A DNA stretch of 40,641 nt. Origin: a virus. A program made the position numbers and the translations under genes. The notes beneath the pieces were generated by a model that ran no database searches, had not been told where the DNA came from, and worked only from the letters and a program-made list of their open reading frames with translations. This document shows, one piece after another, positions 1 through 40,641 of the stretch (positions within the stretch are counted from its first letter, which is position 1; the number at the start of each line of letters is the position of its first letter). The stretch lies in the IMG/VR virus record IMGVR_UViG_3300035659_000047, positions 1 through 40,641 of that record; one strand, written 5' to 3'.

Positions 1-239
1 TGGGCTGGACTTATGGCGAGTTGGGGTTGATAAGTATTTATTCCATTTTTGATTTTGCAACCGGAGATCTCAAAGATCTTATAAATATCAATCAGTTTTC
101 TTCCAGACTTTAACTGATTGTAAACGGCCTTCATATCTTTGAGAAATTTATCTTTCGGGTTAGTCTTAACCGCCTTAACATAATTTCTCCATTCCTTATA
201 GGCCTGATCTCTTCTAAGAGCATATTGTTCAATATTCAT
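1..239 (-). CDS. Hypothetical early-left protein, 3' end cut by window edge
   Basis: An open frame starts with ATG at 239 after a good ribosome site (GGAGGTGTGAG) and runs off the left edge without a stop after about 79 codons. The start reads MNIEQYALRRDQAYKEW and is charged and helical; I recognise no family. It follows the replication genes at 321-1533 on the same strand, so it probably belongs to the early-left operon. If the window ends are joined, the frame continues for about ten codons into the right end and stops near 40614, just before the ATG at 40606. That fits a circular molecule. Function unknown. Confidence 0.65.
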   Translation of the reverse strand, partial: MNIEQYALRRDQAYKEWRNYVKAVKTNPKDKFLKDMKAVYNQLKSGRKLIDIYKIFEISGCKIKNGINTYQPQLAISPA

Positions 240-320
240 CTCACACCTCCACCGACTCGATTGACCTTTTCCTTTCGATTTTTGTTGTGCCCACCTAACC
301 CTCCTCTCTCCTCAACTGTT

Positions 321-770
321 CTATATTAAAAGAGCCTTCGCCTTTTCCTTCGCAATGTTCCTTTTTGCCTCAAATTCTTTTGCCTTCTTACCTTCTAATT
401 TTGGCTTCATAATATCCTTTTCCACAACCTCAAAAATCTGACCAAGATATTTTTTAGCAAGAGCTTTACCCTCTTCGGTAGGGATCATCCATTCAAGTTG
501 GTGATCTGGTTCGATCTTTTGGCTTTCTAAGTATTTTGTATTTGCTTCGAATCGGATAAATTCATGTAATTCTACTGGTTTAGGGAAAAAGGTGTATTCA
601 CTCATAGCCTTATTTGCTGCCTTTTCGAAAGCCTGGATTGATGTGGTTGAAAACTCTTCCCAATAAACCTCGGCCCTTAGCGCTTCATCCTTGTCGTTTA
701 AATTATTTGGGAACGTTACCTTTAGTCTTCTCATTAGGATCGCAAATTTCTTTTTGTCCTCTTGTTTCAT
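321..770 (-). CDS. Putative helicase-loader/inhibitor-like protein (G39P-like)
   Basis: 149 aa, ATG preceded by AAAGGAGATGCAAG. The first 75 residues resemble the SPP1 G39P-type helicase loader layout: a lysine-rich helix, an acidic WEEF segment, then AANKAMSEYTFFPKP leading into an ELHEFIR helix, similar to the 'FPPTPAEI' ending of that family. The C-terminal half is charged and helical. It overlaps the 3' end of the DUF1376-type replication gene by 68 bases, a common pairing of initiator and loader in phages. Expected role: loading or controlling the host replicative helicase at the phage origin. The family call rests on motif layout, not on an alignment. Confidence 0.45.
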   Translation of the reverse strand: MKQEDKKKFAILMRRLKVTFPNNLNDKDEALRAEVYWEEFSTTSIQAFEKAANKAMSEYTFFPKPVELHEFIRFEANTKYLESQKIEPDHQLEWMIPTEEGKALAKKYLGQIFEVVEKDIMKPKLEGKKAKEFEAKRNIAKEKAKALLI

Positions 771-1533
771 CTTGCATCTCCTTTACTTTAAGCCAAAGAT
801 CCATGCCATCTTTTCCTTGGGTTCCTATCCTGAGTTTGTTGATTTGGGATTTAAATACTCCGATTGTGTAGCCAGATTTTTGAATAAAGGGATCGTCTGA
901 ATCAAAGAATTTTTGGATTAAGATTTGGAGATCTTCTAAAGGAATGCCCTTTAAAAGTGATTTGATTATTGAACCATCTTTAGCACCCTGCATTATCGGT
1001 GGGGTATTGAATGCTTTCTTAAATTCTTGATAGTAGAAATCTATAAAAATCTTTACATCGGGCGAAGGTGGTTTTTCAACCTTCGCAATATGTTTTAATC
1101 TTTTATTCTTTTCTTTATTAGAAGAAGAAGATGAAGAAGAAGATGAAGAGCTATCTTCCGGCTGTGCCTGTGCTATGGCAGGTGCTATATGATCTTTCCA
1201 TCTTTTTTTTGCACCACTAATTCCCTTTTCTACTTGTATTTCTCGACGTTTAGCTTGTTTTTCTCTTTCCTCTTCCAACCTTTTATTAAATAGTAAATTT
1301 GCCCCATTCGATATGAACTTTTTTCCCATGGTCCCTGACCACATTTTATACATCGTTCGTGTATCGGAAATTCCCGCTATTCTTGAAAGAGAAGCCATGT
1401 CGCAAGGTATCGGACCATTTACCCATTCATACATTAAGAGTCTCGCATAAGCGCCTACCTGTGCTACTGTCCAGCCAGCCGTATCCATATAAAAGTCCGA
1501 AGCATAAAGTTGGAACGCAGGTGGTTTGCCCAC
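703..1533 (-). CDS. DUF1376-type phage replication protein
   Basis: 276 aa from a GTG start with a weak AGGA site. Residues 1-90 match the DUF1376/YdaU pattern: FQLYASDFYMDTAGWTVAQ, then AYARLLMYEWVNGPIP, a SLSRIAG helix and a small-residue turn, ending in NKRLEEEREK. This winged-helix-like domain is usual at the N-terminus of phage replication initiators. A basic linker follows, then a run of about 11 serines encoded by repeated TCT/TCA codons, then a helical C-terminal domain (about 165-276) that may bind the loader made by the overlapping downstream gene. The serine run is a probable flexible linker and a slippage-prone microsatellite. Confidence 0.65.
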   Translation of the reverse strand: MGKPPAFQLYASDFYMDTAGWTVAQVGAYARLLMYEWVNGPIPCDMASLSRIAGISDTRTMYKMWSGTMGKKFISNGANLLFNKRLEEEREKQAKRREIQVEKGISGAKKRWKDHIAPAIAQAQPEDSSSSSSSSSSSNKEKNKRLKHIAKVEKPPSPDVKIFIDFYYQEFKKAFNTPPIMQGAKDGSIIKSLLKGIPLEDLQILIQKFFDSDDPFIQKSGYTIGVFKSQINKLRIGTQGKDGMDLWLKVKEMQDETRGQKEICDPNEKTKGNVPK

Positions 1534-1618
1534 ATTTATTTCCTATTTTTCAGGGATGGTGGACGGCGACCATATTGCCCTTTTTCCCCTTTTCTTGCCG
1601 TTGACCTCCCCAGCCCTG

Positions 1619-1762
1619 TTATTTTCTTAGAGGATTCCTCTTCACAAATCCCTGCCAATCCTTTGCCGGAACATGGGACGGGTGCGAGACCAGAGTTGGA
1701 AGACCCGCGGAAAGAGGTTCCTTCCTGAACTTCCTGGCACGTTTAGACTTTTGAGCTCTCAT
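1619..1762 (-). CDS. Small basic hypothetical protein
   Basis: 47 aa. ATG at 1762 follows TTTAGGTAAAA (AGGT, five bases before the start). The N-terminus MRAQKSKRARKFRKEP is very rich in Arg and Lys, as in small nucleic-acid-binding phage proteins. The rest is proline- and tryptophan-containing with no recognised motif. It lies between the ribbon-helix-helix gene and the replication gene on the same strand and fills most of an otherwise empty 330-base interval. It may simply be an open frame, since the ribosome site is modest. Confidence 0.4.
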   Translation of the reverse strand: MRAQKSKRARKFRKEPLSAGLPTLVSHPSHVPAKDWQGFVKRNPLRK

Positions 1763-1797
1763 TTTTACCTAAACAAGTCCCGGGATCCGGCGGGGGG

Positions 1798-1821
1798 ATG
1801 CTTCGAGGAAGGATGAAGCAT
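1798..1821. other. Small hairpin (ATGCTTC/GAAGCAT)
   Basis: A perfect 7-bp inverted repeat, ATGCTTC (1798-1804) and GAAGCAT (1815-1821), with a 10-base loop. It lies in the gap between the ribbon-helix-helix gene and the 47-aa gene, next to two CCCGGG-containing stretches. No T run follows on either strand, so it is not a clear terminator. It could be an RNA processing site or a protein-binding palindrome. Confidence 0.35.
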
Positions 1822-1865
1822 GGTTAGATTTACCAGACCCCGGGAAAGTTCAAAACACAAGGCTG

Positions 1866-2075
1866 TCATTTTTCTTTACAATTCTGTCCTTGCAGATCAA
1901 AAAAATTTAAGAGAGAATATTTTTCAACATCGTAGGAGGTTAAATGAATCCCTCTGGTAATCAAATGAATAATCATTTCGTTCTTGCTCCGACCTTCTTT
2001 TCGGGCGAACTCTTCGACCAGAGAATCAATTTTCAAAGGGAGTCTGATATAGGTAGGATCACCCTTTTTATCCAC
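1866..2075 (-). CDS. Ribbon-helix-helix (Arc/MetJ-type) DNA-binding protein
   Basis: 69 aa from a GTG start after GGGGGGACAGGTCAA. The pattern is that of a ribbon-helix-helix repressor: a short beta strand (PTYIRLPLKI, residues 7-16), helix A (DSLVEEFARKEG), a KNEM turn, then helix B (EMIIHLITRGIHL). Length fits the family, whose members bind operators as dimers of dimers. It is the first gene after the terminator at 2112-2167 and heads the replication genes, so it may autoregulate that operon. The target site is not identified. Confidence 0.65.
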   Translation of the reverse strand: MDKKGDPTYIRLPLKIDSLVEEFARKEGRSKNEMIIHLITRGIHLTSYDVEKYSLLNFFDLQGQNCKEK

Positions 2076-2111
2076 TTGACCTGTCCCCCCTTCTTTGATA
2101 GGTTAGTGGTT

Positions 2112-2167
2112 AAAGAAAAAAGAGGCCCCGGAAACATTGCCCTTCAAGCTTCATTATCCAGGACCTC
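2112..2167 (-). terminator. Strong Rho-independent terminator in the early-left operon
   Basis: On the minus strand, GAGGTCCTGG (2167-2158) can pair over 10 bp, with two G-U pairs, with CCGGGGCCTC (2131-2122). The next bases are TTTTTTCTTT. It lies between the small leftward HTH genes and the ribbon-helix-helix/replication genes, so transcripts from the left promoter near 3000 must pass it to reach the replication genes. Next to it, GGGGATCGCTCCCC followed by TTTTCTTT (2172-2193) forms a smaller terminator-like hairpin on the plus strand. Confidence 0.6.
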
Positions 2168-2209
2168 TTCGGGGATCGCTCCCCTTTTCTTTGGAAAGGA
2201 GAAAAAATT

Positions 2210-2389
2210 ATGGACAGCAAAGAATTAATCATCACAACGGCCAAAGAAATTCTTTTAAAAAGTCTCGACCAGAAAGGAAGCAGTGCTTTCATTTTTCCCA
2301 GTGAAACCGCCGATCACACAGATCGACTCGGAGACCGCTTCAAGATTCTGGTATCAAAAACCCAAGAAGCATTTAAGTCTCTTGAGTAG
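2210..2389 (+). CDS. Small hypothetical protein
   Basis: 59 aa. ATG at 2210 has a strong ribosome site (GGAAAGGAG, 7-8 bases upstream). The sequence begins MDSKELIITTAKEILLKSL and is mixed helical; I recognise no family. It points right inside a leftward region, and its 3' end overlaps the 3' end of the leftward 45-aa gene by 17 bases. A plus-strand hairpin with a T tract (2172-2193) sits just ahead of its ribosome site and could act as an attenuator. No clear promoter is visible upstream. Confidence 0.5.
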   Translation: MDSKELIITTAKEILLKSLDQKGSSAFIFPSETADHTDRLGDRFKILVSKTQEAFKSLE

Positions 2390-2510
2390 GCTTGTCTGGC
2401 TCGTAGTTGTAAAGAAGACGCGCTACTTCAATAACCTCTGTGATGGTGAAATCCGTACCGGCGCCCTTACAGAATTCCAAGCCTTTATTTAGGGCCTGCT
2501 CATAAGTCAT
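2373..2510 (-). CDS. Small hypothetical early-left protein
   Basis: 45 aa. ATG at 2510 is preceded by a near-ideal ribosome site (CAGGAGG, six bases upstream). The sequence starts MTYEQALNKGLEFCKGAGTD and is followed by a TEVIEVARLLYNY helix. It has no known domain. It is transcribed in the same direction as the HTH gene at 2605-2796 and probably shares its transcript from the promoter at 3007-3034. It lies before the terminator at 2112-2167, which is where antitermination proteins often sit in lambda-like phages; nothing in its sequence proves such a role. Confidence 0.6.
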   Translation of the reverse strand: MTYEQALNKGLEFCKGAGTDFTITEVIEVARLLYNYEPDKPTQET

Positions 2511-2604
2511 GATGAACCTCCTGTGTTTGGGGTTGATGAGGAGCAACGACGCTTTTCCCGTTCGGTGCCATTTTTGTGCTGATCAAAGAACAAAATACGG
2601 CACA

Positions 2605-2796
2605 TTAATTTCCCCAAATTTTTTGGTACGGAACGCCAAGAATTTGAGAGATTTTGACTTTATGTTTTTCGGTACTTCGACGTCCCTTCTGAATATCGCA
2701 AAGGGTCTGAGGCTCGATTCCAGCAGCTCTCGCAAGAGCAGCCTTGCTGTTAAAACCCCTCCTGAGAACAAGAATGCGGAATTCTAAATCAGTCAT
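2605..2796 (-). CDS. Small HTH (XRE/Cro-type) regulator
   Basis: 63 aa, almost entirely one helix-turn-helix domain. FNSKAALARAAGIEPQTLCD gives the 'A-ALAR-AGI-pqTL' pattern of helices 2 and 3 of XRE/Cro proteins, followed by a basic segment and the closing helix VKISQILGVPYQKIW. It is the first recognisable leftward gene after the promoter at 3007-3034, which suits a Cro-like partner of the CI-like repressor at 3046. Its 5' end overlaps the start of the rightward coiled-coil frame by 23 bases. Start ATG at 2796 has only a weak AAGG site. Confidence 0.7.
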   Translation of the reverse strand: MTDLEFRILVLRRGFNSKAALARAAGIEPQTLCDIQKGRRSTEKHKVKISQILGVPYQKIWGN

Positions 2797-2995
2797 TGCG
2801 AACCTTATAAAGGAAAATAGAAAGCTTCAAATAAAGCTTGATAAGCTTGAGAGCAAAAATCGTAAGTTGGAGGTAAAGGCCTTCAAGCTTGAAATAAAGT
2901 CTCTGAAACAAGTAAGACAGATAATCGAATTGAGGGATCAGCTTTCGTCTAAGACGCTTGAAAAAGTGCTGACTTCTAAACTTGAGAGAACTTAG
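2774..2995 (+). CDS. Small coiled-coil protein (uncertain)
   Basis: 73 aa if it starts at ATG 2774. The sequence is almost wholly heptad-like: KENRKLQIKLDKLESKNRKL followed by EVKAFKLEIKSL, with Leu every three or four residues. This strongly suggests a coiled coil. The ribosome site is poor (GAGAACAAG), and the gene is antisense to the leader of the leftward transcript from the promoter at 3007-3034. It could be read through into the repressor gene 50 bases downstream, or it could be chance. The opposite strand holds a 69-codon frame (2998-2789) whose start falls almost at the predicted left transcription start. Confidence 0.4.
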   Translation: MRNSKSVIANLIKENRKLQIKLDKLESKNRKLEVKAFKLEIKSLKQVRQIIELRDQLSSKTLEKVLTSKLERT

Positions 2996-3006
2996 CATGG
3001 ATTTAG

Positions 3007-3034
3007 ATTATACACAGTGAGAAAAATTTGTCAA
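3007..3034 (-). promoter_or_regulatory. Left promoter (PL-like), sigma70-type
   Basis: On the minus strand, TTGACA (3034-3029), a 16-base spacer and TATAAT (3012-3007) make a consensus sigma70-type promoter firing left, with a start expected near 3000. Over 33 aligned bases it matches the right promoter at 3482-3509 at 28 positions, including the shared GTGTATAATCTAA. It lies right at the 5' end of the CI-like repressor gene, so its -35 region overlaps that gene's ribosome site. Confidence 0.8.
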
Positions 3035-3045
3035 GGAAAATTTCT

Positions 3046-3456
3046 ATGAAGAAAAGAGGGCCAAAGGTAAAAGCATTAAAACCAAATGCAATAAATCGGC
3101 GATTTGCTTCAAATTTTCGTCAAAAAAGGGGACAAAAAACATTCGAAGAATTGAGCAAAGAAACTGGTATTCCAACATCAACTTTAAATAAAATGGAAAA
3201 TGGCTTTACATTGCCAAGAACAGAAGAGAGTTGGATTAAGTTGGCCCAAGCCCTTAAAACAACAATAGATTTCTTATTTACGGGCGAAGACGAAAAACGT
3301 GATTTGACCCAACAAAGAAGACAATCTTATAGAAGAAAAGAAGATCGAGATAAAGAAGCAATAATAAAAAATTTAAATCCAGAGACCAAATATGAATTAA
3401 AAATCAGCATTGATACCGATAGCTTAAAAGATATCATCTCCAAGATAACCGCCTAA
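3046..3456 (+). CDS. CI-like HTH repressor
   Basis: 136 aa from ATG 3046 (AAGGA eight bases upstream; a TTG at 3028 is less likely). An XRE helix-turn-helix lies at about residues 20-75: FRQKRGQKTFEELSKETGIP, TSTLNKMENGFTLP, then a KLAQALKTTIDFLF helix. The C-terminal half is charged (RRQSYRRKEDRDKEA) and ends in an amphipathic segment. It has no LexA-type peptidase domain, so induction is unlikely to be RecA-driven self-cleavage. It is flanked by two near-identical divergent promoters that share GTGTATAATCTAA, as expected for a master lysogeny repressor between PL and PR. It is the best candidate for the immunity repressor. Confidence 0.75.
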   Translation: MKKRGPKVKALKPNAINRRFASNFRQKRGQKTFEELSKETGIPTSTLNKMENGFTLPRTEESWIKLAQALKTTIDFLFTGEDEKRDLTQQRRQSYRRKEDRDKEAIIKNLNPETKYELKISIDTDSLKDIISKITA

Positions 3457-3481
3457 TTTTTCCCCCACCAGAAAAAAAGAC

Positions 3482-3509
3482 TTGACAAATCTTTCCACCC
3501 GTGTATAAT
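3482..3509 (+). promoter_or_regulatory. Right promoter (PR-like), sigma70-type
   Basis: TTGACA (3482-3487), 16-base spacer and TATAAT (3504-3509), both at consensus, with a start expected at about 3516. It drives the pentapeptide-repeat gene and the long rightward operon. Its spacer and downstream bases closely match the left promoter, so the same repressor probably binds both. Confidence 0.85.
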
Positions 3510-3513
3510 CTAA

Positions 3514-3541
3514 CCATCAACGCCAAGGAGGTTGTTGATGG
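3514..3541 (+). promoter_or_regulatory. Hairpin holding the start codon and presenting the ribosome site
   Basis: CCATCAAC (3514-3521) is the exact complement of GTTGATGG (3534-3541). The 12-base loop contains AAGGAGG, and the ATG at 3538 lies in the 3' arm. As transcription should begin near 3516, this would be at or close to the very 5' end of the mRNA. It could tune translation of the pentapeptide-repeat protein, or the dyad could be an operator. Confidence 0.55.
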
Positions 3542-4236
3542 AACAAATCAAAAATAGATTTACTCTCAAGTTAATTTGTGAAGACGATTGCACAAAAAAA
3601 GAATTAGCTGAGAAAAATAAAGCCAATCTCAGGGGAGCCGATCTCTGGGGAGCCGATCTCAGGGGAGCCAATCTCTGGGAAGCCGATCTCAGGGGAGCCA
3701 ATCTCTGGGAAGCCGATCTCAGGGGAGCCAATCTCTGGGGAGCCAATCTCTGGGGAGCCAATCTCAGGGAAGCCGATCTCTGGGGAGCCAATCTCAGGGA
3801 AGCCGATCTCAGGGAAGCCGATCTCAGGGGAGCCAATCTCAGGGAAGCCGATCTCAGGGGAGCCAATCTCAGGGGAGCCAATCTCTGGGGAGCCAATCTC
3901 TGGGAAGCCGATCTCTGGGGAGCCAATCTCGAATTTTTCCAATTCCCTTCTGTTCAATTAATTTCTTCAATTCGACTTAATAATCTTTCCGAGAATCTTC
4001 AAGTTGAATTAATGCGACGGGATGCTTTCGGGCATCCCCATCCAGAATTATTTGACGAATGGCAAAAGACCGGGAAATGTCCATACCAAAATGAAGAACG
4101 ATTCTGGTTATTTGAACCAAATCCCAAACTTTGGAAACCCGGGCTTCCAGAAATGACAGATAGAGATTTAATTATTGCCATCTGCCGAAATCAGGGGTGG
4201 GGAATAAAAAATTATCTTCCAAAAAAAGGTTCTTGA
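3538..4236 (+). CDS. Pentapeptide-repeat protein
   Basis: 232 aa from ATG 3538, six bases after AAGGAGG. Residues about 29-131 are some 20 consecutive A(N/D)L(R/W)(G/E) pentapeptides, which fold as a right-handed quadrilateral beta-helix. The C-terminal 100 residues (after NLEFFQFPSV) are non-repetitive, with DEWQKTGKCPYQNEERFW and a final helix. Relatives with such helices include DNA-mimic gyrase-binding proteins (Qnr/MfpA), but a gyrase role here is only a guess. It is the first gene of the right operon, under a consensus promoter and a start-codon hairpin, so high early expression is likely. Confidence 0.8.
   Translation: MEQIKNRFTLKLICEDDCTKKELAEKNKANLRGADLWGADLRGANLWEADLRGANLWEADLRGANLWGANLWGANLREADLWGANLREADLREADLRGANLREADLRGANLRGANLWGANLWEADLWGANLEFFQFPSVQLISSIRLNNLSENLQVELMRRDAFGHPHPELFDEWQKTGKCPYQNEERFWLFEPNPKLWKPGLPEMTDRDLIIAICRNQGWGIKNYLPKKGS
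3622..3930 (+). repeat. 15-bp tandem repeat array inside the pentapeptide gene
   Basis: About 20 head-to-tail copies of a 15-base unit of the form GCCRATCTCWGGGRA. Almost all variation sits at three or four fixed positions (N/D, R/W, G/E). The near-identity at DNA level suggests recent expansion or repeated correction between units, and length change by slippage would stay in frame. Confidence 0.85.
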
Positions 4237-4337
4237 TGCTTTATTTCGTCAAAACATATTTTTCTATTCGCAATCGACTTCGGATCGTAGCTCTTAAATT
4301 CCAAATTGCCTGGTATAGATTAACAAAACCATTCTAA
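4236..4337 (+). CDS. Tiny basic hypothetical protein
   Basis: 33 aa, starting at ATG 4236 within TGATG of the preceding stop codon, with AAAGG a few bases upstream. The sequence starts MLYFVKTYFSIRNRLRIVAL, basic and amphipathic. It fills the gap between the pentapeptide gene and the zinc-ribbon gene. Translational coupling supports it, but it is very short. Confidence 0.4.
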   Translation: MLYFVKTYFSIRNRLRIVALKFQIAWYRLTKPF

Positions 4338-4352
4338 AAGGAGAAAATTTTA

Positions 4353-4517
4353 ATGATTTTCTGCCCAAGATGTCCCAAATGTAATTCTAATAAAGTTGAA
4401 CGAACATGTAATACTTTTACTAAAGGTAAAAGAACTAAATGGACAGGGTGCTATTGTCATTATTGCGGTCATTGGTGGGAGAAAAAAATACAAATCAGGC
4501 CGCCAATGAAATTCTAA
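4353..4517 (+). CDS. Small zinc-ribbon protein
   Basis: 54 aa. ATG at 4353 follows AAAGGAG. Cysteines are arranged as CPRCPKC near the start and CYCHYCGHWW in the middle, giving two knuckles as in zinc ribbons. The spacer is basic (TKGKRTKWTG). Such proteins in phage early operons often bind nucleic acid or RNA polymerase. No specific role can be read from the sequence. Confidence 0.65.
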   Translation: MIFCPRCPKCNSNKVERTCNTFTKGKRTKWTGCYCHYCGHWWEKKIQIRPPMKF

Positions 4518-4539
4518 AGATGATGCAAGGAGCAACGCC

Positions 4540-4686
4540 ATGATGGAACCTGGCCTTCTTCCGCCTCTCGAGGGCATGGTCTGTATGCTGATTTTGATTC
4601 CCGTCATTATTCTTGCATTTATGGCCTTCGCTGGTTTCCTGAAACTTTGTTTTTGGGTTTTTAAAGGGATTGATAAGGAGATGTGA
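4540..4686 (+). CDS. Small single-pass membrane protein
   Basis: 48 aa, starting at a double ATG at 4540 with AAGGAG seven bases upstream. Residues 13-42 form one long hydrophobic segment (VCMLILIPVIILAFMAF...) followed by FKGIDKEM. The predicted location is the inner membrane. Its stop codon lies next to the start of the next gene, so the tiny genes here are probably coupled. Function unknown. Confidence 0.6.
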   Translation: MMEPGLLPPLEGMVCMLILIPVIILAFMAFAGFLKLCFWVFKGIDKEM

Positions 4687-4687
4687 A

Positions 4688-4888
4688 ATGAGATTCTTCA
4701 GAAAACTACTCTTTAGAATTTTTGCAATTGAATATAATTTTCATCAAATCTTTATGCGCCAGAAAGCCCTTAAAACTCAATTAGACTTTCTCCTAAAAAT
4801 GACCAATAGAAAAATCCGTAAGAAATGGCGGAGAATTTTAACCCGCAAAACAAGCCCCTTTTACATTGGAGATATTATGGGGAGATAA
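4688..4888 (+). CDS. Small basic hypothetical protein
   Basis: 66 aa from ATG 4688, with AAGGAG upstream inside the end of the preceding gene. An in-frame TTG further upstream is not needed. The sequence is strongly basic and aromatic (MRFFRKLLFRIFAIEYNF, later NRKIRKKWRRILTRK), like small membrane-surface or nucleic-acid-binding proteins. It ends in TAATG, where the next gene starts. Unknown function. Confidence 0.5.
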   Translation: MRFFRKLLFRIFAIEYNFHQIFMRQKALKTQLDFLLKMTNRKIRKKWRRILTRKTSPFYIGDIMGR

Positions 4889-5091
4889 TGGAACCTCATT
4901 CAAGAATGGGCATTAGGGTCAGGGGATGCAGAATTCTTCCTTACTACCATTTACGTAAGATAAGAAAGACAAACAAAACCGATTTCGGCCCGATTGAAGT
5001 AACCTACATCAAAAAGACTTGGTGGAAGAAATTCAAAATATGGCTCGGAAAAGCGTGGAAGAAACTCTACCAGCAGGGGAAGAGGGGATGA
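4888..5091 (+). CDS. Small basic hypothetical protein
   Basis: 67 aa. ATG 4888 overlaps the preceding stop as TAATG and follows GGGGAGATA. The C-terminal half is rich in Trp and Lys (KKTWWKKFKIWLGKAWKKLY), an amphipathic membrane-binding-like helix. No family recognised. Coupled to its neighbours in the early-right operon. Confidence 0.5.
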   Translation: MEPHSRMGIRVRGCRILPYYHLRKIRKTNKTDFGPIEVTYIKKTWWKKFKIWLGKAWKKLYQQGKRG

Positions 5092-5095
5092 ACCA

Positions 5096-5398
5096 ATGTC
5101 AGCAAATAAAGCATTGAGAAGGCTTGTTAAAAGGATAGAAGAACTTAAAAGGCAAATTGAACAAATGGAAGAACAGTATCAAGAGAATGAACATTATCAC
5201 GAAAATAGAATGGGAGAAATAAGAGCATCTGCTGAAAGAATTGCAAGAAATGCCGATTGGGAACGCCAACAAGCCGAGGATCGCTTACGGACCCGGGAAT
5301 ATGAGGCCCACGATATTGCAAGAAGAATTGAAAGGGCCAGAGAACGAGGCGACCTTTATGAATGCGATAAATATTTGAGGAGATTAAAGTCTTTTTAA
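5096..5398 (+). CDS. Charged coiled-coil protein
   Basis: 100 aa, ATG after GGGGATGAACCA. Nearly the whole chain is charged helix with heptad character: RLVKRIEELKRQIEQMEEQY, then AERIARNADWERQQAEDRL and DIARRIERARERG. No cysteines, signal or membrane segment. Such proteins usually oligomerise; the partner is unknown. Confidence 0.6.
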   Translation: MSANKALRRLVKRIEELKRQIEQMEEQYQENEHYHENRMGEIRASAERIARNADWERQQAEDRLRTREYEAHDIARRIERARERGDLYECDKYLRRLKSF

Positions 5399-5411
5399 AG
5401 GGGAAGGGGGG

Positions 5412-5681
5412 ATGAAACCCCAAAAAGTAAATATTTTAGGAATGGAGTTAGATGAATGGAAGCTTGATTCTTCTGTTGCTCATTTTGGTGTAGGTTCTGA
5501 TTGGGCAACACTTTATGACATTCAAAGTTCAATCAAAGAAAAAGGCCATGCAACAATGCTTTTAAAAGAAGCGAAGAGTTATTACCAATCACAAAACAAA
5601 AAGGTAGGTGGTTCCGTCGCGCTAAATCCAATAATGAGAAAAATCTATAAAAAATTAAATATTAAAGAGTATAAAAAATGA
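5412..5681 (+). CDS. Small GNAT-like acetyltransferase
   Basis: 89 aa. The segment ATLYDIQSSIKEKGHATMLL resembles GNAT motif A: a beta strand, then the pyrophosphate loop (Q/R-x-x-G-x-G/A, here KEKGHA) and the following helix. VALNPIMRKIYKKLNI fits motif B (N-x-x-x-x-x-x-Y). The N-terminal strands of a full GNAT domain are short or missing, so it may be a minimal or degraded enzyme. Its stop overlaps the next start as ATGA. Substrate unknown. Confidence 0.55.
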   Translation: MKPQKVNILGMELDEWKLDSSVAHFGVGSDWATLYDIQSSIKEKGHATMLLKEAKSYYQSQNKKVGGSVALNPIMRKIYKKLNIKEYKK

Positions 5682-6220
5682 AAGATTTAATCAGGGTCTC
5701 CGATGTTTTATCCCCCTACATCGATTTCTCAAAGGTCCCCGATCGATACATGGAGCCCGCCCTGGAGAGAGGTTCGTGGGTTCATCTTTGGAATGCCAAT
5801 TACGCTCGGAAGATTTGGACTCCCGTTAGTCTTGATCAGTATCGAGGGTATATTGAGAGCTTTAGGGGTTGGTTTGACCGATATGTTCAGAAAGTTTTTT
5901 TTGTGGAGCAGGAATTCAAAGACGAAGATTTAGGTTTTTCTGGCAGACCAGATATCGGTTGTTTGCTTCGGGGAGAGACCGAGGGGCTATTGCCAGACTA
6001 CAAAACCTCTACAACAAATCAAAGGTGGTGGATCGGTCAGAGCGCTGCGTATCTTCATCTTGTCAAGAAAGCGGGATTCCCGATTAGTAGGGCTGGATCC
6101 CTCAAGCTAAATCCCGATGGCAGGGCCGCCAAGTTCATTCCTTGCGATGTTCCAAATGAGGCATTTGCAGCGTTTTTATCAGGCCTGAATGCACTGAGAT
6201 ATTTTCGGAGACAAATATGA
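5678..6220 (+). CDS. PD-(D/E)XK exonuclease (Cas4/RecB-like), RecT partner
   Basis: 180 aa. The motif order fits the RecB/Cas4 nuclease branch: RGSWVH at 31-36, an acidic FFVEQEF strand (E77), GRPD at 89-92, DYKTS at 107-111 (the D-x-K core), and QSAAYLHL at 121-128 (the Q-x-x-x-Y motif). It should degrade duplex DNA ends to give single strands for annealing by RecT, encoded 1.2 kb downstream in the same operon. The cysteine cluster of true Cas4 is absent. Start and stop overlap the neighbours as ATGA. Confidence 0.7.
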   Translation: MKDLIRVSDVLSPYIDFSKVPDRYMEPALERGSWVHLWNANYARKIWTPVSLDQYRGYIESFRGWFDRYVQKVFFVEQEFKDEDLGFSGRPDIGCLLRGETEGLLPDYKTSTTNQRWWIGQSAAYLHLVKKAGFPISRAGSLKLNPDGRAAKFIPCDVPNEAFAAFLSGLNALRYFRRQI

Positions 6221-6507
6221 AGGATTTGGAATTAAAACACAAACGATTATTTAAAATGGTGGAAGAAGAAAATATCCGCCAAATTAAAAAATGGGGGATT
6301 CAAAACCATAAGGCCTTTGAATGGCTTGCCTTTACGATAGAAGAATTGGGTGAACTTTCAGAAGCGATAGCAGATTTTAAGTTTAGAGGGGGTCTGCCGT
6401 CTCAAGTTGTGAATGAGGCGATTCAGGTGGCTACACTTTCGCTGAAGATAGCAGAGATGTTTTTAAATTCTGAAACCCAAAAGGGCAAAACGCCTTGGTC
6501 AAAATAG
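6217..6507 (+). CDS. MazG-like nucleotide pyrophosphohydrolase family protein
   Basis: 96 aa. FEWLAFTIEELGELSEAI supplies the first E-E-x-x-E metal-binding helix of the MazG/iMazG all-alpha fold, and NEAIQVATLSLKIAEM is the second helix. In the second helix the usual E-x-x-D is E-x-x-Q, as in a set of phage MazG-like proteins, so activity is uncertain. Known relatives hydrolyse non-canonical or alarmone nucleotides. ATGA overlap with the exonuclease gene. Confidence 0.65.
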   Translation: MKDLELKHKRLFKMVEEENIRQIKKWGIQNHKAFEWLAFTIEELGELSEAIADFKFRGGLPSQVVNEAIQVATLSLKIAEMFLNSETQKGKTPWSK

Positions 6508-6519
6508 AAAGGAGATTTT

Positions 6520-7212
6520 ATGGAATTCACAGTATTACCCGAAAAGAAGAAAAAGGAATTGGCTCCGAGGGATCCGTATCCGGCACTCGATCTTGAGAAG
6601 GCAAAAGAACACTTTAGACCCTACATCGAGAAGATCGATGGCATCCTAAAGCAAGCCCAGGATCTCAAGGTTGAGACCGACGAAGCCAACCAAAAAGCTG
6701 TCGAACTCGGGACATCCGCAAAGATTCTGACAAAACAGATCGACGAAACACGAAGCCGGGCAATCAGTGAACCCTATTCTTTCGTCAAATCGGTCAATGG
6801 GTTTGCCAAGATCTTCACGGACAAACTGCTGACGATTGAAAGCCTAATGAAGCAAAAAATCTCCACGTACCGAGTCTTCCAGGAGCAGAGGCGAAGAGAA
6901 GCCCAACTTGCCGCCGACAAAGCAACCGAAGAATTACAGAAAAAACTGAATAAGCAGGCCGAAAAAACAGGGACCGCTCCCGTTCAAATCGAGATGCCCA
7001 TTATCCCCAAACAAGAAGCAGTAACCAGGAGCGAAACGGGATCCAGCTATGGCAGCAAACATTGGACATTTAAAATAATTGATGCGTCACTTGTGCCAAG
7101 AGAATATCTTGTTGTTTCTGAAATCCGGGTCAGGGACGCAATTAAAGGTGGAATCAGAGAGATTAATGGGATTGAAATCTTTGAAGAAAATCGGACGAGT
7201 TTTAGGACATGA
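6520..7212 (+). CDS. RecT-associated coiled-coil protein
   Basis: 230 aa, ATG after AAAGGAGATTTT. Residues 25-150 are a long charged coiled coil (KAKEHFRPYIEKIDGILKQA, later RVFQEQRRREAQLAADKATE). A small C-terminal domain follows (HWTFKIIDASLVPREYLVVS, then IKGGIREINGIEIFEE). This layout is common in uncharacterised phage proteins encoded next to RecT/Erf and single-strand DNA proteins. A role in recombination or DNA-end handling is inferred from position only. Confidence 0.55.
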   Translation: MEFTVLPEKKKKELAPRDPYPALDLEKAKEHFRPYIEKIDGILKQAQDLKVETDEANQKAVELGTSAKILTKQIDETRSRAISEPYSFVKSVNGFAKIFTDKLLTIESLMKQKISTYRVFQEQRRREAQLAADKATEELQKKLNKQAEKTGTAPVQIEMPIIPKQEAVTRSETGSSYGSKHWTFKIIDASLVPREYLVVSEIRVRDAIKGGIREINGIEIFEENRTSFRT

Positions 7213-7358
7213 AAGGAATCAAATCGGAGGATCTTAAGGAATTTGAAGATGCAGATTTTGGTGAAATAGAATCGAAGGCTCCGCCGAGTTTTGGGATTAC
7301 CCAGACAGAACCGGGAGTGGAAGATGGCGAGGCAACCCCTGAGCCTTCGATAAAATAA
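7209..7358 (+). CDS. Small acidic hypothetical protein
   Basis: 49 aa. ATG 7209 overlaps the preceding TGA as ATGA. Strongly acidic (KEFEDADFGEIESKAPP, then EDGEATPEPSIK) and probably disordered. It sits directly before recT, whose ribosome site (GGAGG) lies just after this stop. Function unknown; a nucleic-acid-mimic or regulatory role is possible but unsupported. Confidence 0.55.
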   Translation: MKGIKSEDLKEFEDADFGEIESKAPPSFGITQTEPGVEDGEATPEPSIK

Positions 7359-7373
7359 AAGGAGGAAATTAAC

Positions 7374-8519
7374 ATGGCAGAGCAAAAAGAAAAGAAATCT
7401 TTACCGGGACAGGATATGAGAGATTTATTTTTTGACCCAAAGGTCAGAGGGGCAATCGAGAAAGTAATTCCGCGGCATCTTACCCCTCAAAAACTTCTTC
7501 AGGTGGCCGTTACGGTCGTCCGGCGCAATTATCAACTCATGCAGTGCACAAAACAGAGCCTTCTTTCATCGGTTATGGGCGCGGCCATCCTGGGCTTAGA
7601 ACTTGAGCCAGCATTAGGTCAAGCCTATCTTGTACCTTATCGAAATAAAAAAGGCTTCTTAGAGGCTCAATTAATTCCAGGATACAGGGGTTACATATCT
7701 CTGGCAAGCAGATCCGGAGAGATTCATTCGGTAACAGCGTGTGAGGTTTACACCAAAGACACCTTCGAATATGAACTGGGACTCAATCCTAAGCTAAAAC
7801 ATATCCCCGCAGAGGGAGACAGGGGGGAATTCAGGGGAGCCTATGTTGTCTTTGAACATAAAGAGGGTCCTCCTACATTCGAATATATGTCGAAAGACAG
7901 GATCGACAGGGTGATGAATCGAACCAAATCTAAAGACAAGGATGGCAATATCACGGGGCCCTGGATCACAGATTACGAAGAGATGGCGAAAAAGACTCTA
8001 ATCCGACACCGCGCCAAATATGAACCGATATCGATTGAATTCGCGAAGGCAAGAGAGATTGAAGAAAGGGCGATTATGGGCGAATCGCAACTTGATTTGC
8101 TTCCAGCTCCAGAGGAACCGATCGAAGGCGAGATTTCAGGCGAACCAGAATCCCTGGCATTTGATGAATTAGTGAAGGCGAAAGCCAAAGAGGGAAAGGA
8201 TATCAGTCACCTTAAAGATTTTATTCAGGCGGTTACAGAATCAGTTAAAGGTACTAAGGATGAAGGAAAAGACGTAAAGGTTGAGGCTGCAAAGGATTTT
8301 GATAACTTTTGGGCGATGTATGAGAAATGGATAAAAGACCAACCAAAGATTGAAGAACCCTCTAAGGGCAAACCCGGAAGGAAACTGGGTTCTAAAAATA
8401 AACCCAGAGAAGAAATTGAACAGGGTGAATTCGTAGACTGCCCAGAGAGGGGTCAAAAAGTTCATACAAAGGTTTGTGATTTATGCGAGAAACGCGAGGG
8501 ATGTCCGTCATTTGGATAA
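7374..8519 (+). CDS. recT: RecT-family single-strand annealing protein
   Basis: 381 aa, ATG after AAAAGGAGGAAATTAAC. The RecT core is clear: LTPQKLLQVAVTVVRRN, QSLLSSVMGAAILGLELEP, AYLVPYRNKK, QLIPGYRGYISLASRSGEI, and ITDYEEMAKKTLIRH. It anneals complementary single strands and works with an exonuclease, here the gene at 5678. The protein is longer than typical RecT (about 270 aa). Its extra tail has an acidic linker, an AT-hook-like PGRKLGSKNK, and a final cysteine cluster (CPERGQKVHTKVCDLCEKRE, then C) that could bind zinc. Confidence 0.85.
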   Translation: MAEQKEKKSLPGQDMRDLFFDPKVRGAIEKVIPRHLTPQKLLQVAVTVVRRNYQLMQCTKQSLLSSVMGAAILGLELEPALGQAYLVPYRNKKGFLEAQLIPGYRGYISLASRSGEIHSVTACEVYTKDTFEYELGLNPKLKHIPAEGDRGEFRGAYVVFEHKEGPPTFEYMSKDRIDRVMNRTKSKDKDGNITGPWITDYEEMAKKTLIRHRAKYEPISIEFAKAREIEERAIMGESQLDLLPAPEEPIEGEISGEPESLAFDELVKAKAKEGKDISHLKDFIQAVTESVKGTKDEGKDVKVEAAKDFDNFWAMYEKWIKDQPKIEEPSKGKPGRKLGSKNKPREEIEQGEFVDCPERGQKVHTKVCDLCEKREGCPSFG

Positions 8520-8528
8520 ATGAAGATG

Positions 8529-8745
8529 TGGGCAACCAAGTCGGTGATAACCGAATCAAGCGAGCGAAATAAGGGGAGGCTAAAAACCAAGAGTCTCGCT
8601 GCCTTTAGTTGCCCATAAAGTTTCTGCCCCTGCATTGAGGGCATCTTAGGGGTGTGATGAACTCCGACTTAGGCCCCAAATATCCAGAGACCAAAATGAG
8701 TGTCTCTAAGGGGGGAGATGAGCGACCTGAACAGGGGCAGAGAAA
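8529..8745 (+). ncRNA. Candidate structured RNA downstream of recT
   Basis: About 240 bases without a convincing gene show several exact helices. P1 is TGGGCAAC (8529-8536) with GTTGCCCA (8608-8615). Inside it, P2 is TCGG/CCGA (8541-8544/8551-8554) and P3 is AGCGAG/CTCGCT (8559-8564/8595-8600), giving a closed three-way junction. A second domain is closed by CTGCCCCTG (8624-8632) with CAGGGGCAG (8732-8740), extendable by three pairs. It contains AGAGAC/GTCTCT (8686-8691/8702-8707) and GGGG/CCCC (8649-8652/8674-8677). It ends just before the ribosome site of the next gene, so it may be a cis-acting leader or a separate RNA. I recognise no known riboswitch. Confidence 0.5.
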
Positions 8746-8759
8746 GTAGGAGGTGAGAA

Positions 8760-8888
8760 ATGTTTGAGTGGCTAAAGAAACATTCAGGTCATACACTAAT
8801 TATTGAGGTTTACTATGATGTAATGAAAACTTTCCATTGTAGGTGTGTGACCTGTGAAGAAAGTGATAAATTTGATTTCCTAAAATGA
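8760..8888 (+). CDS. Small cysteine-containing hypothetical protein
   Basis: 42 aa. ATG 8760 follows an excellent ribosome site (AGGAGGTGAGAA). The sequence ends with FHCRCVTCEESDKFDFLK; the C-x-C-x2-C cluster could bind a metal. The first half, MFEWLKKHSGHTLIIEVYYD, is beta-like. First of a string of tiny genes after the structured RNA. Unknown function. Confidence 0.55.
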   Translation: MFEWLKKHSGHTLIIEVYYDVMKTFHCRCVTCEESDKFDFLK

Positions 8889-8900
8889 GACAGGGTCGGT

Positions 8901-8992
8901 GGCTGGTCGCAAAGCGAGAAAGCCAATTACTCACACCAAGAAAGCAGGATAAAATGAAAGTCTCGATGGTGGTAGACAGCAGGTAATCCTGC
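8901..8992 (+). other. Intercistronic hairpins between tiny genes
   Basis: Two hairpins lie in the 130-base gap. One is GGCT (8901-8904) with AGCC (8921-8924), enclosing TCGC-AAA-GCGA (8907-8917). The other is GCAGG-TAAT-CCTGC (8979-8992). No gene with a ribosome site fits here. The second hairpin lies just ahead of the AAGGAGG of the 29-aa gene. Confidence 0.45.
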
Positions 8993-9020
8993 CCGATCCT
9001 GCCTGAAGGAGGTGATGTAA

Positions 9021-9110
9021 ATGCAAGACAACTTGAGAATGACAATTACTCCACATTATTGTACGAATCCGAGAACGGATGGTTCTTGTGGTTGTGGTTT
9101 GTTTCAATAG
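9021..9110 (+). CDS. Tiny cysteine-containing protein
   Basis: 29 aa. ATG 9021 follows a near-perfect ribosome site (AAGGAGGTGATGTAA). The short chain starts MQDNLRMTITPHYCTNPRTD and closes with SCGCGLFQ, giving three cysteines. It is flanked on both sides by hairpins. Too short for a family call; the strong ribosome site is the main support. Confidence 0.45.
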   Translation: MQDNLRMTITPHYCTNPRTDGSCGCGLFQ

Positions 9111-9144
9111 TCGCAGGGGGCATAACTGAGTGAGCATCCTGCGA
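9111..9144 (+). other. Hairpin before the 102-aa gene
   Basis: TCGCAGG (9111-9117) pairs perfectly with CCTGCGA (9138-9144) around a 20-base loop. The 5' arm starts directly after the stop codon of the tiny 29-aa gene, and the 3' arm abuts AAGGAGGGG of the next gene. It is probably an RNA processing or translation-control element. Confidence 0.45.
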
Positions 9145-9155
9145 AGGAGGGGAAG

Positions 9156-9464
9156 ATGAAAAATATGCAATGGAACTTAGAAAATGGAAAAAGGATATTA
9201 GTTAATTTGGATAGAATAGATGCAGTAATAGAACATGGGACAAATCCTAAAACTCAGACGGTAATTTGTTTTGGATCAGAGGAATATACAATTTTAGGTT
9301 CCTATGACGAGATTATAAGACACATTCCATCTGCCTATTTCGAAGCCCACTCCCGACGGCAGGAGGAGATTGAGAAGTTGAAGAATGCTCTTCGATATAC
9401 ATTGAAGTATGGCAATCTACAGGGAATGGAAGAAGAAACAAAAAAGCTCTTAGACGAAACCTGA
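9156..9464 (+). CDS. Hypothetical protein
   Basis: 102 aa, ATG after GAAGGAGGGGAAG. The first 60 residues are beta-rich (LVNLDRIDAVIEH, VICFGSEEYTILGSYDEIIR), similar in style to small phage proteins with a short beta-barrel fold. The last 40 are a charged helix (RRQEEIEKLKNALRYTL). No family recognised. Confidence 0.55.
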   Translation: MKNMQWNLENGKRILVNLDRIDAVIEHGTNPKTQTVICFGSEEYTILGSYDEIIRHIPSAYFEAHSRRQEEIEKLKNALRYTLKYGNLQGMEEETKKLLDET

Positions 9465-9492
9465 CCGCATGGTGAGAGGGAAAGGGAAAGAG

Positions 9493-9654
9493 ATGAATTG
9501 GAATCCAAATGATAGACAAAAGAAATTTTTAGAGACTATTATTGTAATGTCTACTGATTGTATTATGGGAAAAGGAACGGCAAATATAGAAACCTATCTT
9601 TCAAATCTTCGTATCATGGCAGATATGATCGAGAAGAAGGAGATTGAAGTATGA
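9493..9654 (+). CDS. Small hypothetical protein
   Basis: 53 aa from ATG 9493, chosen because the purine-rich GAGAGGGAAAGGGAAAGAG lies directly before it. An in-frame ATG at 9469 has no ribosome site. MNWNPNDRQKKFLETIIVMS is followed by helical sequence ending EKKEIEV. The stop overlaps the next gene's ATG. Unknown function. Confidence 0.5.
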   Translation: MNWNPNDRQKKFLETIIVMSTDCIMGKGTANIETYLSNLRIMADMIEKKEIEV

Positions 9655-9827
9655 AATTTAGTTTCACGGATGGAAAAGAGATAATGGTTCCTGATATGTG
9701 TGGCTTTTGTTTAATGGGTACAGGAGGCCAACATGAACTTAATTGTCTATTAAATAAAGCAGATGAAATAATTGTCAATACTCGTGTTAGATATTTTTCC
9801 GATGTCCATCCCAAAGATGCGGAGTAG
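9651..9827 (+). CDS. Small hypothetical protein with a CxxC motif
   Basis: 58 aa. ATG 9651 follows AAGGAGATTGAAGT, inside the end of the preceding gene. It contains MCGFCLMGTGGQHELNCLLN; the C-x2-C, His and third Cys could hold a metal. Mixed alpha/beta otherwise. No family recognised. Confidence 0.5.
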   Translation: MKFSFTDGKEIMVPDMCGFCLMGTGGQHELNCLLNKADEIIVNTRVRYFSDVHPKDAE

Positions 9828-9837
9828 GAGGTGAGGA

Positions 9838-10104
9838 ATGGCATTTTCAACAGTTAAGGTTCATCAAATTCAGTCTGAATTTGGTTCTGCATATCTTAAT
9901 ATCCTAAATGATTTTCCTTGTCTCGTTGGGGTTTGGGGATATGCTGGAATGAATAACACATATCTTTTAGAAAAAGGTGACCATTTTATGTTATTGCAGT
10001 TTTCTGGAAAATTAGATGAAGAAGAATGGATGGTTGAAAACAGCCATAATTGGGAAAAAATTACTAAGATAGGATTTGTTTCTAAGAAGGAGGTTGAAAG
10101 ATGA
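9838..10104 (+). CDS. Hypothetical protein
   Basis: 88 aa, ATG after GGAGGTGAGGA. Beta-rich and aromatic (LVGVWGYAGMNNTYLL, HFMLLQFSGKL), ending with a lysine/glutamate helix. The stop overlaps the next start as ATGA. No domain recognised. Confidence 0.55.
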   Translation: MAFSTVKVHQIQSEFGSAYLNILNDFPCLVGVWGYAGMNNTYLLEKGDHFMLLQFSGKLDEEEWMVENSHNWEKITKIGFVSKKEVER

Positions 10105-10619
10105 GTGAGATTGAAACCCGTATCAATTATATTCGTGATCTCTTAGAAACTTCTCCTTCTCCCGAAAATTTAGAATGGTCTACCTCTCAAATTCGTTCCC
10201 TTCTGTCTATAATCTCCACCCTTGAGGAAAGGGTAAGGGAGTTGGAGAATAAAAATAAGGGGTTAGAAATGAGTATGCCTAAAGACCCAAATCATTCTGA
10301 TTGTATCATTGTTCTAAAATCTGGTTTTGACGCTTTCCTTCATATGGCTAAAGAAAAAGTCAAGCAAGCCGAATCCAGAATCAAGGAGTTGGAAGATGAA
10401 AACAAAACTCATCTTCACAGCATAGAAATATGGAGAGAAAAGTACCATGAAACTTTTGATAGAATCAAGGTTCTTGAAGAGGCAATTGAGAAAGTCTTGA
10501 CATGGAGAAATCTTGATGGAGATGGAATTAGCGATCCATTGAGAGAAGAACTCTACAAGGCACAAGGAATTTATGCTTGTGGTTTCCGTGATAGTTATGA
10601 AAAACAACCCCCAAAATGA
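10101..10619 (+). CDS. Coiled-coil hypothetical protein
   Basis: 172 aa, coupled to the preceding gene by ATGA and preceded by AAGGAGG. Two coiled-coil stretches are visible (ISTLEERVRELENKNKGLEM and EKVKQAESRIKELEDENKTH), separated by a loop with HSDCIIVLKSG. Similar coiled-coil phage proteins are common in early operons. Function unknown. Confidence 0.55.
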   Translation: MSEIETRINYIRDLLETSPSPENLEWSTSQIRSLLSIISTLEERVRELENKNKGLEMSMPKDPNHSDCIIVLKSGFDAFLHMAKEKVKQAESRIKELEDENKTHLHSIEIWREKYHETFDRIKVLEEAIEKVLTWRNLDGDGISDPLREELYKAQGIYACGFRDSYEKQPPK

Positions 10620-10833
10620 TGAGAATGCATTCTCACAAGAGTTAAACAGAGAACAAAGGATTTGTGCTTGTGGTTGTGGTGAAGTCTTTATTTATACCCG
10701 AAAATGGCAGAAATACCTCAACAAAGAGCACAGAAAAAAAGGCTTTGAGAGTAGACCGAGAATTAATAAGGTAAAGGTAGATCGACTTCAGAAACTCCTA
10801 AATGAAGCCTCCGAGATATTGGAAACCCTATGA
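10573..10833 (+). CDS. Small CxCGC zinc-knuckle-like protein
   Basis: 86 aa from ATG 10573 (AAGGAATTT upstream); the ATG at 10597 is an alternative without a ribosome site. RICACGCGEVFIYTRKWQKY followed by LNKEH resembles the phage 'CxCGCG-F...' knuckle, in which the second metal pair (normally CS-x2-C) is replaced by N-K-E-H. The C-terminus is a leucine-rich helix. It overlaps its upstream neighbour by 47 bases. Possibly DNA-binding. Confidence 0.5.
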   Translation: MLVVSVIVMKNNPQNDENAFSQELNREQRICACGCGEVFIYTRKWQKYLNKEHRKKGFESRPRINKVKVDRLQKLLNEASEILETL

Positions 10834-10895
10834 ACTTGACACCTTCCTTTCCCTTTGATAGATTTGTCCTCATTCCAACGGAGGAGGGGACAAGC

Positions 10896-12035
10896 ATGAA
10901 GGGGGGAGTCTATAAGCATAGGGCTGGTTATAGGGTCTATTTCAGGGGGCAATGGTTTCACAAAGACGAACATGGGCGACCATTCAGGGCCGAATTCTAC
11001 GCCTGGGCATTCCTTGAGCATTTGAATGCCCTTTATGATCCAGATCCGGCCAAGAATCGTTACGATCCTTCGAGGTTCAAAGACAAGACACCCTACAAAT
11101 TCGATGAGGCCTTTGAACTCTACCTTGACCGGAGGCAGACCGACTCCGGGTGGCATAAGGCAAAGGAATGGACCTGGAAGAAGTATTTTCAACCGTTCTT
11201 TGCCAACCAGGACTTTAGGACGATTGACCAAGTTCAATTGGAGGGATTCCAAAAATGGTTAAAAGAAAAAAATCTACAGGGGAAATCCATCAAGAATGTT
11301 ATGGGGATACTACACGGATTTCTGACCCACTTCAAGAGTACCTTGAACCTTTTTCCTACCTTTCCCGCAATAAATTATCAACAAAAAAGAATAAAATGGT
11401 TCACCGAAAAAGAACTCGATGAAGTCTTTGAATTCATAAACGAGCAGGACAGGGGATACTTTTTATTCATCCGCTATTATGGGGTTCGACCAGAAGAGGC
11501 AAGCGGATTGCTTCGAAGTGCGGTCAATTGGGAGACAAGGCAGATCATAATCTCATCCGTCTATGTCGACGGGAAGATTAAGGCCCGAACCAAGACTAAC
11601 CGAGAAAGAGTGTTGCCGATTATCCCAGAAGTCGGGTTGATGACCGAAATGGTGGGAGAAGGAACGGAGGCACAGGGGAAAGACCTGATACCCGAACGGC
11701 CTATGCACTCCAGGGCGTATCCGTTACGTCGCCCTGCTCAACCCGATTCAATCTTTGTCTTTTCAGTCAACGGCCATCCCTATACCCGCCACATCAGAGA
11801 GAACCGATGGAATAGGGCGATGAAACAGGCTATCAAAAAATACGCAACCCGACCGATGACGCTCCGGGATCTCCGAAGTTCAGCGGGATCCCGGTGGAGA
11901 AAGGCAGGGATGCCCATAGAGGACATCAGCCAACTCTTAGGCCACTCAAAGATCGAGATGACCAAAGAACGATATGCGGACCAGGCTCAAGATAATCTTG
12001 TGCCGATTATGAGGGGAATAAATGAAAGAAAATGA
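10896..12035 (+). CDS. int: Tyrosine recombinase (phage integrase)
   Basis: 379 aa from ATG 10896, chosen because GGAGGAGGGG lies six bases upstream and MKGGVYKHRAGYRVYFRG is a typical integrase start; an ATG at 10830 would add 22 residues. After the arm-binding N-terminus comes a SAM-like core-binding domain (about 80-180). Next is the catalytic domain: Arg I in FIRYYGVRPEEASGLL, Lys in ARTKTNRERVLPI, box II as TLRDLRSS (Arg where His is usual in HxxR), LGHS, and the nucleophile Tyr in TKERYA. It integrates the phage at attP, which lies directly downstream. Confidence 0.85.
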   Translation: MKGGVYKHRAGYRVYFRGQWFHKDEHGRPFRAEFYAWAFLEHLNALYDPDPAKNRYDPSRFKDKTPYKFDEAFELYLDRRQTDSGWHKAKEWTWKKYFQPFFANQDFRTIDQVQLEGFQKWLKEKNLQGKSIKNVMGILHGFLTHFKSTLNLFPTFPAINYQQKRIKWFTEKELDEVFEFINEQDRGYFLFIRYYGVRPEEASGLLRSAVNWETRQIIISSVYVDGKIKARTKTNRERVLPIIPEVGLMTEMVGEGTEAQGKDLIPERPMHSRAYPLRRPAQPDSIFVFSVNGHPYTRHIRENRWNRAMKQAIKKYATRPMTLRDLRSSAGSRWRKAGMPIEDISQLLGHSKIEMTKERYADQAQDNLVPIMRGINERK

Positions 12036-12053
12036 AAAAATATTGTGGCAAGA

Positions 12054-12174
12054 TTTGTGCAAAGGATTTTTAGAAAACTCTTCAATAATTATAGATTACG
12101 GGGCAAGGATTCGAACCTTTCCCCAATACCCTATTTTCAAGGTCTTCCTGGTATAGTACACAAGGTTTGTGCAA
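12054..12174. other. attP: Candidate attP with a tRNA-like core
   Basis: Immediately after int lies GGGGCAAGGATTCGAACC (from 12100). On the minus strand this reads as a tRNA T-arm, with GGTTCGAATCC followed by a CCCC acceptor-like stretch; upstream on that strand, CTTGAAA could be an anticodon loop. The 5' half of a tRNA is missing, as expected for an attP core copied from a tRNA 3' end. TTTGTGCAA occurs as direct repeats at 12054-12062 and 12166-12174, flanking the core like integrase arm sites. Confidence 0.6.
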
Positions 12175-12216
12175 GATAGAGTTAAGTAGTTCAAATCCAA
12201 CGAAGGAGGTAAGTTT

Positions 12217-12609
12217 ATGAAAAAGGTCAAGTTGATGGTAGTTGTGGCGATGGTGTTTTCCCTTGTTGTCGGTTGCGCCCCGATTCTAAATTCTGCATGG
12301 AAAACGGCATCAGAAGAGGAAAAGGTCAGACTTACCCTGAAGGATGCCCAGGATCAACTTAATTTTTGGCTCGACGTCGGATATGGTTATGTCAAACTTC
12401 ATCCCGAGAAAGATCCTATATGGAAGGGGCAAGTCTTGCCTCTTGCCAAAACCATTAACGGGATGATTGGGGAAATGATCCGCGAGTCGAAGACCACACA
12501 GGGGAAAATCACCGTAGGCGGAGCCCTTAACCGTTTGTATCCCAAGATTGTGGAGATGGAAAATATTCTCATTTCTTGGGGTTTACAAACAAAAAAGAAA
12601 GGAGGTTAA
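12217..12609 (+). CDS. Lipoprotein (possible outer-membrane accessory)
   Basis: 130 aa, ATG after GAAGGAGGTAAGTTT. A type II signal peptide is clear: MKKVKLMVVVAMVFSLVVGC, with Cys 20 as the lipidated residue. The mature part is helical (TASEEEKVRLTLKDAQDQLN and later). It sits between attP and the operon terminator, next to the host junction in a prophage, so it may be expressed in the lysogen. An outer spanin is possible but less likely, because the lysis genes are on the other strand. Confidence 0.6.
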   Translation: MKKVKLMVVVAMVFSLVVGCAPILNSAWKTASEEEKVRLTLKDAQDQLNFWLDVGYGYVKLHPEKDPIWKGQVLPLAKTINGMIGEMIRESKTTQGKITVGGALNRLYPKIVEMENILISWGLQTKKKGG

Positions 12610-12612
12610 ATT

Positions 12613-12786
12613 ATGGTAGTCAGAGAATTAGCAATTACATTGGGCATTAGTGTTGTCAACAAGATCATTGAATTGGCGATTTTGAAAAATGCCGAAACCG
12701 GGAAAGTTCCCACCTATGAAGAACTTGAAGAAGCAAACCTTCTTACCGATCTAAAGATTGATAAGATGATGAATGAACCGGCCTAA
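12613..12786 (+). CDS. Small hypothetical protein, last gene of the right operon
   Basis: 57 aa, ATG after AGGAGGTTAAATT, three bases beyond the lipoprotein stop. Helical: MVVRELAITLGISVVNKIIE, then an acidic segment with TYEELEEANLLTDL. It is directly followed by a strong terminator. Possibly works with the lipoprotein; no family recognised. Confidence 0.55.
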   Translation: MVVRELAITLGISVVNKIIELAILKNAETGKVPTYEELEEANLLTDLKIDKMMNEPA

Positions 12787-12813
12787 GATCGGCACGATGA
12801 TCTGGGACAAGAG

Positions 12814-12843
12814 AAAGGGCGACCCTTTGGCCGCCCTTTTTTT
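12814..12843 (+). terminator. Rho-independent terminator of the rightward operon
   Basis: AAAGGGCG (12814-12821) pairs with CGCCCTTT (12832-12839) and runs into a T tract to 12843. It ends the rightward operon. The leftward late operon stops at 12842, so the two converge here. The reverse strand has a weaker T/C tract, so it may work in both directions. Confidence 0.85.
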
Positions 12844-12988
12844 AGGTTGTCGGTTTAACTTCTTCTGGTTTCTCTTCCGGTTTCTCTTCTTTACTTGGTA
12901 GAGAAAAGATTGGAGATCCGGTAGGGCTCAAAAATTGGTATCCTGTATCTGCCCCGATCGCTCCGAATATTCCATTCGCAATAATCAT
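12842..12988 (-). CDS. Small Lys/Glu/Pro-tailed protein at the end of the late operon
   Basis: 48 aa. ATG 12988 overlaps the TGA of the upstream small membrane-protein gene (ATGA), which supports this frame over a shorter one starting at the better-spaced ATG near 12998. The N-terminus is MIIANGIFGAIGADTGYQF and the tail is KEEKPEEKPEEVKP. Such glycine-led, charged-tail small proteins are frequent in late phage regions. Function unknown. Confidence 0.5.
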   Translation of the reverse strand: MIIANGIFGAIGADTGYQFLSPTGSPIFSLPSKEEKPEEKPEEVKPTT

Positions 12989-13110
12989 GTAGTGTCATTT
13001 AAATACCTCCTTTTTATTGCCAGCAAGAATAAAAACATGATGGCAACGAGAATGATTATTTTGTCAGAACATTGAACCATGGACAATAGAACCATGGATA
13101 GGAATTCCAT
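12985..13110 (-). CDS. Small membrane protein beside the endolysin
   Basis: 41 aa. ATG 13110 overlaps the endolysin stop as TAATG, with GCAGGAGG eight bases upstream. One membrane segment (KIIILVAIMFLFLLAIK) is followed by a short basic tail. Position and topology fit an accessory holin, antiholin or inner-membrane spanin component. No sequence proof of which. Confidence 0.55.
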   Translation of the reverse strand: MEFLSMVLLSMVQCSDKIIILVAIMFLFLLAIKRRYLNDTT

Positions 13111-13508
13111 TACCACCGCCTCCTGCGACCAATATCGCAATGGCAGAATGGAGGCTGAACTATTCCATCTGGAAGAATTCTTTGAGGATAGAAATGGAAA
13201 CCTCCAGACCAATTATCAATCAATTTAGTGCAGAGTTTTTCAAGCAAACTGTTTTCATCATCATAAAAACCGAAGTCAATTGCCCATGTTGTTCCGTCTG
13301 GTTGGGGGAGATGGAGGCTTTCCGGCTTCCCTCCTTCGTCAGTATTATGTTTTTGACACCTACAAGCAGAATTTATTTTGATTCCTATTCTCACGATATC
13401 CCTTACAAGTTGAACCCTGTGAACGATGCCAAGATTTATTCGATCATACCCACATCCGCATTTACATGCGAACTCTTTACGAGACAAATTTTCGGTAAGA
13501 TCACCCAT
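13110..13508 (-). CDS. Endolysin, peptidase M15 family
   Basis: 132 aa. The architecture is that of the small M15A peptidases: KEFACKCGCG near the start, CRCQKHNTDEGG, then SLHLPQPDGTTWAIDFGF with the His and Asp zinc ligands, and FCHCDIG for the final H-x-D. It should cut peptide bonds in peptidoglycan during lysis. There is no signal peptide, so release needs a holin; a holin-like gene lies just upstream. The final RRRRW is very basic and may aid wall binding. Confidence 0.75.
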   Translation of the reverse strand: MGDLTENLSRKEFACKCGCGYDRINLGIVHRVQLVRDIVRIGIKINSACRCQKHNTDEGGKPESLHLPQPDGTTWAIDFGFYDDENSLLEKLCTKLIDNWSGGFHFYPQRILPDGIVQPPFCHCDIGRRRRW

Positions 13509-13512
13509 TAGA

Positions 13513-13758
13513 TCATGCCCTTTCCCATTTGTGATTTCTTAAAAATTCATTAATATTGTCCAATTTGTCGAAAATGGCATCCTGGCCTTTTTTGAGATCA
13601 CCTAATTGATTATCGATCGATTTATGCAGGGCTTCGCAGACATTCCTATCTTGTTTTTTCTCTTCAAGATTATTCATTCTTCGGTTCCATCCAAGGGCCG
13701 TGAGAATCGTTACTACTATCCCGCCACCTGCGCCAAAACCAACGGATTCCCAGTTCAT
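13513..13758 (-). CDS. Holin-like protein (XhlA-type topology)
   Basis: 81 aa. A glycine-rich membrane segment (GFGAGGGIVVTILTALGW, residues 7-24) is followed by a basic turn and a cytoplasmic coiled coil (KKQDRNVCEALHKSIDNQLG and on). This is the usual topology of small holin or haemolysin-XhlA-like proteins. It lies directly upstream of the endolysin on the same transcript. Call rests on topology and position. Confidence 0.6.
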   Translation of the reverse strand: MNWESVGFGAGGGIVVTILTALGWNRRMNNLEEKKQDRNVCEALHKSIDNQLGDLKKGQDAIFDKLDNINEFLRNHKWERA

Positions 13759-14018
13759 GGTAGCTCCTTATTATCTTTTGCAACTGTTTTTGATTCACTT
13801 CTTGCAATCGCTCTTGCCTGTGCCAAACTTTTAACTTTATGACCAGATCCAGAATTGAGCGTTCCCCTAAGATATTCCGCAATGACAACGGGAAATCTTT
13901 TTTGGGGAGGTAATTTTCTTCGCTTTGCTGCCCCAGCCCCTAATTCGTCTGGATGATCCATTGCCTCTTTTTGTTGTTTGTCTAACTTTTTGTAATAACT
14001 CGAAAAATTATCTTTCAT
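13755..14018 (-). CDS. Small basic phage protein (DUF6496-like)
   Basis: 87 aa. The C-terminal half has the pattern VVIAEYLRGTLNSGSGHKV, KSLAQARAIARSES, seen in a family of small phage proteins of the form 'hGTLKSGSGKKVKSRKQAIAIA-SE'. The N-terminus is charged with KRRKLPPQKR. Function of the family is unknown. It overlaps the holin-like gene by four bases, so it is cotranscribed with the lysis genes. GGAG lies 17 bases before the ATG, further than usual. Confidence 0.55.
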   Translation of the reverse strand: MKDNFSSYYKKLDKQQKEAMDHPDELGAGAAKRRKLPPQKRFPVVIAEYLRGTLNSGSGHKVKSLAQARAIARSESKTVAKDNKELP

Positions 14019-14040
14019 GAGAATTTAGTTTATTCTCCTA

Positions 14041-14069
14041 TTGACAAAGGAATTTTATGGGAATATATT
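14041..14069 (+). promoter_or_regulatory. Rightward sigma70-type promoter inside the late region
   Basis: TTGACA (14041-14046), a 17-base spacer and TATATT (14064-14069) on the plus strand, opposite to all surrounding late genes. A start is expected near 14076, exactly at the ATG of the small gene at 14076-14216. Confidence 0.75.
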
Positions 14070-14075
14070 ATTTTC

Positions 14076-14216
14076 ATGAAAACTCTTGGCATCATAATTC
14101 TTTTATTTCTTTTCTTTACTCATCATTATGGTGATGAGAAATGGATATCTCCAAGTGAAAAAGGAATCGAATGGCTTTATTTAGTTGCGATTATTCCTCT
14201 TTTATTCCTCCAATGA
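14076..14216 (+). CDS. Small membrane protein with its own promoter (moron)
   Basis: 46 aa. Two hydrophobic segments, MKTLGIIILLFLFF at the start and LYLVAIIPLLFLQ at the end, flank a short charged loop (THHYGDEKWISPSEKG). The expected transcription start coincides with the ATG and no ribosome site is visible, so the mRNA is probably leaderless. It lies alone on the plus strand between late genes and overlaps the 3' end of the ejection-protein gene by 15 bases. This is the layout of a moron expressed from the prophage, possibly for superinfection exclusion or host membrane change. Function inferred from context only. Confidence 0.6.
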   Translation: MKTLGIIILLFLFFTHHYGDEKWISPSEKGIEWLYLVAIIPLLFLQ

Positions 14217-15812
14217 AATATTCCTACCTGTCTGATACATGATTTGTCTTGCCTGTGGTGATGTAGCTTTTGTAGCTTCGATTTTCTTCATCGCCCTCCC
14301 CCCCTTTGAAAGTAACGTCAATGTTGTTCCAACAGCCCTTGGACTTGCGGCGGGAATAAGGGCAAGTGCTATGGGATTATGTGCGAAGATCGCACCAAAT
14401 ATTGCGCCTATGTCTATTGCCGATGTTCTTAATGTCCCTGACCATTTGGGTTCCATCAGATGACCCGCTACGAGAGCTGTAATATCTTTGCCCGTATTTT
14501 TCTCTATTTCCTGAATCAAACCTCTCCTAAAATTATCATCTTCCCGTATCGCCGTATTCAATTTTCTAAGGGCAGTGTCAATTGAACCTTTATCCTTGAG
14601 CGATAAAGTTCTTTCGATTTCATTGATCAATCTCGATGTTTTTTCGTAATCCTTTGTCATCCCCTCATAGCCATGAACTTTTTGCCTGAGTTGCCCTGAT
14701 ACTTCGTTTTTGACTTTCTGAACTGCCGCTCTTCCCTGACTTGTTTCATGATACATATCGCCGATTTGTCTTTTTAGAGTATCAAATCCAATAGGAGAAC
14801 TATAGAAATCTTTGTCTTTAATTGAATTTTGAAGCGTATCAAAAAGATTTTCAAAATCCTTTTTTGCTGGAAGATTATTTCTAATTGTTGATCTCTCAAA
14901 ATCAAGGCCGATTATATCCCCAGCATCATTTAATTTTGGAGAAATCCCATATTCCTTAGCCGTTTCCATGAATTTATTTACCGGTTGATTTAAATCCATT
15001 CTTGGAGGATTCTTCATTTTTTGAATTTTAGATAATTCTGCTCTATAATGTTCGCCTCTCTGTTCTTTAATTGCATGAATACCACCCTTAGCTGTTTCAA
15101 CAATTTCCTCTCCTGATATTTTCCCTTTCATTGCTTGTTTAAATTCTTCTGTGCCTTTTAGGGCTTCTTCAATTACGGCCTTTCCCCTACCGGTCGTAGT
15201 TCCAAGAATTCCTGTTACAACAGATTTGATCGGTTTGGAAATTTGTTCAACCGTTTTCCCTGCGATGGATAAAGGTTCAATTGCCTTTCCCGTTTCGGAA
15301 ATGATTTTCCCTGCCTTTGAGATCGGTCCCATTTTAGAGATTGCTGAGCCTCCACCCATAAAAAGAGCAGATAAATCTGAAACAAATCCAACTGGATCTT
15401 CACTTACCGTTTTTTTGATGTTTTCCCATCCTCCATATCGCTGTTTGATAAATTGACCGGCTGCCTCTGCATAAGGCTCAAATTCTTCCTCTTCTGATTT
15501 GATTTTTTGGCCTTCCAATCTTCTCAATTTTACATCAATTCCTTTCAGCATATTCCCAAGCCCAGATACGGTTTGAATGGGATGCATAAGAGGTGTAATG
15601 ATAGCCTTCCCATATTCATAGGCACTTTCGGGGATATTGGATAATGTCTTTGAAACAAATCCGGGTTCTTCTTTCGCTGCCTGGATAGTGATTTCCTCTT
15701 TAGCTTGACTAAATATTTCCTCCATATCGGCATCCGTAGGAGGATTGGGATCATTCCATTCAAAAGTTATTTTCTTTCCTGTAGTAGAATCTTGTACGGT
15801 ATAATTAGGCAT
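14202..15812 (-). CDS. Putative internal virion (ejection) protein
   Basis: 536 aa, ATG after AAAGGTGGAATAAG. Starts MPNYTVQDSTTGKKITFEW; long helical stretches follow, with a glycine/alanine-rich hydrophobic segment near 150-200 (FVSDLSALFMGGGSAISKMG) and a second near the C-terminus (IDIGAIFGAIFAHNPIALAL). Size, helical content and position as last of three large proteins before the lysis genes match the P22 gp7/gp20/gp16 ejection set. These enter the cell with the DNA. No transglycosylase motif seen. Confidence 0.45.
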   Translation of the reverse strand: MPNYTVQDSTTGKKITFEWNDPNPPTDADMEEIFSQAKEEITIQAAKEEPGFVSKTLSNIPESAYEYGKAIITPLMHPIQTVSGLGNMLKGIDVKLRRLEGQKIKSEEEEFEPYAEAAGQFIKQRYGGWENIKKTVSEDPVGFVSDLSALFMGGGSAISKMGPISKAGKIISETGKAIEPLSIAGKTVEQISKPIKSVVTGILGTTTGRGKAVIEEALKGTEEFKQAMKGKISGEEIVETAKGGIHAIKEQRGEHYRAELSKIQKMKNPPRMDLNQPVNKFMETAKEYGISPKLNDAGDIIGLDFERSTIRNNLPAKKDFENLFDTLQNSIKDKDFYSSPIGFDTLKRQIGDMYHETSQGRAAVQKVKNEVSGQLRQKVHGYEGMTKDYEKTSRLINEIERTLSLKDKGSIDTALRKLNTAIREDDNFRRGLIQEIEKNTGKDITALVAGHLMEPKWSGTLRTSAIDIGAIFGAIFAHNPIALALIPAASPRAVGTTLTLLSKGGRAMKKIEATKATSPQARQIMYQTGRNISLEE

Positions 15813-15813
15813 C

Positions 15814-17307
15814 TTATTCCACCTTTAGGATTTTAAATTTACTTCCTGGTTGGGTTTGCGTTTTCTCTCCTCTTATCGGAGAAGGTTTCTCTGTTCTCAT
15901 CTTGGCTCTTTCACCCATTCTCTTTTCTGCATTCTCAATAAGTGAAAAAATGGAAGCCCATTTTTTAGCTGCCTCTTCTTTGCTATCGCTATTTAAAAAA
16001 TTGGCTCCTATTCGTGGAATGGCCTTCGCAATCCTCTCAATATCCTGTTGTGTCAATACTCCTCTTTCTGCGGCCAAGGATCTTGAAAGATTCCCTAAAA
16101 ATGCTTCTCTATTATCCAGATAAAGTTTTGCATCTGGATTTTGGCCTGTTTTAGCAGCTAAATATAATTTTGTTCCTTTTAGTCTTCCTGACATACCGGT
16201 TTCGATATCCAGTGAGTTCCATGTGTTTTTTAATTCAGACACCAAATCATTGGCCTGACCTATTGCCGTATAATCCTTTTTGAAATCTTCGGATAAGGGA
16301 GGGGCCTGCCCTGTTTCTTTGATTTGTCCCATTCCTTCTCCCCTTGTTCCAATAGTTTTTATTCCTCCTTCGGTTTGTATAACCCCTATTGCCGGAGGAG
16401 TTAAATCATCCCTTGCCTTTTGAACCTCTTTCCTTCCATCTTCTGTGGCTAACCATTTATCAGCTTCGATTGCTTTTTGGGGATCAGTTAAATATTCTGT
16501 TCCAAATTTTCTTTTTATAGCTAAATCAACTGCATTTCCAGCAGAAGGAGGAATTTTGGGTTGTATTTCTTTACCCAAAAATATTGTATTCGCAGCCTTT
16601 TCTTTTTCTTTTTCTGTCGCATTAGGATACAGATCAAGCCAATCTTCATACTTTTGTTTGGCTTCAGATACTTTTTCTTCTGTCTCCATACCAAAATATT
16701 TTAGAATGCTTTTTTTCTTTTTTTGAAGTTCTTTCACCATAGGCATTGTACCGATGAATTTATCAAGACCCTTTTCATCAAGATCCATTTCTATAAATTG
16801 AGATTTTACATGTCCTTTTACGACATCAATTTGTTTGTCAATATTCACAATTGTGTTCTGAGCTAATTCTAAATTTTTTTCCTTTTCTGTCTTTTCAGGC
16901 GGCCCTTCAATTACTTGCCCTGTTCTAATGTCTCTATATCTATGCCCTGGTTTTTCCTCTAAATATTCTTTCTTCTGAGGCTGAAACTGTTCTAATAGTT
17001 TGAGTGCAGCAAATTTCGTTTCGGCGGAAAGCCTTGGATTACTCATAACTTTTGAGAAAATATCTGGAGGTAAAGTTGTAGGTCTTTGTACCGTTATACC
17101 ACCCGGTCCCGGAGGTTCATATACTCCACCTTGTTCCGTTCCTCCTATCACTTGAGGACCCATCTCTTGTGTCAATACCTGAGCCAGTTGTGTAAGTTGT
17201 TGCTTCTTTTTTATTTGTTCACTAAAACCAAGAACAGAATTGAGAATATCCATAAGGTTGATTGTTCCACCACCGTGCAAACTCGGCATTCCTACAACTG
17301 TAGCCAT
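15814..17307 (-). CDS. Putative internal virion (ejection) protein
   Basis: 497 aa, ATG after TTAGGAGGCTAAT. The N-terminus has MPSLHGGGTINLMDILNSVL and a helical QIKKKQQLTQLAQVLTQEMG. Then come Pro/Gly-rich and charged helical stretches, and a conserved-looking AFLGNLSRSLAAERGVLTQQ segment near 400. No enzyme motif. Placement between the other two large helical proteins suggests a P22 gp20-like ejection role. One base separates it from the next gene. Confidence 0.45.
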   Translation of the reverse strand: MATVVGMPSLHGGGTINLMDILNSVLGFSEQIKKKQQLTQLAQVLTQEMGPQVIGGTEQGGVYEPPGPGGITVQRPTTLPPDIFSKVMSNPRLSAETKFAALKLLEQFQPQKKEYLEEKPGHRYRDIRTGQVIEGPPEKTEKEKNLELAQNTIVNIDKQIDVVKGHVKSQFIEMDLDEKGLDKFIGTMPMVKELQKKKKSILKYFGMETEEKVSEAKQKYEDWLDLYPNATEKEKEKAANTIFLGKEIQPKIPPSAGNAVDLAIKRKFGTEYLTDPQKAIEADKWLATEDGRKEVQKARDDLTPPAIGVIQTEGGIKTIGTRGEGMGQIKETGQAPPLSEDFKKDYTAIGQANDLVSELKNTWNSLDIETGMSGRLKGTKLYLAAKTGQNPDAKLYLDNREAFLGNLSRSLAAERGVLTQQDIERIAKAIPRIGANFLNSDSKEEAAKKWASIFSLIENAEKRMGERAKMRTEKPSPIRGEKTQTQPGSKFKILKVE

Positions 17308-17316
17308 ATTAGCCTC

Positions 17317-17514
17317 CTAACGTGAAAATAAACTAAGTATGAATCCAAGTATTCCCCCGGATTGTTGATTCCCAAGGCTTCCAAAAAGTCCGCCCCCACC
17401 AGGTTTTCCCATCTTTTGGTCTTTGTCCATCATATCAAGCAATTTAAAAAGAGTACCTTGACCCTGTTTTCCATCTTGTCCCTGAATTTGAGGCATATCA
17501 ATCCATTTGGCCAT
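17317..17514 (-). CDS. Small Gly/Gln-rich hydrophobic-tailed protein
   Basis: 65 aa, ATG after AAGGAGATTTAAG. A polar first half (MAKWIDMPQIQGQDGKQGQG, then FKLLDMMDKD) is followed by PGGGGLFGSLGNQQSGG and a hydrophobic end (ILGFILSLFSR). Such glycine-rich small proteins are often found beside ejection-protein genes. The layout also vaguely resembles a double-glycine leader with a small peptide core, but there is no processing enzyme next to it that would prove this. Confidence 0.5.
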   Translation of the reverse strand: MAKWIDMPQIQGQDGKQGQGTLFKLLDMMDKDQKMGKPGGGGLFGSLGNQQSGGILGFILSLFSR

Positions 17515-17515
17515 C

Positions 17516-18268
17516 TTAAATCTCCTTGTTTTTATAAGTTCTTTCCCTCATCCCGTAGCCGATAACTCCACCCTTTGAAATAACTTCAAAAGGTTGCTCG
17601 GAATATTTAACCCCCAATTTAGGATCGAATATTTTCTCATCTCCCAATGGGTTTAAGATCAAATACATTCCCGTCGCATGCAGGAAGAAGTGTCTTCCGT
17701 CTAAAATAAAATCCGATTCAAAAGTCGTTCCGTTGAGGGTTATATCGCAAATCTTAAAATCGGCGGCCCTGTGAGCCATAATATTCATACCGCAGTCGAG
17801 ATTTAATCCTACCCATTCCCAATCCAAACCTTCGATCGTATCATTCCATTCATGGTCGAACCAGGCCCGGGCTTTAACTTTTTCAGCAGGATATAAATAA
17901 CCCTCACCTTCGAGATAGGGAATAGAATAATATCCCTTATTTAAAATTGTATTGTGTATAACGGGTTTACATTTCGGCTGAAAAGTCAATCCCAACCGAG
18001 GGCTATTAAAAGAAAAACCCTTGATTGTAAAACCAGTCGACGAAACCCTATCTCCCCAATGATCGTCAATTTCCTCCCCAAATTCTCCGTCATACGACCA
18101 ATGCCGGAAATTCGCTCGATATTTTCCAAACTTGTGCAAAAATTCAGCGAAATGGAAAAATTTTCCATTATCAAGACGACCCCAGAAATAAATCCACTCT
18201 ATAGTCGTATTATGCCAAAAATGGTCGTTTGGAAAATTCAACTTTTGTAACCTTTCAGCCAATGCCAA
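17516..18268 (-). CDS. AttH/CrtC-like lipocalin-fold protein
   Basis: 250 aa from TTG (18268 or 18262, within the end of the glycosyltransferase gene; GGAG upstream). The pattern fits the AttH/hydroxyneurosporene-synthase (CrtC) double-lipocalin family: NTTIEWIYFWGRL near the start (family: EWWYF-G-L), KARAWFDHEWNDTIEGLDWE in the middle (family: G-aW-DrEW-...-WdW), then a beta-rich remainder. Members act on hydrophobic or isoprenoid-like substrates or bind them. This is an unusual gene among phage tail genes. Substrate unknown. Confidence 0.55.
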   Translation of the reverse strand: MALAERLQKLNFPNDHFWHNTTIEWIYFWGRLDNGKFFHFAEFLHKFGKYRANFRHWSYDGEFGEEIDDHWGDRVSSTGFTIKGFSFNSPRLGLTFQPKCKPVIHNTILNKGYYSIPYLEGEGYLYPAEKVKARAWFDHEWNDTIEGLDWEWVGLNLDCGMNIMAHRAADFKICDITLNGTTFESDFILDGRHFFLHATGMYLILNPLGDEKIFDPKLGVKYSEQPFEVISKGGVIGYGMRERTYKNKEI

Positions 18269-18822
18269 TCTCCATATTCGTCAAACTTTCGGGTACTCCA
18301 GAGTAAAGTCGACCTTTTTAAACTCTCAAATTTCCGGTTGTGGATTTTTGCGTATTTTTTTAAACGTAAAGCGAAATCTATATCATCCCATTTCGTTTCC
18401 TGAAAACCTCCTATGCAATCAAACGCCGATCTTCTAACCCAAAAGGCTCCAAGCGTTATCTGTTTAAAAAGCAAGTAAAATCCGAGCGGAATCAATCCTG
18501 CAATAATACCTGGAGAATATCTGGTTAATTCGATATGTTTGACTCCCCCTCCAACAAAATAGGGATTTTCAGACTTTTCAATAACTTCCTCAAAAAAAGA
18601 TTCATTTACCTGACAATCCGCATCAACAAAAACTAAGATTTTGGCATGAGTCTGAGAAGCTCCAAAGTTCTTTGCTTGCACCCTTCCGAAACAAGGTGTA
18701 TTGAAAACGATCATTGTTTGAATCTGCCCGTTTAATGATCTTGTGGCCTTTCTGATAGAATCCAATAAGGATTTCGGATCATCCCCAATCTTAACGGGAA
18801 TTATGCAGCTTACTTCAAACAT
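18238..18822 (-). CDS. Family 2 glycosyltransferase
   Basis: 194 aa from ATG 18822; an in-frame ATG at 18888 would add 22 residues that lie inside the upstream gene and precede the domain. GT-A fold features: VSCIIPVKIGDDPKSLLDSI, RVQAKNFGASQTHAKILVFV, the metal-binding DADC, GAFWVRRSAFDCIGGFQE, and acidic WDDIDFALRLKKY. There is no strong membrane segment after the domain. It could glycosylate a virion or host-surface component. It overlaps both neighbours, so it is part of the late transcript. Confidence 0.75.
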   Translation of the reverse strand: MFEVSCIIPVKIGDDPKSLLDSIRKATRSLNGQIQTMIVFNTPCFGRVQAKNFGASQTHAKILVFVDADCQVNESFFEEVIEKSENPYFVGGGVKHIELTRYSPGIIAGLIPLGFYLLFKQITLGAFWVRRSAFDCIGGFQETKWDDIDFALRLKKYAKIHNRKFESLKRSTLLWSTRKFDEYGDWHWLKGYKS

Positions 18823-19850
18823 AGCCTTAACCTGGCCGAATGACCCCAAACAAAACACCAGAACAAACCAACCGGAATATAAAAGCATCCTGTTTTAGAT
18901 TTCTTTTCTGTCCATATAGCAACCCTTAAAAGTGGGTCTAACATTACTCTTTGAACCATCTTTTTCACAATCTTAGATTTTTTCATCCAGGGCACAAGCC
19001 ATTTAGCCATTAATTTATAACCCTTGCTGACGTAAGAATTTGGTCCGAAATGAGCATCTCTGAATTGCCTAACAGCATCGGTAAAACGTTCTCCTTCAAT
19101 AAATATGAAGCAACATGAAACTCCTCCTCCCATTGTCTCTTTTGGATAGGCAATATTTTCAAATGCTTTTTGTTCCAAAGTAGGTTGAACCTGTTGAAGC
19201 CATGGGTTAGCATAAGGCTGTTCAGTCTGCCATTTCTGATAGGGTTCAGCCAATTGTTCTGCCTCAATTCCTCTCTGGGTTATCCCCGCCCCAAGAGCTG
19301 TCATGGCGGTCTGTAAAGGCATTTGCGTCAGAGGGATCCCCTGAAGTTGCGCTTGGGTCGTTTGTCCCTTTTCTGCTAAAAGCGTCTGCATAAGTTGACC
19401 GCTTATGTCGCTGGCTAAGTTTGTCCCTGATTTTGCCAATGTTTTCTGTAATCCGCTACTGCTCAAGGCATTTCGCCCTCCATAACTTTCAAGAATCTGA
19501 GGAATCATTTCCTCTGTCCACGTTCTCATTGCGGGCTCTTTAACACCTTTTTCCCAGGACTGCATGGCAAGGGTAGGATCATAGCCCTCCAAAATCTTAT
19601 TGAGAGCAGTCATGCCCATTTCTGAAGTTGCACCCGCAAGTCCTGTGCCACCTAGAATGTCTGAAATGCTCCCAAATGCCTGACTTTGAATTCCCGAAGG
19701 CCCAGGGGTTATTTGTCCTGGATAAGCCTGAACGCCAGCCCCTATTTCACCCGTAAGCAAACCCGTAAGTTTACCAAGAAGATCCTGCTGACCACCGGTC
19801 ATGAGCGCTGGTTGCTTAATTCCTAATTTTTGCTTTTGTCCACTTGACAT
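18810..19850 (-). CDS. Putative virion/ejection protein with a Cys-Cys C-terminal domain
   Basis: 346 aa, ATG after GAGGATTAAAAAAA. The N-terminal 230 residues are Gly/Gln/Ala-rich with helices (GGQQDLLGKLTGLLTGEIGA), as in small ejection proteins. The C-terminal part, SCCFIFIEGERFTDAVRQFR, DAHFGPNSYVSKGYKLMAKW, then LVPWMKKSKIVKKMVQ, matches a domain seen at the end of many podovirus internal proteins. Position and size match P22 gp7. The last 30 residues (CFYIPVGLFWCFVWGH) overlap the glycosyltransferase start. Confidence 0.5.
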   Translation of the reverse strand: MSSGQKQKLGIKQPALMTGGQQDLLGKLTGLLTGEIGAGVQAYPGQITPGPSGIQSQAFGSISDILGGTGLAGATSEMGMTALNKILEGYDPTLAMQSWEKGVKEPAMRTWTEEMIPQILESYGGRNALSSSGLQKTLAKSGTNLASDISGQLMQTLLAEKGQTTQAQLQGIPLTQMPLQTAMTALGAGITQRGIEAEQLAEPYQKWQTEQPYANPWLQQVQPTLEQKAFENIAYPKETMGGGVSCCFIFIEGERFTDAVRQFRDAHFGPNSYVSKGYKLMAKWLVPWMKKSKIVKKMVQRVMLDPLLRVAIWTEKKSKTGCFYIPVGLFWCFVWGHSARLRLCLK

Positions 19851-19855
19851 TTTTT

Positions 19856-20392
19856 TTAATCCTCCAATTCCATTATTATTTCGCCAGTTTTTTTAAAACC
19901 GAAACGGCTTAAAGCTCTTGGTCTTTGTGTAATGATGCGAAATGCCCTGTACCCTATTTTTTCTTTGATGGGAGAGAGAAGTTTCTTTACCTCTAACATA
20001 ATTTGTCCGTTATCCTGATATTCTTTATCCACAGTTAAAAGATCAACATCAATCGTTTTCAGAATACTATTGATGTATCCCCACAAAAATCCTTTGATTT
20101 TGTGCTCTTCGTCAGCAAGAGCATAAAGCAACATTAAGGGGCTGGTTTCGAAATTGGGAGCCATAGCATAGACCTCATTCAAATCAAAATTCTGAGGCTT
20201 CACCTGTTCAAAGAGATATTTGGGAATCAACTTCAGGTCGTAAATTCTGATGAATTTGAGACTTTCGATCTTATCCTTTACCGATGGGGCAGTAGGCTCT
20301 AAAGTCTTGAGAGAATGCGTTATTTGCATTTCTGGGGCTACCTCTGGCACAGGTTTCATCTTTGGTTTGCGGCCCGACCCTTTTCCTCCCAT
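19856..20392 (-). CDS. GNAT-like acyltransferase in the tail region
   Basis: 178 aa, ATG after AGGTGAACTAA. A disordered basic start (MGGKGSGRKPKMKPVPE) leads to a GNAT-like fold: PLMLLYALADEEHKIKGFLW, then VDLLTVDKEYQDNGQIMLEV in place of motif A, and YRAFRIITQRPRALSRFGFK resembling motif B with its aromatic tip. The usual pyrophosphate loop (Q-x-x-G-x-G/A) is not clear, so activity is uncertain. It starts next to the stop of the ATP-grasp gene, suggesting a joint role. Confidence 0.5.
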   Translation of the reverse strand: MGGKGSGRKPKMKPVPEVAPEMQITHSLKTLEPTAPSVKDKIESLKFIRIYDLKLIPKYLFEQVKPQNFDLNEVYAMAPNFETSPLMLLYALADEEHKIKGFLWGYINSILKTIDVDLLTVDKEYQDNGQIMLEVKKLLSPIKEKIGYRAFRIITQRPRALSRFGFKKTGEIIMELED

Positions 20393-21724
20393 TTAGTTCA
20401 CCTGTATCCCCCATTCAGATAATGCCTGAAGTACTCTTTCTGCCTTTCGAGGGCCATCAGTTCGATATTGCATATAGCTTCCGATTTTTAATCTTTTTAT
20501 ATTTTGATAAACTCTACCCCAGGCCTCTCCAAGACTTTCGCCCCTGCCAGTAATAACACCCAAAACGCCATCGCTTCCGGCACAGGCAAGGTCCCTGCCA
20601 TTCCCATAGACATCCTCCATCCAGAAATAAGGGAAATCGTCAATCTTACCTTCTATCGGAACGTCCTTTGCGAAATCCTCAAGAAGCTCTTTCCCCAAAT
20701 AAGGATACGGCGGGATCGATATCCTCGAAGAACTCGCATACCCATTCTGAAAATCAACCTTAAAGTCCTTCAAAAAGAAATTCTTCAAAGGTCCCTTCAC
20801 AAGACTCAACAGACAGAAAAGAGCGTCATACCCGAATCTCGGTGTAAACTCCAAAAAACAGGGTTTGTGATCCTCTTCCGAAACAATGCAGTTGAAATCA
20901 ACCGGTCCTATGTAATTGGCCTCTTTCAGAAATGGAACTATTTTTTTGATTTCGTTCAGAAGAAAATCGCTCTGTTTTTTTACCCAGACAGTATTATTCT
21001 GACTTCCGATCGCGGGTCCCAGATTGTTATTCATCAACCTTTTTTCCTCTACCGTGTGATTAAAATGAACAAAATCCTTCCCGTCAAACCAGCCTTCAGT
21101 ATCTATTTCAACGCCATCAATAACTTTCTGCAGAATATACTCAAATTTATCTGAATCGAGTCTTGAGGGAAGTTCCCCTTGCATTTTGGCGAAGACCTCC
21201 CCGGGATACTTTTCGACGTAGGTTAGATCAATGGCCTGATTGCCAAAGGGCTTCAGAACCCAGAGGTCATGTTTGCCCTTCAAAAACGCTTTCCCTTCTT
21301 CAAGGTTTTTGAATTCATGAGCCTCCGGGATCGAAAGCCCTATTTTTTTGGCAAGATCAGAACCTTTTTTTCGGTCCATCTCAATTTCTTCTGTAAAGGT
21401 CGAAGCTCCCATAACCTTGACGTGCTTCTTTAATTTATCGGCAATAGGGCCAAAAACGTAGTCGCTACCTGTTTTGACCCCGAACATTTTTAGAACGGCG
21501 ATATCCTGCTTTTCCTTCCGATTCGGTCTGGTAATGTCGAAAATCACCATTTCAGCCTTGAATGCCTTTTTCCTCAGTTCCCCTATTGAAACCTTTTCGA
21601 GAATTCCATCGTAGTCACGTCTGCAATCGGGAGAATGAATATAGACCTGGCAATCCAAACCTTCTTTTTTTAGCCTGTAGGCAATGGGTAAAGATTCCCC
21701 TGAGTTTGAGATAAATAAAATCAC
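20393..21724 (-). CDS. ATP-grasp ligase, PurD-like
   Basis: 443 aa from GTG 21724, which overlaps the preceding TGA as GTGA. Rossmann-like start ILFISNSGESLPIAYRLKKE; ATP-grasp core with DLAKKIGLSIPEAHEF, DLWVLKPFGNQA, ILQKVIDGVEIDTEGW, and the metal-binding GPVDFNCI and FLEFTPRFGYDA. The last is typical of phosphoribosylamine-glycine ligase and related carboxylate-amine ligases. A classic PurD role is unlikely in a virion operon. It may ligate an amino group to a virion or cell-surface target, with the adjacent GNAT-like protein. Substrate not deducible. Confidence 0.7.
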   Translation of the reverse strand: MILFISNSGESLPIAYRLKKEGLDCQVYIHSPDCRRDYDGILEKVSIGELRKKAFKAEMVIFDITRPNRKEKQDIAVLKMFGVKTGSDYVFGPIADKLKKHVKVMGASTFTEEIEMDRKKGSDLAKKIGLSIPEAHEFKNLEEGKAFLKGKHDLWVLKPFGNQAIDLTYVEKYPGEVFAKMQGELPSRLDSDKFEYILQKVIDGVEIDTEGWFDGKDFVHFNHTVEEKRLMNNNLGPAIGSQNNTVWVKKQSDFLLNEIKKIVPFLKEANYIGPVDFNCIVSEEDHKPCFLEFTPRFGYDALFCLLSLVKGPLKNFFLKDFKVDFQNGYASSSRISIPPYPYLGKELLEDFAKDVPIEGKIDDFPYFWMEDVYGNGRDLACAGSDGVLGVITGRGESLGEAWGRVYQNIKRLKIGSYMQYRTDGPRKAERVLQALSEWGIQVN

Positions 21725-22029
21725 GCCTTTTCCACCGAATCCCAAGAAATAACTGTTCCCGAATCGTTGTAAAGTAAATAATGGGTTGATTGTCCTGTAC
21801 CCGCATCGGTATCTTTCCAAACAAGTAATTCGCCTTTGTTCGGAGTAGGTTTTGAATTTTGAGAAATATATCTCAGCTTTTCATTCTGATTCACAGCATT
21901 TGCTATCTTGCTGTAAATATCATTCAATTTTTTGATGAGCGTCTTAAAATAATAATACCGTTGCTCTGGATCCCTGCTCTTTATTTTCTCTTCGTCGAGA
22001 GGAAACCGTTCTGTTTCGCTTAATCTCAT
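21721..22029 (-). CDS. Small virion-associated hypothetical protein
   Basis: 102 aa, starting at ATG 22029 within the end of the tail-hub gene. A helical first half (DPEQRYYYFKTLIKKLNDIY) is followed by a beta-rich part (KGELLVWKDTDAGTGQSTHY). The second part resembles short trimeric tail-fibre-type domains. Coupled to the ATP-grasp gene by GTGA. Exact role unknown. Confidence 0.5.
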   Translation of the reverse strand: MRLSETERFPLDEEKIKSRDPEQRYYYFKTLIKKLNDIYSKIANAVNQNEKLRYISQNSKPTPNKGELLVWKDTDAGTGQSTHYLLYNDSGTVISWDSVEKA

Positions 22030-23825
22030 ATCAGGCTACCCTCAGCTTTGAAATAAGGTGTTATGCAATGAATTTTTAAAGTCATATCCACTTCGTTATG
22101 GTGAATTCTTATCTTATGAGAAGTGCCAATCGCACCCGAATAAACCCGCTTCCAGACCTTTTCTCCCTGTCCGTCACAAAGAATCGTTTTTGTTTGGTAT
22201 GGACTTATTGATTCATCCAAATAAAAATCTACATCGAATGAAATATTCGGATCTCGATCAACGAAAAAATCTATAAAACCCAATCTGGCCTTATTGCCGT
22301 TTTTGAGATAGGGATTCCACTTTCCGCTTTCGACCTCAAACTCAATCGCCTGGCCCTTGTCGTTTCCTCGATCGTTCAATTTGTATAAATACCCATCATA
22401 AGAACCCCCCAGAGTAAGAGGATATCCGGCCTGAAGTTCTTTGTCGTCGAAACTGTACTCCAAGGTATCAATATCTATGTCGATATCATCAAGGATTAAA
22501 TCCTCTGCCTCTTGGTAATATCCCAAACAATGAAGACTCATTGCAAAGTCAGAAAAAGTTGCTTCTTCATAGTTCATAATCAAAATTTTATCTGGATGGC
22601 TTGCACCCGGCGAAGGGTAAGTAAGCCATAGGCTTCTCGTCTCCTCCAAAACCGTCCCGTAACAATATTTGAAACCTTCCTGGTTAAAATTGAGGGCGAA
22701 ATCGGGAATTTTATCATCGACACCATTGATATCGATGCCGTCGGTGGCAATCATTCTTGTAGCCGCCAACATAATAAGTTCATCACTAAAAGCACATATT
22801 GAAAAAGTGGCGTAACAGCCTTCAGTACCTTTGATGTTTTCCCATTTGAAAGGAAGATTGGGATCTCCAATATATTTTAATGCCCAGATAGAACGCTCCA
22901 TACCGGTAATGAGATCATCGCCTATAAAATCTGCTCCCATAATCCAGTCAATGCTTGGACAATCAACGAAACCTCCGCCTTGACTTTCTTTCCAATTCGA
23001 ATAAGAATTTGAAACTGACCATCTGGCCCGATGAGGGCAATGAATAGAGGGATCTGCCTCTTTGGTTCTTAACAAAACGAGATGCCCCTTATAAGCGAGA
23101 ATTAAAAGACAACTGTTTACGTCATTGTTGGTGTCCCCATTAGTATCAATATTCAAATCGGTAAGATCCGTTCCATCATAGACCTTTACTCGATCAACAT
23201 TATTTGTGATGAACAATCTGTCTTTCCAATTTTCAAACCAAAAGAAATCGCTATCTGATCCCGTGAAAATATCGGTCCCCGTTAAATCCTCCAATTTTCC
23301 CGAAACATATTTATTAACCCTTTTTGTATTGAAAACGAGGAATTGGCTTGTTCCAACATCTTGATAATAGGTATGAATACCCATGATCGGGAGATTAGGG
23401 AAATAATTATAGTCTACCCAAATTGACTTACCTGCACCTGGGTTTGAGCCATAAGTAATAGACCAAGCCCCCGTCGTATAATTTATTGTTCCTGAATCAC
23501 TTGCCCTTGTAAGTGTCCCATTACCATTATCTGTAAATGGCAATTCATTGACGGTATCTTGGACAATAAAATTTCCGGGTCTAATTGGATAATGGGCAAC
23601 CGTACCAGAATAGGTAAGTTGCAGATCAACGGTTGTCCCCATGGATTCATTATTTACGAAATGAACAAACCTTCCCCATTCCGTATATCCTTTTCTCTTT
23701 TGAAGGACACCTTGATAAATAAAGGCATTTTTTATGTTTTTAAAGGCGTCTGTTGGAATAAGCCAAGGTTGCTTATTAAGAATTAATCCTGATTTGAAAT
23801 CATAAATTGGGAATCCCTCATACAT
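22026..23825 (-). CDS. Tail hub/DNA-stabilisation protein (P22 gp10-like)
   Basis: 599 aa, ATG after TTGGAGAAACAATA. Starts MYEGFPIYDFKSGLILNKQP and consists of repeated beta strands with Tyr/Trp/Asp-rich loops (FFWFENWKDRLFITNNVDRV, VYDGTDLTDL), typical of the beta-propeller-like tail hub of P22-like phages and related tail tubular proteins. A calcium-loop-like NIDTNGDTNNDVNS is visible near 210. It probably plugs or extends the portal after packaging. Downstream of the adaptor and collar fibre genes, as expected. Confidence 0.55.
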   Translation of the reverse strand: MYEGFPIYDFKSGLILNKQPWLIPTDAFKNIKNAFIYQGVLQKRKGYTEWGRFVHFVNNESMGTTVDLQLTYSGTVAHYPIRPGNFIVQDTVNELPFTDNGNGTLTRASDSGTINYTTGAWSITYGSNPGAGKSIWVDYNYFPNLPIMGIHTYYQDVGTSQFLVFNTKRVNKYVSGKLEDLTGTDIFTGSDSDFFWFENWKDRLFITNNVDRVKVYDGTDLTDLNIDTNGDTNNDVNSCLLILAYKGHLVLLRTKEADPSIHCPHRARWSVSNSYSNWKESQGGGFVDCPSIDWIMGADFIGDDLITGMERSIWALKYIGDPNLPFKWENIKGTEGCYATFSICAFSDELIMLAATRMIATDGIDINGVDDKIPDFALNFNQEGFKYCYGTVLEETRSLWLTYPSPGASHPDKILIMNYEEATFSDFAMSLHCLGYYQEAEDLILDDIDIDIDTLEYSFDDKELQAGYPLTLGGSYDGYLYKLNDRGNDKGQAIEFEVESGKWNPYLKNGNKARLGFIDFFVDRDPNISFDVDFYLDESISPYQTKTILCDGQGEKVWKRVYSGAIGTSHKIRIHHNEVDMTLKIHCITPYFKAEGSLI

Positions 23826-24085
23826 TATTGTTTCTCCAACAATTTAACCTTTGCCATTCCATAAAGTAATTCGTTCAATTTGGTCATCTCATTTCTTGTC
23901 TGTTCTGTTGCCTTTTGATTTCCAATGCTTCTACCAACAAGATTCTCAAGACAATCCACACCTATGTTAATGGCACATTCTTCAAAGGGTTCAGGCTTCT
24001 TATTATCATCAAAATACCTTAACCCTTTTCGATAAAGGACACACTCTTCACACTTCCGATTCCCAAATGGACATTTTCCTTTCAT
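23825..24085 (-). CDS. Small cysteine-rich phage protein
   Basis: 86 aa from ATG 24085 (AAAGGATTAACT upstream). MKGKCPFGNRKCEECVLYRK has three cysteines, with further ones at CAINIGVDC. The rest is helix (LENLVGRSIGNQKATEQTRN). The pattern of an N-terminal cysteine knuckle plus a helical tail is shared by small proteins next to tail genes in similar phages. Metal binding is likely; function unknown. Confidence 0.55.
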   Translation of the reverse strand: MKGKCPFGNRKCEECVLYRKGLRYFDDNKKPEPFEECAINIGVDCLENLVGRSIGNQKATEQTRNEMTKLNELLYGMAKVKLLEKQ

Positions 24086-24087
24086 AG

Positions 24088-24864
24088 TTAATCCTTTGCA
24101 CAAACTATGAAGCAATATGCTGCTGGTCGCCAAGTCCCATCAAAGGTTATACTCGGAGTAGCAATTGATGTCTCATCTGTTCCACCTGCCCCCGTTGCTC
24201 CAGTCCCACTTGCCCCTGAAGTATTATCAGCTGATGCTTGATTTGGAGGTCCACTTACACTATCTGTAACTAATCTTCCCGATACACCTCCTGCCACTTC
24301 TCCCCATCCGTTTCTTGGGACAGTGTGAGTATGACTCGGACCTGTATGAGTATGACTTGGACCAGTATGGGTATGCCCCGCCTGAGAAGCACCGCTTATT
24401 GTCCAACTTCCACTGCTATGGACTCCACCTCCAGTCTGTCCTCCAGCAGCACTGCCCTTGGTAACAAAGGCAAGTTTATCATCAAGGGTATTCTGAATTG
24501 TCCAACCAGCCGGAGCAGTATCTTGGTAGAAAAGCATTTTAGTTCCAGAAGGGAAAGTATCCTCACCCGGAATGGCTAAGGGTTTAACGTTTCCCCCAGG
24601 GTCTTTGATGTAAAGTCTTGGTTGTGCTCCAACTGTTTTCACATAAAGTTTTAATTTATCGGCTGCGGGAGAGGCTGGATCGCCAGTTTGTTTTTGAAAA
24701 ATGGGAACCAAAAATTCGCCTGCATCCGTTCCATATCCAGTCGGAAATTTCATACCCGATCTAACAAGTGCATCTTCCAAGGCATCGTTATTCTGCCGAA
24801 TATCATCATCAATAAATCTTGCTTTTCTTCCAGCAGGCGGAATTAATTTATCGAAATTAGCCAT
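24088..24864 (-). CDS. Tail collar fibre with HxH metal-binding motifs
   Basis: 258 aa. The middle contains FPSGTKMLFYQDTAPAGW, the usual start of a phage tail-collar domain. After it comes GHTHTGPSHTHTGPSHTHTV, whose HxH pairs bind iron in trimeric fibre tips such as T4 gp37. A Gly/Ser/Ala-rich stretch and the closing ITFDGTWRPAAYCFIVCAKD follow. It is a likely receptor-binding or host-range protein. Confidence 0.75.
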   Translation of the reverse strand: MANFDKLIPPAGRKARFIDDDIRQNNDALEDALVRSGMKFPTGYGTDAGEFLVPIFQKQTGDPASPAADKLKLYVKTVGAQPRLYIKDPGGNVKPLAIPGEDTFPSGTKMLFYQDTAPAGWTIQNTLDDKLAFVTKGSAAGGQTGGGVHSSGSWTISGASQAGHTHTGPSHTHTGPSHTHTVPRNGWGEVAGGVSGRLVTDSVSGPPNQASADNTSGASGTGATGAGGTDETSIATPSITFDGTWRPAAYCFIVCAKD

Positions 24865-24878
24865 CTTTTATTTTCTCC

Positions 24879-25496
24879 TTAAAAACGAGGTATAGACCTC
24901 TGAGTTGATAAATTGACAAGGTTTTGCCTTACGATTCTTGCTAAATAAAAATCATAAAGAGGAGTGAGGTTTTCAATATCCTCACCATTCTCCTCTTTGA
25001 TATCTATCGCAGAGGCATAAGCGACGATCGGCCCCCAAAGTTGATTTGGGGGCTTATGGGTTGTTAGGGTGAGAGCATCAGGCCTTAAAACGGTTTGTGC
25101 TTTAAACTGGTAAATGGCATCCGGCGGAGGTCTGAAAAGCAAGGTCTGATTGAAGAATAGGACATCGGTTGGCTGTGCTTTGGTATAGGTCTGCGTCTCA
25201 GGGAATAACTCATAGAAATCTTTGGCGTTGAGATAAAAAGATATCGGATAACCAGCGATTGTGAATGGATCCCTGAAGGTTAGATATTTTTCGTCTACCA
25301 CCCAAGAGTCCAGGGTAGCCGAAGTGTTTTGCGTGAACCATTCAAAAAGCTCAGGTGACAAGACCTCAAGAGGAAAGACATTCTGGTAGTAATGATTTAT
25401 GAAATTGTCAAGATCGGTATTGCTTATCGCCTCTTCGTCGGGCCGCCCCGTGAGTTTACGGACTTTCGCCCTGATTTTTTCGAGAGTCCAATCCAT
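24879..25496 (-). CDS. Head-tail adaptor protein
   Basis: 205 aa, ATG after TTGGGAGGGCTAA. The start, MDWTLEKIRAKVRKLTGRPD followed by NTDLDNFINHYYQNVFP, is the pattern of gp4/gp11-type adaptor proteins that bind below the portal. The middle is beta-rich, and a final helix (YDFYLARIVRQNLVNL) fits the portal-docking arm. Located between coat and tail-hub genes as expected. Confidence 0.55.
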   Translation of the reverse strand: MDWTLEKIRAKVRKLTGRPDEEAISNTDLDNFINHYYQNVFPLEVLSPELFEWFTQNTSATLDSWVVDEKYLTFRDPFTIAGYPISFYLNAKDFYELFPETQTYTKAQPTDVLFFNQTLLFRPPPDAIYQFKAQTVLRPDALTLTTHKPPNQLWGPIVAYASAIDIKEENGEDIENLTPLYDFYLARIVRQNLVNLSTQRSIPRF

Positions 25497-25515
25497 TTAG
25501 CCCTCCCAAAAGGAT

Positions 25516-26094
25516 TTATCTTCCTTTCTCAACTTGCTCTGAAACCGCCGATCCTATTTGAGCCAAGCCAGGTGTCTGATCGGTATAGGCTACGGTTGTA
25601 TTGGCTGCGTTAAGGGCAGTTGTTCCGAAAGTGAATGCCCCATCACTCTTTATGGCCGTGACATATCCCATTCGGACGTGGCCTGAAGCAACGGCAGGTA
25701 GTCCAGCAACCGCAAGAGCAGCGCTCGCATATCCCGTTGCATTGTTGGTGGCTTCAATCGCGTCAATCGTTCCATCTGCGCCGATATCGAAAGCAACGGC
25801 TCCATACGTACTTTGAGGGACAACATCATTTCCAGGAGCTGTTCCAGCAGCGACAGCAGCCTTGGCATATTTGATGCCCGCAATGAGATAATCGAAGGCA
25901 ATACTCGAAACAGCCGTATTAGTTGAGCCAATCGCAAGTGTCGGCTTACTAAAAAGATAATTACCAAGGAGTTTGCCTCTGATATCATTGATAAGTGTTC
26001 GTAAGGCATCTACTTCCGTATCAAATGCTTCCAAAAGTCTCCTGAGCATTTCAGGATCTTGAACAGTAATGGTATTAATCGCCTGTTTTCCCAT
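25516..26094 (-). CDS. Putative virion structural protein
   Basis: 192 aa, ATG after GGAGGTTAAAAA. A helical start (DPEMLRRLLEAFDTEVDALR) precedes an Ala/Gly/Thr-rich beta region (AVSSIAFDYLIAGIKYAKAA, IGADGTIDAIEATNNATGYA). The composition is like head decoration or short fibre proteins. No family recognised. Confidence 0.45.
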   Translation of the reverse strand: MGKQAINTITVQDPEMLRRLLEAFDTEVDALRTLINDIRGKLLGNYLFSKPTLAIGSTNTAVSSIAFDYLIAGIKYAKAAVAAGTAPGNDVVPQSTYGAVAFDIGADGTIDAIEATNNATGYASAALAVAGLPAVASGHVRMGYVTAIKSDGAFTFGTTALNAANTTVAYTDQTPGLAQIGSAVSEQVEKGR

Positions 26095-26097
26095 TTT

Positions 26098-26316
26098 TTA
26101 ACCTCCTTTTAAAGAATTGGTTAAAAATTTAATCGCCAAGTCATTGATAATTTCCATATTTTGACCTGTCCAAATATTATGTTTAATGCTTTTGTGAATT
26201 TCCTCTGGAATGAAAACCACATGCTCACGATCAACATGATGGGCCACATAGCCTTCCATTGGTTGATTTAAAAAGCCAAAACCTAAAGACCTGTGTTTAC
26301 TTTTACGATTGGCCAA
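26098..26316 (-). CDS. Short HNH-like endonuclease fragment
   Basis: 72 aa from a TTG start with AAGG upstream. GYVAHHVDREHVVFIPEEIH followed by KSIKHNIWTGQNMEIINDLA resembles the central part of HNH-type homing proteins ('HH-D-eHViyiP-eLH-s--HN--TG-nM--IN-lA'). The N-terminal zinc-binding part is absent, so it may be a minimal or decayed form. It sits between structural genes, a common site for freestanding homing endonucleases. Confidence 0.5.
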   Translation of the reverse strand: MANRKSKHRSLGFGFLNQPMEGYVAHHVDREHVVFIPEEIHKSIKHNIWTGQNMEIINDLAIKFLTNSLKGG

Positions 26317-26353
26317 AATAATCTTACCTTACTTCCTCCGAGTTTCCGCATCT

Positions 26354-26668
26354 TTATGTGGCATTTTTTCTCTTTTCCTCGGATATTGCTTGTCTCTCGG
26401 CGATTTTGCGTATATCGACCGGTATAACAAAAAAACGGTGCTTGTAACCGACGAGTTTGGAGACCATCTGACCTGTTTTTTCATCAGGTTCCAGTTTATA
26501 TTCGGGGTATTTTAGACTATTCAGATGATCGATTACATCGACAGGAAGTGAAATTTCTGTCCCATTGTAAAGGACATAGCCTTTCCCCTGAAAAGTGAAT
26601 TCGGCGGGATTGCCTTCATTTTCGCCAAGACGAAAAGAGACTTTTAGCTTGTCCATTTTTTCAGCCAT
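26354..26668 (-). CDS. Hypothetical head-region protein
   Basis: 104 aa, ATG after AGGAGGTTCTTT. Beta-rich centre (AEFTFQGKGYVLYNGTEISL, PVDVIDHLNSLKYP) and a charged helical tail (RKIAERQAISEEKRK). No known domain. Transcribed with the capsid genes; a hairpin at 26693-26714 lies just upstream. Confidence 0.5.
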   Translation of the reverse strand: MAEKMDKLKVSFRLGENEGNPAEFTFQGKGYVLYNGTEISLPVDVIDHLNSLKYPEYKLEPDEKTGQMVSKLVGYKHRFFVIPVDIRKIAERQAISEEKRKNAT

Positions 26669-26692
26669 AAAGAACCTCCTGATAGAAAATTA

Positions 26693-26714
26693 GGCCCCGG
26701 ATTTAACCGGGGCC
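26693..26714. other. Perfect GC-rich hairpin, copy 1
   Basis: GGCCCCGG-ATTTAA-CCGGGGCC, an 8-bp perfect stem with a 6-base loop. On the minus strand it is followed by TAATTTTCT, a weak terminator-like tail. The identical 22 bases recur at 27105-27126, on the other side of the 114-aa gene. Confidence 0.8.
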
Positions 26715-26720
26715 TTTGGT

Positions 26721-27065
26721 TTAACTCTCCCGAATCGCCATCCAGTAATTCGCGCCATTGTTGGTCTGAATAGCAGCAACAATTTTGAATCCCTGAACCT
26801 TTGTTTTTTTTACAGGGTTAGTTGTCTGAATCGTTACTGTATCAACCAGTTCAATGCCGCCACTCGAAAGAAAATTGTGATACGTACTCGCTGCATGAGA
26901 CTTTTGACCTTTGCCTGTACCTTCAAGGGCGAAAAGTTCATAGAAGGCTGCACCGGTTACGTTGATATACTTCACATAATCCGGCACAAACCCAAGATCG
27001 ACTGTCACGTCCGCAGCCGTGGCCGCAGATGTAAAATTTCCAAATTTAATCTGTGGATACCTCAT
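26721..27065 (-). CDS. Putative capsid decoration/accessory protein
   Basis: 114 aa, ATG after AAGGAGGTAAAAATACC. Beta-rich: FGNFTSAATAADVTVDLGFV, PDYVKYINVTGAAFYELFAL, KVQGFKIVAAIQTNNGANYW. It follows the coat gene directly and is framed by two identical hairpins, which could isolate its mRNA and set its amount. Head decoration is a reasonable guess from position; no family recognised. Confidence 0.5.
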   Translation of the reverse strand: MRYPQIKFGNFTSAATAADVTVDLGFVPDYVKYINVTGAAFYELFALEGTGKGQKSHAASTYHNFLSSGGIELVDTVTIQTTNPVKKTKVQGFKIVAAIQTNNGANYWMAIRES

Positions 27066-27104
27066 GGTATTTTTACCTCCTTGCTTTTATTCAAAGTTCA
27101 AGCT

Positions 27105-27126
27105 GGCCCCGGATTTAACCGGGGCC
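27105..27126. other. Perfect GC-rich hairpin, copy 2
   Basis: Identical to 26693-26714 (GGCCCCGG-ATTTAA-CCGGGGCC), here extended by AGCt/aGGCT flanks. It lies in the 71-base gap between coat and accessory genes. No T run follows on the minus strand, so RNA processing or partial termination is more likely than full termination. Confidence 0.8.
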
Positions 27127-27136
27127 AGGCTAAAGT

Positions 27137-28087
27137 TTATGCCGTATGCGTAATTTCAAGGTTGTGCATGAAATTGTCATTGAGAATCCGGCAAACGTAG
27201 AAGGTCTTCCAGCCCGAGGTTGACCTCTGGTTCAATGGGTCTGAAGTACCTCCGCTTCCGAAAGCCTTGACGATGCTTTTCACCGTCCCACCTTTGAGAT
27301 CAATGGCGCCATAGGCATCCTGCCCAACGATGAAGTTATGGTATTGGACAGGCGACTCAGTAGTTTTCATTGCCTTTTGACTAATCACCCATCGGACGTT
27401 TCCCGTAGATCCCCATTCATGATCCTGAACATCTTTCTGATTGGGATATTTCTCAACGCCAATGAATCCACTGACTGCTTCGAGATCGTCAATGCACTCG
27501 GTATGAAGAATGCCCCAGTAGGAAGGTCTCACGGGAACGGTCCCGACACCCGTTGAAGCGGAAATAACCCTCGTAATCATCTTGGCTTTGTTGTTCAAAA
27601 GCGTTTTCACAACGGCCTGAATATCTGCCTTGGTGATTTCCGTAGGTGTCTGACCGTTGCTTCCCTTGCTTGCATTTGTTGCTGACGCGCAAGCATCGAG
27701 GATATCCCGGGTCAACTCATCGATTGTCTCTCCGAATTGCTCTCCCAGAAGCTCATTTGCCTCCGTGAGAACTTTATCCTCAACCGTAAGATCAACAACG
27801 TCTGTGATGTGAACGAAATCCCCATACTGGCTGAGCTGTGCCGTCAAATCGGTCTTGGAAAGCTGTTGTCCGGGCGGGGTCACACCTTCAGCCAACGGGG
27901 TTTTGGCAACGGCAAGAGCCGAGTATCTTCGGAACTTCATGGTATTGCCACTCTTGCTTGCCAGACTTCTTGTCTGGGCGAACCTGTTATGAACCAGAAA
28001 GGGTAGCCCTCTTTTTAAAAGAATCCTGTCGTAAAAAATCGCCACCGCAGGATCAACCTGGGTTGTAGTCGTGAGGTTATCAGCCAT
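27137..28087 (-). CDS. Major capsid protein, N4-gp56 family
   Basis: 316 aa, ATG after GGAGGTAACAAAA. N4-gp56-type coat features: a start such as PAVAIFYDRILLKRGLPFLV, SKSGNTMKFRRYSALAVAKT, PLAEGVTPPGQQLSKTDLTA, LSQYGDFVHITDVVDLTVED, and later YWGILHTECIDDLEAV and VGQDAYGAIDL. It forms the HK97-fold head shell. Preceded by the scaffold gene and followed by a small accessory gene; hairpins downstream may protect its mRNA. Confidence 0.8.
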   Translation of the reverse strand: MADNLTTTTQVDPAVAIFYDRILLKRGLPFLVHNRFAQTRSLASKSGNTMKFRRYSALAVAKTPLAEGVTPPGQQLSKTDLTAQLSQYGDFVHITDVVDLTVEDKVLTEANELLGEQFGETIDELTRDILDACASATNASKGSNGQTPTEITKADIQAVVKTLLNNKAKMITRVISASTGVGTVPVRPSYWGILHTECIDDLEAVSGFIGVEKYPNQKDVQDHEWGSTGNVRWVISQKAMKTTESPVQYHNFIVGQDAYGAIDLKGGTVKSIVKAFGSGGTSDPLNQRSTSGWKTFYVCRILNDNFMHNLEITHTA

Positions 28088-28110
28088 TTTTGTTACCTCC
28101 GTTTAGATCG

Positions 28111-28794
28111 TTATTTGTTTTTCACCACAGCAATTCTTTCTTCCAATTGCTCATCGGTGAGATTCGAATAAGCACTTACTTGGTCTAAACCGCCTCCACC
28201 CTTCGCGCCTCCGAGTTGAGGTTTTTCGAGATTATCGATAATTTTCCGGGCATTTTTATCCAATTCCCCTGCACCTTTGCCCCTTCCATATTCGGGGTCG
28301 AGCTTGCCCAACTCGTAGGCTAAGAGATAGGGGTTTTGACTACTTTTGATAGCCGCAGCCAAATGAGGTTTCGTTTTCAGGACGTTCGGAAGGTTTTTCG
28401 AAATGACCTCTTTATAGTCGGGATTCCCAATCATCATCTGGACTTCCGAAATGAAACCTCCAATACTTTGGCTAAAATTCTCTTTTTCCTTATTGAAGTT
28501 TTCCCTCTCTTTGCCCATGATGCGTTTGAATTCCCCAACGGTCATAACATCACCTTCGTCCATACCCTCAAACAAATCCTTCTCTTTCGCTGGTTCAGAT
28601 TCGCGTCGAACATCAGGACCCGGAACATTCGCCCTATAAAGAGCATTCTGTTCTTCCACTGTCCTTACCCTTTCCTCTGCGGCTTGCCTCTTGCCTCTTT
28701 CATCTTCAAGGGCAGCCAGAGGAACCATTTTTTGATCTCCTTCTTTCCCGGCGGCGGGTTGAATCTTGTCGCCCGTTAAGTCAAGATCTGCCAT
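28111..28794 (-). CDS. Scaffolding protein
   Basis: 227 aa, ATG after GGAGGTAATTTTT. Highly charged and helical, with a coiled coil at 30-55 (LEDERGKRQAAEERVRTVEE) and again near 95-110, a Pro/Lys middle and a C-terminal helix (NLTDEQLEERIAVVKNK). Composition and position directly before the coat gene are typical of phage scaffolds. No protease is visible nearby. Confidence 0.65.
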   Translation of the reverse strand: MADLDLTGDKIQPAAGKEGDQKMVPLAALEDERGKRQAAEERVRTVEEQNALYRANVPGPDVRRESEPAKEKDLFEGMDEGDVMTVGEFKRIMGKERENFNKEKENFSQSIGGFISEVQMMIGNPDYKEVISKNLPNVLKTKPHLAAAIKSSQNPYLLAYELGKLDPEYGRGKGAGELDKNARKIIDNLEKPQLGGAKGGGGLDQVSAYSNLTDEQLEERIAVVKNK

Positions 28795-28910
28795 AAAAAT
28801 TACCTCCTTGTTGAGATTACCGTTTCTTCCTTGAGATTTAATGGAGCGGTGGCCTCCAAAATCGAATCACCCGTAATCCAAGAAAGAAGAGCGGTCTTTA
28901 TGAAAATGAG

Positions 28911-29093
28911 TTATTCGCCCTTTTTCTCTTCAGTTTGTTTTTCTTTCTTCTTCACTTCTCCCCGAAAGGATTCACCTTCGAGATAGCAATAGTGGAGATA
29001 TTCGTCTGGTCCCAAACCATGATGTTTTGAGGGACCCGAAACTGTCCGAATTCTTCCTCCGTTCCTTTGGCATTTTTCAAAATCTGCTGGCAT
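28911..29093 (-). CDS. Small phage protein of a widespread unknown family
   Basis: 60 aa, ATG after AAAGGAGATTCAA. FEKCQRNGGRIRTVSGPS, YLHYCYLEGESFRGEVKKKE match the style of small phage proteins 'F--C---GG-vRT----...yihvCy--GksyrGEVk'. The tail is Lys/Glu-rich. It is the first gene after a pair of terminators, and about 115 bases without a clear gene separate it from the scaffold gene. Confidence 0.55.
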   Translation of the reverse strand: MPADFEKCQRNGGRIRTVSGPSKHHGLGPDEYLHYCYLEGESFRGEVKKKEKQTEEKKGE

Positions 29094-29118
29094 TTGAATC
29101 TCCTTTTACCCAAAAAGA

Positions 29119-29155
29119 AAAGCCGACCCTGTGCCGTGCGCACGGAATCGGCTTT
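29119..29155. terminator. Bidirectional terminator ahead of the capsid genes
   Basis: AAAGCCGA (29119-29126) pairs with TCGGCTTT (29148-29155), with an inner palindrome CCGTGCGCACGG. T-rich tails follow on both strands (CTTTTTCTTTTT on plus, TTTTCTTTTT on minus). It may reduce read-through from upstream genes into the scaffold/coat segment. Confidence 0.7.
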
Positions 29156-29173
29156 CTTTTTCTTTTTGGGATA

Positions 29174-29200
29174 CCTTCGTCGCGAACGAAGGATTTTTTT
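29174..29200 (+). terminator. Plus-strand Rho-independent terminator
   Basis: CCTTCGT-CGCGA-ACGAAGG followed by ATTTTTTT. It is oriented rightward, against the local genes, so it would stop antisense transcription coming through the capsid genes. Confidence 0.65.
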
Positions 29201-29217
29201 ATTTAAAGAATTTTATT

Positions 29218-29385
29218 CTACTTTCTTCTTCTCCTTCTAAAAAATAGATAATCAAAAATATGGGATTCTGTTATAATGGGGGCGGAATCCAATAATCCCC
29301 AAGAACAATAATGGGCTGCCATTTGTTCACCGCTTATGAGACCCGCTCCATAAAACCAACCTCCGGCAAATGGCAGATAATTCAT
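29218..29385 (-). CDS. Small protein, downstream member of a tandem pair
   Basis: 55 aa. ATG 29385 overlaps the TGA of the upstream paralogue (ATGA) after CAGGAGGCTTAGGGG. MNYLPFAGGWFYGAGLISGE aligns well with the upstream paralogue's start; both share CSWGLL and API. The C-terminus differs: here it is polar, ending in a basic FFRRRRRK run. The two arose by duplication. Function unknown; short aromatic-rich structural or membrane-linked proteins are possible. Confidence 0.6.
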   Translation of the reverse strand: MNYLPFAGGWFYGAGLISGEQMAAHYCSWGLLDSAPIITESHIFDYLFFRRRRRK

Positions 29386-29543
29386 CCCCTAAGCCTCCTG
29401 TAAAAAGCCATGAAAACCGCTATCGCTGCTCCACCTATAATTGGGGCAACGGCAAGAAGACCCCAGGAACAGAAGAAAGAAGCTGTTTGTTCTACGTTTG
29501 CCCCGCCGTAAAACCAATATCCACAAAATGGAAGGTAGTTCAT
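29382..29543 (-). CDS. Small membrane-type protein, upstream member of a tandem pair
   Basis: 53 aa. ATG 29543 overlaps the preceding TGA (ATGA). MNYLPFCGYWFYGGANVEQT, then FFCSWGLLAVAPIIGGAAIA and a final basic YRRLRG. Unlike its downstream paralogue it carries a clear hydrophobic segment (LLAVAPIIGGAAIAVFMAF). Shared MNYLPF-G-WFYG and CSWGLL show common origin. Function unknown. Confidence 0.6.
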   Translation of the reverse strand: MNYLPFCGYWFYGGANVEQTASFFCSWGLLAVAPIIGGAAIAVFMAFYRRLRG

Positions 29544-29866
29544 TTCTTAATCCCCAAAATCCTCTTCCACCACGGTAATTCGGCCTGAAATTTCTTCCGC
29601 ATTTTGGCCTCAAACTTTTCAAGGTTATTAATATAAACCCCTATTTCTTCGGTTCTGATTTTGGCAGCCACATCCTTTAGGTAAAGATTGAGTTCACCCC
29701 CATTTTTAAAGGTTTTCTTCTCTTGCTCAATTTCAGTATAGACAGTAATCAAAGCCTGATCTACCTGATGAGGTTGAAATCCAATTCTTTGTAACCATCT
29801 TATCTGTAATTCGACAGATGGTGAAGCATCGTCTTTATACTTTTCATGAAGTTTTTTAAAATCCAT
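29540..29866 (-). CDS. Hypothetical protein with amphipathic C-terminus
   Basis: 108 aa, ATG after AGGAGGATTT. Helical and charged (MDFKKLHEKYKDDASPSVEL, LQRIGFQPHQVDQALITVYT). It ends with a Trp-containing basic segment, ELPWWKRILGIKK. Located between the long fibre gene and the tandem small genes, coupled to the latter by ATGA. No family recognised. Confidence 0.5.
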   Translation of the reverse strand: MDFKKLHEKYKDDASPSVELQIRWLQRIGFQPHQVDQALITVYTEIEQEKKTFKNGGELNLYLKDVAAKIRTEEIGVYINNLEKFEAKMRKKFQAELPWWKRILGIKK

Positions 29867-29875
29867 AAATCCTCC

Positions 29876-31471
29876 TTATACCCAAGTAAGACCATCTCTT
29901 TGGGTTGTGGCCCCTAAATCGGCAACCACCCCAGTAGCAACGTTGGCACTATCTGCAATATTACGGAGTGCAACTGCTCCGGTCGCTTCGGTGACGATCA
30001 TCTTGTTGTTAACCATCTCGTAGAGGCGTTCAAGAAGGAGTTCTGTTGCAATCGAAGTTACTGCCCCAGTCTTTGCCCAAACCGCAGCCGCTATCTCTGT
30101 TCCAGCATCGGCGGCAATTGAAGCAGCTGTAATTACATTTGCTCCAATAGCAGTTACAGTAGCAGCAGTCACGGCAGCAATTGTATCTGTAACCACAGTA
30201 TAATCTGCTGCTACCAATGTACGGGCATTAAACTCAGCAACTGTTGGAATATCCTGAATAAGTGTATCCAGAGTTGTTCCGGTATCTGTTAATATGGCTG
30301 CCGTATCTGCCTTAACCGCAGCGATGGATGTTGGATAATCATCGGTCTGAAGTTCATTGGTATCGGCTACTATTAATGCAGTTTCGGCTTTTATGGCTGC
30401 AATAGAAGTAGGATAGTCATCTACTTGCAATTCATTGGTATCTGCCAAAATATTATCTACATCCGTATGTACATTCCCCAATACGGTTGCCGTAGCACAG
30501 TCCGCAACGTGGGCGTGAACAAGTACCGCCTCAGCATATGCATCCCCAGTCATTGCCGGTGCTGCTGCACCCTTCCAATCGATCACATTGGCATCAATTT
30601 GGTTGGCAACGGTAAAAGCCATCTTGTCTGTTTGTACCTTAATTGCATCTACTACCGTTTTTGCTGCCGGCAAATCCGTGGCATGAACATCACCAATATT
30701 TGTGATGGCCGTCCCAACATCGGTGTGGACATCAGGTAAATCGGTGTCATGGATATTGTTTACCACCGCCCCTACTATTTGGAGACTGTGAGTGGCTGGA
30801 ACAAATAACGAAGTATCACTGTTACTTATCATACGGGAGATAATTGAACCATCAACTACCTCTGCCGTCATATCTACTCCAGCAGTAGCCGTTTTCGCAA
30901 GATGGTCAAGATTTTGTAGAATCAATTCATCATTAACTTCGCTCTGAACTTCGGCGTCCCAGTTTGCATTCCAGGGAATAGCGGTTAGTGCAGTACCAGT
31001 TCCACCACCAACTGTAGCATCGCAAGCAGTCTCAATGCTTGTTTTCATTGTGGCAGAGAAATCAACACCGGCTGTTATGGCTTTTACATCAGCACTAAGA
31101 TTACCACTTCCATACTTTGCATCCCAGTATTGAGCGGATACGATATTTAATTCATGGAAAACCGGAAGATGATCCGTGACGTAGTTTATTGACAATTTAG
31201 CATTTCCAAGATAATTGAGTTGTGCCGCTGTCAATTCAAGGTCGTAATATCCGGCATCGTCGTTGGTGATATGCACCATGTCGTTACTACCGCCCGAGGC
31301 TGTGGCATTGGCATCCAAGACAAGGGTTGGAACCCCAGCCGTATCCACTACGAGGGTGAGTTTTTCGTTGGTTGCGGTAAGTGCTACTTCTGGAGTTATA
31401 CCATCTGTCTTGTCAAGAAATGGTCCAACCGTTATTCTTGTCGCTGTATTTGTTTTAAGTTCGGTAGACAT
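29876..31471 (-). CDS. Long fibre-like structural protein with internal repeats
   Basis: 531 aa, ATG after AAAGGAGGAATTAA. N-terminal beta domain (about 1-115): TRITVGPFLDKTDGITPEVA and DDAGYYDLELTAAQLNYLGN, a module common in environmental phage structural proteins. The rest is Ala/Thr/Asp-rich with repeats of about 27 residues (NILADTNELQVDDYPTSIAA, then IVADTNELQTDDYPTSIAAV) and VHTDV/VHATDLP repeats. This suggests a trimeric helical or beta-helical shaft. It is a likely neck or side fibre. Confidence 0.6.
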   Translation of the reverse strand: MSTELKTNTATRITVGPFLDKTDGITPEVALTATNEKLTLVVDTAGVPTLVLDANATASGGSNDMVHITNDDAGYYDLELTAAQLNYLGNAKLSINYVTDHLPVFHELNIVSAQYWDAKYGSGNLSADVKAITAGVDFSATMKTSIETACDATVGGGTGTALTAIPWNANWDAEVQSEVNDELILQNLDHLAKTATAGVDMTAEVVDGSIISRMISNSDTSLFVPATHSLQIVGAVVNNIHDTDLPDVHTDVGTAITNIGDVHATDLPAAKTVVDAIKVQTDKMAFTVANQIDANVIDWKGAAAPAMTGDAYAEAVLVHAHVADCATATVLGNVHTDVDNILADTNELQVDDYPTSIAAIKAETALIVADTNELQTDDYPTSIAAVKADTAAILTDTGTTLDTLIQDIPTVAEFNARTLVAADYTVVTDTIAAVTAATVTAIGANVITAASIAADAGTEIAAAVWAKTGAVTSIATELLLERLYEMVNNKMIVTEATGAVALRNIADSANVATGVVADLGATTQRDGLTWV

Positions 31472-32518
31472 TTAATTCCTCCTTTGTCTATAAATGTCCA
31501 TTGCCACAGGGATTGAAAGACCGCCTGCTGCCACTGTTGCCTTAACAGATATTATATTACAGATCCACGCCCCATTATTTGCCGTCGCCTGAGCATGAAT
31601 ATTATTTGCTGTTGCAGTTAATATTCGATACCATATGCCCCCAAGAGTATAAAGATCAATCGCAACAGTTGCATTTATGTCTCCTATTTGTTCGGCGGAG
31701 AAAGGACTACCACCTACATAATCCTTTCCGGCTCCTAATACTATTTCGTCATCTCCGGTCGTTGTTATATTGCCTGACACTAAAGAAGTTCCACTTCCAT
31801 TACCCACGGCAGATTGATCTTTTGCTATAATATCTCCAACATCAGGGCGAAACTGCATTACCCCAAGTCCCCTATATATTCTTCCAATGCTATTTGTAAA
31901 GGTAAAGGTAGCTGTGGCATTTGCAACAGCATCTAACAATAATCCAAAACATCCATAATTATAGGTATCGTTAGACACCGATTCCATTGTGAAATTGTTT
32001 GAACCGCCATCTGATATAGCAATTGTCCCCCCATCCCCATCCTCCCAATGTACCCAAGCCACCAGAACATCATGGGCAGCAACATTAAAGGTGGAAGCCA
32101 AAGATAATGAGGTGCCACTCGCATTTTGATATGCACCTAAACCCGCAATATAACTAAATCCCATTGGCCTTACCTCTTGCCACGCGACATTGATATCGGT
32201 TGCCGGTGCAATCGCCTGTGGGCTTTCCGCATAAATAACCTCATTTGAGAAACCCGATTCTGCCCCCGATGTGTTGTAGGCCGTAACACTGTAAAAATAA
32301 GTCCCAGGATTAAGGCCCTCAATCTGATGCTCAGTGACATTGCCAACGTCAACAACATGGTCATAAGAGCCACTACTTTGGCCACGATAGACTTTATAGC
32401 CCGCAAGATCTGGCTCTGTATTCGCATTCCAGACAAGTCTTGCTGCATAAGCACAGGCGAACAGGCAAAAAATAAGAACGATTGAGATACAGACCGTTTT
32501 ACGAAACACAATTTTCAA
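31472..32518 (-). CDS. Secreted-type FnIII/jelly-roll protein
   Basis: 348 aa from a TTG or a slightly later GTG. A Sec signal peptide (VCISIVLIFCLFACAYA) is followed by a fibronectin type III domain (RLVWNANTEPDLAGYKVYRG, LNPGTYFYSVTAYNTSGAES). The rest is a large beta-sandwich region (MGFSYIAGLGAYQNASGTSL, VLVAWVHWEDGD) like carbohydrate-binding or virion decoration domains. A signal peptide is unusual for a protein assembled into virions in the cytoplasm. Confidence 0.6.
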   Translation of the reverse strand: MKIVFRKTVCISIVLIFCLFACAYAARLVWNANTEPDLAGYKVYRGQSSGSYDHVVDVGNVTEHQIEGLNPGTYFYSVTAYNTSGAESGFSNEVIYAESPQAIAPATDINVAWQEVRPMGFSYIAGLGAYQNASGTSLSLASTFNVAAHDVLVAWVHWEDGDGGTIAISDGGSNNFTMESVSNDTYNYGCFGLLLDAVANATATFTFTNSIGRIYRGLGVMQFRPDVGDIIAKDQSAVGNGSGTSLVSGNITTTGDDEIVLGAGKDYVGGSPFSAEQIGDINATVAIDLYTLGGIWYRILTATANNIHAQATANNGAWICNIISVKATVAAGGLSIPVAMDIYRQRRN

Positions 32519-32525
32519 ACCTCAT

Positions 32526-32852
32526 TTAAGGAACAGAAGTTATTGTCACAATCACCCCCGTTGCCGCTGCCGGTTCAGGAGAAATGGCGACATGGGAAGT
32601 ATCGGCAAAGGCCCCTTGCGTGTTATAGCTCCGAATCCATACCTCTCCGGTAAGCGTTGGAATAACGAAGTTGCAGGTTGTGGGAGCGGCTGGTAAAACA
32701 GTGCATTTTGATGTCCCACTATAAAAAACTTGTTCGCTGGCGAGATTCGGGCCTATGCTTCTGCCCCAGGTTACGGTGACTGACCAGCCTGCGGCAAATA
32801 CAGGACTTGCCAAAAGCACCATAGCCAAAACGATGAGTAGAATTTTTTTCAT
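32526..32852 (-). CDS. Small secreted FnIII-like protein
   Basis: 108 aa, ATG after AGGAGGATTT. MKKILLIVLAMVLLASPVFA is a textbook signal peptide. The mature part is a beta-sandwich similar to an FnIII domain (GWSVTVTWGRSIGPNLASEQ, then VWIRSYNTQGAFAD) with two cysteines. It is the direct upstream neighbour of the other Sec-exported FnIII protein. It may coat the host surface or the outside of lysing cells. Confidence 0.6.
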   Translation of the reverse strand: MKKILLIVLAMVLLASPVFAAGWSVTVTWGRSIGPNLASEQVFYSGTSKCTVLPAAPTTCNFVIPTLTGEVWIRSYNTQGAFADTSHVAISPEPAAATGVIVTITSVP

Positions 32853-32860
32853 AAATCCTC

Positions 32861-33232
32861 CTATGCAAGTCTTTTTCCTACCAATAAGAGATAGCAGGTG
32901 AGGCTTGTTGCGCCATCCCCCGCTATGATATTGGGTCTAATTTGATATGAATTCTCAAGTAACGCCTCTATTTTGGCAGCAGCAATCTCCAAAACATTTC
33001 CCTGTGGATCGTTTAAAGTTTGAAAAGTCGGAGTACTTATCATCAAAGAACCTTGTATGGCACATTTGCCGCCCGTGCCAAAAGTTCCCTCGACCTGAAC
33101 GGTCTTTTCAGAAAAATAGGGCATAACGTAAGGCTTGCCCGTATCGGTATTTAAAAGTCCGGTCCATTTCACAACAATTGCCTCGGAATCTTCAAGCCTG
33201 ACTATTGATACCGTATAATCTCTCTCTGCCAT
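32861..33232 (-). CDS. Hypothetical head-region protein
   Basis: 123 aa, ATG after GGGAGGCTAAC. Beta-rich (DYTVSIVRLEDSEAIVVKWT, GTFGTGGKCAIQGSLMISTP) with one helix (NVLEIAAAKIEALLENS). The alternating beta pattern resembles small head completion or decoration proteins. No family recognised. Confidence 0.5.
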   Translation of the reverse strand: MAERDYTVSIVRLEDSEAIVVKWTGLLNTDTGKPYVMPYFSEKTVQVEGTFGTGGKCAIQGSLMISTPTFQTLNDPQGNVLEIAAAKIEALLENSYQIRPNIIAGDGATSLTCYLLLVGKRLA

Positions 33233-33242
33233 GTTAGCCTCC

Positions 33243-33578
33243 CTATGACCTTAAAATTGGCATATTTTTCGATGATCTTAAAACTTCCTCCACCACTTCC
33301 TCGCTTGGTTCATAAATCGGAATATCCAAGGGCAATGCCCAAACCCTTTCGATTTTCCCGATTCGTTTGTCAACGAAATAAAGCAACGTCCCCAACATTT
33401 TCGGGGGCTTTTTATCGAGAAGAATTATTTTTGTATTCACGATATCGTTTTCGAGATCGATTCCAGCCCAAACCAGTATGAAGTAGCTTTCCTTGTCCTT
33501 ATGTTTGTCAACGACCTTTAAAATCGATCTTTGCAGTTCTTTGGCTATTTCGCCTCTGATGTCTCCAAGCAGAATCAT
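33243..33578 (-). CDS. Hypothetical protein next to the portal gene
   Basis: 111 aa, ATG after GAGGCGGTAAA. Mixed alpha/beta: ILLGDIRGEIAKELQRSILK, YFILVWAGIDLENDIVNTKI, LPLDIPIYEPSEEVVEEVL. Encoded directly after the portal. No family recognised; position suggests a head or portal accessory. Confidence 0.5.
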   Translation of the reverse strand: MILLGDIRGEIAKELQRSILKVVDKHKDKESYFILVWAGIDLENDIVNTKIILLDKKPPKMLGTLLYFVDKRIGKIERVWALPLDIPIYEPSEEVVEEVLRSSKNMPILRS

Positions 33579-33579
33579 T

Positions 33580-35526
33580 TTACCGCCTCGTCATCCTCGA
33601 AGTTCTTCTCTGCATCGGAACCACATTTTGTTGAGCTGGTCGGTCTGCCATTTCAAGATTCTTCGCAAAATCAATCACGTCCATGAGGTCCTTATTTTCC
33701 AGCCTTGACATCTCCTTCAAGGCCTTTATGCGGTTGAGCCACGTATCTACTTGATTCTCCTTTGCCTGGGATCTCTTCTGTTCGGCTCCGGCAATGTCGC
33801 TTTGAATTTGAGCCTGCATCATCCCCTGTGTCAACATTTGCATCATAAGCTGTGCTTTCTGCCCCTCAGAGGCAGTTTTTTCCTCCTGGGCAACTGCCTT
33901 TTTTAGACGGTCCTTCTGCTCAAGGGGTGCAGAATCAATAATTTCGGCCCAGGGGATCGGAGCTCCAAGTGCCCTCAATTGGAGCAACTGAGTAAAATAC
34001 ATCTGTCTCTGAGTATCGGTAAGGACACCTTCAGCCGGAGTGCAATCGTATTTTCCAAAATTCTTCGTATAAAACTCTTTCGAAGGCTCCTGATTTATGA
34101 TCCTTTTGACCTTTTCAGGCATATAATTCTTCTGAACTATCTCCACAATTTTCTGACCCATTAACTTTTGAGACATTCGGAAATTATCGAAGAGGTCTTG
34201 GAGAACGGTCAATCCTGCACTCTGTCTCAGTTTGGCAAGAATTCCGGCAATCTGCATATCTTCATTTTCGGGCATACCAAAAAGCTCGGCATTGGCCCCG
34301 GGAATATCCATAATATCTTTATCCATAATCTCATTTAATCGAAAAAGTCCTTCTGGGATATCGACGGGCTGTATTTTCTGAAGATGCTGGCCGTATATTC
34401 TCCCCTGCTTCATAAAAATCGGGAATCCTTGGCCGGTCTGAAATAATGCCGCCGGGTCTACAACGGCATTTTCCTCGGCCACCCATCCACTCGCAAGTTG
34501 GTTATCGATGATGTCAAGCATTTTTGAGCGTCTTTTGTTCGCCTCTGTCTGCGGGTCCCTCATACACCTGACCATCCCCTGTAGTTTCCACTTCATTTCG
34601 TCATATTCGGGATCCCAAAATCCCAAAAGGGGAATCATGGAATAATCGTCGAGACCACTTGGGTCCGGCCCCTTATAGAAAAGCTCATCATCGACAAAGA
34701 TTAGGAGTTCGACTGTTTTGACGTATTTATTGAGGACTTTAATACCAGGAAAAAATTCAAGGAAGGCTGAAAGGCGCTTTTCGTCTGCGGGCCATATTTT
34801 CTGAGCCCCGGTTGTGGGATCGAGCAAAATTTGAACTTTTCTATTGCTCCTTCTCCAAAATTCGTCATAGTGGAATTTATCATTCCCAAACATATCCTTT
34901 GCCTGAGTGACATAGGGATATTTCTGGTCGCCACCCTTGGGAGACATTTTTTCCAAATCTTTTTTGTGATTCGGAAAAATAGTCTTCAATTCATCTTTCA
35001 TGAGATATTCCCTGAAAAGAAGAAAAGTCGAATCCTGGAAGTTTCTTTCGGTGAAATGGGGATCGAGAATACACTTGTTATAAGGGACTCGCCTGAAACA
35101 GACATCACCATTTACGGGATCTTCGCTGTAATCAACATAAAGCCGGATGAGGTTTAGGCCTGTTGTTAGGGGTCCCATTTCAAAGGCATCGCTCAGGACA
35201 TTGTACCCATCCTTCGATTGAAGTTGCCATTGAACGATTGCGGATAATTGAGAGGCAGTCACTTCATCTGAGCCTTCGATCGGGTCGATTTTGAGGGAAA
35301 GGCGATTTTTCCTCTGGAAACCCGTCAGGAGTTTAATGACCCTTCGGGTTTTATTAAATACCAGCGCGCTTCTTCTGTTTTTCTCAAGATATGCCTTGTC
35401 TTTGGCAACCCATTGGTCGCCAAGTTTGAATTTAATGTCAGTTTTGGCCTCTGCCCACCAAGGTTCCCAAATCTTAACTGCCTCGGTGTAAACTGTCTCA
35501 AAATCTTTGTGATCGTCTATGTCCAT
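33580..35526 (-). CDS. Portal protein, P22 type
   Basis: 648 aa, within the usual range for P22-like portals. Family features: FKLGDQWVAKDKAYLEKNRR, ALVFNKTRRVIKLLTGFQRK (core entry), DAFEMGPLTTGLNLIRLYVD, and CILDPHFTERNFQDSTFLLF. A long helical C-terminal barrel-like region carries QEEKTASEGQKAQLMMQMLT. It forms the dodecameric DNA channel at one head vertex. Two bases follow the large terminase stop, the standard order. Confidence 0.8.
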   Translation of the reverse strand: MDIDDHKDFETVYTEAVKIWEPWWAEAKTDIKFKLGDQWVAKDKAYLEKNRRSALVFNKTRRVIKLLTGFQRKNRLSLKIDPIEGSDEVTASQLSAIVQWQLQSKDGYNVLSDAFEMGPLTTGLNLIRLYVDYSEDPVNGDVCFRRVPYNKCILDPHFTERNFQDSTFLLFREYLMKDELKTIFPNHKKDLEKMSPKGGDQKYPYVTQAKDMFGNDKFHYDEFWRRSNRKVQILLDPTTGAQKIWPADEKRLSAFLEFFPGIKVLNKYVKTVELLIFVDDELFYKGPDPSGLDDYSMIPLLGFWDPEYDEMKWKLQGMVRCMRDPQTEANKRRSKMLDIIDNQLASGWVAEENAVVDPAALFQTGQGFPIFMKQGRIYGQHLQKIQPVDIPEGLFRLNEIMDKDIMDIPGANAELFGMPENEDMQIAGILAKLRQSAGLTVLQDLFDNFRMSQKLMGQKIVEIVQKNYMPEKVKRIINQEPSKEFYTKNFGKYDCTPAEGVLTDTQRQMYFTQLLQLRALGAPIPWAEIIDSAPLEQKDRLKKAVAQEEKTASEGQKAQLMMQMLTQGMMQAQIQSDIAGAEQKRSQAKENQVDTWLNRIKALKEMSRLENKDLMDVIDFAKNLEMADRPAQQNVVPMQRRTSRMTRR

Positions 35527-35527
35527 G

Positions 35528-36973
35528 CTACACGCTCATTGCGCTCGGGGGACCATAGGTTTCGTACATTTGCCTATAATCCTCGGCTTTCTTCTTTGCG
35601 GAAGCGGCAACAGGATACGAAAATGTCAGCGCCAGGGCATCGCCTATATCGGGAGAGGCAAGGCCCCGGTTCTTCATATCCTTTTTTTTCTCAAGCTGAA
35701 ACCTATTTTTGTCATCGAAGCCATATTCAAGCCCGCAGAGGTCGGCTTTGAGCTCGTCGTCTTTGGGGAGATATGCCTGCTTCAACCAATCCTTCATGTT
35801 CCCCCACATCTCAGCCCGGAAATTATGATACAGGGTTTCATTCAGGGGTTTCACGGCGCCGTTGACTTCGATTACGTCATAACCCAACTGCCTGAGCCGA
35901 TCGCAAACGCCCGCCCCCATACCAACGACATCGATAAAGACCGCCGCCGGATTAAATTCCCTTATGTCCTCGGTCACATGACCGACAAGTTTCATGGTAT
36001 CGACCTGATGAAATTTCCTGATTTTCTTAACTCCCTTCCCCTGCCGGACCAGGATCACAGACTTGTCATCCCCGAATCTCGCCACATCCACACCAAGAAG
36101 GATCGGAGCATAATCATACAGCCCGGGGATAGGCTGAGCATTCATCGCAAGCTCAACAAGGTCCTCGGGAATAAACTGCGTCGAACCCGCCCGGGGATGG
36201 ATCCCCTTAACCCTGACCCTGACAAAATCCGAATCGTCCCCATAGTCATCAATCCACGCCTTTATCTGGTCCTTGTTCGAGCGCCTTACCTCTCTCGAAT
36301 CAATCCTCTTATGCTTCCAGCGATGCGCGAATTTTCCGCCAGGGAAACAGTCCTTAAATCGCCCCAAAGACCTCGTAGGATTTCCCAATGCCAGCCAGAT
36401 CGCCCCCGGCTCCAACATCGCCCCACTCGCCACGTCCCAGATCTGATCATCAATAGCACTCGCTTCATCAAAAATCATCAAAACATATTTCTCATGCGTC
36501 CCCGCAAAAGCCTCACTTCTCTCCTTCGTCCAAGGAATCGCCGACGCAAACCAAGTCTCAGGATTCTTCCGATAATAAAATTTACTCGCCGTCCACTCAA
36601 ACCAATACTTGTTCAACAACAAATTATGCCACTTCGCCAACTCCCGCCAAGTCTTCGTTTCCAACTGCGTCTTCGTGTTCGCCGTAACAACCGTCTGAGG
36701 ATGCGGCCTCGTACTTAAAAACCACAAAATCAGCCAAGCGACCAATGCCGTCTTGCCTACGTCATGCCCTGAGGCTATTGCGTAGTAGAGGGGTGCTTTG
36801 TGCCCACTCAAGAGGTGGTGGCCTATCGCTTCCAGGGTTTCGGCCTGCCAGTTCTCCGGACCTGTCTCTCCCTTAAGGAGTCCAGTATTCCAGGGGAAAA
36901 AGACCTTGATAAATCCAAGGGGATCAAGGACATATCGGGAGGCGAGCTGGATCAGCTTATCTTCTCTGCTCAT
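35528..36973 (-). CDS. terL: Terminase large subunit
   Basis: 481 aa. ATPase: Walker A in AIASGHDVGKTALVAW, adenine/arginine motif region TVVTANTKTQLETKTW, Walker B in YVLMIFDEASAI, and coupling motif WLALGNPTR. RNase-H-like nuclease: LLGVDVARFGDDKS (first Asp), AVFIDVVGMGAGV, and PDIGDALALTF (last Asp). It packages DNA into heads through the portal encoded next. An AT-rich 100-base gap upstream, with inverted ATAATA/TATTAT elements, separates it from the small-subunit gene. Confidence 0.88.
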   Translation of the reverse strand: MSREDKLIQLASRYVLDPLGFIKVFFPWNTGLLKGETGPENWQAETLEAIGHHLLSGHKAPLYYAIASGHDVGKTALVAWLILWFLSTRPHPQTVVTANTKTQLETKTWRELAKWHNLLLNKYWFEWTASKFYYRKNPETWFASAIPWTKERSEAFAGTHEKYVLMIFDEASAIDDQIWDVASGAMLEPGAIWLALGNPTRSLGRFKDCFPGGKFAHRWKHKRIDSREVRRSNKDQIKAWIDDYGDDSDFVRVRVKGIHPRAGSTQFIPEDLVELAMNAQPIPGLYDYAPILLGVDVARFGDDKSVILVRQGKGVKKIRKFHQVDTMKLVGHVTEDIREFNPAAVFIDVVGMGAGVCDRLRQLGYDVIEVNGAVKPLNETLYHNFRAEMWGNMKDWLKQAYLPKDDELKADLCGLEYGFDDKNRFQLEKKKDMKNRGLASPDIGDALALTFSYPVAASAKKKAEDYRQMYETYGPPSAMSV

Positions 36974-37075
36974 ATCGTCTTCGACAATTCTTTCCTACGT
37001 CTGATAATAACTATTATGTAATTGTTGTTGATATTATTAACCTTTTTAGTATGACAATTTGACAAAAGCGAGTTA

Positions 37076-37405
37076 TCAACATTCTTTTGTACCTTTTGTC
37101 TCATCTCCTGCCTTCTCAAGGGCCTCCGCAAGCCGGGATTCTAAGGTTAATGAGCCCTCAATCTCATGTTTCTCAACCCTGGGGATCACGCGGTCAAGTA
37201 AAGAATTGGCTGCCTTCAATTTATTTCTTTCATCAATCCCCTCGTCCCGGATCGAAGCAACGACAGCCAGTGAGCGCTTTGCTTCCTTGTTTAGAATTGT
37301 TTTGGGCTCATCCTCAGAGTATTGAGTTAGAAATTTATATTCGTATGCTTTGAGGTTGTTTCTTTTCCTTTCCCTGGCCCCTTTTTTAAACACATTCCAT
37401 CTCAT
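37076..37405 (-). CDS. Terminase small subunit (putative)
   Basis: 109 aa from ATG 37405; no clear ribosome site. Basic N-terminus (MRWNVFKKGARERKRN) with helices LAVVASIRDEGIDERNKLKA and NSLLDRVIPRVEKHE, similar to small terminase subunits that pair short helical DNA-binding and oligomerisation parts. Located directly upstream of terL. TTGACA on the minus strand at 37443-37438 could be a -35 box of the late promoter, but no convincing -10 lies at the right distance. Confidence 0.5.
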   Translation of the reverse strand: MRWNVFKKGARERKRNNLKAYEYKFLTQYSEDEPKTILNKEAKRSLAVVASIRDEGIDERNKLKAANSLLDRVIPRVEKHEIEGSLTLESRLAEALEKAGDETKGTKEC

Positions 37406-37522
37406 ATAATCTATTTAAGAGCATAAAAGGAAAAGGTTGTCAAACAAGGATAAGGAGAGAGATTAAGAAAGGAAATCCCAAGGCGAGAAATTAAGCGCGC
37501 AGATAGCTCTTTATATTATTTA

Positions 37523-37903
37523 TTATTTCATAATGGAAGGAAGTTCTTTTCTTTCTCTTTCGATCTTTTGATATTCATCCCAATCATAATGAGCGATTAA
37601 TTTATAATTACTGAAAAATAGGATTTTATTTTGTTTAAAGTAGGCCCAAACATCGTTATAGACTTTACGTTTGCCTCCAGCCTCGAGGCGTGGATTGAAT
37701 GGAATTGCCTTAAAAGAGGCATAAACGCTTCCACCCTCTTCAATCCAAGTTCCCTGTTGGTCTGGTTTTCCCCATTCTTCTATAAAGGCGAATTGATTTA
37801 ATCCTGAGATCAAAATCCCGCTTTTTATATATTCTCTGTGTTTTGCCATGCCGCCACATCCTATAATTCCTAAAGCCAAAATCAAAACAATCAATTTTTT
37901 CAT
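37523..37903 (-). CDS. Lipoprotein with SmpA/BamE-like motif
   Basis: 126 aa, ATG after GGGAGGCAAAC. Type II signal peptide: MKKLIVLILALGIIGCGG, with Cys 16 lipidated. The mature protein contains FAFIEEWGKPDQQGTW, similar to the 'W-GkPd' motif of SmpA/BamE-like domains, then beta strands and a charged helical end. It has its own promoter at 37931-37959 and lies between excisionase-like and terminase genes. This is a moron-like position, possibly expressed by the prophage to alter the cell envelope. Confidence 0.6.
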   Translation of the reverse strand: MKKLIVLILALGIIGCGGMAKHREYIKSGILISGLNQFAFIEEWGKPDQQGTWIEEGGSVYASFKAIPFNPRLEAGGKRKVYNDVWAYFKQNKILFFSNYKLIAHYDWDEYQKIERERKELPSIMK

Positions 37904-37930
37904 GTTTGCCTCCCTTTTTCTTTATTTATT

Positions 37931-37959
37931 ATGCTATCAAAACGGTTTCTTTTTGTCAA
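37931..37959 (-). promoter_or_regulatory. Promoter for the lipoprotein gene
   Basis: On the minus strand, TTGACA (37959-37954), 17-base spacer, TAGCAT (37936-37931), with the start expected near 37924. The lipoprotein ATG is at 37903 with its ribosome site in between. The promoter overlaps the end of the HTH gene. Confidence 0.55.
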
Positions 37960-38144
37960 CGGACATATTTTCTTTTAATTAACAATTTAACCTCTTCCTC
38001 GGAAACAACGGCCTCCTTTGCGAATTTCCCTAAACGCCGATACCCTATTATTTTAAATAGACCCTGACATTTCCAAGAATAGATTGTTTTTATGCTTACC
38101 CTGAAAATCTTACTCATGTCTTCGTAAGTATAGAGTGAGATCAA
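37956..38144 (-). CDS. Excisionase/MerR-type HTH protein
   Basis: 62 aa from a TTG start with GGAGGG five bases upstream. A winged HTH_17-type domain: LYTYEDMSKIFRVSIKTIYS, WKCQGLFKIIGYRRLGKFAK, then AVVSEEEVKLLIKRK. This is the length and pattern of recombination directionality factors and small MerR-like regulators. It may direct excision with the integrase, or regulate the adjoining late genes. It is far from int in the window, which is unusual for an excisionase. Confidence 0.6.
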   Translation of the reverse strand: MISLYTYEDMSKIFRVSIKTIYSWKCQGLFKIIGYRRLGKFAKEAVVSEEEVKLLIKRKYVR

Positions 38145-38322
38145 AGATGCCCTCCAAAAATTCTACAATGCGTTCTAACAAGACTTTTCGCTCTGCATAA
38201 CCTCTTTTGAGCATTCGGGGTAGTTATCTCCATGCTTAGTATCCTTTTTGCCTCAAAATTTCGATTCATACTAAATCGACCATTATCTTAGCCCCGGGAG
38301 TCAATCCAAACTCTCTTTTGGT

Positions 38323-38679
38323 TCAGACTCTCCACCTGATTTCTCCTTCGGTAATTTCCCCTGAGACCTTAACATCAAAAATCCGATAGAAAACTTTCCC
38401 ATTCGATACTCTGCACCAGACCCAACCGGGAAGGGCTTTGGCAACAATCGCTTTGATCTTAACAGCCTTATTAGCCGGAGTCGAAACCTGATGGCAGAAA
38501 TAGTGACCCTCAAAATAAGACAATAGATCAAAAACACCCCAGTAATCCCTGTGCACTGGCCGCATCTGACCATTAAAGAAAGCAACTCCATAACCCGGAC
38601 CCTCTACTTGATGACCAATTCCTTCAAGAATTTTTCTGACTTCCCGTGTAAAGGCCAAACCTTTTGACCGTGCATTCAC
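38323..38679 (-). CDS. PD-(D/E)XK/Holliday-junction-resolvase-like protein
   Basis: 118 aa. MNARSKGLAFTREVRKILEG resembles the N-terminal helix of resolvase-fold nucleases (K-G---E-eVrk-Le). HRDYWGVFDLLSYFEG gives the catalytic-type Asp strand, and HYFCHQVSTPANKAVKI the strand where E/Q-x-K is expected, here Q-V-S. The missing lysine makes activity doubtful. It could process replication or recombination intermediates. About 180 bases without a clear gene follow before the HTH gene. Confidence 0.5.
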   Translation of the reverse strand: MNARSKGLAFTREVRKILEGIGHQVEGPGYGVAFFNGQMRPVHRDYWGVFDLLSYFEGHYFCHQVSTPANKAVKIKAIVAKALPGWVWCRVSNGKVFYRIFDVKVSGEITEGEIRWRV

Positions 38680-38874
38680 CTATTGTATCCCCTTAAATCC
38701 ATCTGGATTTCTGTGAAATATTCCGATTCCCGTCCAGTGTGCGTATCTGATCGATTCCAACCAAATCCAGACCTTTGCGCATTTGGGACCGCAGGTCGGA
38801 GTTGAAGCTCTTGTCTCAACGATTCTTTCTTTTCCGCAGATTTGGCATTTTAAGGATCGCACTTTAGTCTCCAT
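38680..38874 (-). CDS. Small zinc-finger protein
   Basis: 64 aa from ATG 38874 (GGAG seven bases upstream), preferred to an ATG at 38901. KCQICGKERIVETRASTPTC, then GPKCAK, forms a four-cysteine zinc ribbon. The rest is aromatic (WIWLESIRYAHWTGIGIFH). It overlaps the end of the DUF5131 gene. Probably nucleic-acid-binding. Confidence 0.55.
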   Translation of the reverse strand: METKVRSLKCQICGKERIVETRASTPTCGPKCAKVWIWLESIRYAHWTGIGIFHRNPDGFKGIQ

Positions 38875-39661
38875 TGGGAAACTCCCTCCATTTTTTCCCA
38901 TCCAGTTTAGGCATTTTTACGAGTTTGCCGTTGACTTCCATTTGTTTTAAAAAAAATGGAACTGCTGCATTTGAACATTGATCTCGAAGATTGCGAATCC
39001 AATCTATTTCGGTTTTTCTTCTTTTAAGGCCGGATTCACATCCACAGATGACCCAGTCTAATTTGACACCCTTGCTGACAGAAGCAAAGCCATTAATTTT
39101 CCCCTTTATGGTCTCCCCACGTAAAACATCATGCCATAAATCTTCTTTCTCCTTGATTGCGTGAAGAGTAATTTCTCCCAGTATCGGTTCGACACTCACA
39201 AACCTTTTCACCGCCGGTATCTGCAAAAGGTTCTCTACCATCCAGAGGTCTTTGTTGGTTGAGATAGAGACACCGAGCCACAAGTTTTTATAAACTGGTA
39301 ATTGTGGAGTTAATTGTTTCCAACGTTCAGGTCTTTTGGTAAGAATTAAAAAAGTATGCCAGTAAGACCTTTCGATAATAGACCAAATTTCACTTAACCA
39401 AAAGCCATCAACATCGTCATGGAAAATATCCCCCATCGAACAAACAAAGATTCGGGAAGGCTTCTTCCAATGGAGAGGTTCTTCCAATCGGTCGGGATGG
39501 AAAGTTACTTTGAACGGATCATCTTTCGGATAGCCATATCTTCCCTTGAGTCGGTAGGCCATACGCTTCGCCCAACAATGAGCACAACCTTCGCTTATTG
39601 GGGTACAACCCGTGATGGGGGACCATGTGCGATCACACCATTCAATCATCGTTTTACCCAT
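38864..39661 (-). CDS. Phage Gp37/Gp68-family (DUF5131) protein
   Basis: 265 aa, ATG 39661. Family features: TMIEWCDRTWSPITGCTPIS, EGCAHCWAKRMAYRLKG, IFVCSMGDIFHDDV, FLILTKRPERW, LWLGVSISTN, RFVSVEPILGEI, WVICGCESG. The C-x7-C-x2-C near the start resembles a radical-SAM-like cluster site; the true reaction is unknown. It is common in phage genomes near replication genes. Its start overlaps the end of the upstream HNH gene. Confidence 0.75.
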   Translation of the reverse strand: MGKTMIEWCDRTWSPITGCTPISEGCAHCWAKRMAYRLKGRYGYPKDDPFKVTFHPDRLEEPLHWKKPSRIFVCSMGDIFHDDVDGFWLSEIWSIIERSYWHTFLILTKRPERWKQLTPQLPVYKNLWLGVSISTNKDLWMVENLLQIPAVKRFVSVEPILGEITLHAIKEKEDLWHDVLRGETIKGKINGFASVSKGVKLDWVICGCESGLKRRKTEIDWIRNLRDQCSNAAVPFFLKQMEVNGKLVKMPKLDGKKWREFPNGD

Positions 39662-40136
39662 TTAGGTGCCTCCAATTTTGGCCCGTAAAAATAGCCGTTA
39701 TTGTCTGCCTACTAACTCCATACTTTTCCGACAAAAAATGTTGAGTGATGATTCTGGGAATATATTCTGCTTTTATCTTGGCAATAAGTTCAGGGTTAAG
39801 TCTTGCCATGGGGTTTGTTTCACCAGGGAAATTCGTCTGTCTCCCTTTGGATTTCTTATCTTGATTATTTTCCGCTACGCTCCCAATAAATAGATGCCCA
39901 GGGTTTACACAAAGAGGATTATCACAATGATGCAAAACACACATATTATCTGGAATATCTCCCCTATGAAAAAGCCATGACAATCGGTGAGCTTTTATAT
40001 TTTTTTTGCCTATACGAAAAAGACCATACTTTCGTGCAATTGCGCCATGCCAGATCCAGCATATTGGAGTTTTTTCGATATGACTCCAAAACCGGATAAT
40101 ATGTTTATCTGCCCATTGAATTTTTGTTTGACCCAT
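39654..40136 (-). CDS. HNH homing endonuclease with DUF5131-like N-terminus
   Basis: 160 aa from ATG 40136, one base after the preceding TGA. HNH domain: FWSHIEKTPICWIWHGAIAR, IKAHRLSWLFHRGDIPDNMC, VLHHCDNPLCVNPGHLFIGS. A C-terminal HTH (FLSEKYGVSRQTITAIFTGQ) would bind DNA. The first 12 residues, MGQTKIQWADKH, copy the start of the DUF5131 protein encoded next (MGKTMIEWCDRT), at DNA level too. This suggests insertion at the 5' end of that gene. It is probably a selfish, freestanding endonuclease. Confidence 0.75.
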   Translation of the reverse strand: MGQTKIQWADKHIIRFWSHIEKTPICWIWHGAIARKYGLFRIGKKNIKAHRLSWLFHRGDIPDNMCVLHHCDNPLCVNPGHLFIGSVAENNQDKKSKGRQTNFPGETNPMARLNPELIAKIKAEYIPRIITQHFLSEKYGVSRQTITAIFTGQNWRHLNG

Positions 40137-40137
40137 C

Positions 40138-40302
40138 TCAATCCATCGTAAAAATCCATTCCAGTAGTTTAAAGATCCAGTAAAATATATATATCCCGAC
40201 ACAAGCGCCAAGGAAGATGAGGATGATTATAAAGATTGACTCAGGCATTTCAATGACGGCCTGAACTCCTTGCTCTGGTTGCCAGGGGATAGATAGTGTC
40301 AT
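40138..40302 (-). CDS. Small membrane protein
   Basis: 54 aa from ATG 40302 (GGTGATAG upstream), preferred to a TTG at 40326. A polar start (MTLSIPWQPEQGVQAVIEMP) leads to one long hydrophobic stretch (SIFIIILIFLGACVGIYIFY, then WIFKLLEWIF), one or two membrane passes. It lies between early-left genes; function unknown. Confidence 0.5.
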   Translation of the reverse strand: MTLSIPWQPEQGVQAVIEMPESIFIIILIFLGACVGIYIFYWIFKLLEWIFTMD

Positions 40303-40306
40303 TCTA

Positions 40307-40641
40307 TCACCATGCCCTTCCTGCAATTACTGATCGTTCAAGTTCTGTTAAATCCCATCCAGCAAGAATAACAAACATATTTTTTGTGAGACGTTTGAGA
40401 AGATAAGGATCTTTCGGGACGGCTTGCCACTTCTCTACTTCCCAAAGGATATAATATTTATTCAAGTCTCCTTTGGGTCTTAGGCTTGCAGGAATTTTCG
40501 GAACAATTGTTTTTAGAACTTTCTCGTGATCCCATTGACCTAAAATTCCATCTGGAATCGGGGGAAATTTAATATCAACAAAAATCTTTCCCCTCCAACC
40601 ATTCATGTCATTAAAGTATAGATGACCTGTTTTTTGATAGG
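40307..40641 (-). CDS. Hypothetical early-left protein at the right window edge
   Basis: At least 99 aa from ATG 40606. The frame stays open to the window edge (12 more codons), so the true start may be outside, but if the ends are joined an in-frame stop appears 19 codons before this ATG and 40606 is then the start. MNGWRGKIFVDIKFPPIPDG, ILWEVEKWQAVPKDPYLL and FVILAGWDLTELERSVIAGR show a mixed alpha/beta fold with many aromatics. No family recognised. Confidence 0.5.
   Translation of the reverse strand, partial: YQKTGHLYFNDMNGWRGKIFVDIKFPPIPDGILGQWDHEKVLKTIVPKIPASLRPKGDLNKYYILWEVEKWQAVPKDPYLLKRLTKNMFVILAGWDLTELERSVIAGRAW

Follow-up and report, generated by a model that had tools for sequence, protein, structure and literature searches.

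Does the gap between a phage recT gene and the tiny gene that follows it encode a structured RNA, and if so, what would such an RNA do there? The question arises in an uncultured virus whose whole IMG/VR record, 40,641 bases long, is the window analysed here. An earlier note on this DNA had described two adjacent folded domains at 8529-8745, with no good gene in the interval and no known riboswitch, intron or large phage RNA recognised in it. We find that the spacer at 8520-8745 is a genuine but unproven candidate for a structured RNA, its folds being modelled from a single genome. The structured unit is also wider than first described, as two further structured spacers lie downstream.

The recT locus and its neighbours

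All genes around the spacer region point rightward. An exonuclease-like gene (5678-6220, + strand; PHROG 298) and a second gene (6520-7212, +) precede recT (7374..8519, +), which encodes a RecT-family single-strand annealing protein of 381 aa (Pfam PF03837, E=1.7e-41); small genes follow, and then a tyrosine-type integrase (10830-12035). The best full-length match of this RecT is that of Methanosarcina virus MetMV, with 41-44% identity over its length, and among annotated phages vir555 of Methanomicrobiales has the most similar terminase (58%). The archaeal host to which these two likenesses could point was set aside in view of a sigma-70 promoter of perfect consensus (TTGACA, 16 nt, TATAAT) at 3482-3509, standing before a pentapeptide-repeat-like gene at 3538. 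Because of this promoter, a bacterial host is suggested, and the virus is a tailed phage, probably of a bacterium.

Directly 3' of the second folded domain lies the strong Shine-Dalgarno (SD) sequence TAGGAGGT (8747..8754, +) of a 42-aa micro-ORF (8760..8888, +), which has an intermediate codon score, no Pfam match, no known homologue and a single weak PHROG match (E=0.049). The 29-aa micro-ORF that comes next (9021..9110, +) also carries a strong SD and is uncertain; its codon score is not coding-like and tblastn returned no significant match to it. The first well-supported gene past the structured stretch is a hypothetical one of 102 aa (9156..9464, +), with a coding-like codon score and no homologue found in our searches.

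Predicted folds of three successive spacers

In the predicted fold of 8520-8745, the closing helices of both domains dominate, as the earlier note had proposed, and they persist at pair probabilities of ~0.8-1.0 inside an 870-nt context (8380-9250). Domain 1 (8527..8617, +) is closed by helix P1 (8529-8536/8608-8615, extending to 8527/8617; 0.82-1.0) and contains hairpin P2 (8541-8545/8550-8554; 0.86-0.99). The three-way junction first drawn for this domain is thus retained in P1 and P2 but not in P3 (8559-8564/8595-8600), whose pair probability is just 0.12-0.14; competing helices at 0.2-0.47, all below 0.5, share the mixed interior at 8560-8607, and the junction is predicted to be one among several inner folds, not the dominant one. 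Domain 2 (8621..8743, +) likewise keeps its outline: the closing helix 8621-8632/8732-8743 (10 perfect bp, 12 including G-U; 0.79-1.0) surrounds 99 nt, and the hairpin 8686-8692/8700-8707 is predicted at 0.69-0.99, but the interior is otherwise a mixture of folds (~0.55).

The second spacer is predicted to adopt a cloverleaf-like four-way junction (8891..9001, +), in which a 9-bp closing helix (8891-8899/8993-9001) encloses arms at 8900-8925, 8930-8975 and 8979-8992, with all helices at 0.76-1.0; its closing helix, too, holds at ~0.8-1.0 in the 870-nt context. In a folding scan of 676 plus-strand windows, the one at 8881-9000 ranked second by structure, and the modelling marks this spacer (8889-9004) as a better-defined and better structured-RNA candidate than 8520-8745. 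The third spacer holds a hairpin of ~8 bp (CGCAGG...CCTGCG; 9111..9143, +) immediately 5' of the 102-aa gene's SD. In all three cases the structure stops a few bases 5' of a strong SD (AGGAGGT, AGGAGGT and AGGAGGG, respectively).

How unusual these folds are was judged by comparing folding energies with those of dinucleotide shuffles, with spacer boundaries running from stop codon to SD and hence not picked by structure. The spacer at 8520-8745 has an MFE of -78.6 and a z-score of -3.3 (1 of 1000 shuffles as good), repeated at -3.2 (1 of 600); its two parts, 8520-8617 and 8618-8745, score -2.6 and -2.9. This score varies with the boundaries chosen, and the longer interval 8520-8760 gives a weaker z of -2.3 (3 of 200 shuffles). 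The cloverleaf spacer reaches -3.95 (repeat -4.12) and the hairpin spacer -2.2 (repeat -2.4), while the micro-ORFs between the spacers, at -1.6 and -0.3, show no unusual structure. The spacers are also richer in G+C, at 50-61%, than the 42-aa ORF (32%) or the window as a whole (42%). Each spacer alone is suggestive; the unusual thing is the run of three consecutive structured stop-to-SD spacers. A lone 10-bp stem is not remarkable, as perfect stems of such span number 10 in the window and 6.2 +/- 2.5 in shuffles. Folding of the minus strand is no worse and can be better (8520-8745 scores z -4.3), so folding settles neither the strand nor whether the element acts as RNA; gene direction suggests the plus strand.

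Most other intergenic gaps in the window are unstructured, and structured spacers are therefore not a general design of this genome. A few other sites do fold. An identical perfect 22-nt hairpin (GGCCCCGGTTAAATCCGGGGCC) occurs in two successive late-operon spacers at 26695-26712 (-) and 27107-27124 (-); the window holds no further copy, and a slightly degenerate form was unmatched in 200 loci. At 29050-29260, a very strong hairpin is flanked by A/T-rich sequence and adjoined by a second one (z -3.9 on the plus strand, -5.3 on the minus strand), and probably represents a terminator or else a structured leader; a terminator-like hairpin was noted at 29109-29170. The segment 21241-21360, third in rank among the 120-nt plus-strand windows (z -5.7), lies antisense to the gene at 20393-21724.

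Relatives, coding potential and competing explanations

No relative of the element came to light. A cmscan of the whole window against Rfam, the comparison that the earlier note had proposed, gave no match at gathering score, and a permissive scan of 7300-9500 returned chance-level matches only; together with a fold that beats its shuffles (z -3.2 to -3.3), this agrees with the view that the element belongs to no known family. ARAGORN found no tRNA or tmRNA gene in the window. Homologues were likewise absent from blastn of the region against phages and plasmids, from searches of IMG/VR with DNA patterns, from the records of terminase and RecT relatives, and from a DNA search of 395 genomes of one phylum, and tblastn with the neighbouring proteins led to none either. 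Six recT relatives, MetMV among them, carry homologues of the exonuclease-like gene, the 6520-7212 gene or both before recT, and in none of the six was a counterpart of the spacer found 3' of it; the coverage of two near-identical contigs excludes the spacer region. Covariance models, each built from the single sequence of one of the three elements, found no paralogue within the window and no match among 78 related loci other than one at E 0.28, treated as chance, and the cloverleaf model matched nothing in the 395 genomes. Other short matches were also attributed to chance: three viral-contig hits to a P1-P2 DNA pattern, in other phages where the fold does not follow; a 15-nt match in a terminase relative; and three hits in the 395 genomes (E 0.001-0.006 per genome), all within long ORFs. 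Literature searches yielded no directly comparable element. As no homologue was found, covariation speaks neither for nor against the spacer fold.

Could the spacers instead be micro-genes with poor conservation, or remnants of coding sequence, whose good folding is accidental? Three plus-strand frames invite the idea by their placement: a weak 32-aa ORF (8520-8618) starts directly after the recT stop (TAAATG), a weak 31-aa ORF (8654-8749) has its end within the SD that follows, and a 33-aa ORF (8885-8986) shares bases with the stop before it (ATGA). Codon use in 8654-8749 is coding-like, exceeded by just 1.6% of null segments, with an SD that is weak at best, and that in 8520-8618 is intermediate; yet all three frames lack a strong SD, the antisense frames do not score as coding, and z-scores of -3 to -4 are rare among coding segments (z<=-3 in 1 of 60 controls of 226 nt; z<=-3.5 in 3 of 200 controls of 116 nt). 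The 33-aa frame, screened for conserved counterparts, matched nothing in plasmids and viral contigs. A gene at 8654-8749 is possible, one at 8520-8618 doubtful, and antisense genes are unlikely. The first impression that no good gene occupies the interval therefore holds in that no gene there is convincing, and gives way in that two weak micro-ORFs (8520-8618 and 8654-8749) are compatible with codon usage; as an account of the spacers as a whole, we regard the micro-gene explanation as unlikely, if worth keeping in view.

Also unlikely is a role for the spacers as a source of small stable RNAs, which would be cut from the early transcript and target mRNAs or proteins of host or phage in trans. 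The compact cloverleaf and the self-contained domains 1 and 2 would suit such a role, but no promoter or terminator of their own is conspicuous, the counts of such sites being near the shuffled mean, and every element sits exactly between closely spaced genes. Chance structure draws some force from the ~6 stems of 10 bp and such span in each shuffled window, from coding segments that occasionally reach similar z-scores, and from a first reading that scanned 40 kb by eye; against it stand three successive, naturally bounded spacers that are structured, two of them at about 1 in 1000 shuffles, and their raised G+C, which together make chance distinctly improbable. The inverted repeats might rather work as DNA, at a replication origin, in recombination or at some other single-strand DNA site beside recT. 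RecT acts on single-stranded DNA, and the two strands fold about equally well; the repeats, on the other hand, are placed precisely between stops and SDs in three successive spacers, with neither iterons nor a striking skew change seen at the site, and we consider a DNA-level role very unlikely. The least probable explanation by our reckoning is a ligand-sensing riboswitch, or a protein-binding leader, for the downstream tiny genes. A multi-branched domain does lie directly 5' of a gene and the mixed interior at 8560-8607 could be bistable, but the plus strand of 8520-8745 offers no terminator-like site, no alternative pairing between a domain and the SD was identified, no known aptamer is matched and no recognisable metabolic gene follows; the ligand sensing entertained in the earlier note thus finds no support.

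A proposed role as structured intercistronic spacers in a phage mRNA

We favour, tentatively and with somewhat less than even confidence, a reading in which the spacers at 8520-8745, 8889-9004 and 9111-9143 would be cis-acting, structured intercistronic elements of a polycistronic phage mRNA. A rightward, probably early transcript would carry all three, each forming its closed domain or domains from the stop of one gene to just before the SD of the next. We envision that such rigid domains would uncouple the tiny genes from ribosomes as these leave the gene upstream, each micro-ORF then being translated from its own SD, and that they would also shield or define RNA ends as barriers to processing or decay. 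Support comes from the stop-to-SD spacers scoring -3.3, -3.95 and -2.2 against -1.6 and -0.3 for the intervening ORFs, from the strong SD directly after each spacer with no terminator-like site inside on the plus strand, and from the recurrence of structured spacers in the same genome, namely the late-operon hairpin. The cis-acting reading is weakened in that our searches found no homologue, folding is no worse on the minus strand, spacer sequence is also covered in part by weak micro-ORFs, and the long-context fold predicts pairing of the SD that serves the 42-aa ORF. That the spacers represent a novel type of RNA module in phage operons, with serial multi-branched domains, a cloverleaf among them, placed after each stop to organise processing and independent translation of micro-ORFs, seems to us quite unlikely. 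If real, the elements would be orphan structured intercistronic RNAs from a little-known group of environmental tailed phages, and would indicate that elaborate RNA domains can stand between the micro-ORFs of a phage.

Structured-RNA motifs from comparative genomics (e.g. PMC2864571) resemble the candidate in being non-coding, structured and outside Rfam; they are based on homologue comparison, whereas the present candidate is a single-genome orphan. In shape only, the element at 8891-9001 recalls the tRNA cloverleaf, with a closing stem, three arms and a 3' arm abutting the closing stem; it differs in its 9-bp closing stem, the 4-nt loop of its 3' arm and its length of 111 nt, and is not called by ARAGORN. 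The put RNA antiterminator of phage HK022, which consists of two hairpins near an early promoter, is likewise a cis-acting structured RNA of a phage early transcript, whereas the elements described here come after recT, far into the operon, and no adjoining promoter is convincing. In the early genes of T7, the intercistronic RNase III processing sites are long irregular hairpins. These, too, lie as structured elements between one early gene and the next on a polycistronic phage mRNA; the elements predicted here would differ in being multi-branched closed domains with closing stems of 9-12 bp.
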